Part shown: in pieces, positions 1 to 64,000 of the stretch | How the letters are laid out: every line of letters begins with the position of its first letter | Position numbering within the stretch: the stretch's first letter is position 1 | Origin: Phascolarctobacterium sp. ET69 | GTDB taxonomy: Bacteria; Bacillota; Negativicutes; Acidaminococcales; Acidaminococcaceae | Assembly: GCF_023336935.1 (NCBI RefSeq) | Contig: NZ_JAMBLR010000001.1 | Location: forward strand, 62,001 to 126,000 | Direction: 5' to 3' | DNA length: 64,000 bases | The notes under the pieces: generated by a model | Told to the model about the DNA's origin: nothing | The model's database searches: none | The model's input: only the letters and a program-made list of their open reading frames with translations | Position numbers and translations under genes: made by a program

Positions 1-1048
1 TGCCAAGCAGAAACGGCAGCTGAGCAAAAACCTTAAAAAGCTGCGCGGCAAACAGGAAGAACTTACCATTATTACCAATAACATGAATGAGGGGCTTGTT
101 TTGTTAAACGGGCAGCAGAATGTGCTGTTTATTAACGAAAGCGCGGCTAAAATTTTTGGCTTCAGTGCTAAAGAGGTTATTGGCAGAAATATTTTAACTG
201 TTGACCGTGCACAGGAAGTACAGGACCTTTTGCAGAAGGTTTCGCAGGCAGGTAAGGGCGAAGGGCTTTACGAAAAAGACGGGCATTTTTACCAGCTTTC
301 CGGCAGCAGTGTAAACGGCAGCGGCAGCGTTATTTTAATTTATGACGTTACCGAAAAAATGACAGCCGAAAAACTGCGCCGCGAGTTCAGCGCCAATGTT
401 TCGCACGAACTTAAAACCCCGCTGCAATCTATTTTGGGCTATGCCGAAATAATGAAAAACGGCCTTGTAAAAGACGAGGACAAGCAGCGCTTTTTGGAAC
501 GCATCCACGCCGAAGCGGGCAATATGATAGAGCTTATTCAGAATATTATGGAGCTTTCCCGCCTGGACGAAAACAAAACGCTGGATGAGTTTGAAGATGT
601 TGATTTGCTTAAACTTGCTCAGTCGGTAACTTTACGTTTGAAACATAAAGCACAGACCAAGGGCGTAACGCTTAACGTAAGCGGCAGCAGCGCATGTGTT
701 TGCGGCGTGCAGTCTATTTTAAGCGAAGTTTTGTATAATCTTGTCGATAATTCGATAAAATACAACAAAGACAACGGCAAAGTTGATGTTAAAGTGCAGG
801 ATGGCAGCGAAGAAGTAACCGTCAGCGTAAGCGATACCGGCATTGGCATTGGCGCAGCCGACAGGGAACGCGTTTTTGAACGCTTTTACAGAGCGGACAA
901 GAGCCATTCCAAAGAAATTGGCGGCACGGGGCTTGGGCTTTCCATAGTCAAGCACGGCGTGCTGTTCCATAAAGGCAGGGTGGAGCTTGAAAGCGAACCC
1001 GGTGTTGGTACAACGATAACCTTTGTTCTGCCTAAAAAACGGCAGTAA
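1..1048 (+). CDS. Sensor histidine kinase, PhoR-like (5' truncated by window edge)
   Basis: Cytoplasmic part of a membrane sensor kinase that would autophosphorylate on histidine and pass phosphate to a response regulator. The reading frame is open from base 2, so the gene begins outside the window; the ATG at 83 is internal. A linker with basic/coiled character is followed by a PAS-like segment (about 83-360), then the H-box SHELKTP with the phospho-acceptor His codon at 404-406. The C-terminal ATPase domain shows the N-box (LVDNSIKYN), G1 box (DTGIGIG), F box (ERFYRADKSH) and G2 box (GGTGLGLSIVKHG). Motif order and spacing fit the PhoR/WalK class. The partner regulator, probably upstream, is not visible, so the stimulus (phosphate?) is only a guess. 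It ends just before a strong terminator. Confidence 0.9.
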   Translation, partial: AKQKRQLSKNLKKLRGKQEELTIITNNMNEGLVLLNGQQNVLFINESAAKIFGFSAKEVIGRNILTVDRAQEVQDLLQKVSQAGKGEGLYEKDGHFYQLSGSSVNGSGSVILIYDVTEKMTAEKLRREFSANVSHELKTPLQSILGYAEIMKNGLVKDEDKQRFLERIHAEAGNMIELIQNIMELSRLDENKTLDEFEDVDLLKLAQSVTLRLKHKAQTKGVTLNVSGSSACVCGVQSILSEVLYNLVDNSIKYNKDNGKVDVKVQDGSEEVTVSVSDTGIGIGAADRERVFERFYRADKSHSKEIGGTGLGLSIVKHGVLFHKGRVELESEPGVGTTITFVLPKKRQ

Positions 1049-1067
1049 TTTTGAAATTCTCCATTTT

Positions 1068-1107
1068 AAAAGACAGCAGTTTAATTTGGTTGCTGTCTTT
1101 TATTTTT
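1068..1107 (+). terminator. Rho-independent terminator after the histidine kinase
   Basis: Inverted repeat AAAAGACAGCA ... TGCTGTCTTTT with a short loop, followed by a T-rich run. It lies 20 bases after the kinase stop codon and separates it from the queuosine operon. Confidence 0.9.
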
Positions 1108-1110
1108 TGC

Positions 1111-1139
1111 TTGTCAAATATAAATTTTTTGGTTATAAT
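1111..1139 (+). promoter_or_regulatory. Sigma-A promoter of the queC-queT-queF operon
   Basis: TTGTCA at 1111-1116 and a perfect TATAAT at 1134-1139 are separated by 17 bases. Transcription would start about 1146, just ahead of the preQ1 aptamer. Confidence 0.85.
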
Positions 1140-1156
1140 GTTTAAGTAACTTAATA

Positions 1157-1260
1157 GGACTGTTCGGAACCATCCAGTCCCTAAACAAAACTACGGGCGC
1201 GTGCCGCATAAGCGGCCTTTATATTGTTATGCAATCCGTCTGTAGCCAGACGGATTTTTT
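1157..1260 (+). promoter_or_regulatory. preQ1 riboswitch (class I-like) with intrinsic terminator
   Basis: Helix GGACTG (1157-1162)/CAGTCC (1175-1180) encloses a loop starting TTCGG and is followed by the A-rich tail CTAAACAAAACTACGG. This matches the small pseudoknotted preQ1-I aptamer, notably the AACAAAAC tail of the Thermoanaerobacter tengcongensis version. A GCCGC/GCGGC hairpin follows (1203-1216). Then comes a perfect 10-bp terminator stem (AATCCGTCTG/CAGACGGATT, 1233-1256) plus T-run, ending about 20 bases before the queC start. Expected logic (known for the family): preQ1 binding favours termination. Class assignment is by eye. Confidence 0.8.
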
Positions 1261-1279
1261 ATTTTACGGAGGCATAATT

Positions 1280-1960
1280 TTGAAAGCACTGGTATTATTA
1301 AGCGGCGGGGTAGACAGTACAACCTGCCTTGCCGTTGCCAAAGAAAAATATAGCGAGGTTATCGCGCTGGCATTGTATTACGGGCAAAAACACAGCAAGG
1401 AACTTGCGGCGGCGGAAAAAGTAGCAGCATATTATAATACGCAGCTGATAAAACTTGATTTAACGCCTGTTTTTGCGTACAGCAACTGTTCGCTTTTGCA
1501 GCAGTCAACCGAAGAAATTCCGCATGAATCTTATGCCGGGCAGATTAAAAAGCAGCACGGTGAACCGGTATCAACTTATGTGCCTTTCCGCAACGGCGTG
1601 TTTTTAAGCGTAGCCGCAAGCATTGCACTGGGGCAAAATTGCAGTGTTGTTTATTATGGCGCCCATGTAGATGACGCGGCAGGCAGTGCTTACCCGGATT
1701 GCAGCAGCGATTTTAACAATAAAATGAATGAAGGCATATATATCGGCAGCGGGCGTAAGGTTCAGCTTATTGCACCGTTTGTAAATTTAAGCAAAAAAGA
1801 TATTGTGGCAACAGGCCTGCAGCTGAAAGTGCCTTACGAACTTACATGGAGCTGCTACTGCGGCGGCGAAAAACCGTGCGGCAGCTGCGGAACCTGTATC
1901 GACAGAAAAGCAGCCTTTGCGGCAAACGGGGTGCAGGACCCCTTAAAATACGAAGATTAA
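1280..1960 (+). CDS. queC: 7-cyano-7-deazaguanine synthase QueC
   Basis: ATP-dependent enzyme converting 7-carboxy-7-deazaguanine to preQ0 in queuosine synthesis. The product (226 aa, usual length) opens KALVLLSGGVDSTTC, the PP-loop ATP-binding motif SGGVDS. It ends with the zinc-binding cysteine cluster SCYCGGEKPCGSCGTC. I place the start at TTG 1280, with GGAGG at 1268-1272 seven bases upstream. The in-frame ATG at 1229 lies inside the attenuator terminator and would add 17 unconserved residues, so it is rejected. First gene of queC-queT-queF under the preQ1 riboswitch. queD and queE are not nearby, so preQ0 precursors come from genes elsewhere or from salvage. Confidence 0.95.
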   Translation: MKALVLLSGGVDSTTCLAVAKEKYSEVIALALYYGQKHSKELAAAEKVAAYYNTQLIKLDLTPVFAYSNCSLLQQSTEEIPHESYAGQIKKQHGEPVSTYVPFRNGVFLSVAASIALGQNCSVVYYGAHVDDAAGSAYPDCSSDFNNKMNEGIYIGSGRKVQLIAPFVNLSKKDIVATGLQLKVPYELTWSCYCGGEKPCGSCGTCIDRKAAFAANGVQDPLKYED

Positions 1961-1972
1961 AAGGAGATTTAT

Positions 1973-2470
1973 ATGAAAAGATACACACAAACACAAAAAT
2001 TAACTATTGCCGGTATTTGCATAGCCTTGTACATTGCGGTAATGATGTGCACGCAAACTTTTGCCTTTGGGCAGTATCAGGTGCGCATTGCAACAGCCAT
2101 GTATGGCTTAAGTGCAATTTTTCCGTTCTTGATTGTGCCGTTTGGCATAGCCAATGTTATAAGCAATACCATTATGGGCGGCCTTGGGCCTCTTGATATG
2201 ATTGGCGGCGGCATTGTAGGCATTGTTACTACTTCTGTTATCGTGCTTGCCAAAAAATACGGCTGCGGCAACTGGTGCATTTTGTTTGCCATAACTTTAA
2301 TTCCCGGCCTGGGCGTGCCGGTTTGGCTTTCCGTGCTGCTTGATTTGCCGTATTGGCTGCTGGCATCTTCTGTGCTGGTAGGGCAGTTTGTATGCGGCCT
2401 TGCCGGAGCAGCGCTTGTAACTGCGCTTGAAAAATCGTTTGCCGTAAATATTGCGGCGGAAAGGAAATAA
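1973..2470 (+). CDS. queT: QueT family queuosine-precursor transporter (ECF S-component)
   Basis: Small integral membrane protein (165 aa) with about five to six hydrophobic segments, of the QueT family (COG4708). Family members act as substrate-binding S-components of energy-coupling-factor importers for preQ1 or a related queuosine precursor. The N-terminus ([15 protein letters not shown]) and the glycine-rich stretch [17 protein letters not shown] are typical. A good Shine-Dalgarno AAGGAG precedes the ATG, 12 bases after queC. Its position between queC and queF under a preQ1 riboswitch supports a salvage role. The shared ECF energising module is not in this window. Substrate specificity is inferred from family and context. 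Confidence 0.88.
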
Positions 2471-2472
2471 AC

Positions 2473-2973
2473 ATGACATCTGGAAGAACCAAAGAAGAAT
2501 TGCAGGGCGTCGGCCTTTTAGGGCATAAAACCAACTATCCAACCGATTATGCGCCGGAGGTTTTGGAATCGTTTATTAACAAGCATCCCGGCAACGATTA
2601 TTTTGTAAAATTTAACTGCCCGGAATTTACCAGCCTGTGCCCGATGACAGGGCAGCCTGATTTTGCCACCATTTATATTTCGTATGTGCCGGATATGAAG
2701 CTTGTAGAAAGCAAATCGCTGAAGCTGTATTTGTTCAGCTTCCGTAATCATGGGGATTTTCATGAGGACTGCGTAAATATTATTATGAAAGACCTGATTA
2801 AGCTGATGGAGCCCAAATATATTGAAGTATGGGGCAAATTTACCCCGCGCGGCGGCCTTTCTATCGACCCATACGCAAATTACGGCAAACCAGGTACCGA
2901 ATGGGAAGAGGTTGCCAAAAAGCGTATGCATTTCCACGATATGAACCCGGAAATTGTAAATTACAGAAAATAA
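2473..2973 (+). CDS. queF: NADPH-dependent 7-cyano-7-deazaguanine reductase QueF
   Basis: Reduces the nitrile of preQ0 to the aminomethyl group of preQ1, the base inserted into tRNA by Tgt. The 166-aa product is the short, unimodular (YkvM-like) form. The catalytic Cys and Asp region is seen in [18 protein letters not shown], and the QueF signature [16 protein letters not shown] (NADPH site) follows. Starts 2 bases after queT, so it is translationally coupled, and it is the last gene before a terminator at 3001-3058. Together with queC and queT it covers preQ0 synthesis, precursor uptake and preQ1 formation. Confidence 0.95.
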
Positions 2974-3000
2974 AATACATAGTTTTTGCTAAAGTTTCAT

Positions 3001-3058
3001 AAGAGCGGTTTTAACCAAATTTTTGAATGCTACTTCATTTGGTAATACCGCTCTTTTT
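3001..3058 (+). terminator. Terminator of the queuosine operon
   Basis: Long stem AAGAGCGGT...ACCGCTCTT, with an additional inner CCAAAT/ATTTGG pairing, followed by TTTTT. Located 28 bases after queF. Confidence 0.85.
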
Positions 3059-3145
3059 GCGTTTGTGCTTTCAAAGTTTAATAGTTAAAATTTAATTACA
3101 ATAAAGTTGCTTTGCATAGTTTTCTATAAAAAGGTGAGAGGATAT

Positions 3146-3310
3146 AGCAACGAACAGCACGGTAACCGTAATGCTGAATGCACTGTCAAAACTGCGGCGG
3201 CTGAATTTAGGGCACTCTGTAAGAGAGTCCGGTTACTATTCCGGACGGAATCGGAGGAGCCGCAGCATTTTGATGCGTTTAGCAGAATGGTTACTGGGCT
3301 GTTTATTGCT
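3146..3310 (+). ncRNA. Structured RNA candidate, copy A (pairs with copy at 48444-48589)
   Basis: A 165-base segment that pairs end to end. Outer helices are AGCAA/TTGCT, AACAGC/GCTGTT, GGTAACC/GGTTACT and TGCTGAATGCA/TGCGTTTAGCA (with G-U pairs). They close on CTGCGGC (3191-3197)/GCCGCAG. The inner core holds GGCTGAA, GTAAGAGA, a variable hairpin GTCCGG/CCGGAC (3227-3246) and GGAATCGGAGGA. The same core with different but compensating helices occurs at 48444-48589. No riboswitch or ribozyme family I know matches. It fills the gap between the que terminator and cggR; strand is arbitrary. A 68-codon open frame across it (3107-3313) looks fortuitous. Confidence 0.6.
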
Positions 3311-3381
3311 TGAAACAACAAGTGCCTAAAATTTTACTGCGCCTTAATATCTTTCTACTTCTTTTTTTGCGCCTAATGTGG

Positions 3382-3456
3382 TACAATATTTACAAATAAG
3401 GTACTCTTATTTGTTTTGTTTAGAAATCGTGGGACTAAAAAAGGACCACGAGGGAC
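3382..3456 (+). promoter_or_regulatory. Glycolytic operon promoter region with candidate CggR operator
   Basis: TACAAT at 3382-3387 is a plausible -10; no convincing -35 is visible. Downstream, GGGAC occurs at 3431-3435 and again at 3452-3456, 21 bases apart, resembling the tandem CGGGAC half-sites (about 20 apart) of the Bacillus CggR operator. An inverted repeat CGTGG/CCACG (3429-3433, 3446-3450) overlaps the first half-site. Lying between the -10 and cggR, it would let CggR block its own operon as a roadblock. Inferred. Confidence 0.5.
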
Positions 3457-3478
3457 AAAACCTGATAGGTGAAGGCTT

Positions 3479-5574
<2,096 letters not shown>

Positions 5575-5586
5575 GAAGGTGGAGTA

Positions 5587-7512
5587 ATGGAAAAGAAAAC
5601 CTTATGCGATTTAGAGCTTAACGGCAAAAAAGCCCTCGTGCGCGTTGATTACAACGTGCCGATGGATTCTGAAGGCAATATTACTGACGATACCCGCATT
5701 ACCGCTTCGCTTGATACTTTGCGTTATCTTCTGGAGCATGGCGCTGCCGTTATTTTAATGGCTCACCTTGGCCGTCCCAAGGGCGAAGTAAACAAAAAGT
5801 ATTCTTTGGAGCCTGTTGCCGTATATTTAAGCAAGCTGCTTGATATGCCTGTTGCCTTTGCGCATGACTGCATTGGTGAAGAAGCAGAAAAAATGGCAGC
5901 GGCTTTAAAACCGGGCGAAGTTTTAATGTTGGAGAACCTGCGTTTCCATAAAGAAGAAGAAAAAAATGACCTTGGCTTTGCCGAAAAACTTGCTTCGCTG
6001 GCCGATGTATATATTAATGATGGTTTCGGCGTTTCGCACCGCGCGCATGCTTCGGTGGAAGGCGTTACGCATTTTCTGCCGGCTGCCGCAGGCTTCCTGC
6101 TCGAAAAAGAAATTAAATTTATCGGGCGTGCCGTTACCAATCCGCTGCATCCTTATGCGGCAATTATCGGCGGCGCAAAAGTTTCCGATAAAATCGGCGT
6201 AATAGAAAACCTGCTTGATAAAGTTGACGTACTTCTTATCGGCGGCGGCATGGCTAATACCTTCCTTGCCGCACAAGGCCATAAAATGGGCAAATCCCTT
6301 GTTGAAGAAGATAAACTTGAACTGGCGCGTGCCCTGCTTAAAAAAGCAGCAGAAAACAACGTTAAAATGCTGCTGCCGGTTGACCTTGTAATGGCTTCTG
6401 CCTTTGCGGCTGACGCCGATACAAAGGTTGAGCGTGTTGAAACCCTGAGCCAGGACTATATGGCGCTTGACATTGGGCCGGAAAGCCGTTTGCAGTATGA
6501 AGCTGCTTTGCAGGGCGCAAAAATGATTGTTTGGAACGGCCCTATGGGCGTATTTGAAATGGATGCTTTTGCACATGGCACGGAAGCTGTTGCCGAAGCA
6601 GTTGCCAAGAGCAAGGCTGTAAGTATTGTAGGCGGCGGCGACAGTGTTGCCGCTATTGAAAAGACGGGCCTTGCTTCTAAAATAAGCCATATTTCCACCG
6701 GCGGCGGTGCGAGCCTTGAATATCTGGAAGGCAAAGTGCTGCCCGGCATTGCCGCATTGGATGACCTGCGCCGCAAAATGGTTGCAGGCAACTGGAAAAT
6801 GCACAAAACGGTCGGCGAAGCGGTAGAACTTGCAGAAAGCATTGTAGAAGAAACCAACGGAACTTTGAACGAGGTTGTAATTTTCCCGCCGTTTACTGCT
6901 TTGGAAACCGTTGCCGATGCTATCGACGGTAAACATGTCGGCTACGGCGCGCAGGATATTTTCTGGGAAGATGAAGGCGCTTACACCGGCGCTGTTTCCG
7001 GCAAAATGATTGCCGATATCTGCGCGGAATATGTAATAATCGGCCATTCCGAACGCCGCACGCTGTTTGGCGACAACGAAGTTGCCGTTGCCAAAAAACT
7101 GCGCGCTGCCTACAGAAACGGCCTGAAACCTGTGCTTTGCGTTGGCGAAAATGCCGAGGAACGTGCGGAAGGCAAAACCTCCCGCAAAATAAGCATGCAG
7201 CTGCAAAGCGCATTAAAAGGCATTACTGCGCAGGAAGCCGAAAACATGGTTGTTGCTTATGAGCCTTTGTGGGCCATTGGCAGCGGCAATGCTGCAACGG
7301 CGGCAGATGCACAGGAAGTTGCCGTGCTTATCCGCAGCAAGATAGAAAAAATCTTTTCGGAAGAAGTTGCGCGCAAAGTACGTATTTTGTACGGCGGCAG
7401 CGTAACCGAAAAGAATGCTGCCGATTTTGTGCAGGGCGAAATTGACGGCGTACTGGTTGGCGGCGCTAGCCTGAAAGCAGACAGCTTCAGCGCTATTGTA
7501 CGCAGTGTGTGA
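5587..7512 (+). CDS. pgk-tpi: Bifunctional phosphoglycerate kinase / triose-phosphate isomerase fusion
   Basis: One uninterrupted 641-residue frame encodes two glycolytic enzymes. Residues 1 to about 395 are a full phosphoglycerate kinase ([49 protein letters not shown]). Residues 398-641 are a full triose-phosphate isomerase ([20 protein letters not shown] with the catalytic His, [13 protein letters not shown] with the catalytic Glu, [17 protein letters not shown]). The junction is only a few residues (around DDLRRKM). The Met at residue 398 (6778-6780) has no clear Shine-Dalgarno upstream, so separate TIM translation is unlikely but not excluded. A similar PGK-TIM fusion is known from Thermotoga maritima. 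Ribosome site AAGGTGGAG precedes ATG 5587. Confidence 0.96.
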
Positions 7513-7519
7513 GGATAAC

Positions 7520-10343
<2,824 letters not shown>

Positions 10344-10358
10344 ACAGAGGCGCATAAA

Positions 10359-11972
10359 ATGGATTTTTGTTTTAATCCCTTACAATATAAATACCCTTCG
10401 CGCCGCAGTGTAATGTACGGCACAAAGGGCATGGTTTGCAGCAGCCAGCCGCTGGCAGCGCAGGCCGGGCTTGATATGATTAAAAAAGGCGGCAACGCCG
10501 TTGATGCCGCTGTTGCAACCGCCATTGCGCTTACAATTTTAGAGCCCACCAGCAACGGGCTTGGCAGCGATGCCTTTGCCCAGGTGTGGGTTGGCGGCAA
10601 ATTATACGGCTTAAACGGCAGCGGTTATGCGCCTGAACTTTTAACGCCGGATTGTGCAGCATTAAAAGATAAAACGGCAATTCCCGAGCGCGGCTGGGAA
10701 TCGGTAACGGTTCCGGGTGCGGTATCTGCCTGGGCAGAACTGCACAAACGCTTTGGCAAACTGCCTTTTGCCGAACTGTTTGCACCGGCGATTGAATATG
10801 CCGAAAACGGTTACCCGGTATCGCCGGTTATCAGCCGCTTATGGCATGAAGGACTTGGCGTTTTTGCTCCGTATAAAAATAACGTGGCCTTTAAAGGCTG
10901 GTTTGATACTTTTACTGAAAACGGCGAAACCCCGGCAGCCGGTAAAGTTGCCAAACTGCCCAAACAGGCCGGAACGCTGCGCCTTATTGCCGATAGCTAC
11001 GGCGAAGCCTTTTACCGCGGCGAAATTGCCGATAAAATTGATGAATTTTCGCGCAGTACAGGCGGCTATATCCGCAAAAGCGATTTAGCTGCTTACCGTG
11101 CCGAATGGGTAGAGCCAATCAGCATTGATTACCGCGGTTACCGCGTATGGGAACTGCCTCCTAACGGGCACGGCATTGTGGCGTTAATGGCGCTTAATAT
11201 TTTAAAAGGTTTTGAACACGGCAGCAAAGATTGTGCCGAAAACCTGCACCACGAAATTGAAGCCATGAAGCTTGCCTACGCCGACGGCAGAAAATACGTT
11301 GCCGACCCGCGTTATATGAAAGCGCAGGTTAAAGAATTGCTTAGTGATGAATATACGGCAAAACGCCGCGCACTTATTGGCGAACAGGCAATTATGCCTA
11401 GGCCCGGCAATCCCTTCTGCGGCGGTACGGTATATCTGTGTACGGCAGACGGCGAAGGCAACATGGTTTCGTATATCCAAAGCAATTTTCAGGGCTTTGG
11501 CAGCGGCATAGTTGTGCCCGGTTACGGCATTGCCTTTAACGACAGGGCCTCCGGCTTTACGCTTGACCCGCAGCACGACGATTACCTTGTACCGCTGAAA
11601 AAACCATATCATACCATTATACCGGGCTTTTTAACAAAAGACGGCAAAGCCGTGGGCCCGTTTGGCGTAATGGGCGGTTACATGCAGCCGCAGGGTCACT
11701 TGCAGGTTATCCATAACGTAATTGATTTTGGCATGAACCCGCAGGAAGCACTGGATTGCCCGCGCTGGCAGTGGATTGAAGGCAAAAAAGTTATGGTTGA
11801 AGCAGGCGTTGGCGAAGAAATAATTAACGCTTTGCGCGCCCGCGGGCACGAACTTATCGTAACCGATGACTTTATTGATTTTGGCCGCGGCCAGATGATT
11901 TGGCGCAATGATGACGGTGTGCTTGTTGGCGCAACAGAACCCCGCGCCGACGGCATGGTTGCCGTTTGGTAA
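10359..11972 (+). CDS. Gamma-glutamyltransferase family protein
   Basis: Member of the Ntn-hydrolase gamma-glutamyltranspeptidase family (537 aa), made as a precursor that self-cleaves before a nucleophilic Thr. The N-terminal signature GMVCSSQPLAAQAGLDMIK, GGNAVDAAVATAIAL and GLGSDAFAQV is clear. The likely nucleophile is Thr357 in CGGTVYLCTADGEGN, and downstream GFGSGIVVPGYGIAFNDR and GGYMQPQGHLQV fit the family. There is no signal peptide, so a cytoplasmic YwrD-like enzyme is more likely than a periplasmic glutathione hydrolase; the true substrate is unknown. It follows eno by 15 bases and is probably co-transcribed, an unusual partner for a glycolytic operon. Confidence 0.88.
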   Translation: MDFCFNPLQYKYPSRRSVMYGTKGMVCSSQPLAAQAGLDMIKKGGNAVDAAVATAIALTILEPTSNGLGSDAFAQVWVGGKLYGLNGSGYAPELLTPDCAALKDKTAIPERGWESVTVPGAVSAWAELHKRFGKLPFAELFAPAIEYAENGYPVSPVISRLWHEGLGVFAPYKNNVAFKGWFDTFTENGETPAAGKVAKLPKQAGTLRLIADSYGEAFYRGEIADKIDEFSRSTGGYIRKSDLAAYRAEWVEPISIDYRGYRVWELPPNGHGIVALMALNILKGFEHGSKDCAENLHHEIEAMKLAYADGRKYVADPRYMKAQVKELLSDEYTAKRRALIGEQAIMPRPGNPFCGGTVYLCTADGEGNMVSYIQSNFQGFGSGIVVPGYGIAFNDRASGFTLDPQHDDYLVPLKKPYHTIIPGFLTKDGKAVGPFGVMGGYMQPQGHLQVIHNVIDFGMNPQEALDCPRWQWIEGKKVMVEAGVGEEIINALRARGHELIVTDDFIDFGRGQMIWRNDDGVLVGATEPRADGMVAVW

Positions 11973-11988
11973 AATAATAAAAAAACAA

Positions 11989-12056
11989 AATGCTCCCGTT
12001 AGAACCGGCAGTTAAAAATAAAACTTCCGGAAAGCTAATGGGAGCATATCGTTTTT
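11989..12056 (+). terminator. Terminator between the convergent GGT-like and sigma-like genes
   Basis: Stem ATGCTCCCGTTAG/CTAATGGGAGCAT with an inner CCGG/CCGG pairing, flanked by A-rich and T-rich runs. It can serve both the plus-strand glycolytic operon and the minus-strand gene at 12074-12745. Confidence 0.8.
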
Positions 12057-12073
12057 ATAAAGAAAAATTTAAG

Positions 12074-12745
12074 TTACGCAATATTGCTGCACAAGTTTTT
12101 TAATGCCTGCTTATGGTGCTTGGTAACCATGGCAGGTGAACAGTTTAACAGCTCGGCAGCTTCTCTGCCGCTGTAACCATTTATGTAAAGCGCCTCAATA
12201 GTCTGCCGCTGTTTGGTGGTTAACTTATTAAGCGCTAATCTTAATAAAATACTTAATTCCTCACGTTCAATAACATCGTCGCTGAACTCGGCGCCTTCTG
12301 CCTCACTATCGGGCAGGGGCGCTTTTTTATTTTCATCCGCCCACACTTTTTTTACTTCATCGTACAGCGCAAAGTGAATACGGCACCTTACATAACCTGC
12401 AAAATGCTCATAATCAGCGCCGTTGTATGTTAATACAAACTCAATAAACTTTAACCTTGCAAGGCTTAACCCCTCCTCAAAGCCAAGGGCATTGTAAAAC
12501 ATATCGCGGCGCATTTCACTGCGGAACAAAGGCTCAAAAGATATGCAAAGCTGTTCCAACGCCTGCTTATCACCATTTTGGGCGGCAGTAATTAAATTTT
12601 TGGTTTCTGTTGCCAAAGTAGTAAAAGTTTTGCGCTGTACGGTTTTGGGAATAATATCCATTTCCGGCACGGCAGATTTAGGCTTTGGCGTTTCAGGCAC
12701 CGCGTTAGTAAATAAAGATATTTTTCTGTTTTGGTAATTATTCAA
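12074..12745 (-). CDS. Sigma-70-like regulator with region 4 helix-turn-helix
   Basis: The 223-aa product resembles an alternative sigma factor. A middle segment (NLITAAQNGDKQALEQLCISF ... FAGYVRCRIHFALYDEVKK) looks like a degenerate region 2. The C-terminus (LALNKLTTKQRQTIEALYINGYSGREAAELLNCSPAMVTKHHKQAL) is a clear region 4 HTH. I start at TTG 12745, behind AGGGGG. The frame stays open upstream, but that extension is hydrophobic and poorly coded. It is divergent from the giant autotransporter at 13140, so it may control it; that is inference. It could also be a sigma-like activator rather than a true sigma factor. Confidence 0.7.
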   Translation of the reverse strand: MNNYQNRKISLFTNAVPETPKPKSAVPEMDIIPKTVQRKTFTTLATETKNLITAAQNGDKQALEQLCISFEPLFRSEMRRDMFYNALGFEEGLSLARLKFIEFVLTYNGADYEHFAGYVRCRIHFALYDEVKKVWADENKKAPLPDSEAEGAEFSDDVIEREELSILLRLALNKLTTKQRQTIEALYINGYSGREAAELLNCSPAMVTKHHKQALKNLCSNIA

Positions 12746-12948
12746 AAATAAACCCCCTGTTAAAATAATAAGCCGTTTAGCGGTGCGCACCCAAAAAGCG
12801 GCGTAAGCAAGATTATAACCGAAGGCTTGGCAGTTTGTAAAGAGTTTGTTGAAAAAATTTGTAAAAAATAAAAAAGAACGGATTAACATAAACCAAGTTA
12901 CCAGTTGGCAAGATACGTAAAAGAAAGACACAAAGTTAAAATAAGGTC

Positions 12949-13107
12949 TTGCCGGGGGGGAAGAATGTGGTATAATTTTAGCAAAGAGATAGAGGACGCT
13001 TTATCTCTGCAAAATCAGCAAAGTTAAACCTGCAAACCCTTTGAGGAATGTGGCGCCGCGGTAACATTCCCCGATGGCTTACAGAGTAAAAATATTTAAA
13101 GGCGCGC
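12949..13107 (+). promoter_or_regulatory. Promoter and structured 5' leader of the autotransporter gene
   Basis: TTGCCG (12949-12954) and TATAAT (12971-12976) form a plausible promoter with 16-base spacing. The roughly 150-base leader holds AGAGATA/TATCTCT (12985-13008) and GGAATGT/ACATTCC (13045-13070). A competing long-range pairing CTCTG/CAGAG (13005-13009 with 13082-13086) would break the first stem, so two folds look mutually exclusive. It may be a riboswitch or protein-binding leader; it does not match the c-di-GMP-I or TPP consensus well. The rest of the gap (12746-12948) is A+T-rich with no further recognised signal. Confidence 0.5.
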
Positions 13108-13139
13108 GCTTTTAAATAACAACGGGAAAGGTGATAAGG

Positions 13140-16100
13140 ATGGCTAAAAGTAAAAAAAGCAAAATTTTGGCAATGGCATTATGCGCAAGTGTAATGACGG
13201 GCATCTATGCTGCTCCGGTAATGGCTGCAGGCCAGGTTACTGGCTTGAAAGATAGTACTGGTGCTGTATTAACGGCTGACGACACCGTTTCTATCAATGG
13301 TGTAGAATTTACAGTAACAGGTGCAGGTGTTGATGGTACAGTTAAAGCTGCTGGCGGTAATTTTACACAACTAACCGTTACTAGTGGCATGGAAATTACC
13401 GGAGGCGGCTTGACTGTTAATGGCGAAACTACTCTTAAAAATACTACAGTTGGCGGTACTTTGACTGCTACTGGTCTTGCTAGCCTTAATGGCGGCTTGA
13501 AAGTAACAGGTGATGCTAACCTTGAGAAATTAAACGTTAACGGTAAACTCACTGTGGATGCTATCAGTGGTGTTGTAGCTGATAACTTAACTGTAGATAC
13601 CAATGCTTATGTTCAAGGTGATTTAACAGTTGGAAATGCGTTAACAGCAGGTGCAACTAATGTTAGCAGCTTGGCTGTTAACACCGATAAATTCACAGTA
13701 GATGTTTACGGCAATACTACTGTTGGCGGCAAATTGGCTGCAGGCAGCGGCAACTTTACAGTAGATACTGACGGCAATACTACTATTATTGGGGCAGATA
13801 AGCAATTAACTGTTGAGGGTACAGCTCAAATTGGTACTATGACTGCAACTACTGCTCAAGTTGGTGGTGACTTAACTGTTGTTGGTGAAACCACTCTTGA
13901 AAAGACTACAGTAAACGGCACTTTGACTGCAGGCGACACCACTCTTGCAAATACTACTGTTGGCGGTACTTTGAATGTAACCGGTGCAACCACTGTTGAC
14001 AGCCTGAAATCCAACGGCAATGCTGAAGTTGGCGGTACTTTAGAAGTAACCGGCGAAACTACTCTTAAAAATGGTGCAACAGTTCAAAAGGGCTTGACTG
14101 TAAGCGGTGGTGCTACTGTTGACAGCCTGACTTCTACCGGCAACGCAACAGTAGGCGGTACTCTTGGAGTAACCGGTAAAGCAACCTTTGGTAGTGCTGA
14201 AAATGTTACCACTATTGAAGGTGGCACTATTACTACCAATACTTTAAACGTAGAAACTATCAACTTTGGTAATAAAATTCTTGATAAAAATGGTGATGAT
14301 GTCTATGAATTATCTATCAATGCTAACGGCAGCGCAAGCTTTGCTAAAGGTGATGTAACTATTAGCGAAGGTGGATTAACTACATTTAAAGATGGTGATA
14401 ACACAACAACTATTAATGGCAGCGAAATTGTTTCTGATGGTGGTTCGCTTGGAGAAACCACTATTAACGGCGGACAAGTTGAAATTGCACAATCACTTAA
14501 AGTTGGAGATGGATTTAAAGTAGTTGGTGGTAATGTATGGGCAAATAATGCTAATATTGGTGGCAGTGCTGATATTACTGGCGATGCTACAATTGGCGGT
14601 CAGCTTAATGTAACTGGTAATGTTACCACTACCGGCAACGTAGAAGCAGTGGACGGTAAATTTAGCGGAGACGTAGATGTAAATGGTGTTTTAAGTGCAG
14701 CTAACCATGAATTTGAAGTTAATTCTGACGGCGACGTAAAAGCCGCGGATGCTACATTTAGCGGTACTTTAAGCGCAGCTGGTGATAAATTTAATGTTAA
14801 TGGTGAAGGCAAAGCAACCTTTAAAAATTCCGGTACAGGTTATACCACTATTGATGGTGAAACAATTACTTCTTATATTGATAGCGGAAACAACGGCATC
14901 CTTAAGGGCAATACCTTAACATTATATGGTGAAGGCGGTGCTGTTACTACAGCTAATGCAGGCAGTGCAACTTTTACTAAAGACCTCGGAGGTACAACTA
15001 TTATTGACGGAGGTACTATTACTACCGGTACCTTAAACGTAGAAAATATTGTACTTGGAGAATCTATGACTGATAAAGCTGGCAGTTCTATTACTGTAGG
15101 TGCAGCCGGAGTTATTGATATTGAAAAAGATGAAAATACGGTATTCCATGCAGATACCGATAATTTTGAAGCTCATTATGATAACTATGATTTAACATTA
15201 GACGGAAGAAATGGTTTTGCTCTTTCTAATGGAACGAACAGCTTTACCTTGAATGGTAATGGTTTTGTGTTTGCAGGTCCGGTAAATCTTGGTGCGAGCG
15301 ATGACGTAAGCTATGTTCATAATGGTGCTACTATTAAGCTTAGTGATTTAACTGGTAGAGTTGAAATACTGGAAGAAAAAACTACTGGTATCAGTTACAA
15401 TAAAGATACTGGCAGCACTACTATTACAAATACAGAGAATCTTGAGAGCAGACTTACTGTTGGACAAGATGGCACTACCTTTGAAGGTACAGGAGTTGGT
15501 ACCACCAATATTAACGGGGGTAAAGTAACAGTAAACGGCAATGATAGCACTGTAACAACTATAGATGGCAGCGAAATTGTTTCCGATGCAACTGCTAGCA
15601 GCACTGTTACTGGTGGAGCAGGTGCCGGAACAGGAACTGTTAACGGTGGTTATGCCGAATTTGATAAAGGTGAAGGCGATAAAACCATTGTTGATGGCGG
15701 CAATGTTAATGTAAGCAATAAAATTACCGTTGGTACCGGAACTACCGAAATTACCGGCGATCACGTAATTGTTGGCGTCCATGATGCTAATAAATCTAAT
15801 ATTGGCAAAGGCGAAGCAACCTTTGATAAAGGTGAAGACGGTAAAACTATTGTTAATGGCGGCAATGTTACTACCGGCAATATTACTGCAGATACCGGTA
15901 AAATCGGCAATGTTGAATTTACCGCAGACGGAACTACTTTTGAAGATGGTTCAGAAAATCAGACCGTTATTGATAAAAATGGTATTGTAGTAGGTGCCAA
16001 TGACGGAACTAAGATTGATAAAGATGACGTATCTATTAATGATAAAAACGGAGGTAGAATTCATCTCTCTGATATGGGTCAGGTAGATAATATTGATGCT

Positions 16101-16604
16101 GAACTTAAGCAGAATGATAACTATGACGACACTGTAGTAGGCGGCATTAACGCTGAAGCAGATATTCGCCGTACAGAAGTTGCCCGTCTGGATGATCGTA
16201 TCACTAAAGTTGAAGACCGCGTTGACAAAGTAGGTGCAATGAGTGCAGCAATCGCTAACCTGCGTACCATGGGTTATGACCCTGCAGCTCCCACTGAAAT
16301 CGCAGTAGGCATCGGCCAGTACAGAAGCGAAACCGGCGCAGCTCTCGGCCTGTTCCACTATCCAAACAAAGACTTCATGCTGAGCCTGTCCGTATCTACC
16401 AGTGGTGATGAAGTAATGGGCGGCATTGGCGCAACCTGGAAATTCGGCCGCAAGAGTGCTGAAGAAGTAGAAGCTGCTGAAGCAAAAAAAGCAGAAAAAG
16501 CAAGAATTAAAAAAGCGGAAAAAATGAGAAAAGCAGCCAAAGAAGCAAAAGTAAAAGCACAGCAGGAACGCCATGCCAAAATGGCAGCTGAAATGAAAAA
16601 ATAA
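13140..16604 (+). CDS. Trimeric autotransporter adhesin (YadA-type anchor) with long repeat stalk
   Basis: The 1154-aa secreted surface protein starts with a signal peptide (KKSKILAMALCASVMTGIYA, likely cut after APVMA). About 900 residues of degenerate repeats follow, rich in Gly/Thr/Val/Asn of the type VGGTLxVTGxTT and TTINGG, likely a trimeric beta-solenoid stalk. A short coiled coil (VARLDDRITKVEDRVDKVG) leads into a YadA anchor barrel: MSAAIANLRTMG, then alternating strands ending GGIGATWKFG. After the barrel come 51 extra Lys/Ala/Glu-rich residues, unusual because YadA-type proteins normally end at the last strand. I use ATG 13140 with AAAGGTG upstream rather than the in-frame GTG at 13131, which overlaps that ribosome site. 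Proof of an outer membrane. Confidence 0.88.
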   Translation: MAKSKKSKILAMALCASVMTGIYAAPVMAAGQVTGLKDSTGAVLTADDTVSINGVEFTVTGAGVDGTVKAAGGNFTQLTVTSGMEITGGGLTVNGETTLKNTTVGGTLTATGLASLNGGLKVTGDANLEKLNVNGKLTVDAISGVVADNLTVDTNAYVQGDLTVGNALTAGATNVSSLAVNTDKFTVDVYGNTTVGGKLAAGSGNFTVDTDGNTTIIGADKQLTVEGTAQIGTMTATTAQVGGDLTVVGETTLEKTTVNGTLTAGDTTLANTTVGGTLNVTGATTVDSLKSNGNAEVGGTLEVTGETTLKNGATVQKGLTVSGGATVDSLTSTGNATVGGTLGVTGKATFGSAENVTTIEGGTITTNTLNVETINFGNKILDKNGDDVYELSINANGSASFAKGDVTISEGGLTTFKDGDNTTTINGSEIVSDGGSLGETTINGGQVEIAQSLKVGDGFKVVGGNVWANNANIGGSADITGDATIGGQLNVTGNVTTTGNVEAVDGKFSGDVDVNGVLSAANHEFEVNSDGDVKAADATFSGTLSAAGDKFNVNGEGKATFKNSGTGYTTIDGETITSYIDSGNNGILKGNTLTLYGEGGAVTTANAGSATFTKDLGGTTIIDGGTITTGTLNVENIVLGESMTDKAGSSITVGAAGVIDIEKDENTVFHADTDNFEAHYDNYDLTLDGRNGFALSNGTNSFTLNGNGFVFAGPVNLGASDDVSYVHNGATIKLSDLTGRVEILEEKTTGISYNKDTGSTTITNTENLESRLTVGQDGTTFEGTGVGTTNINGGKVTVNGNDSTVTTIDGSEIVSDATASSTVTGGAGAGTGTVNGGYAEFDKGEGDKTIVDGGNVNVSNKITVGTGTTEITGDHVIVGVHDANKSNIGKGEATFDKGEDGKTIVNGGNVTTGNITADTGKIGNVEFTADGTTFEDGSENQTVIDKNGIVVGANDGTKIDKDDVSINDKNGGRIHLSDMGQVDNIDAELKQNDNYDDTVVGGINAEADIRRTEVARLDDRITKVEDRVDKVGAMSAAIANLRTMGYDPAAPTEIAVGIGQYRSETGAALGLFHYPNKDFMLSLSVSTSGDEVMGGIGATWKFGRKSAEEVEAAEAKKAEKARIKKAEKMRKAAKEAKVKAQQERHAKMAAEMKK

Positions 16605-16647
16605 CAGCGTATACTTTAAAGGTCGGCAGGATAATAGTTAATTTAAA

Positions 16648-16688
16648 ATAGTAAATAAAGGCGGGCTTGGTCCGCCTTTATTTACTAT
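16648..16688 (+). terminator. Strong terminator after the autotransporter
   Basis: A 17-bp perfect stem (ATAGTAAATAAAGGCGG and its complement, loop GCTTGGT). Both arms carry A/T runs, so it would also work in reverse. The following 16690-16857 holds no gene; its top strand is very rich in A and C and nearly free of G, with TATAAA near 16771 as a possible -10. Confidence 0.92.
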
Positions 16689-16857
16689 CAAAAGCACATA
16701 TCAAACTATATGCAAAAGCATAAACTACCGTAAGTAAAACATAAACAAAAATAAAAACCGAACACCTTACTATAAAATACCAAACCAAAGTAAAACAAAC
16801 CCCAACCATAAAATAAACCAATAAAATAAAAGACAAACACAGAAAGAAGGACAGACT

Positions 16858-17277
16858 ATGAAAAAACTTATTTTAACCCTTACCACAATTTTTACCCTTG
16901 CCATAGCAGCCATAGGCTTTGCAGCAGATGGCGGCGACCTTAACAAAGAACAGCGCGCGGCAGAAAACTTTGTAGCAGCTTTTACTCTGGAAGCACCTGC
17001 CTACAACCAGTTTGCGAGCGGCTTTGACGATACATTAAAAGCCAAAGTGACAGAACAGGCCTATGACGTACTAAAAAAACAAGTACAGGAACGCTTCGGC
17101 AGATTAAAAGAAAGCAAATTCTACTCCTTCCAGCGTTATGACAACGTAGACTACGTAACCTACATAGGCTCTTTCAGCAAAGAAAAACTTGTAAGCATCA
17201 CCTTTGCCTTCAACAAAGAAAACAAAATGACAGACTTTGCCTTAAGCCCCATGCAGCAGAACGCAGAACAGAAATAA
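16858..17277 (+). CDS. Small exported protein, DUF3887-like
   Basis: A 139-aa protein with a clear Sec signal peptide (KKLILTLTTIFTLAIAAIGFA, probable cleavage after FAA) and no lipobox cysteine. The mature part, with ENFVAAFTLEAPAYNQFASGFDDTLK and an ending SITFAFNKENKMTDFALSP, resembles the DUF3887 fold (a small NTF2-like domain often attached to secreted enzymes), but I recognise this only weakly. Ribosome site GAAGGA precedes ATG 16858. It heads a probable three-gene unit with 17291 and 17809. Its coding strand uses few T-ending codons compared with the housekeeping genes nearby. Function unknown; periplasmic location inferred. Confidence 0.75.
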   Translation: MKKLILTLTTIFTLAIAAIGFAADGGDLNKEQRAAENFVAAFTLEAPAYNQFASGFDDTLKAKVTEQAYDVLKKQVQERFGRLKESKFYSFQRYDNVDYVTYIGSFSKEKLVSITFAFNKENKMTDFALSPMQQNAEQK

Positions 17278-17290
17278 ACGGTAAAACACC

Positions 17291-17743
17291 ATGGGCAAAC
17301 TAAAAGGAATAATGGCAACCTGCCTTACAGCGGCGGCATTGTGCATGCTGCCGCTGCCAACGCTGGCGCAGAACCTGCTTGAAGCAGGTAAAACAGATGT
17401 AGGAGTGCTTTATATAGACAGCGAAAGCGTAAACACCGTAAAAAAAGACGGCAAATACTACCTGGCCTTCTTTGCCGAAGAAAAATACACAGACCAGACC
17501 TTTCTTGCAAGCTTAAGGCAGGGAGAAGACATGGCAGGGGCAGTATCAGCAGTAACGCTGTATTTATTTAACACCTTCGGCAATGAATACATAATAGGAG
17601 CGAACTACATAGTAGACAGCGAAGGAAAAGTATGCGCAGACCTTGGGGCAGACATGACGCCGGTAGACGTACGCAATAATGCAACCATGCGCAACGCCTA
17701 CACAATGGCGCTTAAAATACTTCAGCGCAAAAACGCAAAGTAA
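17291..17743 (+). CDS. Small exported protein of unknown function
   Basis: A 150-aa protein with an N-terminal signal peptide (KGIMATCLTAAALCMLPLPTLA, cleavage probably before QNLL). I do not recognise the mature domain. It contains DVGVLYIDSESVNTVKKDGKYY, a pattern seen in short periplasmic beta-rich proteins, and ends in a basic tail. It starts 13 bases after the preceding exported-protein gene, so the two are likely co-transcribed. Like its neighbour it prefers A- and C-ending codons (ATA, GTA, GGA), unlike the GTT/ATT/GGC-rich core genes, which hints at a different origin. No catalytic motif is seen. Confidence 0.7.
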   Translation: MGKLKGIMATCLTAAALCMLPLPTLAQNLLEAGKTDVGVLYIDSESVNTVKKDGKYYLAFFAEEKYTDQTFLASLRQGEDMAGAVSAVTLYLFNTFGNEYIIGANYIVDSEGKVCADLGADMTPVDVRNNATMRNAYTMALKILQRKNAK

Positions 17744-17808
17744 AAAAGAAAGCAGCAGGAAAAAGCCCTGCTGCACAGCCAAAAACATATCAATACATAC
17801 GAGGTGAT

Positions 17809-18162
17809 ATGGTGGAAATAAAAGAAATACCGTTTAACCAGACGATGCTGAAAAAAGCGGCAGGGGAAGATGAAATAGAGTACTATAACATCAACCAGCG
17901 TGACGAAAATGGAGGCAGGACGCTGGAACTTAAAATAACGGATGGAGAAGGGAAACGCAAAGTGGTAGTGCTTGCCGACAGGGGCTTTTGCATAGAAGCA
18001 AGAGAGGTAGAGCTAAAGCCTTTCAGCGGCAGGGAAGAACGCAACAGGGAGATATGGCGTTTATATAATGAAGAACATTTAACGCAGGACTTTCTGGCAA
18101 ACCTGTTCAGTATAACACAGCCTTCCGTATCGCTGATTGTTAAGCAGATGAAAGCAAAATAA
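17809..18162 (+). CDS. Small protein with C-terminal helix-turn-helix
   Basis: A 117-aa protein I cannot name. The N-terminal half (KEIPFNQTMLKKAAGEDEIEYYN ... RTLELKITDGEGKRKVVVLADRG) is beta-rich. The C-terminal part (REERNREIWRLYNEEHLTQDFLANLF) ends in a HTH, with SITQPSVSLIVKQMK as recognition helix, resembling the DNA-binding part of resolvase- or RepB-like proteins. ATG 17809 has GAGGTG upstream. It follows the two exported proteins by 65 bases and ends at a strong terminator, so it may be their regulator; that is inferred from position. Codon use again avoids T-ending codons. Confidence 0.65.
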   Translation: MVEIKEIPFNQTMLKKAAGEDEIEYYNINQRDENGGRTLELKITDGEGKRKVVVLADRGFCIEAREVELKPFSGREERNREIWRLYNEEHLTQDFLANLFSITQPSVSLIVKQMKAK

Positions 18163-18166
18163 AAAA

Positions 18167-18202
18167 GGCTTAATCCGGCACATGCCGGGCTAAGCCCTTA
18201 AA
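18167..18202 (+). terminator. Terminator after the HTH protein gene
   Basis: Stem GGCTTA-CCGGCA-TG-CCGG-TAAGCC just after the stop codon. A second weaker inverted repeat AAACCGC/GCGGTTT (18219-18241) lies at the end of the convergent DUF1858 gene and may terminate that one. Confidence 0.75.
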
Positions 18203-18241
18203 ACAGTTTTAAATTTTAAACCGCGGTGTTAAGCTGCGGTT

Positions 18242-18445
18242 TTATTTTTTTGCAGCTTCAATAGCTTTGTTGCAGTCGGCAATGAAAGCGTCAACATCAA
18301 TGCCGTGGGCAGCAGCGCCCTGGCCGATGCTTTCAAAATGGGATGCCATGCAGCCAACGCAGCCGAGGCCGTATTCTGCAAAAACTTCTAAAATTTCAGG
18401 ATGGTTTTGAACGGCATCAATAATGCCGGTATCTTTGGTAAGCAT
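18242..18445 (-). CDS. DUF1858 domain protein
   Basis: A 67-aa stand-alone DUF1858 protein, the small redox-associated domain also found at the N-terminus of ScdA/YtfE-like di-iron proteins and near hybrid-cluster proteins. The signature GLGCVGCMASHFESIGQGAAAHG has the CxxC pair and downstream His. Asp/Glu-rich flanks and the ending AIEAAKK are typical. AAGGAGG lies upstream of ATG 18445, and a minus-strand TATAAT maps at 18509-18514. It is a monocistronic gene convergent with the HTH-protein unit. Role unproven; probably redox or metal related in this anaerobe. Confidence 0.88.
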   Translation of the reverse strand: MLTKDTGIIDAVQNHPEILEVFAEYGLGCVGCMASHFESIGQGAAAHGIDVDAFIADCNKAIEAAKK

Positions 18446-18617
18446 ATTTAATAATCCTCCTTAAAGCATAAATGCTAAATTATTTACTTTTTGCCTTTCG
18501 GCTTTTTTATTATACCACAGTTTGGCGAAAATAAAAGTTGCTTTAGGGTAACTTGTTTAAAAATATTTTTGGCGGCCGGTTAATTTACAAAAAAGTGCAT
18601 TAATATGCATAATAATA

Positions 18618-18670
18618 TTGTTTTTTAACCTAAAGTGGGGTATAATGGTGTAAAGTGGGGAAAAGGGGAG
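18618..18670 (+). promoter_or_regulatory. dcw cluster promoter with tandem MraZ-box operator
   Basis: TTGTTT (18618-18623) and TATAAT (18641-18646), 17 bases apart. TGGGG (18636-18640), TGGTG (18646-18650), TGGGG (18656-18660) and GGGAG (18666-18670) recur every 10 bases, the phase-locked TGGGN-N5 array bound by MraZ rings. The array spans the -10, so MraZ should repress its own operon. Confidence 0.85.
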
Positions 18671-18682
18671 GAGAGTGCCGCT

Positions 18683-19120
18683 ATGTTAATGGGTGAATAT
18701 CAGCATACTATTGACGTAAAAGGCCGCCTTTTCATGCCCGCAAAGCTCCGTGAAACCCTCGGCGGCAGTTTTATCATCAGCAAAGGGCTGGATGGCTGCC
18801 TGTTTGTATATGATAAAGATGAATGGCATAAGCTGGAACTTAAACTTAATGCTTTGCCGATGACGAATAAAAATGCCCGTACTTTCAGCAGGTTTTTCTT
18901 CAGCGGCGCAGCCGAAGTAGAATGTGACAAGCAGGGGCGTGTACTGCTTCCGGCAAGCCTGCGTACTTTTGCTGGGCTTGAAAAAAACGCGGTAATAGTT
19001 GGCGTAGGCAGCAGGGCTGAAATTTGGGACGCAGCCCGTTGGCAGGAATATAACGCAGTTAATGCCGAAGATGCCGACGCTGTGGCAGCGCAGCTTGCTG
19101 ATATGGATATAGGTATTTAA
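18683..19120 (+). CDS. mraZ: Division/cell-wall cluster transcriptional repressor MraZ
   Basis: AbrB-like DNA-binding protein that forms ring-shaped oligomers and represses the dcw cluster. The 145-aa product has the family start [24 protein letters not shown] and a second swapped-hairpin repeat ([16 protein letters not shown]). I start at ATG 18683, with GGGGAGGAG 10-20 bases upstream. The longer in-frame start at 18635 would lie inside the operator array and is rejected. The matching TGGGG array overlaps its promoter, so autoregulation is well supported. It overlaps closely with rsmH (1-base gap). Confidence 0.95.
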
Positions 19121-19121
19121 A

Positions 19122-20060
19122 ATGGCAGCAAACGAATTTAAGCATAAAAGCATTTTGCTTGACGAAAGCGTTAAATGGCTTATAACAAATAAAGACGGCG
19201 TTTATGTGGACTGCACCATGGGCGGCGCCGGGCATTCCTTCGGGTTTGCTTCGCAGCTTAACGAGGACGGAATGCTTATAGGCATTGACCAGGACGAAGA
19301 TGCCATTGCCGCATCCAAAAAACGCCTGGCTCCGTGCCAATGCCGGATAGCCACCGTAAAAAGCAATTTTAAAGATTTTGATGCTGTGCTTGACAGCCTT
19401 AATATAGAACAGATTGACGGTATCTTTTTTGACCTTGGCGTTTCAAGTTATCAGCTGGATACGCCGGAACGCGGTTTTTCGTATATGCACGACGGGCCGC
19501 TTGACATGCGCATGGATAAAAGCGCAAAGCTGAGCGCGGAATATATTGTAAATAATTATTCCGAAAGCGAGCTTGCTGATATTATTCACCGTTACGGTGA
19601 GGAGCGCTGGAGCAAACGCATAGCTGCTTTTATTGCGGCAGAACGCAAAAACAAACATATTTCCACCACTTTTGAACTGGTGGAAATTATAAAAAAAGCT
19701 ATACCCAAAGGTGCCAGAATGGATGGGCCGCACCCGGCAAAAAGAACTTTTCAGGCACTGAGGATTGAAGTTAACAATGAACTCGGCATACTGCAAAAAA
19801 CAATGGAAAATGCTGTGGCAAGGCTTAAAACAGGCGGAAGAATTGGCGTAATAACCTTTCATTCACTGGAAGACAGAATTGTAAAACAAACTTTTGCAGC
19901 GCTTGCCAAAGGCTGCATTTGCCCGCCGCAGTTTCCGGTATGTGTGTGCGGCAGAAAACCGCAGCTGAAAAAAGTGGGGAATATTGTGCCGCCTGCGGAA
20001 GAAGTTGAAGAAAATCCGCGTGCGCGCAGTGCAAGGCTTAGGTTTGCCGAGAAATGCTGA
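19122..20060 (+). CDS. rsmH: 16S rRNA (cytosine1402-N4)-methyltransferase RsmH
   Basis: SAM-dependent methylation of C1402 in the 30S P-site (formerly MraW). The 312-aa product begins [16 protein letters not shown] and has the SAM-binding motif [15 protein letters not shown]. Further family motifs are [26 protein letters not shown], the [22 protein letters not shown] block and the cysteine-containing [13 protein letters not shown] followed by [10 protein letters not shown]. Position between mraZ and ftsL is canonical. Length is normal. Confidence 0.97.
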
Positions 20061-20084
20061 TAAATATTGATGGAGGAAAACGCT

Positions 20085-20492
20085 ATGTTAGCCAGAAAGT
20101 ATGATGAATATGCATGGGAATTGGAAGAACAACAAGAAAATACTGTACGGCAGACAGCGTATGTAAAAAGGCCCAAACAGCGCAATTTAAAACTTATGCG
20201 CCGCCGTATTGCTGTGGTGGCAGGAATTTTGCTGGCTACTTATTTTGCATGCGTTGTACGCAGCGAATGCCTTATTTCCAAAAGCAATGAGCTTGTAGCC
20301 TTAAAACAGCAGGAAGCGGCTTTGATGCTGGAAAACAGCGAAGAACGCATTGTTGTTGAGCAGCTTAAGGGACCTGAAAGAATTACCTCTATTGCCGAAA
20401 AGCAGCTTGGCATGCAGGTAGCACGCAACAATATTTACGTTAAAGCAGACAAAGGTAAAATTGCTTATGACGGTTATGCTTATGCAAAGTAA
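20085..20492 (+). CDS. ftsL: FtsL-like cell-division protein
   Basis: Single-pass bitopic division protein (135 aa). It has an acidic, then basic cytoplasmic N-terminus, one transmembrane helix (RRRIAVVAGILLATYFACVV) and an extracytoplasmic coiled-coil/leucine-rich segment (SNELVALKQQEAALMLEN...). It ends in the typical FtsL/DivIC-like motif GPERITSIAEKQLGMQ. It would bridge FtsQ (DivIB) with the septal synthase. I use ATG 20085 with GGAGG eight bases upstream; the earlier ATG at 20067 has no ribosome site. The gene for its usual partner FtsI is missing right after it: murE follows directly. Confidence 0.85.
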   Translation: MLARKYDEYAWELEEQQENTVRQTAYVKRPKQRNLKLMRRRIAVVAGILLATYFACVVRSECLISKSNELVALKQQEAALMLENSEERIVVEQLKGPERITSIAEKQLGMQVARNNIYVKADKGKIAYDGYAYAK

Positions 20493-20521
20493 AAAACATA
20501 GCCTTCTTAAGCAAGATATGG

Positions 20522-20572
20522 TATAATAATATAAAATTTTATGGGAGGCAGCCTGAGTGTATTAAGGCTGCC
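20522..20572 (+). promoter_or_regulatory. Possible internal promoter and hairpin ahead of murE
   Basis: TATAAT at 20522-20527 lies in the 103-base ftsL-murE gap, but no good -35 is seen. A GC-rich hairpin GGCAGCCT/AGGCTGCC (20547-20572), followed by a weak T-rich stretch, could attenuate or protect the transcript. This is where ftsI normally sits. Confidence 0.45.
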
Positions 20573-20595
20573 GTTTCACTTTTGGAGGTATCCGG

Positions 20596-22077
20596 ATGGA
20601 AAAGAATTTACAGGATTTGCTGAACCTGCTGCCGGACGCAGAAGTTACCGGCGCGGCAGGCAAAACCATTACTGATATAACTGCCGATTCCCGCGTTGTT
20701 GTACCGGGAAGTTTATTTATCTGCCTGAAAGGCGCAACTGTTGACGGGCATAAATTTTTACAGCAGGCGCATGAAAAGGGCGCGGTGGCAGCCATTGTTG
20801 AAGATGCTGCTGCATGCCCGGAAGGCATGACGCTGATTAAGGTAAACGATACCAGAAGGGCCATGGAGTTAGTGACCCCTTATTTTTTTGACTATCCCGG
20901 CAAAAAAATGCGCATGATTGGCGTTACCGGAACTAACGGCAAAACAACTACCACCAATATTATCAGGCTTATTCTGCGCAGGGCGGGATATAAGGTTGGC
21001 ATGATTGGTACCATTAATATTATGATTGAAGACGAAGAAACCGTTTCGCATAATACAACGCCGGATGTTGTTGATTTGCAGAAAACTCTGTATAAAATGC
21101 AGCAGTGCGGGTGCGATTATGTGGTAATGGAAGTTTCGAGCCATGCTTTGGCATTAAAACGTGTTGCCGGTATTGAATATGATACGGCTGTTTTAACCAA
21201 TATCACGCAGGACCATCTGGATTTTCATAAAACTTTTGAAAATTACCGTGATGCCAAAAGCCTTTTGTTTGAACATCTGGCAGTCGGCACCAAGGAAGGC
21301 AAAAATGCCGTGCTTAACATGGATGACCCCAGCAGTAAAATTATTGCCGCACGCACTAAAGTGCCGGTAATTACTTACGGCGAAAGCAAGGATTACGATA
21401 TTTATCCCATCAGTTTTGACGTGCAGGCCAAACAAATGGCATTAAAGCTGCATACACCTGCCTGCGAGATGGATTTGGTGCTTAAAATTACGGGTGAATT
21501 TAATGTATATAATGTAATGTCCGCCGTGGGCGCAATGCTTGCCGAAAAGATTGACCCGCAAATTATTATGGATGTGCTTGACGGCTTTGACGGCGTGCCG
21601 GGACGTTTTCAGCTGGTAGAGGCAGGGCAGCCCTACACCGTAATTGTGGATTACGCCCATACCCCGGACGGCCTGGAAAACGTGCTGAAAACTGCGCGCG
21701 GCATTACTCGCGGCAAACTTTGGGTTGTGTTTGGCTGCGGCGGTGACCGCGACAACAAAAAACGCCCGATTATGGGACGCATTGCGCTGGAACTTGCGGA
21801 TAATGTTGTTGTAACTTCCGATAACCCTCGTACCGAAGACCCTGAACTTATTATTGATGAAATTGAAACCGCTCTTAAGGAAATTCCGGCAGGTAAAACC
21901 AGCGTGCGTTTAAGCGACAGGCGCGAAGCAATTAACTATGCCCTTGCACATGCCGCTGCTGACGATGTTGTTTTAATTGCCGGCAAAGGGCATGAAAATT
22001 ATCAGATAATCGGTCATGAAACCATTCATTTTGATGACCGTGAAATAGTGCAGGAATACTGGCAGAACAAAAGGTGA
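20596..22077 (+). CDS. murE: UDP-MurNAc-tripeptide synthetase MurE (meso-DAP type)
   Basis: ATP-dependent ligase adding the third stem-peptide residue to UDP-MurNAc-L-Ala-D-Glu. The 493-aa product has the Mur ligase P-loop GVTGTNGKTTTTNIIR, MEVSSHALALKRV, the NITQDHLDFH segment and the C-terminal DYAHTPDGLENVL. The substrate-selecting motif DNPR is at residues 409-412 (TSDNPRTEDP), which marks meso-diaminopimelate rather than lysine addition. GGAGG precedes ATG 20596. It overlaps or abuts murF. Normal length. Confidence 0.97.
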   Translation: MEKNLQDLLNLLPDAEVTGAAGKTITDITADSRVVVPGSLFICLKGATVDGHKFLQQAHEKGAVAAIVEDAAACPEGMTLIKVNDTRRAMELVTPYFFDYPGKKMRMIGVTGTNGKTTTTNIIRLILRRAGYKVGMIGTINIMIEDEETVSHNTTPDVVDLQKTLYKMQQCGCDYVVMEVSSHALALKRVAGIEYDTAVLTNITQDHLDFHKTFENYRDAKSLLFEHLAVGTKEGKNAVLNMDDPSSKIIAARTKVPVITYGESKDYDIYPISFDVQAKQMALKLHTPACEMDLVLKITGEFNVYNVMSAVGAMLAEKIDPQIIMDVLDGFDGVPGRFQLVEAGQPYTVIVDYAHTPDGLENVLKTARGITRGKLWVVFGCGGDRDNKKRPIMGRIALELADNVVVTSDNPRTEDPELIIDEIETALKEIPAGKTSVRLSDRREAINYALAHAAADDVVLIAGKGHENYQIIGHETIHFDDREIVQEYWQNKR

Positions 22078-22081
22078 TATG

Positions 22082-23455
22082 ATGTTTGATTTGCAGGAAA
22101 TACTGGCGGCAACGGGCGGAAGCTGCCGCAGTTTGCAGAAAGTTGAATTTACCGGCATTAATACGGACAGCCGTACAATTAAAAGCGGAGAACTGTTTGT
22201 AGCGTTAAGCGGCGAAAATTTTGACGGCCATAACTATTGCGCCAAAGCACTGGCACTTGGGGCAGCGGGCGTACTTGTAAGCCATGCTGTTGAAGGCTTG
22301 CCGCAGGATGCCGTTGTTATAAAAACAGATGACACTTTAAAAGCATATCAGCTTATTGCCAAAGCCTGGCGTGATAAGCAAAAGAATTTAAAGGTTGTTG
22401 CGGTAACCGGTTCCAACGGTAAAACATCAACCAAAGATTTGATTGCAGCCTGCCTTGCCTGCAAGTATAATGTTGTTAAAACGGAGGCCAATTTTAATAA
22501 CGAAATAGGGCTTCCAAAAACATTGCTGAACATTAAAAACGATACGGAAATTGCCGTTGTGGAAATGGGCATGCGCGGCCTGGGGCAGATACGCGCCCTG
22601 TGCAAACTGGCAAGCCCCGACGCTGCCGTTGTAACAAACGTTGGCGAAACACATATGGAACTTTTGGGCAGTATGGAAAATATTGCCAGAGCTAAAAGCG
22701 AAATTGTTGAAAATTTAACGGCGCAGCAGTTTGCAGTGCTTAATAATGATGATGCTTTTGTACGCCGCATGGCAGATAAAACCGCAGCCAAAGTTATAAG
22801 CTACGGCTGTACGGAAGAAGCCGGCGTATATGCGCAGAACATTAAACTTACGGCTGAAGGCAGCGAGTTTGACTGCGTTTGTGCCGCAGCAGGCGAAAAA
22901 GAACATATCGTGCTTCCGCTTTTGGGCGAACATAATGTTTATAACGCGCTGGCAGCCATTGCCGTGGCAGCTGCATTTAATGTTCCGCTGGTGCAGATAA
23001 AAAATGCTTTAAAAGATGTGCGCCTTACCGGTAAACGCCAGGAATTTATGCAGTTTGGCAGCGTAACGGTTATTAATGATGCCTATAATGCCAGCCCTGC
23101 ATCTATGGCAAGCGCTTTAAAAACACTGCATGCCGTAAAAGATGCCAAAGGCGGCAGGGCGGTTGCCGTGCTGGCAGATATGCTGGAGCTTGGTGCGCTT
23201 TCCGTGCAGGCACATAAAGAAGTTGGCGAAATGGCCGCTGCCGAAGGCGTTGACGTGCTTATTACCTACGGCACGGAAGCAATACATACAGGACGAGCAG
23301 CACAGGAAAAAGGCGTAAAAACCTTTATTTGCCATGACCGTGCGGAAGCAGCCAAAATTTTAAGCGGCATTTTACGCAATGATGATATAATTTTACTCAA
23401 AGGCTCTCATTCCATGCAGGTTGATGGCTTGATTGACCTTGTTCTTAAAAAATAA
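22082..23455 (+). CDS. murF: UDP-MurNAc-tripeptide:D-Ala-D-Ala ligase MurF
   Basis: Adds the D-Ala-D-Ala dipeptide to UDP-MurNAc-tripeptide. The product has TDSRTIKSGELFVALSGENFDGH, the P-loop VAVTGSNGKTSTKDLI, NFNNEIGLPKTLL, EMGMRGLGQI and NDAYNASPASM, all diagnostic for MurF. Two adjacent in-frame ATGs (22079, 22082) are possible; the second has better spacing from AAAAGG. It starts within a few bases of the murE stop, indicating translational coupling. Length about 457 aa is normal. Confidence 0.96.
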   Translation: MFDLQEILAATGGSCRSLQKVEFTGINTDSRTIKSGELFVALSGENFDGHNYCAKALALGAAGVLVSHAVEGLPQDAVVIKTDDTLKAYQLIAKAWRDKQKNLKVVAVTGSNGKTSTKDLIAACLACKYNVVKTEANFNNEIGLPKTLLNIKNDTEIAVVEMGMRGLGQIRALCKLASPDAAVVTNVGETHMELLGSMENIARAKSEIVENLTAQQFAVLNNDDAFVRRMADKTAAKVISYGCTEEAGVYAQNIKLTAEGSEFDCVCAAAGEKEHIVLPLLGEHNVYNALAAIAVAAAFNVPLVQIKNALKDVRLTGKRQEFMQFGSVTVINDAYNASPASMASALKTLHAVKDAKGGRAVAVLADMLELGALSVQAHKEVGEMAAAEGVDVLITYGTEAIHTGRAAQEKGVKTFICHDRAEAAKILSGILRNDDIILLKGSHSMQVDGLIDLVLKK

Positions 23456-23474
23456 AATCCGGAGTGTTGGATAA

Positions 23475-24452
23475 ATGACAATTAATCTTCTTGGTGCACT
23501 GGCTACGGCGTTTATTATCTGTGCCGTAACAGGGCCGAGCTTTATTTCGGTTTTGCATAAACTGAATTTTGGGCAGAGCATCCGCGAATGCGGCCCGAAA
23601 GAACACATGAAAAAAAGCGGCACGCCTACTATGGGCGGCATTATGATGCTGCTGGCAATTCTGGTTGCCGTTGCCGTATGGTGCAATTTTACACCGGCGT
23701 TGTGCATTGCGCTGCTTTTAACCTTCGGCCATGCGCTGATTGGTTTTATTGACGATTATATTAAAGTTGTAATGAAACGCAACCTTGGCCTTACTGCTGC
23801 CCAGAAGTTTTTTATGCAGTTTGTACTGGCTGGGGCGTATGTTTATTATATTGAAACCCATGTGCAGTCTGATTTAAGCATAGCCATACCCGGTACGGAA
23901 TATATGCTTCCGTTAGGCTGGTTATATTACGTGCTGGTATTTTTGCTGCTTGTGGGCACAACTAATGCCGTAAACCTTACCGACGGGCTTGACGGGCTTG
24001 CGGCAAGCGTTACGCTGCCAGTAACGGCTGCTTATGCGTTTATTGCCTATAACACCGGCCATGCCGATTTAAGCGTGTTTGCGCTGGCCATTACCGGTGC
24101 GTGCCTCGGCTTTTTGCTGTTTAACCACCATCCGGCCAAAGTGTTTATGGGCGATACCGGTTCGCTGGCAATAGGCGGCGGTGTTGCGGCGCTGGCGCTG
24201 CTTACGCATACTGAGCTTTTGCTTGTAATTCTCGGCGGCATTTACGTTATGGAAGCAACATCTGTAATAATGCAGGTTACTTATTTCCGCCTTACGGGCG
24301 GCAGGCGTATTTTCCGTATGACGCCGATACATCATCATTTTGAACTTGGCGGATGGAAAGAAACCAAAATTGTAAAACGTTTTTTTGCCGCAAGCTGCCT
24401 GCTGTGCATTGCGGGTGTTTTGCTGTGGCTTAACGGAAACGGAGGATTTTAA
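23475..24452 (+). CDS. mraY: Phospho-N-acetylmuramoyl-pentapeptide-transferase MraY
   Basis: Polytopic membrane enzyme (325 aa, about ten hydrophobic helices) that transfers phospho-MurNAc-pentapeptide to undecaprenyl phosphate, giving lipid I. Visible signatures are KKSGTPTMGGIMML, the Asp motif GFIDDYIKV, NAVNLTDGLDGLAAS, FMGDTGSLAIGG and the C-terminal TPIHHHFELGGWKE loop. It sits 19 bases after murF with a GGAG ribosome site. Length is normal. Confidence 0.98.
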   Translation: MTINLLGALATAFIICAVTGPSFISVLHKLNFGQSIRECGPKEHMKKSGTPTMGGIMMLLAILVAVAVWCNFTPALCIALLLTFGHALIGFIDDYIKVVMKRNLGLTAAQKFFMQFVLAGAYVYYIETHVQSDLSIAIPGTEYMLPLGWLYYVLVFLLLVGTTNAVNLTDGLDGLAASVTLPVTAAYAFIAYNTGHADLSVFALAITGACLGFLLFNHHPAKVFMGDTGSLAIGGGVAALALLTHTELLLVILGGIYVMEATSVIMQVTYFRLTGGRRIFRMTPIHHHFELGGWKETKIVKRFFAASCLLCIAGVLLWLNGNGGF

Positions 24453-24454
24453 TT

Positions 24455-25813
24455 TTGAGTAAGGCTGTACTTGTTTATGGCATAGGCATCAGCGGGTGCG
24501 GTGCTGCGGATATTCTGGCACGCCAGGGCAAACGTGTGCTGCTTTATAATGATGCCGGGCATGAGGTTGATGCAGATTTAAAAGAACTGCTTGCTAAAAG
24601 CGGCGGGCAAATTGTAATAGGCAAAAAAGAAGGACTGTTGGACGATGTGGAAGAAGTAATCCTTTCACCGGGCATCAGCATGGAGAACCCTTTGGTGCAG
24701 GAAGCGCTGAACCGCGGCATTAATGTAACCGGCGAGGCGGAACTTGCTTACCGCAATTATAACGGGCATATTGTGGGCATTACCGGTACCAACGGCAAAA
24801 CAACAACCACTATTTTGATAGGCGAAATGCTGGCAACGCTGCCCTGCGTAACAAAGGTTGGCGGCAATATTGGCATGGCGCTTACCAAAGAAGTTGAAAC
24901 CATGCCCGAAAATTCGTGGCTGGCGGCTGAACTTTCCAGCTTTCAGCTGGAAACGGTGCAGAACTTCCGCGCAGAAATTGCCGTTATTTTAAATTTAACG
25001 CCTGACCATTTAACGCGCCACCATACAATGGAAGCTTATGGTGCGGCCAAATGCAACATTTTTAAAAACCAGCATCCGGAAGACGTAACACTGCTTAATT
25101 TTGATGACCCTGTTGTTAAAAGCTGGGGCGGGCTTGTGCCGGGCAGATTGTGCTGGTTCAGCCGCAGGGAAGTTTTGCCGCAGGGCATTTATATGCAGAA
25201 CGGCAATTTTGTTATTGCCTGGAACGATACTAAAGAAGTTATCTGCAACAGGAAAGATTTGCAGATTTTTGGCGGGCATAACGAAGAAAACGTGCTTGCT
25301 GCTATTGGCGCGGCGTTTTTTGCAGGCGTTGAACCCTGTAATATTGCAGAAGTGCTGAAAAACTTTAAAGGTGTTGAACACCGCATTGAATATACGGCGA
25401 CAATTAACGGCGTACGTTATTATAATGATTCCAAAGCAACCAATACCGATTCTACCATTAAGGCGCTGGAAGCGTTTGACGGGCATTTGATTTTAATTGC
25501 CGGCGGGCGCGATAAACTGACCCCGCTTGAAGAAATGATGCAGCTTGTAAAAACAAAGGTTGATACGCTGATTTTGCTTGGCGAAGCGGCAGAGCGTTTT
25601 AAAGAAGCGGCTGAAAAAGCAGGCGTCAGCGATATACGCATGGTAACTTCCATGAAGGAAGCTGTGGAGCTGGCGTATAAAACGGCTGTTAAACCGCAGA
25701 CGGTGCTTTTATCTCCGGCGTGCGCATCCTTTGATATGTTTACAGGTTTCCCGGAGCGCGGGCGCTGCTTTAAACAGATAGTTGCGGAACTTTCGGCTGC
25801 GGAGGAAAAATAA
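24455..25813 (+). CDS. murD: UDP-MurNAc-L-alanine:D-glutamate ligase MurD
   Basis: Adds D-glutamate to UDP-MurNAc-L-Ala. The 452-aa product begins SKAVLVYGIGISGCGAADIL and has SPGI, the P-loop GITGTNGKTTTTILIGE, AAELSSFQLETV, LNLTPDHLTRH, YNDSKATNTDSTIKAL and LIAGGRDK. The start is TTG 24455, two bases after mraY, with GGAGG 14 bases upstream. ftsW, which normally follows murD, is absent: murG starts 1 base after the murD stop. Confidence 0.97.
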   Translation: MSKAVLVYGIGISGCGAADILARQGKRVLLYNDAGHEVDADLKELLAKSGGQIVIGKKEGLLDDVEEVILSPGISMENPLVQEALNRGINVTGEAELAYRNYNGHIVGITGTNGKTTTTILIGEMLATLPCVTKVGGNIGMALTKEVETMPENSWLAAELSSFQLETVQNFRAEIAVILNLTPDHLTRHHTMEAYGAAKCNIFKNQHPEDVTLLNFDDPVVKSWGGLVPGRLCWFSRREVLPQGIYMQNGNFVIAWNDTKEVICNRKDLQIFGGHNEENVLAAIGAAFFAGVEPCNIAEVLKNFKGVEHRIEYTATINGVRYYNDSKATNTDSTIKALEAFDGHLILIAGGRDKLTPLEEMMQLVKTKVDTLILLGEAAERFKEAAEKAGVSDIRMVTSMKEAVELAYKTAVKPQTVLLSPACASFDMFTGFPERGRCFKQIVAELSAAEEK

Positions 25814-25814
25814 A

Positions 25815-26918
25815 GTGAAGGTTATACTTTCCGGCGGCGGTACAGGCGGGCATATTTACCCGGCGCTTACCATTGCCGACCAAATAAAAAAACTTCGCCC
25901 CGATGCGCAGATTATTTTTGTAGGCACGCAGCAGGGGCTTGAAAAAAATATTATTCCGCGCTACGGTTATCCGCTGCGCTATATTGAAATAGCTGGTTTT
26001 AAACGCAGCCTGAGTTTTGACACGCTGCGTTCCTTCGGCAAACTGTTTACCGGGCTGATTGGCGCAAACAGCCTTATCAGCGAAATAAAGCCGGACCTTG
26101 TTATTGGCACCGGCGGCTATGTATGCGGGCCGGTAGTGTTTTTGGCGGCTCTGCGCGGCATTCCAACCGCAATTCAGGAGCAGAATGCCATGCCGGGTGT
26201 TACCAATAAGATTTTGGCACGCTTTGTAAAAAAAGTGTTTTTGGGTTACCGTGAGGCTGAAAAATATTTTACGGGAAAATCGCGTAAAATATATACCGGC
26301 AACCCTATCCGCAGTGAAATTCTTTCCAATAAACGCAGTGAAGCGATAAAATTTTTCGGGCTTGACCCGGAAAAACAAACCATTCTGGTATCCGGCGGCA
26401 GCCGCGGCGCACAAAGCATTAACAAGGCCATGCTTTATGTTGAACAGGCGCTGAGCGGCAGGCATGATGTGCAGGTACTGCACGCCACCGGCGAAGCCAA
26501 TTACGAGGAATATATTAAGGAGCTAAACAAAAAAGGCTCTTTTGAAGATAATATAGTTGTTAAGCCTTATCTGCATGATATGCCAATGGCACTGGCGGCG
26601 GCAGATTTGGCGGTGTTCCGCGCGGGGGCGATAGGCCTTGCGGAACTTACGGCAAAGGGCGTGCCTTCGGTTTTAATTCCGTACCCTTATGCAACTGCCA
26701 ACCATCAGGAGTTTAACGCCCGTGCGGTAGAGGCTGCCGGTGCGGCCAAAGTTATTTTGGATAAAGAACTTACAGGCGAAAAACTGCTTGAAGAAATAGA
26801 GCATTTATTAATACGCAGCGAAGATTTGCAGAAAATGAAAAAAGCTGCCAAAAGCCTGGGCAGGCCCGGTGCGGCGAAGGAAATTGCGCAGCAGGCGCTG
26901 CAGCTTGTAAAAAATTGA
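25815..26918 (+). CDS. murG: UDP-GlcNAc:lipid I N-acetylglucosaminyltransferase MurG
   Basis: Peripheral membrane glycosyltransferase making lipid II from lipid I. The 367-aa product starts KVILSGGGTGGHIYPALTIAD, the GGTGGH loop of the family, and has GTGGYVCGPVVFLAAL, QEQNAMPGVTNKILA, VSGGSRGAQSINKAM and the UDP-GlcNAc site RAGAIGLAELTAKGVPSVLIPYP. I use GTG 25815 with GGAGG at 25801-25805; the in-frame ATG at 25782 lies inside murD and adds nonfamily residues. Confidence 0.97.
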   Translation: MKVILSGGGTGGHIYPALTIADQIKKLRPDAQIIFVGTQQGLEKNIIPRYGYPLRYIEIAGFKRSLSFDTLRSFGKLFTGLIGANSLISEIKPDLVIGTGGYVCGPVVFLAALRGIPTAIQEQNAMPGVTNKILARFVKKVFLGYREAEKYFTGKSRKIYTGNPIRSEILSNKRSEAIKFFGLDPEKQTILVSGGSRGAQSINKAMLYVEQALSGRHDVQVLHATGEANYEEYIKELNKKGSFEDNIVVKPYLHDMPMALAAADLAVFRAGAIGLAELTAKGVPSVLIPYPYATANHQEFNARAVEAAGAAKVILDKELTGEKLLEEIEHLLIRSEDLQKMKKAAKSLGRPGAAKEIAQQALQLVKN

Positions 26919-26934
26919 GCAGGGAGGATTTTAA

Positions 26935-28323
26935 ATGCTTTCGGGAATACACAATATTCATTTTATTGGTATTGGCGGTGCCGGAATGAGTGCTTTGGCA
27001 CATGTGCTTTGCGAACGCGGCTTTCATGTATCCGGTTCGGATAAAAACGCCGGCGGTATCTGCGAGAAGCTGAAAGCGCTGGGAGCCGTTGTTTATCAGG
27101 GGCATGCTTCCAGTCAGGTAAATGGTGCGGATGCGGTTGTTATTTCATCTGCCATTCATCCGGATAACTGTGAGCTGGTGGCAGCCAAAGAGCAGGGCAT
27201 AAAGGTTATGCACAGGTCGGACGTATTGGCAGAGCTGCTTAACCATGCCGATGGCGTGGCTGTTGCAGGTGCGCACGGCAAAACAACAACCAGCGCCATG
27301 TTAAGCTGCATAGCGGCGCAGGGCGGCATAGACCCTACCATTGTTATCGGCGGTGAAGTAACAAGCCTCGGCGGCAATGCGCGCAGCGGCAAAGGCCGTT
27401 ATGTAATTGCCGAAGCGGATGAAAGCGACGGTTCGTTTTTGAAGTTTTATCCACTGTATGCGCTTGTAACCAATATTGAAAACGACCATATGGACCATTA
27501 CGGCAGTGAAGAAAATATTTATGCTGCCTTTAAGCAGTTTGTGGGCAGCGTAAAACGGGGCGGTGCGGCAGTGCTGTGCATGGATAACCCCAAGCTCCGC
27601 CGTCTGGCGCAGGAAACCGAAACCCGCGTTATCAGCTACGGCATTGATGATGAACAGGCCGATTACGTTGCCAAAGACATTGTTTACCATACCGGCGGCA
27701 CGGATTATAAGGTTTATAAAAACGGCAGCCTGTTTGCGGAAGTTCAGCTGATTGTTCCAGGCAGGCACAATGTGCTTAATTCGTTGGGCGCGCTTGTTTG
27801 CGCTGTTGAAATGGGCATAAAAACGGACAGCATTTTAAAAGCACTGAAGGAATTTACTGGTGCGCACCGCCGTTTTGAAACCAAAGGGCGCGTTAACGGC
27901 GTATGGGTTGTTGATGATTATGCGCATCATCCCACGGAAATAGGCGTAACCTTAAAAGCTGCGCTGCAAACGAAGCCGCAGCGTTTAATCTGCGTTTTCC
28001 AGCCGCACCGCTATACGCGCACCCAGCTTTTGTTTAATGAGTTCTGCGCCTGCTTTAAAGGCTGCGATAAACTTATAGTAACCGATATTTACGCGGCCAG
28101 CGAAGACCCAATTGAAGGCGTAAACAGCCAAAAGCTTGCCGAAGGCATTAAGGAAACTTCGGGCGTTGATGTTGAGTATGTGCCGTCAATGGCGGATATA
28201 GAAAATTATCTTGCGGCAAATGCCCGCACCGGTGATTTGGTTATGACTATCGGCGCAGGTGATGTATATAAAGTTGGCGAAGCATTAGTAGCAGATTTGC
28301 AAAGGAGCAATGAAAATGTTTAA
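26935..28323 (+). CDS. murC: UDP-MurNAc:L-alanine ligase MurC
   Basis: Adds the first stem-peptide residue (L-Ala) to UDP-MurNAc. The 462-aa product has HFIGIGGAGMSALA, VSGSDKN, the P-loop VAVAGAHGKTTTSAML, EADESDGSFLKFYP, NIENDHMDHYG, VDDYAHHPTEI and FQPHRYTRT, a full MurC set. AGGGAGG precedes the ATG. murB, often the next gene, is absent: ddl overlaps the murC end instead. Confidence 0.97.
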   Translation: MLSGIHNIHFIGIGGAGMSALAHVLCERGFHVSGSDKNAGGICEKLKALGAVVYQGHASSQVNGADAVVISSAIHPDNCELVAAKEQGIKVMHRSDVLAELLNHADGVAVAGAHGKTTTSAMLSCIAAQGGIDPTIVIGGEVTSLGGNARSGKGRYVIAEADESDGSFLKFYPLYALVTNIENDHMDHYGSEENIYAAFKQFVGSVKRGGAAVLCMDNPKLRRLAQETETRVISYGIDDEQADYVAKDIVYHTGGTDYKVYKNGSLFAEVQLIVPGRHNVLNSLGALVCAVEMGIKTDSILKALKEFTGAHRRFETKGRVNGVWVVDDYAHHPTEIGVTLKAALQTKPQRLICVFQPHRYTRTQLLFNEFCACFKGCDKLIVTDIYAASEDPIEGVNSQKLAEGIKETSGVDVEYVPSMADIENYLAANARTGDLVMTIGAGDVYKVGEALVADLQRSNENV

Positions 28324-29260
28324 CAAAAATCAGGTAGTTGCAGTTGTAATGGGCGGTCCTTCCGCAGAACGTGAGGTTTCTTTAAATACCGGTGCAGCCA
28401 TTGCCAATGCGCTGAGAGAATATGGCTATACCAATGTTGTTGAAATTGATCTTGACCCGCGCAATTTTGGCAAACAGCTTGCTGAAAGCAAAGCAGAAGT
28501 TGTTTTTAACGCTGTGCACGGGCTTTACGGCGAAGACGGACGTTTGCAGACTTTGCTGGAAATACGCGAGATGCCTTATACCGGCAGCGGCATGATTGCC
28601 AGCGTATCCTGCATGGACAAAGTTATTACCAAACGCATGCTGCGCGACGCAGGCATTTCCACCCCGGCCTGCCTGATTGTTAATAAAAAAGAAAGCGGTA
28701 TAAAAGAAAAAATTATGCAGCGTTTCAGCCTGCCGGTAGTTATTAAACCTGCAAGCCAGGGCTCCAGCATCGGCGTGGAAATTGTTAAAGAAGAAGCGCA
28801 GCTTGATGAAGCGCTGGCAAACGCTTTTAAATATTCCCGCGATATTCTGGTGGAAGAATTTATCGGCGGCAAGGAACTTACCGTTTCCATGATGCAGAAA
28901 GACGGTGAAGTGGTTGCCCTGCCGGTTATTCACATTGCCCCGCATTCCGGTATGTATGATTATCATTCTAAATATACAAAAGGCGCAACGGAATATATTT
29001 GCCCGGCAGATTTGGATGAAGAAACAACCAAAAAAGTGCAGGAAATAAGCAAACAGGCTTATGAAGTTTTGGGCTGCAGCGGCGTTGCCCGTGCCGATGT
29101 TATGCTTGATGAAGCAGGCAACGGCTATGTGCTTGAAATTAATACCGTGCCCGGCATGACTGCAACCAGCCTTGTTCCAAAAGCGGCAGCTGCGGCAGGA
29201 ATTTCTTTCCCCGAATTGTGCAATATTATTTTACAGTCCGCATCAGTTAATAATAAATAA
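28316..29260 (+). CDS. ddl: D-alanine:D-alanine ligase
   Basis: ATP-grasp enzyme making D-Ala-D-Ala for MurF. The product (314 aa) has VVMGGPSAEREVSLNTG, NAVHGLYGEDGRLQTLLE, GSGMIASVSCMDK, the ATP-grasp lysine VIKPASQGSSIGVEIV, and the C-terminal SGVARADVMLD and LEINTVPGMTATSLVPKAA. ATG 28316 is eight bases after AGGAG; the ATG at 28310 is only two bases from it and is less likely. Either start overlaps the murC end. The YDYHSKYTKGA loop is typical of D-Ala-specific ligases (not vancomycin-resistance types). Confidence 0.97.
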   Translation: MFNKNQVVAVVMGGPSAEREVSLNTGAAIANALREYGYTNVVEIDLDPRNFGKQLAESKAEVVFNAVHGLYGEDGRLQTLLEIREMPYTGSGMIASVSCMDKVITKRMLRDAGISTPACLIVNKKESGIKEKIMQRFSLPVVIKPASQGSSIGVEIVKEEAQLDEALANAFKYSRDILVEEFIGGKELTVSMMQKDGEVVALPVIHIAPHSGMYDYHSKYTKGATEYICPADLDEETTKKVQEISKQAYEVLGCSGVARADVMLDEAGNGYVLEINTVPGMTATSLVPKAAAAAGISFPELCNIILQSASVNNK

Positions 29261-29300
29261 TTTACTTAGTAACCAAGAATATTTTTAAGAGGTGTTAAAG

Positions 29301-30068
29301 GTGCAATCGACACGCGAACGTTTAAAAGCAAACCGTAAAAAGCGGCGGTTACGCCTTTTGCGCCTGTTTTTTATTGCAGCCGTTATTATAGGTGCGTTTG
29401 CCGGGGCATGGAGATGGGCTACTTCCCCGGGAACGGCCTTTGGCAGCATTGTTATTGAAGGGACATCGCAGCTTACGCAGAGCGAGCTTTTAAGTATGTG
29501 CGGCACACAGGAACCGGTTAATTTATTTGTTGTTTCGCCTTCGGCAATAGAAAAAGCCATTGCCAATGACGTGCGTTTTGAAAAGGCAGAAACCGAATAT
29601 TTCTGGCCGGGCGTGCTGGTGGTGCGCGTAAAAGAACGTATACCGGCGCTGTACATTGCCTGCTCGTATAAAGGTTATGCGCAGGTAGATTACAACGGTG
29701 TTGTAATGAGCGTCAGCGATGGCATTAAAGAGGCTGACGCTCCTGTGCTTTCCGGCGTTGTAACCGGCAATATATTTTTTGGCGATACGATTAAAGAAAA
29801 AAATGTGCTTGAAATTTTAGGCTTTTTAAGCAAGCTCGACAAGGAAGTAACCGATTCTATCTCCGAAATTGCTGTTGACGGCAGCAATAATGTTAAGTTT
29901 AACCTGCGCTATGGTTATCCGATTCTTTTGGGTAATGCAGATAACATTTCTGATAAGCTGGATATTTTTATTACGGTTTTCAATGATATAAAAACAAAAA
30001 ATATTAGAGCTGAATATATTGACTTAACCTTCGCAAAGCCTTATATTAAGTTAAGGCAGAAAGCCTGA
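29301..30068 (+). CDS. ftsQ: Cell-division protein FtsQ/DivIB
   Basis: Bitopic division protein (255 aa). A strongly basic N-terminus (RERLKANRKKRRLRLLR) is followed by one transmembrane helix (LFFIAAVIIGAFAGAW), a POTRA domain (FGSIVIEGTSQLTQSELLSMCG ... VVRVKERIPALYI) and a beta domain ending near YIDLTFAKPYIKLRQKA. It works with FtsL/DivIC in the divisome. The start is GTG 29301, six bases after AGAGGTG; the GTG at 29292 overlaps that ribosome site. Next come DUF881 and small basic protein, as in Bacillus ylxW/sbp, but without ftsA. Confidence 0.9.
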   Translation: MQSTRERLKANRKKRRLRLLRLFFIAAVIIGAFAGAWRWATSPGTAFGSIVIEGTSQLTQSELLSMCGTQEPVNLFVVSPSAIEKAIANDVRFEKAETEYFWPGVLVVRVKERIPALYIACSYKGYAQVDYNGVVMSVSDGIKEADAPVLSGVVTGNIFFGDTIKEKNVLEILGFLSKLDKEVTDSISEIAVDGSNNVKFNLRYGYPILLGNADNISDKLDIFITVFNDIKTKNIRAEYIDLTFAKPYIKLRQKA

Positions 30069-30094
30069 TATTTTTGAAAGGAATTTGAAAATTT

Positions 30095-30805
30095 ATGTTA
30101 GCAAATAAACATGCCAAAATAATGCTTGTACTGGTTTTTGCCGTTTTGGGCTTTATGCTGGCAACTCAGATAAAAACTACCGAACGGCAGAAAAGCATTA
30201 ATGTCCAGCGTGCGGAAGAATTAACAGAGCGCCTGCGTGTTGTAGAACAGCAGCGCGACGATTTGGCTAAGGAAATTGAAAAATTGCAGGCCAATAACAG
30301 CAGCGACAAGGTTTTGGAAAACGAACTGGAACGGTTGAAGGAATTTGCCGGTGAGGTTCCGCTGGAAGGCAAGGGTATCCAGTTAATTCTTGATGACAGC
30401 AAAGTAACAGCGCAGGTTGGCGAAAACCCCAATTTGTATATTATTCATGACGATGACCTGCTGCGCGTAATTAACGAATTGCGTGCTGCCGGTGCAGAAG
30501 CAATTTCCATTAACGGCGAAAGGCTTGTTTCAACCAGTGAAATACGCTGTGCAGGGCCTACGCTTTCGGTAAATAATAACCGCAGCGCACCGCCTTACGT
30601 AATACTTGCCATTGGCAATCCTTCAAATCTTGCCAGTGCCCTTAAATTAAGGGGCGGCGTGCTTGATACCTTTAAGTTCTGGGGTATTCAGGCAGAGCTT
30701 ACCATGCCGGAAGTTGTAAAAATACCTGCTTTTAAAGGCCGCCGCACTTTTGAATATGCTCAGGCAGCCGAAGAACATCAGGAAACGGCAAAGGAGGGTA
30801 AATAA
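30095..30805 (+). CDS. DUF881 family protein (YlxW/YlxX-like)
   Basis: A 236-aa membrane-anchored protein with an N-terminal transmembrane helix (IMLVLVFAVLGFMLATQI), a coiled coil (about residues 38-85, RAEELTERLRVVEQQRDDLAKEI...) and the DUF881 domain (GKGIQLILDDS, YIIHDDDLLRVINELRAAGAEAISINGERLVSTSEIRCAGPTL, GVLDTFKFWGIQ). DUF881 genes sit between ftsQ and ftsZ in many Firmicutes and are thought to be division-related, with no known activity. GAAAGGAA precedes the ATG. Confidence 0.88.
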   Translation: MLANKHAKIMLVLVFAVLGFMLATQIKTTERQKSINVQRAEELTERLRVVEQQRDDLAKEIEKLQANNSSDKVLENELERLKEFAGEVPLEGKGIQLILDDSKVTAQVGENPNLYIIHDDDLLRVINELRAAGAEAISINGERLVSTSEIRCAGPTLSVNNNRSAPPYVILAIGNPSNLASALKLRGGVLDTFKFWGIQAELTMPEVVKIPAFKGRRTFEYAQAAEEHQETAKEGK

Positions 30806-30806
30806 T

Positions 30807-31136
30807 ATGCTCTATGCACTCGCCGGTATTGTAATCGGTTTTGCAGCCGGATGGTATTTTCCCCTGTATCTGCCGTTTGAATATGCCCGTTTGCTTTCCG
30901 TATCGCTGATGGCAGCGCTTGATACTGTTTTTGGCGGTATGCGCTCCAGCATGGAAGGCAAATATGATAATACCGTATTTATTACAGGCTTTTTTACCAA
31001 TGCTGTTTTAGCAGCGTTTTTGTGCTATTCCGGTATTTTGCTGGGCATAGATTTGTACCTTGTCGCTATTTTGATTTTTGGGATGCGCATTTTTAACAAT
31101 CTTGCTGCCATCCGCCATCTGTTTCTTAAAAAATAA
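30807..31136 (+). CDS. sbp: Small basic protein Sbp (DUF1290)
   Basis: A 109-aa membrane protein of the DUF1290 family with three hydrophobic segments. The family pattern is seen in LAGIVIGFAAGWYFPLYLP, ALDTVFGGMRSSMEGKYD and FGMRIFNNLAAIRHLFLK. I start at ATG 30807, one base after the DUF881 stop, behind AAGGAGGG. In Bacillus sbp lies just upstream of ftsA-ftsZ; here ftsZ follows after 103 bases and ftsA is absent. Molecular function unknown. Confidence 0.92.
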   Translation: MLYALAGIVIGFAAGWYFPLYLPFEYARLLSVSLMAALDTVFGGMRSSMEGKYDNTVFITGFFTNAVLAAFLCYSGILLGIDLYLVAILIFGMRIFNNLAAIRHLFLKK

Positions 31137-31239
31137 AATAATTTTTTAATGCAGCAGGAAAAATACCGTTATATGTTGAATATTATTTTGATATCTATGT
31201 GATGGAATTTACCCAACTTATTAAGGGGGAATATAAATA

Positions 31240-32361
31240 ATGTTTGAAGAGTTTGAAGAAAAAGGCATGGACAATCTTGCCAATATCAAGGTAATCGGTG
31301 TTGGCGGCGGCGGCAACAATGCCGTTAACAGAATGATTTCCGCAGGCGTGAAGGGTGTGGAATTTATTGCGGTAAACTGCGACGCGCAGGCACTTTTGCT
31401 TTCCAAAGCCCCGACACGCATCCAAATTGGCGAAAAACTTACCAAAGGTCTTGGCGCGGGTGCTAACCCGGAAATCGGCGAAAAAGCAGCCGAAGAAAGC
31501 CGCGACCAGATTCTGGACGCGCTGAAGGGCGCAGATATGGTATTTGTTACCGCAGGCATGGGCGGCGGCACAGGTACCGGTGCAGCACCTATTGTTGCCG
31601 AATGTGCGCGCGAAGTGGGCGCACTTACTGTAGGCGTTGTTACCAAACCGTTTTCTTTTGAAGGCAAACGCCGTATGAATCAGGCTGAAAGCGGCATTAT
31701 AAATATCAAAGAAAAAGTTGATACTTTAATTACCATTCCTAATGACCGTTTACTGCAGGTTATCGACAGAAGAACTTCCATGCTGGAAGCTTTCCGCATT
31801 GCCGATGATGTTCTGCGTCAGGGCGTTCAGGGCATTTCCGATTTGATTGCGGTTCCGGGCCTTGTTAACCTGGACTTTGCCGATATTAAAACGGTTATGT
31901 CTAACGCAGGTTCTGCATTGATGGGCATTGGCATGGCAAAAGGCGACGACGGCGCTCGCGCTGCTGCCGAAGCTGCCATCAAGAGCCCGCTTCTGGAAGC
32001 ATCTATCGAAGGTGCTCGCGGCGTGCTGTTTAACATTACCGGCGGCGCAGAACTGTCGCTGTTTGATGTTACCGAAGCATCCAATATTATTACCGAAGCC
32101 GTTGACCCCGAAGCCAACATTATCTTCGGCGCCGTTATCGACGAAACTCTCAAAGACGAAATTCGTGTTACCGTTATTGCTACCGGCTTTAACAAGGAAA
32201 TGCCGACACATGGCGGCAAACCTTCTATTGTACGTCCGGGCGGCGGTTATCAGCAGCAGCACGATAGCGACAGCAATAACAATAAACCGCATATGGGCGG
32301 CAGCGGGATTATTCACAAACATTCTTCCGATACGGAGATTCCGCCCTGGATTCGCGGCTGA
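31240..32361 (+). CDS. ftsZ: Cell-division protein FtsZ
   Basis: Tubulin-like GTPase forming the Z ring. The 373-aa product has [19 protein letters not shown], the tubulin signature [14 protein letters not shown] near residue 108, [13 protein letters not shown] and the T7-loop region around [16 protein letters not shown] glycine/His/Asn-rich linker (about residues 325-360) leads to the C-terminal peptide EIPPWIRG, the conserved docking tail for FtsA, SepF and ZapA-like partners. AAGGGGG lies upstream. As ftsA is missing from the cluster, membrane tethering may rely on SepF (inference). Confidence 0.98.
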
Positions 32362-32379
32362 TTTTAATTTAATACTGCA

Positions 32380-32417
32380 TTTAAAGCCTCTGCTTATGTT
32401 AGCAGAGGCTTTCTATA
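32380..32417 (+). terminator. Terminator of the dcw cluster
   Basis: Perfect stem AAAGCCTCTGCT/AGCAGAGGCTTT with a 6-base loop, followed by a T-rich tail, 18 bases after ftsZ. Confidence 0.93.
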
Positions 32418-32451
32418 TTTTGCGGTAAAATTTGCTTGCGAATTTAAATAC

Positions 32452-32495
32452 ACACAATATCTTGTTTCTTTTAAGTTGACGTTATGTTATAATAT
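32452..32495 (+). promoter_or_regulatory. NrdR box and promoter of nrdR-nrdD-nrdG
   Basis: ACACAATATCTTGTTT (32452-32467) closely matches the 16-bp NrdR box (ACACWATATWTWGTGT type). TATAAT at 32490-32495 is the likely -10. A weaker palindrome-like stretch about 32 bases downstream (32484-32499) overlaps that -10 and may be the second box, as NrdR boxes come in pairs about three helical turns apart. Confidence 0.65.
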
Positions 32496-32530
32496 AAGTG
32501 CTTATCCAACAAATACAAGGAAGTGAATGT

Positions 32531-33025
32531 ATGAGATGCCCATTTTGTAATTATAATGACAGCAGAGTTGTAGATTCCCGTTCGGTTGATGACGGCGCTT
32601 CTATCCGCCGCAGGCGTGAATGCCCCGATTGCGGCCGCAGGTTTACTACTTACGAAAAATACGAAGAAACACCTTTGGTTGTAAATAAAAAAGACGGACG
32701 CCGCGAGCTGTTTGAATCGAAAAAACTTTTGAACGGCTTGATTAAGGCTTTTGAAAAACGCCCGATTTCTTACGAAAAAATTAAGGAAATGGCAGACCAT
32801 ATTGAGCGCGAACTGCGTATGCGCGGCGAATCGGAGGTGCGCAGCGAAGTTATTGGCGAGCTTGTTATGAATCATCTGGAAAAAACAGACCAGATTGCTT
32901 ACGTACGTTTTGCTTCTGTTTACAGGCAGTTTGCCGATGTGAACAATTTTATGCAGGAATTGCAGCGTATTATTAATAACAACGAAAATAAGGAACGGAG
33001 TGACGCCGAGCATGAAAATTCGTAA
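32531..33025 (+). CDS. nrdR: Transcriptional repressor NrdR
   Basis: Nucleotide-sensing repressor of ribonucleotide reductase genes. The 164-aa product has the N-terminal zinc ribbon MRCPFCNYNDSRVVDSR...RRRECPDCGRRFTTYE and an ATP-cone (VVNKKDGRRELFESKKLLNGLIKAF). I start at ATG 32531, where the family begins, after AAGGAAGTG; the in-frame start at 32498 adds unconserved residues. It overlaps nrdD by 14 bases. A matching NrdR box lies in its own promoter, so it should control the whole nrdRDG operon. Confidence 0.96.
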   Translation: MRCPFCNYNDSRVVDSRSVDDGASIRRRRECPDCGRRFTTYEKYEETPLVVNKKDGRRELFESKKLLNGLIKAFEKRPISYEKIKEMADHIERELRMRGESEVRSEVIGELVMNHLEKTDQIAYVRFASVYRQFADVNNFMQELQRIINNNENKERSDAEHENS

Positions 33026-34955
33026 ACGCGATGGGCGTATTGTAGCGTTTGATGACAGCAAAATAACGGATGCTATTTTTGCAGCGGCACAGGCTGTGGG
33101 CGGTGCAGACCGCGAAATGGCAGTGGAAATTACACTGTGCGTATTAAAATGCCTGAAAGCAGAAAACCAGGAAGTTGTTGATGTTGAGCATGTGCAGGAT
33201 ATTGTAGAAAAGGTTTTAATTAAAAAAGGCCATGCCAAAACAGCTAAATCCTACATTCTTTACCGTGCCAAACGCACTGATATCCGCAATGCGCGCAGCG
33301 AACTGATGGACACCGTGGCGGAAATTTTAAAGGAAACCGACCGCGACAACGCCAATATTTCCAACTCTCCTTCGGCAAAAATGCTGCAAATTGCTTCGGC
33401 TGCCAGCCGCGAATATTATTTGAACCGTGTTATTCCTGAAGAAATGGCGGCGGCGCATAAACGCGGCGATATTCATATTCATGACCTTGATTTTTACGGC
33501 AAAACCTTAAATTGCCTGAACATTCCGCTGGGCAGGCTGCTGCACGAAGGCTTTAATAACGGGCATGGCTATATCCGCCCGCCGAAACGCCCGGGTTCTG
33601 CGGCTGCGCTGGCTGCTATTGTGCTGCAAAGCAACCAGAACGATATGTTTGGCGGACAGTCTTTCGGCTTTTTTGATACCGATATGGCCGATTTTGTAGA
33701 AGGTGCGGAAGAAAACGAAGTTTTTCAGGCAATGGAAGCACTGGTTTATAATTTAAACAGCATGCATTCGCGTGCCGGTGCGCAGGTGCCGTTCAGCAGC
33801 CTTAACCTTGGGCTTGATACCAGCGAAAACGGGCGTAAGGTTACGCGCAATTTGTTAAAGGCTTACGGCAATGGCCTTGGACGCGGTGAAAACCCGATTT
33901 TCCCGAACGTTATTTTCCGCGTTAAACGCGGCGTTAATTTAGACCCCGGAGACCCGAACTATGATTTGTTCCAGCAGGCAATAAGCGTGGCTGCAAAGCG
34001 CCTGAATCCGACTTTCAGCTTTATGGATACCACCTATAATCGCGATTACGGCGGACAGGTGGCTTATATGGGCTGCCGCACGCGTGTTATTGCCAACCGT
34101 CACGGCGAGGAGATTACCACCGGGCGCGGCAATCTTTCGTTTACAACAATTAACCTTCCTCGCCTTGCCATTAAGGCAGAACGCAATATAGACAAGTTCT
34201 ATCAGATGCTTGACGATATGATGAACCTTGTGGCAGAGCAGCTTTATCACCGTTACCGCGTGCAGTGCAACCTGCGTGTGCGCGACATGCCGTTTTTGAT
34301 GGGGCAGGGGCTTTACATGGGCAGCGATAAACTTAAAAAGGATGACCGCATTGAGCCTGCAATTAAAAACGGTACGCTTGCCATTGGTTTTATCGGCCTT
34401 GCCGAAACTCTTACTTCGCTGATTGGCAAACATCAGGGCGAAAGCGAAGAAGCTCAGAAGCTGGGGCAGGAAATTATCGGATACATGCGTAAGCGCGTAG
34501 ATGAATACTGCGATAAATATGATTTGAATTTCAGCCTTATTGCAACGCCGGCAGAAGGGCTTTCCGGGCGCTTTATCCGTATCGACCGCAAGGAGTACGG
34601 CATTATTCCCGGCGTGACCGATAAAGCGTACTATACAAATTCCTTCCATGTGCCGGTTGGTTATCCAATCAGCGCGTTTGATAAGATGCGCGTTGAAGGG
34701 CCGTACCATAAATTTACCAACGGCGGGCATATCAGCTATGTAGAGTTTGAATCTTCGCCGGTGCATAATTTGCAGGCCGTTGAAGATGTTCTGCGCCATA
34801 TGCTGGCGTGCAACTGCGGTTATGTAGGTATTAATTTCCCGATTGATTACTGCGAGGACTGCGGCTATACAGGTATTATTGATACCGATTACTGCCCGGT
34901 ATGTGAAAAGAAGCTTACGCAGATTCGCCAGCGCGCTAATTGCTGCACTGAATAA
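33012..34955 (+). CDS. nrdD: Anaerobic ribonucleoside-triphosphate reductase NrdD, C-terminal glycyl-radical end apparently missing
   Basis: Large subunit of class III ribonucleotide reductase (647 aa). An ATP-cone (KIRKRDGRIVAFDDSKITDAIFAAA) is followed by the barrel with NLNSMHSRAGAQVPFSSLNLG and the zinc region NCGYVGINFPIDYCEDCGYTG...YCPVC. Class III enzymes normally continue with a glycyl-radical motif (R-x-T/C-G-Y-L/I) and about 25 more residues. Here the protein stops at QIRQRANCCTE with no such Gly, and nrdG begins 11 bases later. I find no continuation in the other two frames. Either a truncated or inactive reductase or an unusual variant. Start ATG 33012 overlaps nrdR; GTG 33000 is an alternative. 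Confidence 0.9.
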   Translation: MKIRKRDGRIVAFDDSKITDAIFAAAQAVGGADREMAVEITLCVLKCLKAENQEVVDVEHVQDIVEKVLIKKGHAKTAKSYILYRAKRTDIRNARSELMDTVAEILKETDRDNANISNSPSAKMLQIASAASREYYLNRVIPEEMAAAHKRGDIHIHDLDFYGKTLNCLNIPLGRLLHEGFNNGHGYIRPPKRPGSAAALAAIVLQSNQNDMFGGQSFGFFDTDMADFVEGAEENEVFQAMEALVYNLNSMHSRAGAQVPFSSLNLGLDTSENGRKVTRNLLKAYGNGLGRGENPIFPNVIFRVKRGVNLDPGDPNYDLFQQAISVAAKRLNPTFSFMDTTYNRDYGGQVAYMGCRTRVIANRHGEEITTGRGNLSFTTINLPRLAIKAERNIDKFYQMLDDMMNLVAEQLYHRYRVQCNLRVRDMPFLMGQGLYMGSDKLKKDDRIEPAIKNGTLAIGFIGLAETLTSLIGKHQGESEEAQKLGQEIIGYMRKRVDEYCDKYDLNFSLIATPAEGLSGRFIRIDRKEYGIIPGVTDKAYYTNSFHVPVGYPISAFDKMRVEGPYHKFTNGGHISYVEFESSPVHNLQAVEDVLRHMLACNCGYVGINFPIDYCEDCGYTGIIDTDYCPVCEKKLTQIRQRANCCTE

Positions 34956-34966
34956 GGAGGCAGGCT

Positions 34967-35455
34967 ATGCTGAGGGTTGCAGGTATTTTAAATGAATCTA
35001 TCGTAGACGGGCCCGGCATACGTGCGGTAGTGTTCTTTCAGGGCTGCCCGCGCCACTGCGAAGGCTGCCATAACCCGTCTACGCTGCCGTTTGAAGGCGG
35101 CACGGAATACACGCCGGAGGATTTGGCTAAGGACGTTATAAAGCGCCTGACGCCTTTGCACCGCGGCATAACCTTAAGCGGCGGCGACCCGCTGGCGCAG
35201 GCAGACGGCGTGCTGGAATTTTTGCAGGCAATGAAAAAGCTCAAACCGGGGCTGAACGTATGGTGCTACACCGGTTATGTGTATAACGAAGTAAAAAATC
35301 TGCCGGTGCTTAAGGAAATTAACGTACTGGTGGACGGGCCGTTTATTCTCGCGCAGCGCGATTTGGACTTTCCGTACCGCGGTTCGCGCAACCAGCGTTT
35401 AATAGATGTTCCGGCATCTTTAGAAAAAGGCGAAGCAGTGGATTTTGAGTTATAG
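34967..35455 (+). CDS. nrdG: Anaerobic ribonucleotide reductase activating protein NrdG
   Basis: Radical-SAM enzyme that installs the glycyl radical on NrdD. The 162-aa product has NESIVDGPGIRAVVFFQGCPRHCEGCHNP with the CxxxCxxC iron-sulfur motif, LSGGDPLAQ and the C-terminal YRGSRNQRLIDVPASL. AAGGAGG lies upstream, overlapping the end of nrdD. It is intact, which is odd beside an NrdD lacking its target glycine: it may activate another glycyl-radical protein encoded elsewhere, or the NrdD change is recent. Confidence 0.95.
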   Translation: MLRVAGILNESIVDGPGIRAVVFFQGCPRHCEGCHNPSTLPFEGGTEYTPEDLAKDVIKRLTPLHRGITLSGGDPLAQADGVLEFLQAMKKLKPGLNVWCYTGYVYNEVKNLPVLKEINVLVDGPFILAQRDLDFPYRGSRNQRLIDVPASLEKGEAVDFEL

Positions 35456-35466
35456 GAGGGATAACA

Positions 35467-35880
35467 ATGCTGCTTGAATTATTGCAAAAAGATTACGGCA
35501 AGGCAATGAACCTTAACTGTGCCGAAAAAATTCTTTATGGAGCAAACTGGGCTTATAACATGCAGCTGCCGCCGCAGGCACTTAAAATTGCGGCAGGCTT
35601 TGGCGGCGGTATGGGCGCAGGTGCTGCCTGCGGCGTGGTTACCGGTGCGTGCATGGTGCTTAGCACTCTGTATGTAAAACGCAACGGCAAAGAGGAAGGC
35701 TGTAAGGTAAGAGAACTTTGCAAAGAATTTGTAGATACTTTTAAAGCCGAAACAGGCAGTTACGATTGCTGTGAAGTAAAACCCAAGTATTTTGAGCCTG
35801 AAATTCAGTGCGATAAAGTAGTTTTTAAAGGCGCAGAAATTTTGGATAAGATTGTGGCAAGAGAAGGCATGGGAAAATAG
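35467..35880 (+). CDS. C-GCAxxG-C-C family (putative redox) protein
   Basis: A 137-aa cysteine-rich protein of the C_GCAxxG_C_C family. The core GFGGGMGAGAACGVVTGACMVLSTLY corresponds to the family's GFGGG...CGALTGG motif, and later cysteines (KVRELCKEF, GSYDCCEVK) fit a redox-active or metal-binding protein. Members occur in anaerobes, often near redox enzymes, and have no proven activity. Starts 11 bases after nrdG with GGAGGG, so it is probably in the nrd operon. Ends at a strong bidirectional terminator. Confidence 0.82.
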   Translation: MLLELLQKDYGKAMNLNCAEKILYGANWAYNMQLPPQALKIAAGFGGGMGAGAACGVVTGACMVLSTLYVKRNGKEEGCKVRELCKEFVDTFKAETGSYDCCEVKPKYFEPEIQCDKVVFKGAEILDKIVAREGMGK

Positions 35881-35894
35881 GGGAAGTAAAGACG

Positions 35895-35942
35895 AAAAAA
35901 CTGCATTGTTATACTATAGTTAGTAGAACAATGCAGTTTTTT
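35895..35942 (+). terminator. Bidirectional terminator between convergent genes
   Basis: Perfect 16-bp stem AAAAAACTGCATTGTT and its complement around a 16-base loop. It serves the nrd operon and, in reverse, the small gene at 35955-36254. Confidence 0.92.
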
Positions 35943-35954
35943 GTTAGCAAATTT

Positions 35955-36254
35955 TCATTCCTTCGGCAGCGTATAATTTTCAACGGCGGAAATAAAATCA
36001 TTGTCATCCGCGTGGGCGGCGCGCAGTGCTTTTAAAGCAGCAAAATCTTTCAGCTCCTTGCCCCACATAAAAGCGTCGCGGTCATCATAGCAGGCGGCAA
36101 CTACTGGCGCTTTTGCATCAACCGGTGTTTTGCCGTCAAGGTCGGTAAAAATAATATAGCAGTTATCAAAATCAAGCCCGTAAACGCTGATGTGTTCTTC
36201 TTCGGTAGGTGCGCTCCAACAGCCAAGCGCTTCAAATTCTTTTTGCAGTGACAT
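35955..36254 (-). CDS. Conserved hypothetical protein, 99 aa
   Basis: Small acidic soluble protein with no recognised domain, signal peptide or membrane segment. It has a mixed alpha/beta look (HISVYGLDFDNCYIIFTDLDG, then APVVAACYDDRDAFMWGKELKDF) and Tyr/Asp-rich segments. AAAGGTGGTT upstream of ATG 36254 is a good ribosome site. It is monocistronic and convergent with the nrd operon, and its codon use resembles the core genes, so it is likely real. Function unknown. Confidence 0.72.
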   Translation of the reverse strand: MSLQKEFEALGCWSAPTEEEHISVYGLDFDNCYIIFTDLDGKTPVDAKAPVVAACYDDRDAFMWGKELKDFAALKALRAAHADDNDFISAVENYTLPKE

Positions 36255-36396
36255 AGTGTAACCACCTTTTAAACTTTATTTAATAATAGCATATAAAATT
36301 TTACGTTGTTTGTCCATAAAACTTGCAACAAAATCTGCAAAAAATTCTGCGATAGTGTATAATAGACAGGTAAGGCCGCAAAGGAGTTGACGGAGT

Positions 36397-36594
36397 ATGA
36401 AAAAATATCAGCCCGGAGCAAATATGCAGGTGCTTTTTATTTGCCCCAAATGCGGCAGGCAGCTTGCATGGGCTTTGCCTGCGGCAGAAATGCAGTGCCC
36501 CAAATGCGGCACATGGGTAAATAATAAAAACCGCAAGGGCAGGGGGCATGATGTTTTTTTACCTCCCGGAAGTGACCAGACGGTACTGTTTTAA
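36397..36594 (+). CDS. Small zinc-ribbon protein
   Basis: A 65-aa protein with two CPKCG knuckles (FICPKCGRQLAWALP and MQCPKCGTWVNN) forming a rubredoxin-like zinc ribbon, then a basic tail. AAAGGAG lies 12 bases before ATG 36397 and TATAAT at 36356-36361 marks a likely promoter. No close family is recognised; such proteins are often nucleic-acid or RNA-polymerase associated. The 36596-36770 stretch after it holds the structured element listed next. Confidence 0.78.
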   Translation: MKKYQPGANMQVLFICPKCGRQLAWALPAAEMQCPKCGTWVNNKNRKGRGHDVFLPPGSDQTVLF

Positions 36595-36595
36595 G

Positions 36596-36721
36596 TGAGT
36601 CGCCATTTAGTGACGGGCTGAAAGCGAAGCCCATAAATGTGCCAGCTAAGCTATGCAGATTTTGCGCTTGAATAATGAGCAAAATCTACGTTCCTTAATT
36701 GGCGTTTAAACCGGCGATTCA
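36596..36721 (+). ncRNA. Structured multi-branch element upstream of the aldolase gene
   Basis: Closing helix TGAGTCGCC (36596-36604)/GGCGATTCA (36713-36721), extended by TTTA/TAAA, encloses three hairpins: GGGCT/AGCCC (36615-36632), AGC/GCT (36644-36652) and AGATTTTGC/GCAAAATCT (36657-36687). The multi-way junction ends 50 bases before the aldolase start, so it may be a cis-regulatory leader. It has no terminator, so any control would be translational. No known family is recognised; it could instead be a palindromic repeat element. Confidence 0.45.
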
Positions 36722-36770
36722 TATTAATAAATTTATTAACAAAAATTACAATATGAAAGAGGTATGAATT

Positions 36771-37415
36771 GTGAAGATTTTTATGGATACTGCTAATGTT
36801 GCGGAAATTGCAGAAATGGCAGCGCTTGGCGTTGTATACGGCGTTACCACTAACCCCAGCTTAATTGCCAAAAGCGGCAGAACTCAGGCCGAAGTTATTC
36901 CCGAAATTTGCAGCTTGGTTGACGGTCCTGTAAGCGCCGAAGTTATCAGCACCGACTGCGAAGGCATGGTTGCCGAAGCGCGCAGGCTGATGAAAATTTC
37001 CGACAAGGTTGTTGTAAAAATTCCATGTATTGCCGAAGGCTTAAAAGCCGTTAAAATTCTTGCCAAAGAAGGCATTAAAACCAATGTAACTCTGGTGTTC
37101 AGCCTGCCGCAGGCACTTATGGCAGCACGTGCCGGTGCAACCTATGTAAGCCCGTTTATCGGCCGTTTGGATGACATTGGCGAAAACGGCGTGGCATTGG
37201 TAGAAAACATGGTTAAGGTTTTCCGCCAGTACAATCTTGATACGCAGATTATTGCAGCCAGTATCCGCAATATGGAGCATGTTGAAAAAGTTATGCTTGC
37301 CGGTGCGGATATTGCAACCATTCCTACCAAGGTTTTAAAAGAGATGCTTCTGCATCCGCTTACAGATAAAGGCCTTGCCCAGTTCCTTGAGGATTATAAA
37401 AACAGCCTTAAATAA
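36771..37415 (+). CDS. fsa: Fructose-6-phosphate aldolase / transaldolase-like protein
   Basis: Class I aldolase of the small transaldolase family (214 aa). The family start [26 protein letters not shown], the Schiff-base lysine in KVVVKIPC, the [32 protein letters not shown] block and the end [19 protein letters not shown] are clear. It could act as transaldolase in the non-oxidative pentose phosphate pathway or as fructose-6-phosphate aldolase; sequence alone does not decide. GAAAGAGG lies upstream of ATG 36771. Monocistronic, ending at the terminator at 37428. Confidence 0.93.
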
Positions 37416-37427
37416 ATTTATAAAGCG

Positions 37428-37463
37428 TTTAAACGGCGGCTTAACGGCTGCCGTTAATTTTTT
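37428..37463 (+). terminator. Terminator after fsa
   Basis: Stem AACGGC/GCCGTT with an internal GGC...GCC option, followed by AATTTTTTA. Confidence 0.75.
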
Positions 37464-37519
37464 ATCTGCCTAAGCAGGATTTTTTTGAAATGCATAGAAT
37501 ATAATTTAACGGAAAAAAT

Positions 37520-37767
37520 CAACAGGTGAGGCGGTTAACCCCGCGATCTTAATAGGGAAGCCGGTGCGAATCCGGCGCAGTCCCGCTACTGTAATGGCGA
37601 GCTGTCTGCAAAATGTCACTGAAGCAATGCTTTGGGAAGGCGCAGCACGGCGATGAACCTGAGCCAGGAGACCTGCCTGTTACGAGTATCACAGCCTACG
37701 GGGGATAGGCGGGTATTTGCATATAGTTTTTGAAGTATATCCTCTTTGTTATAAAGGGGATTTTTTG
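37520..37767 (+). promoter_or_regulatory. Cobalamin riboswitch with downstream terminator
   Basis: Classic AdoCbl aptamer. GCCGGTGCGAATCCGGC and CAGTCCCGCTACTGT lie at about 37552-37601, and the B12-box GAGCCAGGAGACCTGCC at 37661-37677. A candidate -10 TATAAT is at 37500-37505. Beyond the aptamer, ATCCTCTTT/AAAGGGGAT plus TTTTTT (37738-37767) forms an intrinsic terminator ending about 20 bases before cobU. Cobamide binding should cause premature termination of cobU-cobT-cobS-cobT2-cobC. Confidence 0.93.
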
Positions 37768-37788
37768 TTTATAGAAAGGAGTTTTTGT

Positions 37789-38364
37789 ATGCCGGCTAAA
37801 ATTGTTTTGGTAACCGGCGGTGCACGCAGCGGCAAAAGCGAATTTGCCGAAAAATATGTGCTGCATTACGGCGCAAAATGCGCTTACATTGCTACCGCCG
37901 AAATTCTGGACGAAGAAATGGCTGAACGTGTACGTTTGCATAAAGCGCGCCGCCCCCGGACGCGCTGGATAAATTTTGAAGCCCCCTATAATGCGCATGA
38001 GGTTTTGTGCGAAGCTGCGCAGGAAGCTGATGCAGTGCTGTTTGACTGCCTTACGCTTTACATGAGTAATTTATTGTACGGCAAAAACGCACCGCAGGGC
38101 ACAACGGAAGAAAAAGCGCAGGTTGTTAAGGCAGAAATTGCCAAACTGATTGAAGCTGCTGAAGCAGGCGGCAAAATTACGGTGTTTGTAACGAACGAAG
38201 TTGGTGCGGGCATTGTGCCGGAAAATGCCATGGCACGCGAATACCGTGACATTGCAGGCTGGGTGAACCAACAGGTGGCGGATGCCGCTGACAGCGTATT
38301 TTACTGCGTGGCAGGACAGGCAGTTGATATGAAGAAACTGGCGTTTAAATTTGAGGAGGAATAA
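37789..38364 (+). CDS. cobU: Adenosylcobinamide kinase / adenosylcobinamide-phosphate guanylyltransferase
   Basis: Bifunctional enzyme that phosphorylates adenosylcobinamide and activates it with GMP. The 191-aa product has the P-loop VTGGARSGKSEFAEKY, ATAEILDEEMAERVRLHKARR (with the guanylylated-His region), DCLTLYMSNLL and VTNEVGAGIVPENAMAREYRD. I start at ATG 37789 after AAAGGAG. The in-frame start at 37717 lies inside the riboswitch expression platform and is rejected. First gene of a nucleotide-loop assembly operon; no corrin-ring genes are present, pointing to salvage or a split pathway. Confidence 0.95.
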   Translation: MPAKIVLVTGGARSGKSEFAEKYVLHYGAKCAYIATAEILDEEMAERVRLHKARRPRTRWINFEAPYNAHEVLCEAAQEADAVLFDCLTLYMSNLLYGKNAPQGTTEEKAQVVKAEIAKLIEAAEAGGKITVFVTNEVGAGIVPENAMAREYRDIAGWVNQQVADAADSVFYCVAGQAVDMKKLAFKFEEE

Positions 38365-38365
38365 A

Positions 38366-39394
38366 ATGCAGGATATTATAGTTCCGCCGCTGAACAAAGA
38401 AGCGGCAGAAATTGTGCATAAAAACTGGCTGGCTGTGGACGAGGTTCCGTATCAGCTTGGCAAAGTTGAAAAAATGGTTGAAAAATACGCCGCTATTTGC
38501 GGTACGCCTGATTTTGAAGGCAAAATAAAAAGCGCCATGCTTTTAATGTGCGGCGACCACGGCATTGCCAAATACGGCGTCAGCGCTTATCCGCAGGAAG
38601 TTACCATGCAGATGATTAACGGCTATATGCGCGGCACTGCCGGTGCCAACGTAATGGCGCGCCACGCCGGTGCGGATGTGTTTGTTGTTGACATGGGCAC
38701 AACTTTTGATTTGAGCCACTTGCCGAAAGTGCGCAACGAAAAGGTTGCCTGGGGCACGGAAGATTTTACCAAAGGCCCTGCCATGACGCGCGAGCAGGCC
38801 GAAATGGCATTGGAACGCGGCATGAAAGTTGCCGGTGAGTGCATTGATAAAGGCTACAACATGCTGGTAACGGCAGAAATGGGTATCGGCAACACAACTT
38901 CCACCGCTGCTATCGTATCGGCATTTACAGGCCTTGCGCCGGAGCTGACCGTTGGGCGCGGCACCGGCATTAACGATGAACGCATGAAGGTTAAACGCCA
39001 GGTTGTTGCGGACGGTTTGGCAGTAAACAAGCCTGAACTGGGAAATGCCATGGATATTTTATGCAAAGTTGGCGGGTATGACCACGCCGGGCTTGCCGGT
39101 ATGATTATTGAGGGCGCACGACGCCGCGTACCTACCATGGTTGACGGCGTAAACGCAACGGCTGCGGCGCTGCTTGCTTACGGCATTGAGCCTGCCTGCG
39201 CTGATTATATGTTCTGCTCGCATTTATCGGCGGAAATTTCACACGCCAAAATGCTGGAAATTTTAAATTTGAAACCGATTGTCGATGCAGGTATGCGCCT
39301 CGGCGAAGGCACAGGCGCTTCGCTGGCCATTGTAATTTTGCAGTCGGCGCTTGATTTATACAAAAACTTAACCGCAGGTGAGCATAATGCGTGA
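38366..39394 (+). CDS. cobT: CobT-type phosphoribosyltransferase (possible ArsA subunit)
   Basis: Transfers ribose phosphate from nicotinate mononucleotide to the lower-ligand base (dimethylbenzimidazole in classical CobT). The 342-aa product has MCGDHGIAKYGVSAYPQEVT, AEMGIGNTTSTAA, GRGTGINDERMKVKRQV, VGGYDHAGLAGMI and the catalytic glutamate in MRLGEGTGASLAI. GGAGGA precedes ATG 38366, and the gene overlaps cobS by 8 bases. Because a second, shorter CobT homologue lies two genes on, the pair may form the heteromeric ArsAB enzyme known from Sporomusa and Veillonella, which activates phenol and p-cresol. Confidence 0.93.
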   Translation: MQDIIVPPLNKEAAEIVHKNWLAVDEVPYQLGKVEKMVEKYAAICGTPDFEGKIKSAMLLMCGDHGIAKYGVSAYPQEVTMQMINGYMRGTAGANVMARHAGADVFVVDMGTTFDLSHLPKVRNEKVAWGTEDFTKGPAMTREQAEMALERGMKVAGECIDKGYNMLVTAEMGIGNTTSTAAIVSAFTGLAPELTVGRGTGINDERMKVKRQVVADGLAVNKPELGNAMDILCKVGGYDHAGLAGMIIEGARRRVPTMVDGVNATAAALLAYGIEPACADYMFCSHLSAEISHAKMLEILNLKPIVDAGMRLGEGTGASLAIVILQSALDLYKNLTAGEHNA

Positions 39395-40172
39395 TTTTAT
39401 TACCTGCCTGGAATTTTTAACGCGCATCCGTTTCAGCCACCGCACGGACTGGCGTGACGAAGATTTTTCGCGCAGCGTGCCGTATTTTCCGCTGGTGGGG
39501 CTGGTTATCGGCGCGTTTTTGGGTGCGGTTAATTACGCTTTGGCAATGGTTGCCGCGCCTGATTTTATGCGTGCCGCGCTTTTGATTTTAGCGGAAATTA
39601 TTATTACCGGCGGGCTTATGTACGACGGTTTTATGGATACCTCCGACGGCGTTTTTTCGGCGCGCAGCCGTGAACGCATGCTGGAAATTATGAAGGACAG
39701 CCACGTAGGCTCCAACGCCGTGCTGGCTGTAATAGTGCTTATTTTACTGAAAGTATCGGCGTACCTTGCCATTTACCCACAGCTCTTAACGCCGGCGTTG
39801 ATTGCCATGAGCGTGGCAACGCGTACTTTTATGGTAATTTTTATCGTTAACTTTCCCTACGCGCGCAAAACCGGCATTGGGCATATGTTTACCATGTACG
39901 CTAAAAAAAGCTACACGGTTATCGCGCTGGCGCTTGGCATTGGCATAACGGCACTGTGCGGTGTGCATTACCTTTTGGTGATGGCAGTTACTTTTGTGCT
40001 GGTATTTGGCATTGCCAAATTTTTGCAAAGCGAGCTGGGCGGACTGACGGGCGACACCTACGGCGCGCTGACGGAGTGCGGCAACGTGCTGTACCTGCTT
40101 ACGCTGATAATTGGCGGACGCTTTTTGGTGCTTGGCTTTTATACTTACCACAGCATATTTAGTTTGTTTTAA
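39387..40172 (+). CDS. cobS: Adenosylcobinamide-GDP ribazoletransferase (cobalamin synthase)
   Basis: Polytopic membrane enzyme (261 aa, about six to seven hydrophobic segments) joining adenosyl-GDP-cobinamide to alpha-ribazole or its phosphate. Typical features are the N-terminal FITCLEFLTRIRF, YFPLVGLVIGAFLGAV, the Asp-rich active site YDGFMDTSDGVFSARSRERMLEIMKDSHVGSNAV and the C-terminal GGLTGDTYGALTE. ATG 39387 overlaps the end of cobT. It sits between the two CobT homologues, so loop assembly genes are contiguous. Confidence 0.95.
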   Translation: MRDFITCLEFLTRIRFSHRTDWRDEDFSRSVPYFPLVGLVIGAFLGAVNYALAMVAAPDFMRAALLILAEIIITGGLMYDGFMDTSDGVFSARSRERMLEIMKDSHVGSNAVLAVIVLILLKVSAYLAIYPQLLTPALIAMSVATRTFMVIFIVNFPYARKTGIGHMFTMYAKKSYTVIALALGIGITALCGVHYLLVMAVTFVLVFGIAKFLQSELGGLTGDTYGALTECGNVLYLLTLIIGGRFLVLGFYTYHSIFSLF

Positions 40173-40184
40173 GGATGGTGCAAA

Positions 40185-41045
40185 ATGGAAATAGATGTTT
40201 TGGCTGGAACGGTGCAGCCTGTTGATAAAACGATAGCGGCAAAAGCGCAGGAGCGTTTTGATAATTTAATTAAACCGGTCGGTTCATTGGCAAAGCTTGA
40301 AGAAATGGCTACGCGCTATGCGGCAATTTACGGCAGCGCAGATAAAAATGATGTAAATTTCCCTTGTAAAACAGTGCTTTTCTGGACTGACGACGCCGGT
40401 ACGGCTGCAGAATATATGCAGGGCACGAAACCTGCCTGTGTGCTTGCGGAAAATTCAGGCGTTAAAAGCCAGACTTTTTTGGTAACGGCTTCAAGCATTG
40501 AAGAAGCACTGCTTGAAGGAGCGCTTCTGGCAAAAGAAGCAATAGGAACAAATAACGGACAGCAGGTGCTGGCACTTGGCTGCGTTGACAGCAGCGTGCC
40601 GCAATATAATGCAGAAAATTTTGAAGCTGGCGGTTATGATTTTTTAAATCAGATTGGCAGCAGAACCATTGCCGCCATGGCAGGCGCAGTTTTGCAGGCT
40701 GCGGCTTTAAAAGTGCCGGTAATGCTTGACGGCGCAGCATCCTGCCTTGCAGCACTTGCGGCAGTAAAATATAATGCTGCTGCGGCAGATTACGTTTTTG
40801 CCGGGCATGTATCCGCAGAAGCGGGCATGGAAGAACTGCTGCAAAAATTGGGCCTTTCTGCGCCGCTGAGGCTTGATATTAAAATATGCCGCGGCGAAGG
40901 CGCAATACTTGCGCTCAGCCTTTTGGACGCAGGTATTAAGGCTTATAAGGAAATGGAAACTTTTGCCGAAGCAGGCGTACACGTTGAGGTAAAAGAATTT
41001 TCGCACGCAGAAGAAATTAAGGCAGGCAAACAGGGGGCAAAATAA
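40185..41045 (+). CDS. Second CobT homologue (possible ArsB subunit)
   Basis: A 286-aa paralogue of CobT, about 55 residues shorter and divergent. The start (AAKAQERFDNLIKPVGSLAKLEEMATRYAAIYG) and end (ICRGEGAILALSLLDAGIKAY, keeping the catalytic-type Glu) align to CobT. The central GIGNTT and GxGTGI substrate loops are replaced (LALGCVDSSVPQYNA, SRTIAAMAG). In Sporomusa ovata and Veillonella, ArsA and ArsB are both CobT homologues and work only together to make phenolyl cobamides. This context fits, though the genes here are separated by cobS. Alternatively a degenerate CobT copy. It shares an A base with cobC (overlapping ATG/stop). Confidence 0.8.
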   Translation: MEIDVLAGTVQPVDKTIAAKAQERFDNLIKPVGSLAKLEEMATRYAAIYGSADKNDVNFPCKTVLFWTDDAGTAAEYMQGTKPACVLAENSGVKSQTFLVTASSIEEALLEGALLAKEAIGTNNGQQVLALGCVDSSVPQYNAENFEAGGYDFLNQIGSRTIAAMAGAVLQAAALKVPVMLDGAASCLAALAAVKYNAAAADYVFAGHVSAEAGMEELLQKLGLSAPLRLDIKICRGEGAILALSLLDAGIKAYKEMETFAEAGVHVEVKEFSHAEEIKAGKQGAK

Positions 41046-41653
41046 TGGGCAGGCTATATTTAATCAGGCATGGGGAAACCGATTCCAACAAAAGTTTCCG
41101 CTTTCAGGGGCAAACCGATATTGAACTGAACGAAAAAGGACTGGCGCAGGCTGAACTTTTGGCAGAGCATTTTAAAACTATCCGCCTTGATGCCGTATAC
41201 AGCAGCAGTTTAACGCGCGCACGGCAGACGGCGGCACCGCTGGCGGCTGTACATGGGCTTGAAGTGCAGCCGGTTGAAGATATTAAGGAAATTGCTTTTG
41301 GCAAGTGGGAAGGGCTTACCTATAACCAGATTAATGATGCCGGCCTTGGGCAGATTGACGAATTCTTTAAAAATCCGGCGCTGTGCCATGTGCCGGGCGG
41401 CGAGAATTTTACGGATGTTGCCGCACGCGTAGAGCCGTTTTTTAAACGCTGCCTTGCGGAAATGGACGAAAAAGATATTGCCGTTGTTTCGCACGGCGGC
41501 ATTATCCGTGTGCTGCTGTGCCTGTTTTTGGGCGTAGACTTAAACAAAATATGGAATTTCAGCGTTGGTAACTGCAGTACAACCACACTGGCAAAATGGC
41601 GCGGCTACAATACTGTGCTGGAATGTACCAATGAAACATATTATTTGCGTTAA
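41045..41653 (+). CDS. cobC: Alpha-ribazole phosphatase (histidine phosphatase family)
   Basis: Removes phosphate from alpha-ribazole phosphate or the cobamide phosphate. The 202-aa product has the RHG motif YLIRHGETDSNKSFRFQGQTDIELNEKG, SSLTRARQTA, the acidic EIAFGKWEGLTY and the second catalytic His in VVSHGGIIRVLL. Translationally coupled to the preceding gene and last in the operon, so the CobC role is supported by context; the sequence alone would also fit a phosphoglycerate-mutase-like phosphatase. Confidence 0.88.
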   Translation: MGRLYLIRHGETDSNKSFRFQGQTDIELNEKGLAQAELLAEHFKTIRLDAVYSSSLTRARQTAAPLAAVHGLEVQPVEDIKEIAFGKWEGLTYNQINDAGLGQIDEFFKNPALCHVPGGENFTDVAARVEPFFKRCLAEMDEKDIAVVSHGGIIRVLLCLFLGVDLNKIWNFSVGNCSTTTLAKWRGYNTVLECTNETYYLR

Positions 41654-41691
41654 ATTTTATTAGAATAATGTAAAAAAACAGCCATGATATA

Positions 41692-41736
41692 TTGACATTT
41701 GTATTTTAAAAAGATATACTTTAAATAGTATATCTC
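41692..41736 (+). promoter_or_regulatory. Strong promoter with palindromic operator
   Basis: TTGACA (41692-41697), 17 bases, TATACT (41715-41720). A perfect palindrome AGATATACT-N6-AGTATATCT (41713-41736) covers the -10 and start site, suggesting a repressor. Downstream GGTTCATAT occurs twice, at about 41741 and 41752. It drives the zinc-ribbon gene after a 115-base leader. Confidence 0.75.
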
Positions 41737-41852
41737 AGCCGGTTCATATAGGGTTCATATCTTCTTTTTAATGCTGCTTGCATTTTTATCGAAGCCGTGG
41801 CAAATCTATGAAGTCCTCATGGGGTATGATTAATGTAAGGAGCTGATAAGCA

Positions 41853-42143
41853 ATGAAAGAAGACAAAACTTTAGTATGCAAGGAATGTGGCAAAGAATTT
41901 GTTTTTTCCGCTTCCGAACAGGAATTTTATGAATCCAAAGGCTTTACCAATGAACCAGGCCGCTGCCCTGCATGCCGTCAGGCACGCAAACAGCGTCTTG
42001 GTATTGTAAGCGAGCGTCCGGAACGCCAGATGTATCCGGCGGTTTGCGCTGAATGCGGCAAAGAAACCGAAGTTCCGTTCAAACCTTCCGAAGACCGTCC
42101 TGTTTACTGCCGTGACTGCTACAACGCACATCACAGAAAATAA
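41853..42143 (+). CDS. Zinc-ribbon domain protein, 96 aa
   Basis: Small soluble protein with two zinc-ribbon modules. The first is LVCKECGKEFVFSASEQEFYESKGFTNEPGRCPACR (a probable zinc-binding domain family also found alone in many bacteria). The second is AVCAECGKETEVPFKPSEDRPVYCRDCYNAHHRK, the CxxCG...VPF...RPVYCxxC type. AAGGAG lies upstream of ATG 41853. Function unknown; likely nucleic-acid binding. The strong, operator-bearing promoter suggests high, regulated expression. Confidence 0.88.
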   Translation: MKEDKTLVCKECGKEFVFSASEQEFYESKGFTNEPGRCPACRQARKQRLGIVSERPERQMYPAVCAECGKETEVPFKPSEDRPVYCRDCYNAHHRK

Positions 42144-42156
42144 TAAACAAATACAG

Positions 42157-42187
42157 CCTGCCGTAAAAATGCGGCAGGTTTTTTGTT
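42157..42187 (+). terminator. Terminator after the zinc-ribbon gene
   Basis: CCTGCCG/CGGCAGG stem, 8-base loop, then TTTTTTG. Confidence 0.9.
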
Positions 42188-42218
42188 TATTTCAGCGAAT
42201 TTTATAAATAATGTGACA

Positions 42219-42254
42219 GAAACTTTGAGAAAGTTTCACTCAATATGGTATAAT
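42219..42254 (+). promoter_or_regulatory. Promoter with palindrome over the -35
   Basis: TTGAGA (42225-42230), 18 bases, TATAAT (42249-42254). A perfect palindrome GAAACTTT-GAG-AAAGTTTC (42219-42237) covers the -35, likely a regulator site. Drives the DUF2156/GNAT pair. Confidence 0.7.
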
Positions 42255-42285
42255 AATTTAATAAGAAGAAATTGGGGGTCATTTT

Positions 42286-43170
42286 ATTTTAGAACTTAAA
42301 GAGATTTCGGTTGCCGATAAGGCATTGTTTGAAAGCTACATGTCGCGCCCTTATTACCGCGGCTCTGAATGTGCTTTCGGCAATTTGTTTATGTGGCAGA
42401 CCTGCTATGATATTTTTTGGACTGAAGCACACGGCTTTTTAGTGCTGAAAGTAAAAAGAAATGATGTTGACTTCTTTTTACAGCCGTTTGGCGGCAAAGA
42501 CGAAGATTTGCCTTTATTAATGAAAGAAATTAAAGAATACCATAACGGCAAACCGTTTGAAATGCACGGCATTTATGATGACGGCAGGGAAAGGCTGTTA
42601 AAAGCGTTCCCTGATTTGGAAATTACCGATGACCGTGATAACTGGGACTATGTTTATTTGCAGCAGAACCTGGCCACTCTTGCCGGGCGCAAATACCACG
42701 GCAAAAAGAACCACTGCAATGCTTTTGTAAAAGAGCATCCCGATTATGTTTACGAAGAAATGAACAGAAGCAATATTGAAGAATGCCTTGCTTTTGGCGA
42801 TATGTGGTGCGAGCGCCGCATGTCGGACGACCCTTCGCTGGTATGCGAAAAATGCGCTATCCACGAAGCGCTTGATAATTTTGAAGCCTTAAAGCTGCGC
42901 GGCGGTGTTATCCGCATTGACGGCAAGGTTGAAGCATTCAGCTTTGGCGAAAAAATTAACGATGATACTGCCGTTTTGCATGTAGAAAAGGCCAATCCGG
43001 AAATACGCGGGCTTTATGCCGTTATTAACCGTGATTTTGCCAAAAATGCGTGGGGCGACGTTACCTATCTTAACCGCGAGGAAGATATGGGGCATGAAGG
43101 TCTGCGCATGGCAAAAGAATCGTATAAACCGGAATTTATGGTAAAAAAATATTCCACTATTTTTAAATAA
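42286..43170 (+). CDS. DUF2156 (LPG_synthase_C-like) protein with probable ATT start
   Basis: Acyltransferase-fold protein of the DUF2156 family (about 294 aa) with RGSECAFGNLFMWQTCYDI, GKKNHCNAFVKEHPDY, EEMNRSNIEECLAFGDMW, and the GNAT-like end DVTYLNREEDMGHEGLRMAKESYKP. The family N-terminus (LELKEISVADKALFESYM) begins at an ATT codon at 42286, eight bases after GGGGG. The nearest conventional in-frame start, TTG 42325, has no ribosome site and would cut conserved residues. ATT initiation is rare, best known in infC. Followed 11 bases later by a GNAT gene. Substrate unknown. Confidence 0.85.
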   Translation: MLELKEISVADKALFESYMSRPYYRGSECAFGNLFMWQTCYDIFWTEAHGFLVLKVKRNDVDFFLQPFGGKDEDLPLLMKEIKEYHNGKPFEMHGIYDDGRERLLKAFPDLEITDDRDNWDYVYLQQNLATLAGRKYHGKKNHCNAFVKEHPDYVYEEMNRSNIEECLAFGDMWCERRMSDDPSLVCEKCAIHEALDNFEALKLRGGVIRIDGKVEAFSFGEKINDDTAVLHVEKANPEIRGLYAVINRDFAKNAWGDVTYLNREEDMGHEGLRMAKESYKPEFMVKKYSTIFK

Positions 43171-43181
43171 CAGAGGTTTGT

Positions 43182-44360
43182 ATGGATTTCAGGCTTTTAA
43201 ACTCTGCTTTTTTGCCGCAGGCGGCAGAATTATGGGATTACTGCTTTGAAAAAAAGGGCGACCCGTTTTACGAATGGTATTTTAGCGAGTACTGTTTAAA
43301 GCAAAACAGCGTTATAGGTGGGTTTGACGGCGATAAATTAGCGTGCATGCTGCACTTGAACCCGTATGCAATTACGCTGCGCGGGCAAACACTGCGCCTG
43401 CCGTATATTGTAGGCGTGGCAACTGCGCCGGAATACCGCGGGCAGCACCTTACGCGCCCGCTGCTGGAAACGGCGTTTACCGTTTTGCGTGCGCAGGGAG
43501 CGGCTTTTGCGCTTTTAATGCCCATTAACCCGGCAATTTATAAGCCCTATGGGTTTGATTACTGCTATTACCGCCATTATTACCAAATGCCGCTGGCAGA
43601 ATTGAAAAAACTGCCGCCGGTGCATAATATAAAAATAACCCGCTGTGCGGATATTACAGAAGGGTTGGATGAACTTACTGCTGTTTACGAAGCCTGCGGG
43701 CAGGAGTTAAACGGCATGGCAGTGCGCAGCAGGGCAAAATGGCAGGAGCTTTTAAACGGCTATAAAGCTGAAAAAGTAATGCTTGCCATAGCTTTTGAAG
43801 ATGCCAGCCCTGCCGGTTATATGCTGTATTCGCTTGATGCAGGCAATTTTAAAGTGCAGGAGCTGCTTACGCTCGGCCATGAGGCACAAACGGCGCTTCT
43901 GCGTTATGCAGCCGGGCATTTAAGTGATGCCGCTAATTTTGAGTGGCTGGCAGAACCCGGCAACCTGGCGTATCTTGATTTTGCCGGAAGCACATACAGC
44001 GGCAGTTTAAAGCCGTTTATGATGGCGCGCTGCATTAATATCCGCAAAGCGCTGGAGCTTTTGCCGGTGCCGCAGAATGTGAGCGGCGAAGCGGTACTTT
44101 TAATTACCGACAAATTTTTGCCGCTGAATAACGGGCTTTTAAAAATAACTGCCCAAAACGGCGCGTTAACTCAGGCCAGCACCATTGAAAACGAAGAAAT
44201 TACAATGGATAGCGCAGCCTTTACGCAGCTGTATTTCGGCACTTTCAGCTTTGAAGAGCTGGTGCGTGCCGGAAAAATTAAAGTTCATAATCCGCGCAAA
44301 AGCGGTTTTTTGCAGGCGTTGTTTACCAAATGCCGTAATTATATTAACGAGTACTATTGA
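43182..44360 (+). CDS. GNAT family N-acetyltransferase (Eis-like)
   Basis: A 392-aa acetyltransferase of the Eis type. An N-terminal GNAT domain contains the acetyl-CoA loop LPYIVGVATAPEYRGQHLTRPLLE and LLMPINPAIYKPYGF. A second degenerate GNAT-like region follows, and a C-terminal sterol-carrier-like part includes FAGSTYSGSLKPFMMARCIN, LLITDKFLPLNNG and FTQLYFGTFSFEEL. Eis proteins acetylate aminoglycosides or lysines, but most homologues are uncharacterised, so resistance should not be assumed. It is co-transcribed with the DUF2156 gene; AGAGG precedes ATG 43182. Confidence 0.85.
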   Translation: MDFRLLNSAFLPQAAELWDYCFEKKGDPFYEWYFSEYCLKQNSVIGGFDGDKLACMLHLNPYAITLRGQTLRLPYIVGVATAPEYRGQHLTRPLLETAFTVLRAQGAAFALLMPINPAIYKPYGFDYCYYRHYYQMPLAELKKLPPVHNIKITRCADITEGLDELTAVYEACGQELNGMAVRSRAKWQELLNGYKAEKVMLAIAFEDASPAGYMLYSLDAGNFKVQELLTLGHEAQTALLRYAAGHLSDAANFEWLAEPGNLAYLDFAGSTYSGSLKPFMMARCINIRKALELLPVPQNVSGEAVLLITDKFLPLNNGLLKITAQNGALTQASTIENEEITMDSAAFTQLYFGTFSFEELVRAGKIKVHNPRKSGFLQALFTKCRNYINEYY

Positions 44361-44384
44361 AAATTGAGCAGGGAGGCTGATTTA

Positions 44385-47300
44385 ATGGACGAAATCAGAC
44401 GCATTTTTGTAGAAAAGAAAGAAGCTTTTGCCGTTGAAGCAAGAGGCCTTTTGGCTGATTTGCAAACCAACCTCGGTATGAAAGGCTTAACCGGTATCCG
44501 CGTTATTAACCGCTATGATGTTATGGGCGTAACGGATGAGGAATTTGCCGCAGCCAAAGCGCTGGTGCTTTCCGAACCGCCGGTTGATACCGTTGAAGAA
44601 GAACTGGAAGTACCTGCAGGCTGCCGTGCTTTTGCGGTAGAATTTTTGCCGGGCCAGTATAATCAGAGGGAAGACTTTGCTGCTCAGTGCATTCAGCTTA
44701 TTACGCAGAAAGAACGCCCGCTGGTATCTTCTGCCAAAGTTTATATTTTGTCCGGCACAATCAGTGATGATGAGTTTGCTAAAATTAAGGCTTACTGCAT
44801 TAACCCGATTGAAGCACGCGAAGCTGTCTGGGAAAAACCGCAGACTTTAGTGCAGGCCTGCGAAGAACCGCAGAAAATTAAAAGTGTGGAAGGCTTTTTA
44901 ACCTTTACCAAAGAAGAAATGGAGGCTTACCGCACTGCCAACGGCTTTGCCATGAGCCTTGACGATTTGCTGTGGTGCCAGAAATATTTTAACGAAGAAC
45001 ACCGTGAACCGACCATTACCGAGATTAAAGTGCTCGATACTTACTGGTCTGACCACTGCCGCCATACCACTTTTATGACGCAGATTGAAGATGTGGAAAT
45101 TGAGCCGGGGCTTTACACCCAGCCGGTACAGGCTGCCCTTGACAAATATATGGAAGCGCGCGACGAAGTATACGGCGCCGATACCAAACGCCCTGTTACC
45201 CTGATGGACATTGCCGTTATCGGCATGAAAAAACTGCGTGCCGAAGGCAAGCTGGATGATTTGGACGAATCGGAAGAAATTAACGCCTGCACCATTGTTG
45301 TGCCTATTGAAGTTGACGGCAAAACCGAAGAATGGCTGCTGCTGTTTAAAAACGAAACCCATAACCACCCGACGGAAATTGAACCGTTCGGCGGTGCGGC
45401 AACCTGCCTCGGCGGTGCTATCCGCGACCCGCTTTCCGGCCGTGCCTATGTATACCAGGCAATGCGCGTAACCGGCGCTGCCGACCCGCGCGTACCGGTG
45501 GAAGATACTCTGCCCGGTAAACTGCCGCAGCGCAAAATTACTATCGGCGCGGCAGCTGGCTACAGCTCTTACGGCAACCAGATTGGCCTGGCAACCGGCC
45601 ATGTACAGGAATACTATCACGATAAATTCGTGGCAAAACGCATGGAAGTAGGCGCTGTTGTTGGCGCTGTTCCGCGTAACCTTGTAAAACGCGAAGTGCC
45701 TGAACCGGGCGACCTTTTAGTGCTGCTCGGCGGCAGAACCGGCCGTGACGGCTGCGGCGGCGCAACGGGTTCTTCCAAGGAACATACCGTTGATTCGCTG
45801 GCAAGCTGCGGTGCGGAAGTACAGAAAGGCAACCCGCCGACAGAACGCAAAATTCAGCGTTTGTTCCGCAACCCGGAAGTTACGCCGATGATTAAGCGCT
45901 GCAACGACTACGGCGCAGGCGGTGTATCCGTTGCCAACGGCGAACTTGCCGACGGTCTTGTAATTGACCTTGATAAAGTGCCGAAAAAATATGAAGGCCT
46001 TGACGGTACGGAACTTGCCATTTCCGAATCTCAGGAACGCATGGCGCTTGTTATTGCTCCCGAAAATATTAAGAAATTTATTGCCTTTGCCGATGAGGAA
46101 AACCTTGAAGCAACCGTTATCGGACAGGTTAGCGATAACAGAAGGCTTGTAATGTACTGGCGCGGCGATAAAATTGTTGACCTTTCCCGCGACTTTTTGA
46201 ATACCAACGGCGTTGCCCAGCATGCAGATGTTAAAGTTTGCAATGTTGAAGGTGAATGCGTATTTGACAAACTTCCGGAAGAAGTTGCTGCGGCAGACGG
46301 TTTGAAAAACGCATGGCTTGCTAACCTCGGACGCCTCAATGTTTGCAGCCAGAAAGGGCTTTCCGAACGCTTTGACAGCACTATCGGCCGCGGCACCGTG
46401 CTGATGCCGTTTGGCGGCAAACGCCAGCTTACTCCGTCCGAAGGCATGGTTGGCAGACTGCCTGTGCTGCACGGCAAAACCACGGCGGCATCCGTTATGG
46501 CGTGCGGATACAACCCGGAGGTTGCCTGCTGGAGTCCGTTCCACGGCGCACTGTATGCGGTTGTGGAATCCGTAACACGTGCCGTTGCACTTGGTGCAGA
46601 CCCGGCAAAACTGCGCCTTACCTGCCAGGAATACTTCCCCAAACTGCATAATACCGAACTTTGGGGCCAGCCCTTTGCAGCACTTTTGGGCGCATTTACC
46701 GCGCTGGACGCTTTGGAACTGCCTGCTATCGGCGGCAAAGACAGCATGAGCGGCACCTTTATGGATAAAACCGTTCCGCCGACGCTTGTTTCCTTCGCGG
46801 TTGACGTTATCGACGGCGACAAAGCCGTATCGGCAGAATTTAAAAATGCCGGCAGCAAGGTTGTATTCCTTTCCTGCCCGCGCGAAACTACGGAAGTACC
46901 GGATTTTGGCGCGCTGAAAGCAAATCTTACCGCAGTGCATAAAGCTATTCTGGCGGGCAAAATTACTGCTGCGGCAGCCGTTAAAGAAGGCGGCATTGCA
47001 GCGCTTGTAACAACAATGTGCCTTGGCAACAGCCTTGGTTTTGAATTTATTAAACCCTATAACGATACTGACGGACTGTTTACTTTGCAGCCCGGCGGCA
47101 TGGTGCTCGAACTTGCAGAAGGCACAGAACCCGAAGACCTGTTTGAAGGGCTCGACTACATGTTGCTTGGCCATACCTCTGAAAAACAGGTTATCGCCAT
47201 TAATGACGACGTTATCACAATGGACGAAGCAGAAAAGGCTTACAGCACTCCGCTGGAAGGCATTTTCCCGTCCAAAACCGATGAAAAAGACTATAAAGAT

Positions 47301-48155
47301 ATCGACATGCCGATTTATAAGGCAGAACTGCCTTTAACTGCACCGGTAACAATTGCCAGACCGCGCGTATTCATTCCGGTATTCCCGGGCATTAACTGCG
47401 AATATGACAGCGCCCGCGCGTTTGAAGACGCCGGTGCTGTGGCTGAAACCTTTATTGTGCGCAACCTTACCCCGCAGGCAGTAGAAGAATCCGTTGCCAA
47501 AATGGTTGAAATGATTGACAATGCCCAGATTGTAATGCTTCCGGGTGGTTTCAGTGCCGGTGACGAACCGGACGGCAGCGGCAAGTTTATTGCTACGATG
47601 CTGCGCAACCCGCGCATTAAAGAAGCTATCGGACGCCTGCTTAACGATCGCGACGGTTTGATGCTCGGCATCTGCAACGGCTTCCAGGCACTTGTTAAAC
47701 TCGGCCTTGTGCCTTACGGCGAAATCCGCGAAATGTCTGCCGACAGCCCGACTCTTACCTTCAATAATATCGGCCGCCACGTTTCGCAGATTGTTAACAC
47801 CCGCGTTGTTTCCAATAAATCTCCGTGGTTCAGTGCCGTTGAACCGGGCGAAATTCACTCCGTTGCCGTATCTCACGGTGAAGGCCGCTTCTATGCGCCG
47901 GAAGAAACAATTAAAGCATTGTTTGCCAACGGGCAGGTTGCAACGCAGTATGTTGATGAAAACGGCAAACCCACCATGGCAATGCCGTACAACCCCAACG
48001 GTTCGCTGTATGCTATTGAAGGCATTACCAGCCCCGACGGCAGAATTTTGGGTAAAATGGGCCATACCGAACGTTTTGTACCGGGCCTGTTTAAAAACAT
48101 CAGCGGCAATAAAGACCAGAAAATCTTTATCAGCGGCGTAAATTATTTTAAATAA
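44385..48155 (+). CDS. purL: Phosphoribosylformylglycinamidine synthase, large single-chain
   Basis: Purine pathway enzyme converting FGAR, glutamine and ATP to FGAM. This is the long form (1256 aa): a PurS-like N-terminus, a linker, two AIRS-related synthase halves (DTYWSDHCRHTTF, NETHNHPTEIEPFGGAATCLGG, then LPAIGGKDSMSG) and a C-terminal glutaminase (FIPVFPGINCEYDSARAFEDAGA, MLPGGFSAGDEPDGSG, nucleophile Cys1097 in LGICNGFQAL, then AVSHGEGRF). The arrangement fits the clostridial-type fused PurL family. Start ATG 44385 follows GGGAGG; an earlier in-frame start at 44364 lies upstream of that site. Single gene, ending at a terminator; no other pur genes nearby. Confidence 0.97.
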   Translation: MDEIRRIFVEKKEAFAVEARGLLADLQTNLGMKGLTGIRVINRYDVMGVTDEEFAAAKALVLSEPPVDTVEEELEVPAGCRAFAVEFLPGQYNQREDFAAQCIQLITQKERPLVSSAKVYILSGTISDDEFAKIKAYCINPIEAREAVWEKPQTLVQACEEPQKIKSVEGFLTFTKEEMEAYRTANGFAMSLDDLLWCQKYFNEEHREPTITEIKVLDTYWSDHCRHTTFMTQIEDVEIEPGLYTQPVQAALDKYMEARDEVYGADTKRPVTLMDIAVIGMKKLRAEGKLDDLDESEEINACTIVVPIEVDGKTEEWLLLFKNETHNHPTEIEPFGGAATCLGGAIRDPLSGRAYVYQAMRVTGAADPRVPVEDTLPGKLPQRKITIGAAAGYSSYGNQIGLATGHVQEYYHDKFVAKRMEVGAVVGAVPRNLVKREVPEPGDLLVLLGGRTGRDGCGGATGSSKEHTVDSLASCGAEVQKGNPPTERKIQRLFRNPEVTPMIKRCNDYGAGGVSVANGELADGLVIDLDKVPKKYEGLDGTELAISESQERMALVIAPENIKKFIAFADEENLEATVIGQVSDNRRLVMYWRGDKIVDLSRDFLNTNGVAQHADVKVCNVEGECVFDKLPEEVAAADGLKNAWLANLGRLNVCSQKGLSERFDSTIGRGTVLMPFGGKRQLTPSEGMVGRLPVLHGKTTAASVMACGYNPEVACWSPFHGALYAVVESVTRAVALGADPAKLRLTCQEYFPKLHNTELWGQPFAALLGAFTALDALELPAIGGKDSMSGTFMDKTVPPTLVSFAVDVIDGDKAVSAEFKNAGSKVVFLSCPRETTEVPDFGALKANLTAVHKAILAGKITAAAAVKEGGIAALVTTMCLGNSLGFEFIKPYNDTDGLFTLQPGGMVLELAEGTEPEDLFEGLDYMLLGHTSEKQVIAINDDVITMDEAEKAYSTPLEGIFPSKTDEKDYKDIDMPIYKAELPLTAPVTIARPRVFIPVFPGINCEYDSARAFEDAGAVAETFIVRNLTPQAVEESVAKMVEMIDNAQIVMLPGGFSAGDEPDGSGKFIATMLRNPRIKEAIGRLLNDRDGLMLGICNGFQALVKLGLVPYGEIREMSADSPTLTFNNIGRHVSQIVNTRVVSNKSPWFSAVEPGEIHSVAVSHGEGRFYAPEETIKALFANGQVATQYVDENGKPTMAMPYNPNGSLYAIEGITSPDGRILGKMGHTERFVPGLFKNISGNKDQKIFISGVNYFK

Positions 48156-48169
48156 GCAATAAAATGTTT

Positions 48170-48209
48170 TACCGCCCTTGCTTAAACGGTGAGGGCGGTA
48201 TTATTTTTA
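48170..48209 (+). terminator. Terminator after purL
   Basis: TACCGCCCT/AGGGCGGTA stem with a 13-base loop, then TTATTTTTA. Confidence 0.88.
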
Positions 48210-48218
48210 TGTAAAGCT

Positions 48219-48377
48219 GAATACGCAATGAATAAATCTTTTCAAATTCAGCAAAATGCAACGGCTCCTACGTGCGTGAACACGGCTGCGCTGCGGTTCA
48301 CGCATTTTTGTAAATACTTAAAATGAAGCCGCCGTTGTTTTGTCTTGAATTTTCAAAGGTTTACCCATTGCGTATTT
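48219..48377 (+). repeat. Long imperfect palindrome (MITE-like or structured RNA)
   Basis: Terminal inverted repeats AATACGCAATG (48220-48230)/CATTGCGTATT (48366-48376). The arms continue as CTTT-tc-AAATTCA/TGAATTT-tc-AAAG and CAAAA-CAACGGC/GCCGTTG-TTTTG, about 35 paired bases in all. The centre contains a second hairpin TGCGTGAAC/GTTCACGCA (48273-48304). No coding capacity. Either a small inverted-repeat transposable element or a stable RNA hairpin. Confidence 0.6.
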
Positions 48378-48443
48378 ATATTATAGTTGTATAAAATATA
48401 AAAGCAGTCAATTTTTATTTTAAAAGAGTTATGTAAATATGAG

Positions 48444-48589
48444 GCGAATGATTTATGCTGTTAAGTGAGAGCAAAAACTGCGGCGGCTGAAATTAAAATA
48501 CATAAGTAAGAGAGGTCAGCCGCGCAGCCTGACCGGAATCGGAGGAGCCGCAGCATTTTTGCAGAACTGAAACAGCGTGAATCATTTGC
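48444..48589 (+). ncRNA. Structured RNA candidate, copy B (homologue of 3146-3310)
   Basis: Same architecture as the element at 3146-3310 with different helix sequences. Outer helices are GCG-AATGATT/AATCATT-TGC, GCTGTT/AACAGC and GCAAAAA/TTTTTGC, then the identical CTGCGGC/GCCGCAG closing stem (48478-48484/48547-48553). The core GGCTGAA, GTAAGAGA and GGAATCGGAGGA is conserved, and the inner hairpin is GGTCAG/CTGACC (48514-48534). Compensatory differences support an RNA fold. It lies 48 bases before hemW, so a cis-regulatory leader is possible, but the neighbours of the two copies have no common function. Confidence 0.6.
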
Positions 48590-48636
48590 TGTGAGTTTTA
48601 ATAACAAAAATTTTACTTTGCAAGCGAAGGAACATT

Positions 48637-49812
48637 ATGGATAAGTTACAAAATTTACAGCCCTGGCAGCAGGTGCAGGGCATTTACGTGCATATACCGT
48701 TTTGCAGGCAAAAATGCCTGTACTGCGATTTTAATTCGTACGCCGGTTTTGGGGCGGAGGCAATGGCAAAATATGCCGCGGCGGTATGCAGGGAAATTGC
48801 CGGGCGCAGAAAAGATGTGCTTTTAAACGCTAATGCTTCAATTTATTTTGGCGGCGGTACGCCAAGCCTTTTACCGGCTGAAGCTATAAAAGAAATTACG
48901 GACGCTTTAAAAAAGTACGGCTGGTGGCAAAATCCGTGCGAGGCTTCTATCGAAGCAAATCCCGGCACTGTTGATTTGCCGAAGCTGATAGCATTGCGGC
49001 AGTCAGGGTTTGACCGCATCAGCTTTGGCGTGCAGAGTTTAAACGATGCCGAATTAAAAGCAATAGGGCGCGTACACAATGCGGCACAGGCACTGGAAGC
49101 GATAGAGCTTGCCAAACAGGCTGGCTTTAAGCGCATTAATGCCGATGTTATTTACGGCCTGCCGGGGCAGACTATGGCAAGTTTAAAAGAAACGCTTACG
49201 CGGCTTTGCTGTACCGGCATTGAGCATTTATCCGTTTATGGGCTGATTGTTGAAGACGGCACGCCGCTGCAAAAAATGACAGAAGCAGGAAAGATAATTT
49301 TACCGGATGAGGACGAAGCTGCCGATATGTACGAATTTGTACAGGAGTTTTTAAAAACTCAGGGTTTTGAACGCTATGAAATATCAAACTATGCGCGCGG
49401 CAAAGCGTACAGCCGCCATAACCTTGTGTACTGGCATTATTACCCGTATGCAGCGTTTGGCGCGGGTGCCTGCGGTTTTAGCGGCAGCGCGCGTTTTACT
49501 GCCGCAGCTAAAGTACAAAACTACATACAGCTTATACAAAGCGGCGGGCAGCTTTATGATAAAGAAGAACTGCCTGTGCCGGTGCAGTTTGAAGAATTTA
49601 TGTTTATGAACCTGCGCAAACAAAGCGGCGTAAGTTTAACCGAAGCAAAGCAGCGTTTCGGCATTGATGTTATGGAAAAATACGGAGCCGAGATGAAACC
49701 GTATATTGAGCATAATTTGCTTAGCTTTGATAAAGAGCGGCAGAAAATCTGCCTTACCGAAGCTGGTATGGAAGTTGGCAACCGTATTTTTGAAATTTTT
49801 GTGACGGATTAA
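48637..49812 (+). CDS. hemW: Radical SAM heme chaperone HemW-like (coproporphyrinogen III oxidase-like)
   Basis: Radical-SAM protein of the HemN/HemW family (391 aa). The iron-sulfur motif is CRQKCLYCDFNSY in YVHIPFCRQKCLYCDF. Others are YFGGGTPSLLPA, EANPGTVD, RISFGVQSLNDAELKAIGRVHN, NADVIYGLPGQT and LSVYGLIVEDGTPL, and the C-terminal HemN domain is seen in YEISNYARG and GAGACGF. HemW lacks the HemN-specific N-terminal arm and is thought to insert heme into proteins. The gene is typically just upstream of hrcA in Firmicutes, as here. GAAGGAA precedes ATG 48637. Confidence 0.92.
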   Translation: MDKLQNLQPWQQVQGIYVHIPFCRQKCLYCDFNSYAGFGAEAMAKYAAAVCREIAGRRKDVLLNANASIYFGGGTPSLLPAEAIKEITDALKKYGWWQNPCEASIEANPGTVDLPKLIALRQSGFDRISFGVQSLNDAELKAIGRVHNAAQALEAIELAKQAGFKRINADVIYGLPGQTMASLKETLTRLCCTGIEHLSVYGLIVEDGTPLQKMTEAGKIILPDEDEAADMYEFVQEFLKTQGFERYEISNYARGKAYSRHNLVYWHYYPYAAFGAGACGFSGSARFTAAAKVQNYIQLIQSGGQLYDKEELPVPVQFEEFMFMNLRKQSGVSLTEAKQRFGIDVMEKYGAEMKPYIEHNLLSFDKERQKICLTEAGMEVGNRIFEIFVTD

Positions 49813-49841
49813 ATTTTATTTAAAAAATATATAAAAACTTA

Positions 49842-49909
49842 TTGACAATATCTGAAGGCAGTGCTATTCTAATATCAAGATGTTAGCACTCTATTATAAC
49901 GAGTGCTAA
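49842..49909 (+). promoter_or_regulatory. Heat-shock promoter with CIRCE operator
   Basis: TTGACA (49842-49847), 17 bases, TATTCT (49865-49870). A perfect CIRCE element TTAGCACTC-N9-GAGTGCTAA lies at 49883-49909, just downstream. HrcA, encoded next, is the known CIRCE repressor. Confidence 0.97.
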
Positions 49910-49931
49910 CAATCCCTTCGGAGGTGGGGAT

Positions 49932-50948
49932 ATGTTAAATGAAAGAAAGAAGAAAATTCTGCAAATCATTATAGAAGATTACATTTCTACGGCAGAGCCG
50001 GTAGGTTCACGCACTATTGCGCGCAAACATGATTTGGGATTGAGCCCGGCCACCATCCGTAACGAAATGAGCGATTTGGAGCTTTTGGGTTATCTGGAGC
50101 AGCCCCACACTTCAGCCGGCCGTGTGCCTTCGGCACAGGCATACAGGTTTTATGTAGATTCCATGATTGAGCCGGATACGCTGGACGATAACGACCGTAC
50201 ATTAATTAATACCCTGTACCGCGAACGCCAGCGCAGCATTGACGATATTTTCCTGTCAACCGCAAAAATCCTTTCACAAATGACCCACAACGTGTCGATG
50301 GTGCTGGCAAACCAGCATTCCATCAGCCGTTTCTGTTATTTAAAGTTTTTGCCGCTTGATACGAATCATGCCATTTTGTGCATTGTTACCGATGACGGCA
50401 ATGTAAATAACTGCGTGGTGGAAATTCCGGCAGGCATGTCTGCCAAAGAACTGGAATACATGGCCGGGCGCATTACAAGAATGCTGGAAGGCAAAGCCGT
50501 AACGGATATCGACAAGGCGTTGCTGGATGAAGTGCAGGCAGCGGTTAAAGATGACCGGCTGCTTTTAAGTTCGCTTTTGCATGTGCTGCGCCGCATGACG
50601 CGCCCCGAAAAGGAAACCTTCTTTATGGGCGGCACAAGGCAGCTGTTAAGCCAGCCTGAATTCCGCGACATGGAAAAAGTTAAAAACCTTTTGGGCGTGC
50701 TGGAAGAAGAAAAAGTTGTGCGCAACATTTTAAAATCCGGCGAAGAATCCGGGCTGCGCATAACGATAGGCAGCGAAAATAAATTTGAAGGCATTCAGGA
50801 TTGCAGCATGGTGCAGGCAACCTACCGCTTAAACGGCAAAATAGTCGGTACAATGGCTGTTTTAGGGCCTACGCGCATGCAGTATGGCAAAGTAATTGCC
50901 GTAATGGATTATCTTCATAAATATTTAAAAACGATTTTAAACAGCTGA
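49932..50948 (+). CDS. hrcA: Heat-inducible transcription repressor HrcA
   Basis: Repressor of the dnaK (and usually groE) operons, folded with help of GroEL. The 338-aa product has a winged-helix N-terminus (ERKKKILQIIIEDYISTAEPVGSRTIARKHDLGLSPATIRNEMSDLELLGYLEQPHTSAGRVPS), a family hallmark, followed by a GAF-like domain ending TIGSENKFEGIQDCSMVQATY and GPTRMQYGKVIAVMDYL. A perfect CIRCE element lies 23 bases upstream, so autoregulation is expected. GGAGGTGGGG precedes the ATG. First gene of hrcA-grpE-dnaK-dnaJ. Confidence 0.98.
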   Translation: MLNERKKKILQIIIEDYISTAEPVGSRTIARKHDLGLSPATIRNEMSDLELLGYLEQPHTSAGRVPSAQAYRFYVDSMIEPDTLDDNDRTLINTLYRERQRSIDDIFLSTAKILSQMTHNVSMVLANQHSISRFCYLKFLPLDTNHAILCIVTDDGNVNNCVVEIPAGMSAKELEYMAGRITRMLEGKAVTDIDKALLDEVQAAVKDDRLLLSSLLHVLRRMTRPEKETFFMGGTRQLLSQPEFRDMEKVKNLLGVLEEEKVVRNILKSGEESGLRITIGSENKFEGIQDCSMVQATYRLNGKIVGTMAVLGPTRMQYGKVIAVMDYLHKYLKTILNS

Positions 50949-50959
50949 GGAGGGACAGT

Positions 50960-51562
50960 ATGCAGGCAGAAGATATTAAAGATACTCAGAACCCTGCGGA
51001 AGGAGCAGCGGAAAATGCTGAAGCGCCCGCTGAAGAAAAGGTAAACGCCGGTGAAGCGGCTGCCGGAAATGCAGAAAACGCACAATCGGAAGAAGCAAAG
51101 CCGGAAGAACCCCAGAAAGATGAAAAAGATGCAAAAATCGAAGAACTGCAAAACCGCCTGATGCGTTTGCAGGCCGATTTTGAAAATTTCCGCAGACGCA
51201 ATGCTGCCGAACGCGAACAGCTTTCAACCTTCGTTACGGCAGATGTTGTCGGCAAGTTTTTAAAAGTGCTCGATAACTTTGAAAGAGCCGAGCAAAGTGT
51301 AAAAACTACAAACGATATGTCTGCTATCGTAGCCGGCATGGAAAAAATCAAACGGCAGTTTGAACAGGCTTTTAAAGAGCTTGAGGTTGAAGAAATCCCC
51401 GCAGAGGGGCAGAAATTTAACCCGGAACTGCACGAAGCTGTAATGCGCGGGCAGAACCCGGATTTAGAGGATGAAAGCATTGAGCAGGTTTTTGAAAAAG
51501 GGTACAGGCTGCGCAATAAAATCATCCGCCACAGCAAAGTTAAAGTAATAAGCAACGATTAA
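50960..51562 (+). CDS. grpE: Nucleotide exchange factor GrpE
   Basis: DnaK co-chaperone that releases ADP. The 200-aa product has a long, disordered Ala/Glu-rich N-terminus (about 50 residues), the dimerising coiled coil (EELQNRLMRLQADFENFRRRNAAER) and the beta-wing domain with EEIPAEGQKFNPELHEAVM and the signature-like IEQVFEKGYRLRNKIIRHSKVKV. GGAGGG lies upstream of the ATG, 11 bases after hrcA. Length is typical. Confidence 0.97.
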   Translation: MQAEDIKDTQNPAEGAAENAEAPAEEKVNAGEAAAGNAENAQSEEAKPEEPQKDEKDAKIEELQNRLMRLQADFENFRRRNAAEREQLSTFVTADVVGKFLKVLDNFERAEQSVKTTNDMSAIVAGMEKIKRQFEQAFKELEVEEIPAEGQKFNPELHEAVMRGQNPDLEDESIEQVFEKGYRLRNKIIRHSKVKVISND

Positions 51563-51606
51563 GTTGCATTCTTTATACAGTGTAAATTTGAGGAGGAAAA
51601 AACATC

Positions 51607-53451
51607 ATGTCTAAAGTAATTGGTATTGACTTAGGTACTACTAACTCTGTAGTAGCTGTTATGGAAGGCGGCGAACCGACCGTTATCACTAACCAGGAAG
51701 GCAGCAGGCTGACCCCGTCCGTTGTAGGTTTTTCCAAAAACGGCGAGCGTCTGGTAGGCCAGCTGGCAAAACGTCAGGCTGTTTCCAACCCGGACAGAAC
51801 CATCAGCTCCATTAAACGCCACATGGGCACTAATTACAGAGTTGAAATTGACGACAAAAAATACTCTCCGGAAGAAATTTCCGCAATGATTCTGCAAAAA
51901 TTAAAAGCTGACGCTGAAAAATATCTGGGCGAAAGCGTACATCAGGCCGTAATTACCGTTCCGGCTTACTTCTCCGACAGCCAGCGCCAGGCAACCAAGG
52001 ACGCAGGCAAAATTGCAGGCCTTGAAGTTCTGCGTATTATCAACGAACCTACCGCAGCAGCACTTGCTTACGGCATTGATAAGAGCGAAGACCACACCGT
52101 TATGGTTTACGACCTTGGCGGCGGCACGTTCGATGTATCCATCCTTGATGTAGGCGACGGCGTATTTGAAGTTAAAGCAACCAACGGTGATACTCACCTC
52201 GGCGGCGATGACTTTGACCAGCGCATTATCGACTGGATGGTTGACGAATTCAAAAAAGCCGAAGGCATTGACCTTTCCAACGACCGCATGGCTATGCAGC
52301 GTCTGCGTGAAGCAGCAGAAAAAGCTAAAATCGAACTGTCCGGCGTAATGAGCACCAACATTAACCTGCCGTTTATTACAGCAGGCGCCGACGGCCCGAA
52401 ACATCTTGACATGGATTTAACCCGTGCTAAATTTGAAGAAATGACTGCAGACCTTGTTGAACGCACTATGGGCCCGACCCGTCAGGCTATGGCCGATGCA
52501 GGCATGAGCGCAAGCGACATCAACAAAGTACTCTTGGTTGGCGGTTCCACCCGTATTCCGGCTGTACAGGAAGCCATTAAAAAATTCATGGGCAAAGAGC
52601 CGCACCGCGGCATTAACCCGGATGAATGCGTTGCAGTAGGCGCTGCTATTCAGGCAGGCGTACTGGCAGGCGAAGTTAAAGACGTACTGCTTCTGGACGT
52701 AACTCCGCTGTCCCTCGGCATTGAAACCGCCGGCGGCATTTTCACCAGAATGATTGACCGCAACACCACCATTCCTACTTCCAAATCTCAGATTTTCTCC
52801 ACTTATTCCGATAACCAGCCTTCCGTTGATATCCATGTACTGCAGGGCGAACGCGACATGGCTGCCGACAACAAAACTCTGGGACGTTTTGAACTGTCCG
52901 GCATTCCGGCTGCACCGCGCGGAGTACCGAAAATTGAAGTTACCTTCGATATCGACGCTAACGGCATTGTAAACGTAAAAGCTAAAGACCTCGGCACCGG
53001 CAAAGAACAGAAGATTACCATTACTTCTTCCGGCACGCTTGATAAAGACGAAGTTGACCGTCTTGTAAAAGAAGCCGAAGCCAACGCCGAAGCAGATAAA
53101 AAACGCAAAGAAGCAGTTGAAGCACGCAACCAGGCCGACAGCCTCTGCTATCAGGCAGAAAAAACCATTAAAGACATGGAAGGCAAAGGCAGCGATGAAC
53201 TGATTGCTAAAGTTAAAACCGCAATGGACGCCCTGAAAGAAAAAATGAAAGGCGACGACGTTGACGCAATTAAGAAAGCAACCGAAGAACTTACCAAACC
53301 GCTGTATGAACTGAGCGCTGAGCTTTACAAACAGACTGAAGCAGCCAAAGGTGCAGAAGCCGGTAATGCAGGTGCAGCAAACGCAGGCGGCGCTAAAAAA
53401 GCCGACGACGATGTAGTTGACGCAGAAGTTGTTGACGACGACAAGAAATAA
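51607..53451 (+). CDS. dnaK: Molecular chaperone DnaK (Hsp70)
   Basis: ATP-dependent Hsp70 chaperone (614 aa). It has [20 protein letters not shown], the shortened nucleotide-binding domain of Gram-positive DnaKs, [25 protein letters not shown], the substrate-binding domain ([17 protein letters not shown]) and a lid ending in an Ala/Gly/Asp-rich tail with [18 protein letters not shown] precedes ATG 51607, after a 44-base gap from grpE. Codon use is highly biased, as expected for an abundant protein. Confidence 0.98.
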
Positions 53452-53473
53452 TCAGCTTAGGATGGTGTAAACC

Positions 53474-54628
53474 TTGGAAAAAAGAGATTACTATGACGTG
53501 CTGGGCGTTTCTAAAAGCGCAACGGCAGACGAGATAAAAAAAGCATATCGTAAACTGGCACGTCAGTATCATCCTGATGTCAACAAGGATAATCCTGATG
53601 CTGCAGAAAAGTTTAAAGAATGCTCCGAAGCATACAGTGTTTTGAGCGACGAAAAGAAACGTGCCCAGTATGACCAGTTTGGCCATGCAGCCTTTGACGG
53701 CGCTGCCGGAGCAGGCGGCGCGGGCGGTTTCGGCGGGTTTGATTTCAGCGGCTTCGGCGGCGCGGGCGGCGGTATGGAGGACATTTTTGATATGTTCTTT
53801 GGCGGCGGCGGGCGCTCCAGAGGCGGCCGTCAGTCAGGCCCGCAGCGCGGCAGCGATTTGCGCTTCGATATGGAAATTACCTTTGAAGAAGCGGCTTTCG
53901 GCGTAGAACGCGAAATTAACCTGACGCGTGACGAGCAATGCCCAAAATGTAAAGGCAGCGGCGCTGAACCGGGCAGCAAGGTGGAAACCTGCCCCGAATG
54001 CCACGGTACAGGCCAGGTAAGCTTTACGCAAAACACTATGTTCGGGCAGATGCGTAACGTACGCCCGTGCAGCAGATGCCACGGCGAAGGCAAAATTATT
54101 ACCGAGCCGTGCAAAGAATGTAAGGGCAAAGGTACCGTGCGCAAAACCAAAAAGCTTAAAGTTAAAATTCCTGCCGGTGTTAACGACGGTTCGCGCCTGC
54201 GCGTAAGCGGAGAAGGCGAAGCAGGTATGCGCGGCGGACCGAGAGGCGACCTTTACGTATATCTGTATGTGAAGCCGCACAAGTTCTTTGAACGCGACGG
54301 CAACACTGTATTATGCGAAGTGCCTATTAACATTGTACAGGCAACTTTGGGCGATGAAATAAAAGTACCGACGCTGGACGGCCAGGTAACCATGAAGATT
54401 CCTGAAGGCACTCAGCCGGGTCAGGTGCTGCGCCTGAAAGGCAAAGGCATACCCAGCCTGCGCGGAGGCGGCCGCGGCGACCAGCTGGTACGCATAAAAG
54501 TTGTTGTGCCTAAAAAGCTGAGCGAAAAGCAAAAAGACGCGCTGCGTAAATTTGCCGATATCAGCAAGGACAACATTAACCCCGAAGAAAAAAGCTTCTT
54601 GAACAAAATTAAAGATTTGTTTAAATAA
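53474..54628 (+). CDS. dnaJ: Chaperone DnaJ (type I Hsp40)
   Basis: DnaK co-chaperone (384 aa). It contains a J domain with HPD ([15 protein letters not shown]), a Gly/Phe-rich linker (about residues 75-125), four zinc-finger CxxCxGxG repeats ([32 protein letters not shown]) and the C-terminal substrate domain ([41 protein letters not shown]). The start is TTG 53474, with AGGATGGTG upstream. Last gene of the heat-shock operon. Confidence 0.98.
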
Positions 54629-54633
54629 CAAAT

Positions 54634-54668
54634 AAAGCGCGTTTCCGTAAATTCGGAAGCGCGCTTTT
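54634..54668 (+). terminator. Terminator of the heat-shock operon
   Basis: AAAGCGCG-TTTCCG/CGGAA-GCGCGCTTTT stem-loop directly after dnaJ. Confidence 0.9.
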
Positions 54669-54674
54669 AGTATC

Positions 54675-54806
54675 TTTACAGTTTTATATTTTTCTGTTAC
54701 AAACGGTAACGACCGCCAAGAGCCTTGCAAACTTTGACGGTCGTTACTTTAGTTAACTGATTTTCAATTTTGCGGCTGACCGTCTATCGGCAGCCGTTTG
54801 TTTTTC
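54675..54806 (+). ncRNA. Tandem hairpins, possible small RNA gene
   Basis: Two hairpins fill part of the 360-base dnaJ-prmA gap: GTAACGACCG/CGGTCGTTAC (54706-54747) and CGGCTG-CCG/CGG-CAGCCG (54773-54796), the second followed by a T-rich run like a terminator. TTTACA-17-TACAAA (54675-54703) upstream is a weak promoter match. The remaining bases to prmA (54807-54988) are A+T-rich with TTGACT and several TATAAT-like strings but no clear gene. Confidence 0.35.
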
Positions 54807-54988
54807 TATAATTATTATAGCAAACAGGCACAAAAAGTCAAATATAGTAACGCTTAACATAAAACCAACCGCGGCGTGATAAATATAAATTGACTGATTT
54901 TATAATGTACATTTCGGCCTTGTTATGATAAGATAAAAGGCGGAAATTTATATCTTTTTACTATGAGTTTTTTGAGGAGTGAAACGTA

Positions 54989-55927
54989 ATGCAGTGGACG
55001 GAAGTCAGCTTACAGACAACGCATGAACAGGCAGACACGATTGCCGATATTTTATACAGCGCCGGTGCGCAGGGTGTGGCTATGGAAGACCCGCTTTTAA
55101 TTAATCAGCTGCGCGCAAGCGGGACATGGGAGCTGTGCGATATTCCCGAACAGCAGAATACCGAGGTCGTTACAGTAACTGCTTATTACCCGGACGACGA
55201 AAAACTTTCCGAACGTTTGGAGTTTATCTCGCGTGAGGTTAGAGCCGTTGAAGAACGTATCGGGCAAAAATGCGTTTTCCGCAATCCGCTGTTCCGTACA
55301 CTGTGCGAGCAGGATTGGGCAAACGAATGGAAGCAGTATTTCCATGTAACCCATATCGGCAAACACCTTGTTATTAAGCCTTCGTGGGAAAAATACGACG
55401 CCAAGGCTGATGACCTTGTTATTGAAATTGACCCCGGCATGGCCTTTGGCACCGGCACGCACCATACAACAAGCATGTGCATGGAATACCTGGAAGAAAT
55501 TATTACGCCGCAGGCGGAGGTGTTTGACGTTGGCACCGGCAGCGGTATTTTAAGCATTGCGGCTGCCAAACTGGGCGCCAAAAGCATTGTTGCCGTAGAT
55601 ATTGACGCCAACGCCGTGCGCATTGCCAAAGAAAACATTGCCGGAAACGGCCTGAGCGAAGTTATTGCAGTTAAAGAAGGCGACCTTCTGCACGGCACGG
55701 AAGGCAAGGCCGACGTGATTATTGCCAATATTATTGCCGATATTATTATTATGCTGCTGCCGGATGTTGCTCAAAAGCTTAAAGCGGACGGCAAGTTTCT
55801 TGCCAGCGGCATTATAGAAGAACGTGAAGACGATATTAAACAGGCTGCTGCAGCCAGCGGGCTGAAGATTATCAGCACGCGCCATAAAGGCGGCTGGGTT
55901 GCCATGCTGATGGCACTGGAGGATTAA
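54989..55927 (+). CDS. prmA: Ribosomal protein L11 methyltransferase
   Basis: SAM-dependent trimethylation of ribosomal protein L11. The 312-aa product has the N-terminal recognition domain (WTEVSLQTTHEQADTIADILYSAGAQGVAMEDP), a linker, and the class I methyltransferase domain with IEIDPGMAFGTGTHHTTSMCM, VFDVGTGSGILSIAAAKLGA and the NPPY-like NIIADIIIMLLPD. GAGGAG lies upstream of ATG 54989. It shares one base with rsmE (TAATG overlap); such prmA-rsmE pairs are common downstream of dnaJ. Confidence 0.97.
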   Translation: MQWTEVSLQTTHEQADTIADILYSAGAQGVAMEDPLLINQLRASGTWELCDIPEQQNTEVVTVTAYYPDDEKLSERLEFISREVRAVEERIGQKCVFRNPLFRTLCEQDWANEWKQYFHVTHIGKHLVIKPSWEKYDAKADDLVIEIDPGMAFGTGTHHTTSMCMEYLEEIITPQAEVFDVGTGSGILSIAAAKLGAKSIVAVDIDANAVRIAKENIAGNGLSEVIAVKEGDLLHGTEGKADVIIANIIADIIIMLLPDVAQKLKADGKFLASGIIEEREDDIKQAAAASGLKIISTRHKGGWVAMLMALED

Positions 55928-56661
55928 TGCACAGATTTTTTATTCCGCGCCCTTATGCGGAAAACATGATGATAGACGGCATTGACGCACGCCATATTTA
56001 CACCGTGCTTAAAATGAAGCCGGGCGAAAAGGTGCAGATTGTGAGCGACGACGGCGTAACCGCCCTTGCAGAAATCACTGAAACTGCGCCCGGGCAGACG
56101 CTTGTAAAATGCCTTGAAGTTATTGCCGAAAGCCATGAGCCTGCGGTAAAGATTACACTGGCGCAGGGGCTTGTAAAAGGCGAAAAGATGGATTTTATCA
56201 TTCAAAAGGCGGTGGAGCTCGGCGTAAGCCGCATTGTGCCTTTGGCAATGGAACATTCCGTTGTGCGTTATGACGGCGAGAAGGCTGCCAAAAAATGCCA
56301 GCGCTGGCAAAAAATCGCCGAAAGCGCAGCCAAGCAGAGCAAGCGCGACATTATTCCGCAAATTGCGGAGGTTGCAGCTATTGATAAACTGATGGCTGAA
56401 TGTGACTGCACAACTAAAATAATTGCTTACGAATGTGAGGACAGGCAGGGTCTTAAACAGGTTCTGCAAAGCAATTTAAAGACAGACAGCATATTAATTA
56501 TAATCGGCCCGGAAGGCGGCATCAGCGAAGCTGAGCTTGATAAAGCACGCAGCGGCGGAGCGGTGCCTGTGTCGCTTGGCAGGCGCATTTTGCGCGCCGA
56601 AACGGCCGGGCTTACAGCTTTAAGTGCCGTTTTATACGAATTTGACGAACTGGGAGGCTGA
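55927..56661 (+). CDS. rsmE: 16S rRNA (uracil1498-N3)-methyltransferase
   Basis: SPOUT-class methyltransferase acting on U1498 of 16S rRNA. The 244-aa product has the N-terminal PUA-like part (HRFFIPRPYAENMMIDGIDARHIYTVLKMKPGEKV), TLAQGLVKGEKMDFIIQKAVELGVSRIVPL, and the C-terminal knot (LIIIGPEGGISEAELDKA, SLGRRILRAETAGLTALSAVLYE). Coupled to prmA by an overlapping start and followed after 2 bases by mtaB. Confidence 0.97.
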   Translation: MHRFFIPRPYAENMMIDGIDARHIYTVLKMKPGEKVQIVSDDGVTALAEITETAPGQTLVKCLEVIAESHEPAVKITLAQGLVKGEKMDFIIQKAVELGVSRIVPLAMEHSVVRYDGEKAAKKCQRWQKIAESAAKQSKRDIIPQIAEVAAIDKLMAECDCTTKIIAYECEDRQGLKQVLQSNLKTDSILIIIGPEGGISEAELDKARSGGAVPVSLGRRILRAETAGLTALSAVLYEFDELGG

Positions 56662-56663
56662 AA

Positions 56664-57977
56664 ATGGCAAAAATTGCATTTTATACGCTTGGCTGCAAGG
56701 TTAACCAGGCCGATACGGCAAGCATGGAAAACCTGTTTTTGCGCAGCGGGCATCAGCTTGTCAGTTTCGATGGCGAAGCTGATGTATATATTATTAATAC
56801 CTGCGTTGTTACCAATACCGGGCAGCGCAAATCGCGCCAGACCATTCACCGCGCCATCCGCAAGAACCCCAATGCGCTGATTGTGGTTACCGGCTGCTAT
56901 CCGCAGACGGCGGCGGAAGAAGTAAAAGCTATTGCCGGTGTGGATATGATTATTGGCAACCAGGACCGCGCGCAGATTGTGCAGCTGGTGGAAGAACGCC
57001 TTGCGCACAGGCAGACCGATACGCTGGATGCCGTGCATAAATTAACTGCCAGCACTGCTTTTGAAGAAATGGCAGCAGGCGATATAACCGATAAAACGCG
57101 CGCCTTTTTAAAAATACAGGAAGGCTGCAACCAGTTCTGCACTTACTGCATTATTCCGTATGCACGCGGTCCGCTGCGTTCTCGCAGCCTTGAAAGCATC
57201 CGTACCGAAACGCAGCGCCTTATAAGCGCCGGGTTTAAGGAAATTGTGCTTATCGGCATTCACCTTGGCTGTTACGGCAAAGAAAACCCTGACGGCCCTA
57301 CTTTGTATGACGCAGTTAAAACCGTTCTTGATGTGCCGGGCGTGCAGCGCCTGCGCCTCGGTTCGCTGGAATCTGTGGAGGTAGAGCCGCGCCTTTTAAC
57401 GCTGATGCAGGAAGACGCACGTTTTTGCAGGCATTTGCACCTGCCTCTGCAATCGGGTTGCGATAAAGTTTTGCAGGCCATGCACAGGCCGTACACAACG
57501 GCTAAATTTAAAACGCTTCTGGCGGATATTAAAAACAGGGTGCCTGATATTGCCATAACTACGGATGTTATTGCAGGTTTTCCCGGCGAAACGGAAGCTG
57601 ATTTTGAAACAACCTGCAAATTTGCCGAAAGCTGCGGCTTCAGCAAAATGCATATTTTCCCGTTTTCGGCGCGCAAAGGCACGCCTGCCGAAAAATTTGC
57701 GGGCGCTGTAATGGAAGCCGTTAAAAAAGAACGCGCCGATATTTTGGGCAAAATTGACGAAACCATGCACAAAACTTTTTTGCAGGCCATGGTTGGACAA
57801 AATGCGGAAGTTTTGTTTGAGCAGCCTGCCGGTGAAGATTATTTTGAAGGCTTAACCGGCAACTATCAGCGCGTTTTTGTAAAAAGCGGCGGCCATAATC
57901 TGGGCGGCGAAATACTGCCTGTAAAAATAACGGCCTTTGACGGTGAAAAACTGTTTGGCGAAATTATAAAAGACTGA
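56664..57977 (+). CDS. mtaB: tRNA t6A37 methylthiotransferase MtaB
   Basis: Radical-SAM enzyme adding a methylthio group to t6A37 of tRNA. The 437-aa product has the N-terminal cluster domain (FYTLGCKVNQADTASM, NTCVVTNTGQRKSRQ, VTGCYPQ), the radical-SAM motif KIQEGCNQFCTYCIIPYARGPLRSR, HLPLQSGCDKVLQAMHRPY and a TRAM-like C-terminus. The start KIAFYTLGCKVNQ and overall form match MtaB/YqeV rather than MiaB or RimO. Third gene of prmA-rsmE-mtaB, a standard Firmicute order. Confidence 0.95.
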   Translation: MAKIAFYTLGCKVNQADTASMENLFLRSGHQLVSFDGEADVYIINTCVVTNTGQRKSRQTIHRAIRKNPNALIVVTGCYPQTAAEEVKAIAGVDMIIGNQDRAQIVQLVEERLAHRQTDTLDAVHKLTASTAFEEMAAGDITDKTRAFLKIQEGCNQFCTYCIIPYARGPLRSRSLESIRTETQRLISAGFKEIVLIGIHLGCYGKENPDGPTLYDAVKTVLDVPGVQRLRLGSLESVEVEPRLLTLMQEDARFCRHLHLPLQSGCDKVLQAMHRPYTTAKFKTLLADIKNRVPDIAITTDVIAGFPGETEADFETTCKFAESCGFSKMHIFPFSARKGTPAEKFAGAVMEAVKKERADILGKIDETMHKTFLQAMVGQNAEVLFEQPAGEDYFEGLTGNYQRVFVKSGGHNLGGEILPVKITAFDGEKLFGEIIKD

Positions 57978-58074
57978 AGAATTTAACATAATTTAAAAGG
58001 AATTTTATTATCTTTGGCGAATTTATAATAAGTTACCAATTAAATACAACCTTAAACAGCGAGGAGGTAAAAAT

Positions 58075-58410
58075 ATGAACGACTGCGTATTCTGCCGTAT
58101 TATTTCCGGAGAGATTCCTGCCGAAAGAGTATATGAAGACGATAAAATGATTGTTATCCGCGACGCCGCACCGGCTGCGCCCGTACACGTACTGATGATT
58201 CCGAAGGAACATACGGAAAACATTGTTGCGGCAGACCCGGAACTTGTTAAGTACATGCTGGGCAAAGTAAAAATGCTCAGCGAAAAACTCGGCGTAAGCA
58301 AAAAAGGCTTCCGCATTGTTGTTAACACCGGCGACGAAGGCGGACAAACCGTGCACCATCTGCATATCCATCTTTTGGGCGGTAAAATGCTCGGCTGGCC
58401 TCCGTGCTGA
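58075..58410 (+). CDS. HIT family protein (HinT-like)
   Basis: Histidine-triad nucleotide-binding protein (111 aa), typically a purine phosphoramidase. It begins DCVFCRIISGEIPAERVYEDD, and the triad HHLHIHLLGGKMLGWPP is intact. The CxxC pair near the start marks the zinc-type HIT subgroup. GAGGAGG precedes ATG 58075. It sits between mtaB and rpsU, the common Firmicute arrangement. Physiological substrate unknown. Confidence 0.95.
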   Translation: MNDCVFCRIISGEIPAERVYEDDKMIVIRDAAPAAPVHVLMIPKEHTENIVAADPELVKYMLGKVKMLSEKLGVSKKGFRIVVNTGDEGGQTVHHLHIHLLGGKMLGWPPC

Positions 58411-58439
58411 TTGACAAACTCCTTACAGTAATGTATAAT
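58411..58439 (+). promoter_or_regulatory. Consensus promoter of rpsU-yqeY
   Basis: TTGACA (58411-58416), 17 bases, TATAAT (58434-58439): a full consensus sigma-A promoter starting right at the stop of the HIT gene. Confidence 0.95.
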
Positions 58440-58528
58440 TAGACGGTGAGATTATATGCTTCGGAGTATTCTCAAAGCATATAAATTGTATATACACTTC
58501 CCTAAGTGTGTGGAGGGAGGGAGATCAG

Positions 58529-58705
58529 ATGGCAGAAATTAAAGTTGGCAAAAACGAAACTCTTGACAGCGCACTGCGCAGATTCAAAAGAGCTACCCAA
58601 AAAGCCGGCATCCTTTCTGAAGTAAGAAAACGCGAACACTATGAAAAACCGAGCGTTCAGCGCAAAAAGAAATCCGAAGCCGCAAGAAAACGTAAATCCA
58701 GATAA
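58529..58705 (+). CDS. rpsU: Ribosomal protein S21
   Basis: Small basic 30S protein near the mRNA exit/anti-Shine-Dalgarno region. The 58-aa product ([20 protein letters not shown], then a Lys/Arg-rich tail ending RKRKSR) is the standard S21. ATG 58529 follows GGAGGGAGG; an in-frame start at 58508 lies upstream of that site and is rejected. It has its own consensus promoter and a roughly 85-base leader, and is followed by yqeY. Confidence 0.98.
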
Positions 58706-58720
58706 TGGGGGCGCGTGCAG

Positions 58721-59164
58721 ATGTCAATTAAAGATCAGCTGACAGAAGATATGAAGCAGGCCATGAAAGCCCACAACAAAGTGGCGCTGGAAACCATCCG
58801 CATGGCGCGTGCCAATATCAAAAATGTCGAGATCAATGACAAAAAAGAACTTACTGAAGACGAAGTAATTGCAGTTTTGATGAAAGAAGTTAAGATGCGT
58901 CAGGATTCTCTTGCTGAGTTTGAGAAAGCAGGACGCACCGATCTGATAGACCAGGCCAAAGCTGAGATTGAAGTGCTGCAAAAATATCTTCCGGCCGCAA
59001 TGGAAGATGACGAGCTGCAAAGCCTTGTTAAGGAAGTAATTGCCGAAACAGGAGCAGCCAGCATGAAGGACATGGGCAAGGTAATGCCTAAGGTTATTGC
59101 CAAAGCCGGTGGCCGTGCCGATGGCAAACGCATTAATGCCATGGTAAAACAACTTTTACAGTAA
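58721..59164 (+). CDS. yqeY: GatB/YqeY domain protein
   Basis: A 147-aa helical protein of the YqeY family, related to the tail domain of the GatB amidotransferase subunit; suspected tRNA-binding, function unproven. The pattern SIKDQLTEDMKQAMKAHNKVALETIRMARANIKN, QDSLAEFEKAGRTDLIDQAKAEIEVLQKYLP and MGKVMPKVIAKAGGRADGKRINAMVKQLL is diagnostic. ATG 58721 is nine bases after GGGGG; GTG 58715 is too close to it. Partner of rpsU, as in most Firmicutes. Confidence 0.95.
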   Translation: MSIKDQLTEDMKQAMKAHNKVALETIRMARANIKNVEINDKKELTEDEVIAVLMKEVKMRQDSLAEFEKAGRTDLIDQAKAEIEVLQKYLPAAMEDDELQSLVKEVIAETGAASMKDMGKVMPKVIAKAGGRADGKRINAMVKQLLQ

Positions 59165-59181
59165 GTATAAGCCAATGCTTA

Positions 59182-59258
59182 ATAACAGAGCTTGCAGACG
59201 CAGGCTCTGTTATTTTTTTGAAAAAAGGGGAATGGTGATTAATACCACTCCCCTTTTT
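59182..59258 (+). terminator. Two tandem terminators between yqeY and the CRISPR locus
   Basis: AACAGAGC/GCTCTGTT stem plus T-run (59182-59218), then a symmetric hairpin AAAAAGGGGA-GGTG/CCAC-TCCCCTTTTT (59222-59258) that works in both directions. They insulate the housekeeping operon from the minus-strand tracrRNA. Confidence 0.88.
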
Positions 59259-59310
59259 CATTTCATAAAAATGTCAATATTTATTTACTGTAAAAATAAA
59301 TTACGGTAAA

Positions 59311-59488
59311 ATATAAATAAGCCATTGCAAAGCAATGGCTTAAAGGCGGATTAACGGGATACCGCCGTACCCTACGGCATAAATAGCCTTATCTTAGAAC
59401 TATTGTTGGATATTGATAAACTTACAAGTTTGCAATAAATGGTTTTCTGTTGGATATTGATAAACCTACACAACAGTAATTCTAATTT
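59311..59488 (-). ncRNA. tracrRNA of the type II-C CRISPR system
   Basis: Read on the minus strand. The anti-repeat (59425-59391) is complementary to the array repeat: 22 bases match its 3' part exactly (59404-59425), and AGTTCTAA pairs with TTAGTACT. A tracr body of four hairpins follows: a nexus beginning AAGGCTATTTATGCC, CCGTA/TACGG, GGCGG/CCGCC, and the terminator AAGCCATTGC/GCAATGGCTT (59341-59319) with an A/T-rich tail. A consensus minus-strand promoter lies at 59523-59495, giving a start near 59488, so the primary transcript would also include a second anti-repeat-like segment (59469-59442). Confidence 0.88.
59442..59469. repeat. Degenerate CRISPR repeat copy inside the tracrRNA leader
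   Basis: GTTTT (59442-59446) joined to a 23-base segment (59447-59469) that differs from the array repeat by one base (CCTAC for CTTAC). Relative to the repeat it lacks the internal AGTACT. It lies 44 bases from the true anti-repeat and in the same orientation. Confidence 0.85.
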
Positions 59489-59494
59489 GTATTT

Positions 59495-59523
59495 ATTTTA
59501 ACATTGGTCAAGCTACGTGTCAA
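59495..59523 (-). promoter_or_regulatory. tracrRNA promoter
   Basis: On the minus strand TTGACA (59523-59518), 17 bases, TAAAAT (59500-59495). It is divergent from cas9; the plus-strand TATAAT strings at 59524-59534 next to the cas9 ribosome site abut its -35, so the two promoters may interfere. Confidence 0.8.
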
Positions 59524-59547
59524 TATAATATAATAAGGAGAATTGCT

Positions 59548-62500
59548 ATGGAAAGAAAATATGGGATAGGTTTGGATATTGGTATTGGTTCAGTTGGTTA
59601 TGCCGTTATTTCCAAAACAAATAATTTAGATGCGCGTATAGAAGATATAGGCGTAAGATTATTTAATTCCGGTGAAAATATCCGCCAAAAAGCAAGTAAT
59701 GCGCAGGAAAGACGGGAATATAGAAGTACACGCCGTTTGCTTCGCAGAAGAAAACACCGTAAAGAACGTATAAAAAAATTCTTTTTAAAAATAAAATTAA
59801 TGAATGAAGTACAATTGAAAGAATGGCAGGAACAAAATGGTAATCAAAATGTCCTGCAAACAAGAATAAAAGGTTTAAATGAAAAACTAACACCTGAAGA
59901 AATTTTGGATTGCATTATCCATATTTGTAACCGGCGTGGTTATCGTGAATTTTACGGTGACGATTCTAAAAAAGACAATGCCGATAAAGATGAACTGCAA
60001 AAAAATGAAGGCGGTTTGGCTAATTTTGATGAAATTTATCAATCCGGTGGGTATAAATCCGTTGCAGAAATGTTAATTAATGCCCCTGTTTTTAAAACAG
60101 AAACATCTTTTGCTGATTATCGCAACCATAAAAATGCAAAGCGTTATATTTTAATTAAAAGAGAATTTGTAAAAAAAGAACTGGAAGATATTTTAAATAA
60201 ACAAAGTGAATATTATCCGCAGCTTACAGCAAATAATATTAGAATTATTTGCGATGATATGGTCTTTGCTCAAAGAGATTTTGAAACAGGACCTGGCAAC
60301 GAAGACGATAAAACCAGAAGATTTATGGGCTTTATTGACAGTATTGGTCAGTGCATGTATTACAAAGATGAAAAAAGAGCTTATAGAAGTACTGTTATAG
60401 CTGATATTTATGCATTGGTAAATTGCTTGTCGCAGCTTTCGTTTGTAAATACGGAAACAGGGGAAATTTTATTACCTGAAAATGTTGCGAAAGAGATAAT
60501 TAATACTTCTCTTACAAATGCTTCAATAACAGAAAATGATATAAAAAATATTTTAAAACCATATAAATTAGAAATGCGTAAACCAGGTAAACTTGAAGTT
60601 AAAGTACCTGACACAACTAAAACATTAAAACTGTTGAAGGCAATTTTAACTAATGCTGGTTATAAATATGAAGAATTAATAAAAGAAAATCAGTTTGATG
60701 TTAACAATCCTTCAAAATTACATCAATTATGTTTATTGTTGTCCGAAAATATTACACCGGCACGCAGAATAAGAGCGTTAAAAGCAAAAGGATGGAACGA
60801 AAAATTACAGAAAGAAGTTATCCGCAAAAAATTTGGTGGTACAGCAAGCGTATGCGAAAAGTATATGATTGAAGCAATCGAAGCCTTTAAGCGTGGAGAA
60901 ACTTACGGTAATTTTCAGGCACGCATGCTGAAAGAAAGAGAAAATGCTTTGCCTGATATAGAAAAACAAAAATATCTTGCACCGTTTGATAAAAAAGTTG
61001 ACGAAGAACTTGTAAAGAACGCAGTTATTTTTAAAGCTGTAAATGAAACACGTAAAATTTTAAATGAGCTTATTAGAAAGTATGGTTCGCCTGAATATAT
61101 TAATATAGAGGTTGCCAATGATTTGGGACGCAGTTTTAAAGAACGTGCTAAAATTATCAAACGTATTAATGATAACAAAAAAGAAAAAGATAAAATTGCA
61201 AATAAGTTAATTGAACTCGGCCTGCGTAAAGAAGGAGAAGTAAAGCCTTTCGATATTGAAAGATACCGTTTATGGGAAGAACAGGAAGGCAAAGATTTAT
61301 ATACGGGTGATGTCATTCCTATAGAAAAAATATTAAGCGGTATTTATGATGTTGACCATATAGTGCCTTTTTCTCTTATTTTAGATGATACTTTACAAAA
61401 TAAAGCGCTGGTTAATTTAGGCGTTAACAGGCAGCAAAAAGGGCAGCAGGTACCTTTGGGCTATTTAAGCAGTGCGGACAAAGAGGATTATTTAAAACGG
61501 GTTAATACTTTATTTAAGAAAAAGAAGATAAGCATTAAAAAATATAAATATTTAACCTTATCTAATTTATATGGCAACAGAGATTTGCTTTCAGAATGGA
61601 AATCCAGAAACATTAACGATACAAGGTATATTACAAGGTTTTTGGTAAATTATTTATCTGCTAATTTGTTGTTTAGCAGTGGTAAGGCAAAAAATGTGTT
61701 TGGTGTAAAAGGCATAATAACTTCAAGAATGAGAAGGTTATGGCTTAATAAAAAAACATGGGGTGATGAGCAGAAAAACAGGGATAATAATTTACATCAC
61801 GCAGCAGACGCTATAGTAATTGCAAATTTAACACCTGCATATCTTGAGATTGCCAGTGATAAAATTAAGCTTGACCGAATTTATAAAGATTATCATAAGC
61901 GTATAAGCGAAGAGTATTTAACTTATTTAGGTAAAGCAGTCAATAAAATGGTTAAATATTACGGCTTTAATAAAGAATATGCCGAAAAGCTTTTGGCAAC
62001 ACCAAACAGCCGTGTACCTGCTATGATAAGAAATATAGCAGATGAAACTGATATACGTTTGTGGGACAACAGTCTTGAATGTTATAAGGATGTAAGTGAA
62101 GAACAGTTTTATAAAAATTTAAAGGCTTTTTATAAAGATGATGCAGTTTTTGCCGATACTATAAAACCGGTACTTGTTTCGTACAAGCAAAACAAAAAAT
62201 ATCAGGGTAAAGTAACAAAAGATAATCCACTGAGGAAAAACGAAACAGATGGTGCTTATATCAAAAAAATTGACAGTTTTGGAAATGCCAATATTTTGGA
62301 CACAAAAGAATATTATTGTGCAGAACTGTATAAAAATAATAAAAATCAAACTATTTTACGGGGAATAAGATATGTTGATTTGAAAAAGAAAAATAAAAAA
62401 TTACATCTTATAACTCCTTATCCGGAAGATTATCAGAAACATATTATGTATTTATTTGCTAATGATTATATTAAAATAATTGATAATGTTGGAGGCATTA

Positions 62501-62700
62501 AATTTAGCGGTTATTACAGAAGCATAAAAAGTGCTAAAGCAAATAGAATTTATTGCAAAAATAATAATAACAATTTAATTGAAGATAAAACAATTTCTAA
62601 AAAAGATATTATAAAAAAATATTACGTTGATATACTTGGTAAAATTGGCGGTGAAATTAAATGTTCCGTACCGTTTTTATCACTAAAGGACAATATTTAA
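59548..62700 (+). CDS. cas9: CRISPR-associated endonuclease Cas9, type II-C
   Basis: RNA-guided double-strand DNA endonuclease, 1050 aa, the compact size of subtype II-C. RuvC-I has Asp10 in GIGLDIGIGSVGYAV, and the arginine-rich bridge helix follows (RREYRSTRRLLRRRKHRKERIKKFF). RuvC-II has Glu521 (INIEVANDLGRS). HNH has His604, Asn618 and Asn627 (VDHIVPFSLILDDTLQNKAL ... NRQQKG). RuvC-III has His751 and Asp754 (HHAADAIVIANL). All catalytic residues are present, so it should be active. The C-terminal PAM-interacting domain (after about residue 850) is not one I can assign a PAM to. AAGGAG precedes ATG 59548. G+C is visibly lower than in the housekeeping genes. Confidence 0.97.
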   Translation: MERKYGIGLDIGIGSVGYAVISKTNNLDARIEDIGVRLFNSGENIRQKASNAQERREYRSTRRLLRRRKHRKERIKKFFLKIKLMNEVQLKEWQEQNGNQNVLQTRIKGLNEKLTPEEILDCIIHICNRRGYREFYGDDSKKDNADKDELQKNEGGLANFDEIYQSGGYKSVAEMLINAPVFKTETSFADYRNHKNAKRYILIKREFVKKELEDILNKQSEYYPQLTANNIRIICDDMVFAQRDFETGPGNEDDKTRRFMGFIDSIGQCMYYKDEKRAYRSTVIADIYALVNCLSQLSFVNTETGEILLPENVAKEIINTSLTNASITENDIKNILKPYKLEMRKPGKLEVKVPDTTKTLKLLKAILTNAGYKYEELIKENQFDVNNPSKLHQLCLLLSENITPARRIRALKAKGWNEKLQKEVIRKKFGGTASVCEKYMIEAIEAFKRGETYGNFQARMLKERENALPDIEKQKYLAPFDKKVDEELVKNAVIFKAVNETRKILNELIRKYGSPEYINIEVANDLGRSFKERAKIIKRINDNKKEKDKIANKLIELGLRKEGEVKPFDIERYRLWEEQEGKDLYTGDVIPIEKILSGIYDVDHIVPFSLILDDTLQNKALVNLGVNRQQKGQQVPLGYLSSADKEDYLKRVNTLFKKKKISIKKYKYLTLSNLYGNRDLLSEWKSRNINDTRYITRFLVNYLSANLLFSSGKAKNVFGVKGIITSRMRRLWLNKKTWGDEQKNRDNNLHHAADAIVIANLTPAYLEIASDKIKLDRIYKDYHKRISEEYLTYLGKAVNKMVKYYGFNKEYAEKLLATPNSRVPAMIRNIADETDIRLWDNSLECYKDVSEEQFYKNLKAFYKDDAVFADTIKPVLVSYKQNKKYQGKVTKDNPLRKNETDGAYIKKIDSFGNANILDTKEYYCAELYKNNKNQTILRGIRYVDLKKKNKKLHLITPYPEDYQKHIMYLFANDYIKIIDNVGGIKFSGYYRSIKSAKANRIYCKNNNNNLIEDKTISKKDIIKKYYVDILGKIGGEIKCSVPFLSLKDNI

Positions 62701-63557
62701 CGGTTAAAGATGAGTGGCTGCTTATTAATTATGGAGATACTGTTAAAAAAGTTCCTTTAAGTGATATTAAAAATCTTTTCATAGATAATGTGTATATTAA
62801 TATATCGGCGTATGCCTTGCAAAAACTGGCAAAGTATGGCATTAATGCCATACTTTGCGATGATACACATTTGCCGTGTTCTAACCTTTTGCCAATAAAT
62901 ACGCATTATAAGCCTTATGGTGTATTAAAAAAGCAAATTGCTTTAACGGATGCATTTAAAAATTTACTGTGGCAGCGTATTGTTAAGGCAAAAATTATAA
63001 ATCAGGGTACAGCGTTAAAAATGAGTGGTACAGGCACAAAGGTTTGCGAGCGTATGCAGCAATTAGCACAAGAAGTATTAAGCGGTGATACAGGTAACCG
63101 TGAGGGCATTGCTGCCAAAATGTTTTTTAGAAATTTTTATGGTTGTGATTTTATTAGGTTTGAAAACGACATAATCAATATAGCGCTTAATTATGGTTAT
63201 GCGGTTATCCGTTCATCTGTGGCGCGCTCGCTGTGTGCTTATGGTTATAATTGTGCTTTGGGTATACATCATATTAGTGAAACCAATCCATTTAATCTTG
63301 CGGATGATTTAATGGAACCTTTACGTCCGTTAGCGGATATATGGGTTTGGCAAAATAATGAGGATTTAGTTGATACTTTGACAAAAAATAATAAAATAGG
63401 GCTTGCCAATATTATAAACGGAGATATAGCATGCGGTAATAAAATAATGAAAGTACATAATGCGGTTGATAAATATATAGCAAGTTTAACGACAGCCATT
63501 GATAATGCTGATGTTAATAAACTGATAATACCAATAATAGGAGAAAAATTTGTATAA
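62661..63557 (+). CDS. cas1: CRISPR adaptation endonuclease Cas1 (type II)
   Basis: Integrase of spacer acquisition (298 aa). The N-terminal beta-sandwich begins FRTVFITKGQYLTVKDEWLLI and has LCDDTHLPCSNLLPINTHYK. The catalytic helical domain has the Glu in GNREGIAAKMFFRNFYG, then RSSVARSLCAYGYNCALGIHHISETNPFNLADDLMEPLRPLAD with the catalytic His and acidic residue. It overlaps the 3' end of cas9 by 40 bases in another frame, and cas2 by 8 bases, so the three are one transcription unit. Type II assignment rests on the Cas9 context. Confidence 0.96.
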   Translation: MFRTVFITKGQYLTVKDEWLLINYGDTVKKVPLSDIKNLFIDNVYINISAYALQKLAKYGINAILCDDTHLPCSNLLPINTHYKPYGVLKKQIALTDAFKNLLWQRIVKAKIINQGTALKMSGTGTKVCERMQQLAQEVLSGDTGNREGIAAKMFFRNFYGCDFIRFENDIINIALNYGYAVIRSSVARSLCAYGYNCALGIHHISETNPFNLADDLMEPLRPLADIWVWQNNEDLVDTLTKNNKIGLANIINGDIACGNKIMKVHNAVDKYIASLTTAIDNADVNKLIIPIIGEKFV

Positions 63558-63873
63558 TAGGTTTATGCGTATTATAGTAATGTTTGATTTACCAACCGCA
63601 ACTACAGAAGATAAAAGAGAATATCTGCATTTCCGTACAGGTTTAATAAAACTTGGGTTTGATATGCTGCAATTTTCTGTTTACAGCAGGATAACGCGCA
63701 ATAACGATGATGCCAGAAAATATATAAACAAAGTTAAAGCAATTTTGCCGCCAGTAGGCTCGGTGCGTGTATTGCAGGTTACAGAAAAACAGTATGCCGG
63801 TATGATTATTATGCTTGGTGAAAAAACACCGACGGAAAATCTTTTAACAACTGAAGATTTAATTGAATTGTAA
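63550..63873 (+). CDS. cas2: CRISPR adaptation protein Cas2
   Basis: Structural partner of Cas1 in the integration complex (107 aa). The ferredoxin-like start NRFMRIIVMFDLPTATTEDKREYLHFRTGLIKLGF has the family Asp in MFDLP, and the C-terminal part VRVLQVTEKQYAGMIIMLG is typical of type II Cas2. Start TTG 63550 lies six bases after AGGAG and matches the extended N-terminus of type II Cas2s; ATG 63565 is an alternative. Only 28 bases separate its stop from the first repeat. No csn2 or cas4 is seen, consistent with II-C. Confidence 0.94.
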   Translation: MYNRFMRIIVMFDLPTATTEDKREYLHFRTGLIKLGFDMLQFSVYSRITRNNDDARKYINKVKAILPPVGSVRVLQVTEKQYAGMIIMLGEKTPTENLLTTEDLIEL

Positions 63874-63901
63874 CCTGATAGTGGTGTAAAATAAAGTTAA
63901 G
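63863..63901 (+). promoter_or_regulatory. Putative CRISPR array promoter and short leader
   Basis: TTGAAT (63863-63868, inside the end of cas2), 18 bases, TAAAAT (63887-63892). Transcription would start at about the first repeat. The A+T-rich sequence 63874-63901 is all that separates cas2 from the array, so any leader function overlaps cas2. Confidence 0.5.
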
Positions 63902-64000
63902 GTTTTAGTACTCTGTTGGATATTGATAAACTTACACTGCAAATTGTTCTGGCATTCCACACCCTAGTTTTAGTACTCTGTTGGATATTGATAAACTTAC
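63902..64000 (+). CRISPR. CRISPR array, first two repeats (continues beyond window)
   Basis: Two identical repeats of at least 34 bases start with GTTTTAGTACTCTG at 63902 and 63967 and end with GATAAACTTAC. The period is 65, consistent with a 35-36-base repeat and a 29-30-base spacer. One spacer lies between about 63936 and 63966. The orientation, with GTTTTAG at the 5' end on the plus strand, matches crRNA that pairs with the minus-strand tracrRNA. The 3' boundary and array length cannot be seen. Confidence 0.95.

Follow-up and report, generated by a model that had tools for sequence, protein, structure and literature searches.

ERIC (enterobacterial repetitive intergenic consensus) elements are imperfect palindromes that lie between genes. 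Also described as IRUs, they are 127-base repeats with terminal inverted repeats, occur in multiple copies and form RNA secondary structure when co-transcribed (PMC2229807). Rickettsia palindromic elements (RPE), Correia/NEMIS and RUP are lineage-specific repeats of about 100–160 bases, also with terminal inverted repeats, and are regarded as mobile elements of the non-autonomous kind (PMC2229807). REP sequences and BIMEs are intergenic palindromes in alternating orientations (PMC2817692), and the recognised form of the integron attC site is a folded DNA hairpin (PMC11641012).

The two sequences considered here, copies A and B, belong to an undescribed family of hairpin repeats of about 150 bases in a single genus of gut bacteria, Phascolarctobacterium. 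Both were found in a 64,000-nucleotide stretch of the Phascolarctobacterium sp. ET69 genome, referred to as the window. No described element for this genus was found in the open-licence literature searched. The family is probably, though far from certainly, a genus-specific interspersed hairpin element, ERIC- or RPE-like in its habit but with no relation to either seen in sequence, in which the core strand is folded and the arms are flipped by template switching.

The copies in the window

The original prediction placed two copies at distant sites in the window. Both are there, with three blocks, CTGCGGCGGCTGAA, GTAAGAGA and the 19-mer GGAATCGGAGGAGCCGCAG, in the same order in each. The 19-mer occurs exactly at 3247–3265 and 48535–48553, where 0.02 chance matches were expected and none of 100 shuffles reached two. 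The palindrome of copy A has exactly the predicted limits, 3146–3310, but that of copy B (about 48428–48605) extends slightly past the 48444–48589 first proposed. An inner variable hairpin is kept, as had been noticed, with GTCCGG/CCGGAC at 3227–3232/3241–3246 in A and GGTCAG/CTGACC in B. Both copies fold far more stably than their dinucleotide shuffles (z = -4.5 for copy A and z = -8.0 for copy B).

A 17-base piece of the core retrieved related copies from records labelled uncultured Phascolarctobacterium and Acidaminococcaceae. These were aligned with the window copies (alignment A1, 26 rows) to build a covariance model, R1; a second model, R2, covers the core. Because the copies in A1 had been retrieved through an exact match to part of the conserved 3' loop, invariance of that loop within the alignment is partly built in, and the loop does vary in the wider set of copies beyond A1. 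The features in the window are as follows, with strands referring to that of the conserved core.

3146–3310, + strand: copy A, full long imperfect hairpin (R1 match, 3.8e-29; palindrome limits)
3186–3273, + strand: core of copy A, comprising the P0 A/T tract, P1, the junction, the P3 hairpin and the conserved 3' loop (R2 match, 2.4e-20)
3192–3198, + strand: 5' strand of P1 in copy A, CTGCGGC, paired to 3259–3265 and covarying
3227–3246, + strand: variable hairpin P3 of copy A, GTCCGG...CCGGAC (folding, covariation)
3247–3259, + strand: conserved purine-rich segment of copy A, GGAATCGGAGGAG, invariant in the 26 A1 copies and variable in divergent copies
3259–3265, + strand: 3' strand of P1 in copy A, GCCGCAG, followed by CATTTT (sequence, covariation)
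48428–48605, + strand: copy B, full long imperfect hairpin (covariance model match, 8.7e-36; palindrome limits)
48472–48561, + strand: core of copy B (R2 match, 3.2e-25)
48209–48376, - strand: third copy, of a divergent subfamily 2, adjoining copy B in divergent orientation (R1, 7.2e-14; R2, 2.4e-15, its genome copy being among the R2 seeds; also R3, a model with this copy and a second one as its seeds)

The third copy was absent from the original prediction and is separated from copy B by about 50–60 bases, or 63 by the limits that the model gives. A second subfamily-2 copy in the same genome (L206:5194-5362) is 28 bases from a main-family copy, also in divergent orientation. Chance is an unlikely cause of such neighbours in two of the two cases in this genome, and the two copies may form a paired unit. 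Another genome, G016, carries a separate and more divergent set (L194:4824-4912 and L195:5045-5133), with GTATGCCGCTTAG in place of GGAATCGGAGGAG, and the “invariant” loop thus varies between species.

Copy A is flanked by queF and cggR, and the neighbours of copy B are a hemW-like gene and the end of one that resembles purL, all named by eye from the translations. A small protein was considered and rejected: one frame appears by eye to be open through copy A, but copy B does not keep it. A search with 4227 Rfam models at gathering and relaxed thresholds gave zero matches to the element, in agreement with the earlier statement that it could not be matched to any known riboswitch, ribozyme or sRNA. 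The sole Rfam match in the window is a clear cobalamin riboswitch at 37507–37694 on the + strand (117 bits).

Pairing, covariation and the folded strand

The pattern first noticed, a conserved core within helices that vary in sequence and stay paired, is borne out by covariation. Among 50 distinct cores, 90.3% of the cells are paired, and 13 of the 25 core pairs have changed on both sides. None of 500 shuffles, which keep the relatedness of the sequences, scored as high; sliding the structure along the alignment gave at most 50% pairing, a control that is somewhat favourable because these sequences had also served to derive the structure. The cores support helices P0 (A-tract/T-tract), P1 (CTGCGGC/GCCGCAG), P2 and the variable hairpin P3. 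P2 (TTCG/CGGA) is weaker, with 84% pairing, and is poorly formed in copies A and B. P1 has full double changes only, with no wobble intermediates.

The outer arms are long and locus-specific in sequence, and their pairing is kept. Their mismatches at independent loci include 20 G-U and 6 A-C (p = 0.009), or 15 and 3 when counted by locus (p = 0.008), under a scoring that gave wobble pairs no advantage. In double-stranded palindromes, the two kinds would be expected in equal numbers, and the excess of G-U therefore suggests that it is the core strand that folds, either in RNA or in DNA when single-stranded. The remaining alternative is a mutation bias linked to the core strand.

Covarying helices and a strand-specific tolerance of wobble pairs, two marks of a functional structured RNA, are thus both present. 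However, template switching during DNA replication has been proposed as a source of simultaneous compensatory changes and of hairpin inversion in place, with mutation patterns in support (PMC8794818). Since template switching can produce compensatory changes, covariation alone is no proof of an RNA function.

A multi-copy family of trans-acting sRNAs would account for several of these properties. Each copy would supply a promoter and a terminator of its own (P1 and the T-run after it), its orientation would be irrelevant, and the purine-rich segment would bind a protein or a target RNA. The strand-oriented core, the strong covariation and the bias of arm mismatches towards G-U fit this model, as do the terminator-like GCCGCAG-CATTTTT and the long retention of copies at their loci. 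However, no promoter-like sites were found at copy A, where 1.3 were expected, the pairing of the arms extends far past the putative terminator, and close strains differ in the presence of copies. A candidate partner, CsrA, is also missing: none was found in any of the 59 genomes of the family, which likewise contradicts a protein-titrating RNA of the CsrB type. An sRNA family is accordingly considered unlikely.

Distribution, inversion and turnover

In the genome that carries the window (1.88 Mb), R1 gave 17 matches, 14 clear and three weak (1e-4 or worse), two of the weak ones being reverse-strand readings of copies already counted. About a dozen more copies lie in this genome outside the window. 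In all six Phascolarctobacterium genomes examined, the covariance models found copies, 5–17 per genome, with R1 giving 5–15 matches in each. The element is thus conserved in relatives, one of the outcomes on which the original prediction had been staked. The six carriers are labelled uncultured Phascolarctobacterium, and the elements are about 145–180 bases long. R1 had zero matches in 53 genomes from 17 other genera of the family, and a class-wide sample of 380 genomes gave R2 no convincing match in the 374 from outside the genus; its lone match outside the genus (31.6 bits) is partial, weak and chance-like, and lies inside an apparent coding region. Among the genomes examined, then, the element is confined to a single genus. 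A phage origin was rejected, as the sole viral matches were to the 19-mer without the element and resemble coding sequence.

Every copy is intergenic; the flanking genes are convergent or co-directional, or in a few cases divergent. Short frames of 80–141 amino acids overlap a few copies but are not kept between them and were not counted as genes. Relative to co-directional neighbours, 15 copies are in the same orientation and 23 in the opposite one (p = 0.26), and 15 more are in convergent settings. The lack of a preferred orientation makes a cis-acting sense RNA unlikely. With neighbour genes that are also mixed, a riboswitch or other cis-regulatory RNA was rejected, and on the preferred reading the element does not regulate cggR or hemW in cis. 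At five loci (L184, L164, L202, L187 and L160), the flanks carry paralogous genes for large proteins of about 900–1600 amino acids, which by eye may be outer-membrane or surface proteins; the copies may be markers of rearrangement between these paralogues, or may promote it.

Loci shared between genomes were recognised by matching flanks. Of 16 such loci, eight hold the element in opposite orientations in different genomes, with flanks up to 94–97% identical. At the locus of copy A, the flanks are 97% identical to those of genome G018, and the core is identical yet inverted; the arms do not decide the breakpoint in this case. At three well-resolved loci, the whole element has turned, arms included, and flank homology restarts at the ends of the palindrome. 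Certain older “inversions”, between the window's genome (G000) and the rest, could be independent insertions into the same gap. The relatives are metagenome assemblies, but the perfect stretches of the arms are short, so that assembly should not have been misled.

A site-specific invertible switch, in which a recombinase turns neighbouring genes on or off, would explain why shared loci are often found in opposite orientations, and outward-facing TATAAT-like boxes can be seen by eye in some 3' arms. However, the outward box is not kept across copies, the flanking genes have no common theme, and the arms are free to vary. This reading is very improbable.

Several loci are empty in relatives. G014, G015 and G017 have no element at the site of copy A. 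At the site of copy B, G014 again has none, and the other relatives each have their own copy, with a core that is not closest to that of B. The L163 locus is empty in G017 and G018 and gives a clean pair of filled and empty sites, with a short AT-rich repeat flanking the element. Part of the empty sites could be explained by loss, through deletion between short direct repeats. Of the original prediction, the conserved core and its variable but paired helices stand, and this is not a recent two-copy duplication. The reading as an ordinary structured RNA tied to its site at cggR is not supported, however, given the 5–17 dispersed copies per genome, the lack of a preferred orientation, the empty cggR and hemW sites in relatives and the inversion in place.

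Empty sites, intergenic dispersal and terminal inverted repeats would also suit a classical MITE, a non-autonomous transposon whose inverted ends are acted on by a DDE transposase. The ends of the element are near-perfect palindromes; however, their sequence is specific to each locus rather than common to the copies, and conservation is found in the interior of the element instead. Over all copies, the ends had no more direct repeats than the control (p = 0.42), giving no sign of target-site duplication. A classical MITE is thus quite improbable.

In a tree of the cores, copies group by locus among genomes that are about 95% identical. Copies from the window's genome cluster beyond expectation (nine changes versus 14.4; one of 500 shuffles), and most have CGAGAG or AAGAGAG where relatives have CGGGAG. 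This clustering, based on only 90 columns, may reflect turnover across the species, gene conversion or co-evolution with a trans-acting factor, and it is compatible with recent spread as well as with gene conversion. Three pairs of loci (L209/L162, L198/L161 and L200/L188) have 93–97% identity to relatives that are otherwise about 80–88% identical at the compared loci, which suggests recent exchange of element-bearing segments.

A model for the element and its relation to known systems

The family has the properties of an interspersed palindromic element: its copies are multiple, dispersed and intergenic, each forms a long hairpin, and their presence or absence differs between close strains. 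The label of a classical MITE or REP element is not given, because the defining features were tested and not found. A REP/RAYT partnership is contradicted by the lack of any Y1 transposase in four of the six carriers, including the window's genome (G000, G014, G015 and G016). Similarly, no RVT_1 reverse transcriptase was found in four of the six (G000, G014, G015 and G017), against an RNA moved by reverse transcriptase in the manner of a retron or group II intron.

In the preferred model of an interspersed hairpin element, the recognised unit would be the folded core strand, in the form of RNA made by passing transcription or of single-stranded DNA in replication. Either template switching at the hairpin's base or arm-to-arm recombination would keep the arms paired and flip the element. 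Template switching is probably how the arms are renewed and flipped, as it would account for their co-evolution, for the double changes in P1 without intermediates and for the flipping of whole elements. By itself, it leaves the conserved core, the wobble bias and the spread to new sites, and for this reason recognition of the folded core strand is proposed. Spread would presumably depend on a trans-acting system other than Y1/RAYT or RVT_1 that leaves no detectable target-site duplication.

Some observations count against this model. Retention at orthologous loci and the conserved core suggest purifying selection beyond what a passive repeat would need, and no transposition machinery was found when Y1 and RVT_1 were sought in the carriers. 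There is a small chance that the family is instead a self-perpetuating structured RNA or single-stranded DNA element that does without the transposase and reverse transcriptase families tested. Its folded core strand would be both copied and recognised, and it would tolerate random orientation and fast-changing arms while evolving with a genus-specific trans-acting factor.

An interspersed hairpin element of this kind adds an undescribed repeat family to a common gut genus. It also offers a natural test of whether hairpin covariation arises from selection on RNA or from template switching in DNA replication, since the inversions, the co-evolution of the arms and the conserved core can be traced at the same loci in close genomes. 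It cautions against RNA discovery that rests on covariation alone.

The conservation of integron attC sites is terminal, in the R boxes, and the sites are linked to cassette arrays. The new element is set apart from them by description: it is conserved internally, and cassette arrays were not seen. Compared with REP and BIME sequences, its hairpin is much larger and its copies are far fewer. RUP targets TA sites, whereas the new element shows no duplication. Unlike the new element, which is always intergenic, RPE can enter genes too, as can the shorter Correia element. The likeness to ERIC is one of dispersal habit, set against ERIC by description rather than by direct sequence comparison; what distinguishes the new element are arms that vary by locus while their pairing is kept, an internal and strand-oriented core, and frequent inversion at orthologous loci.
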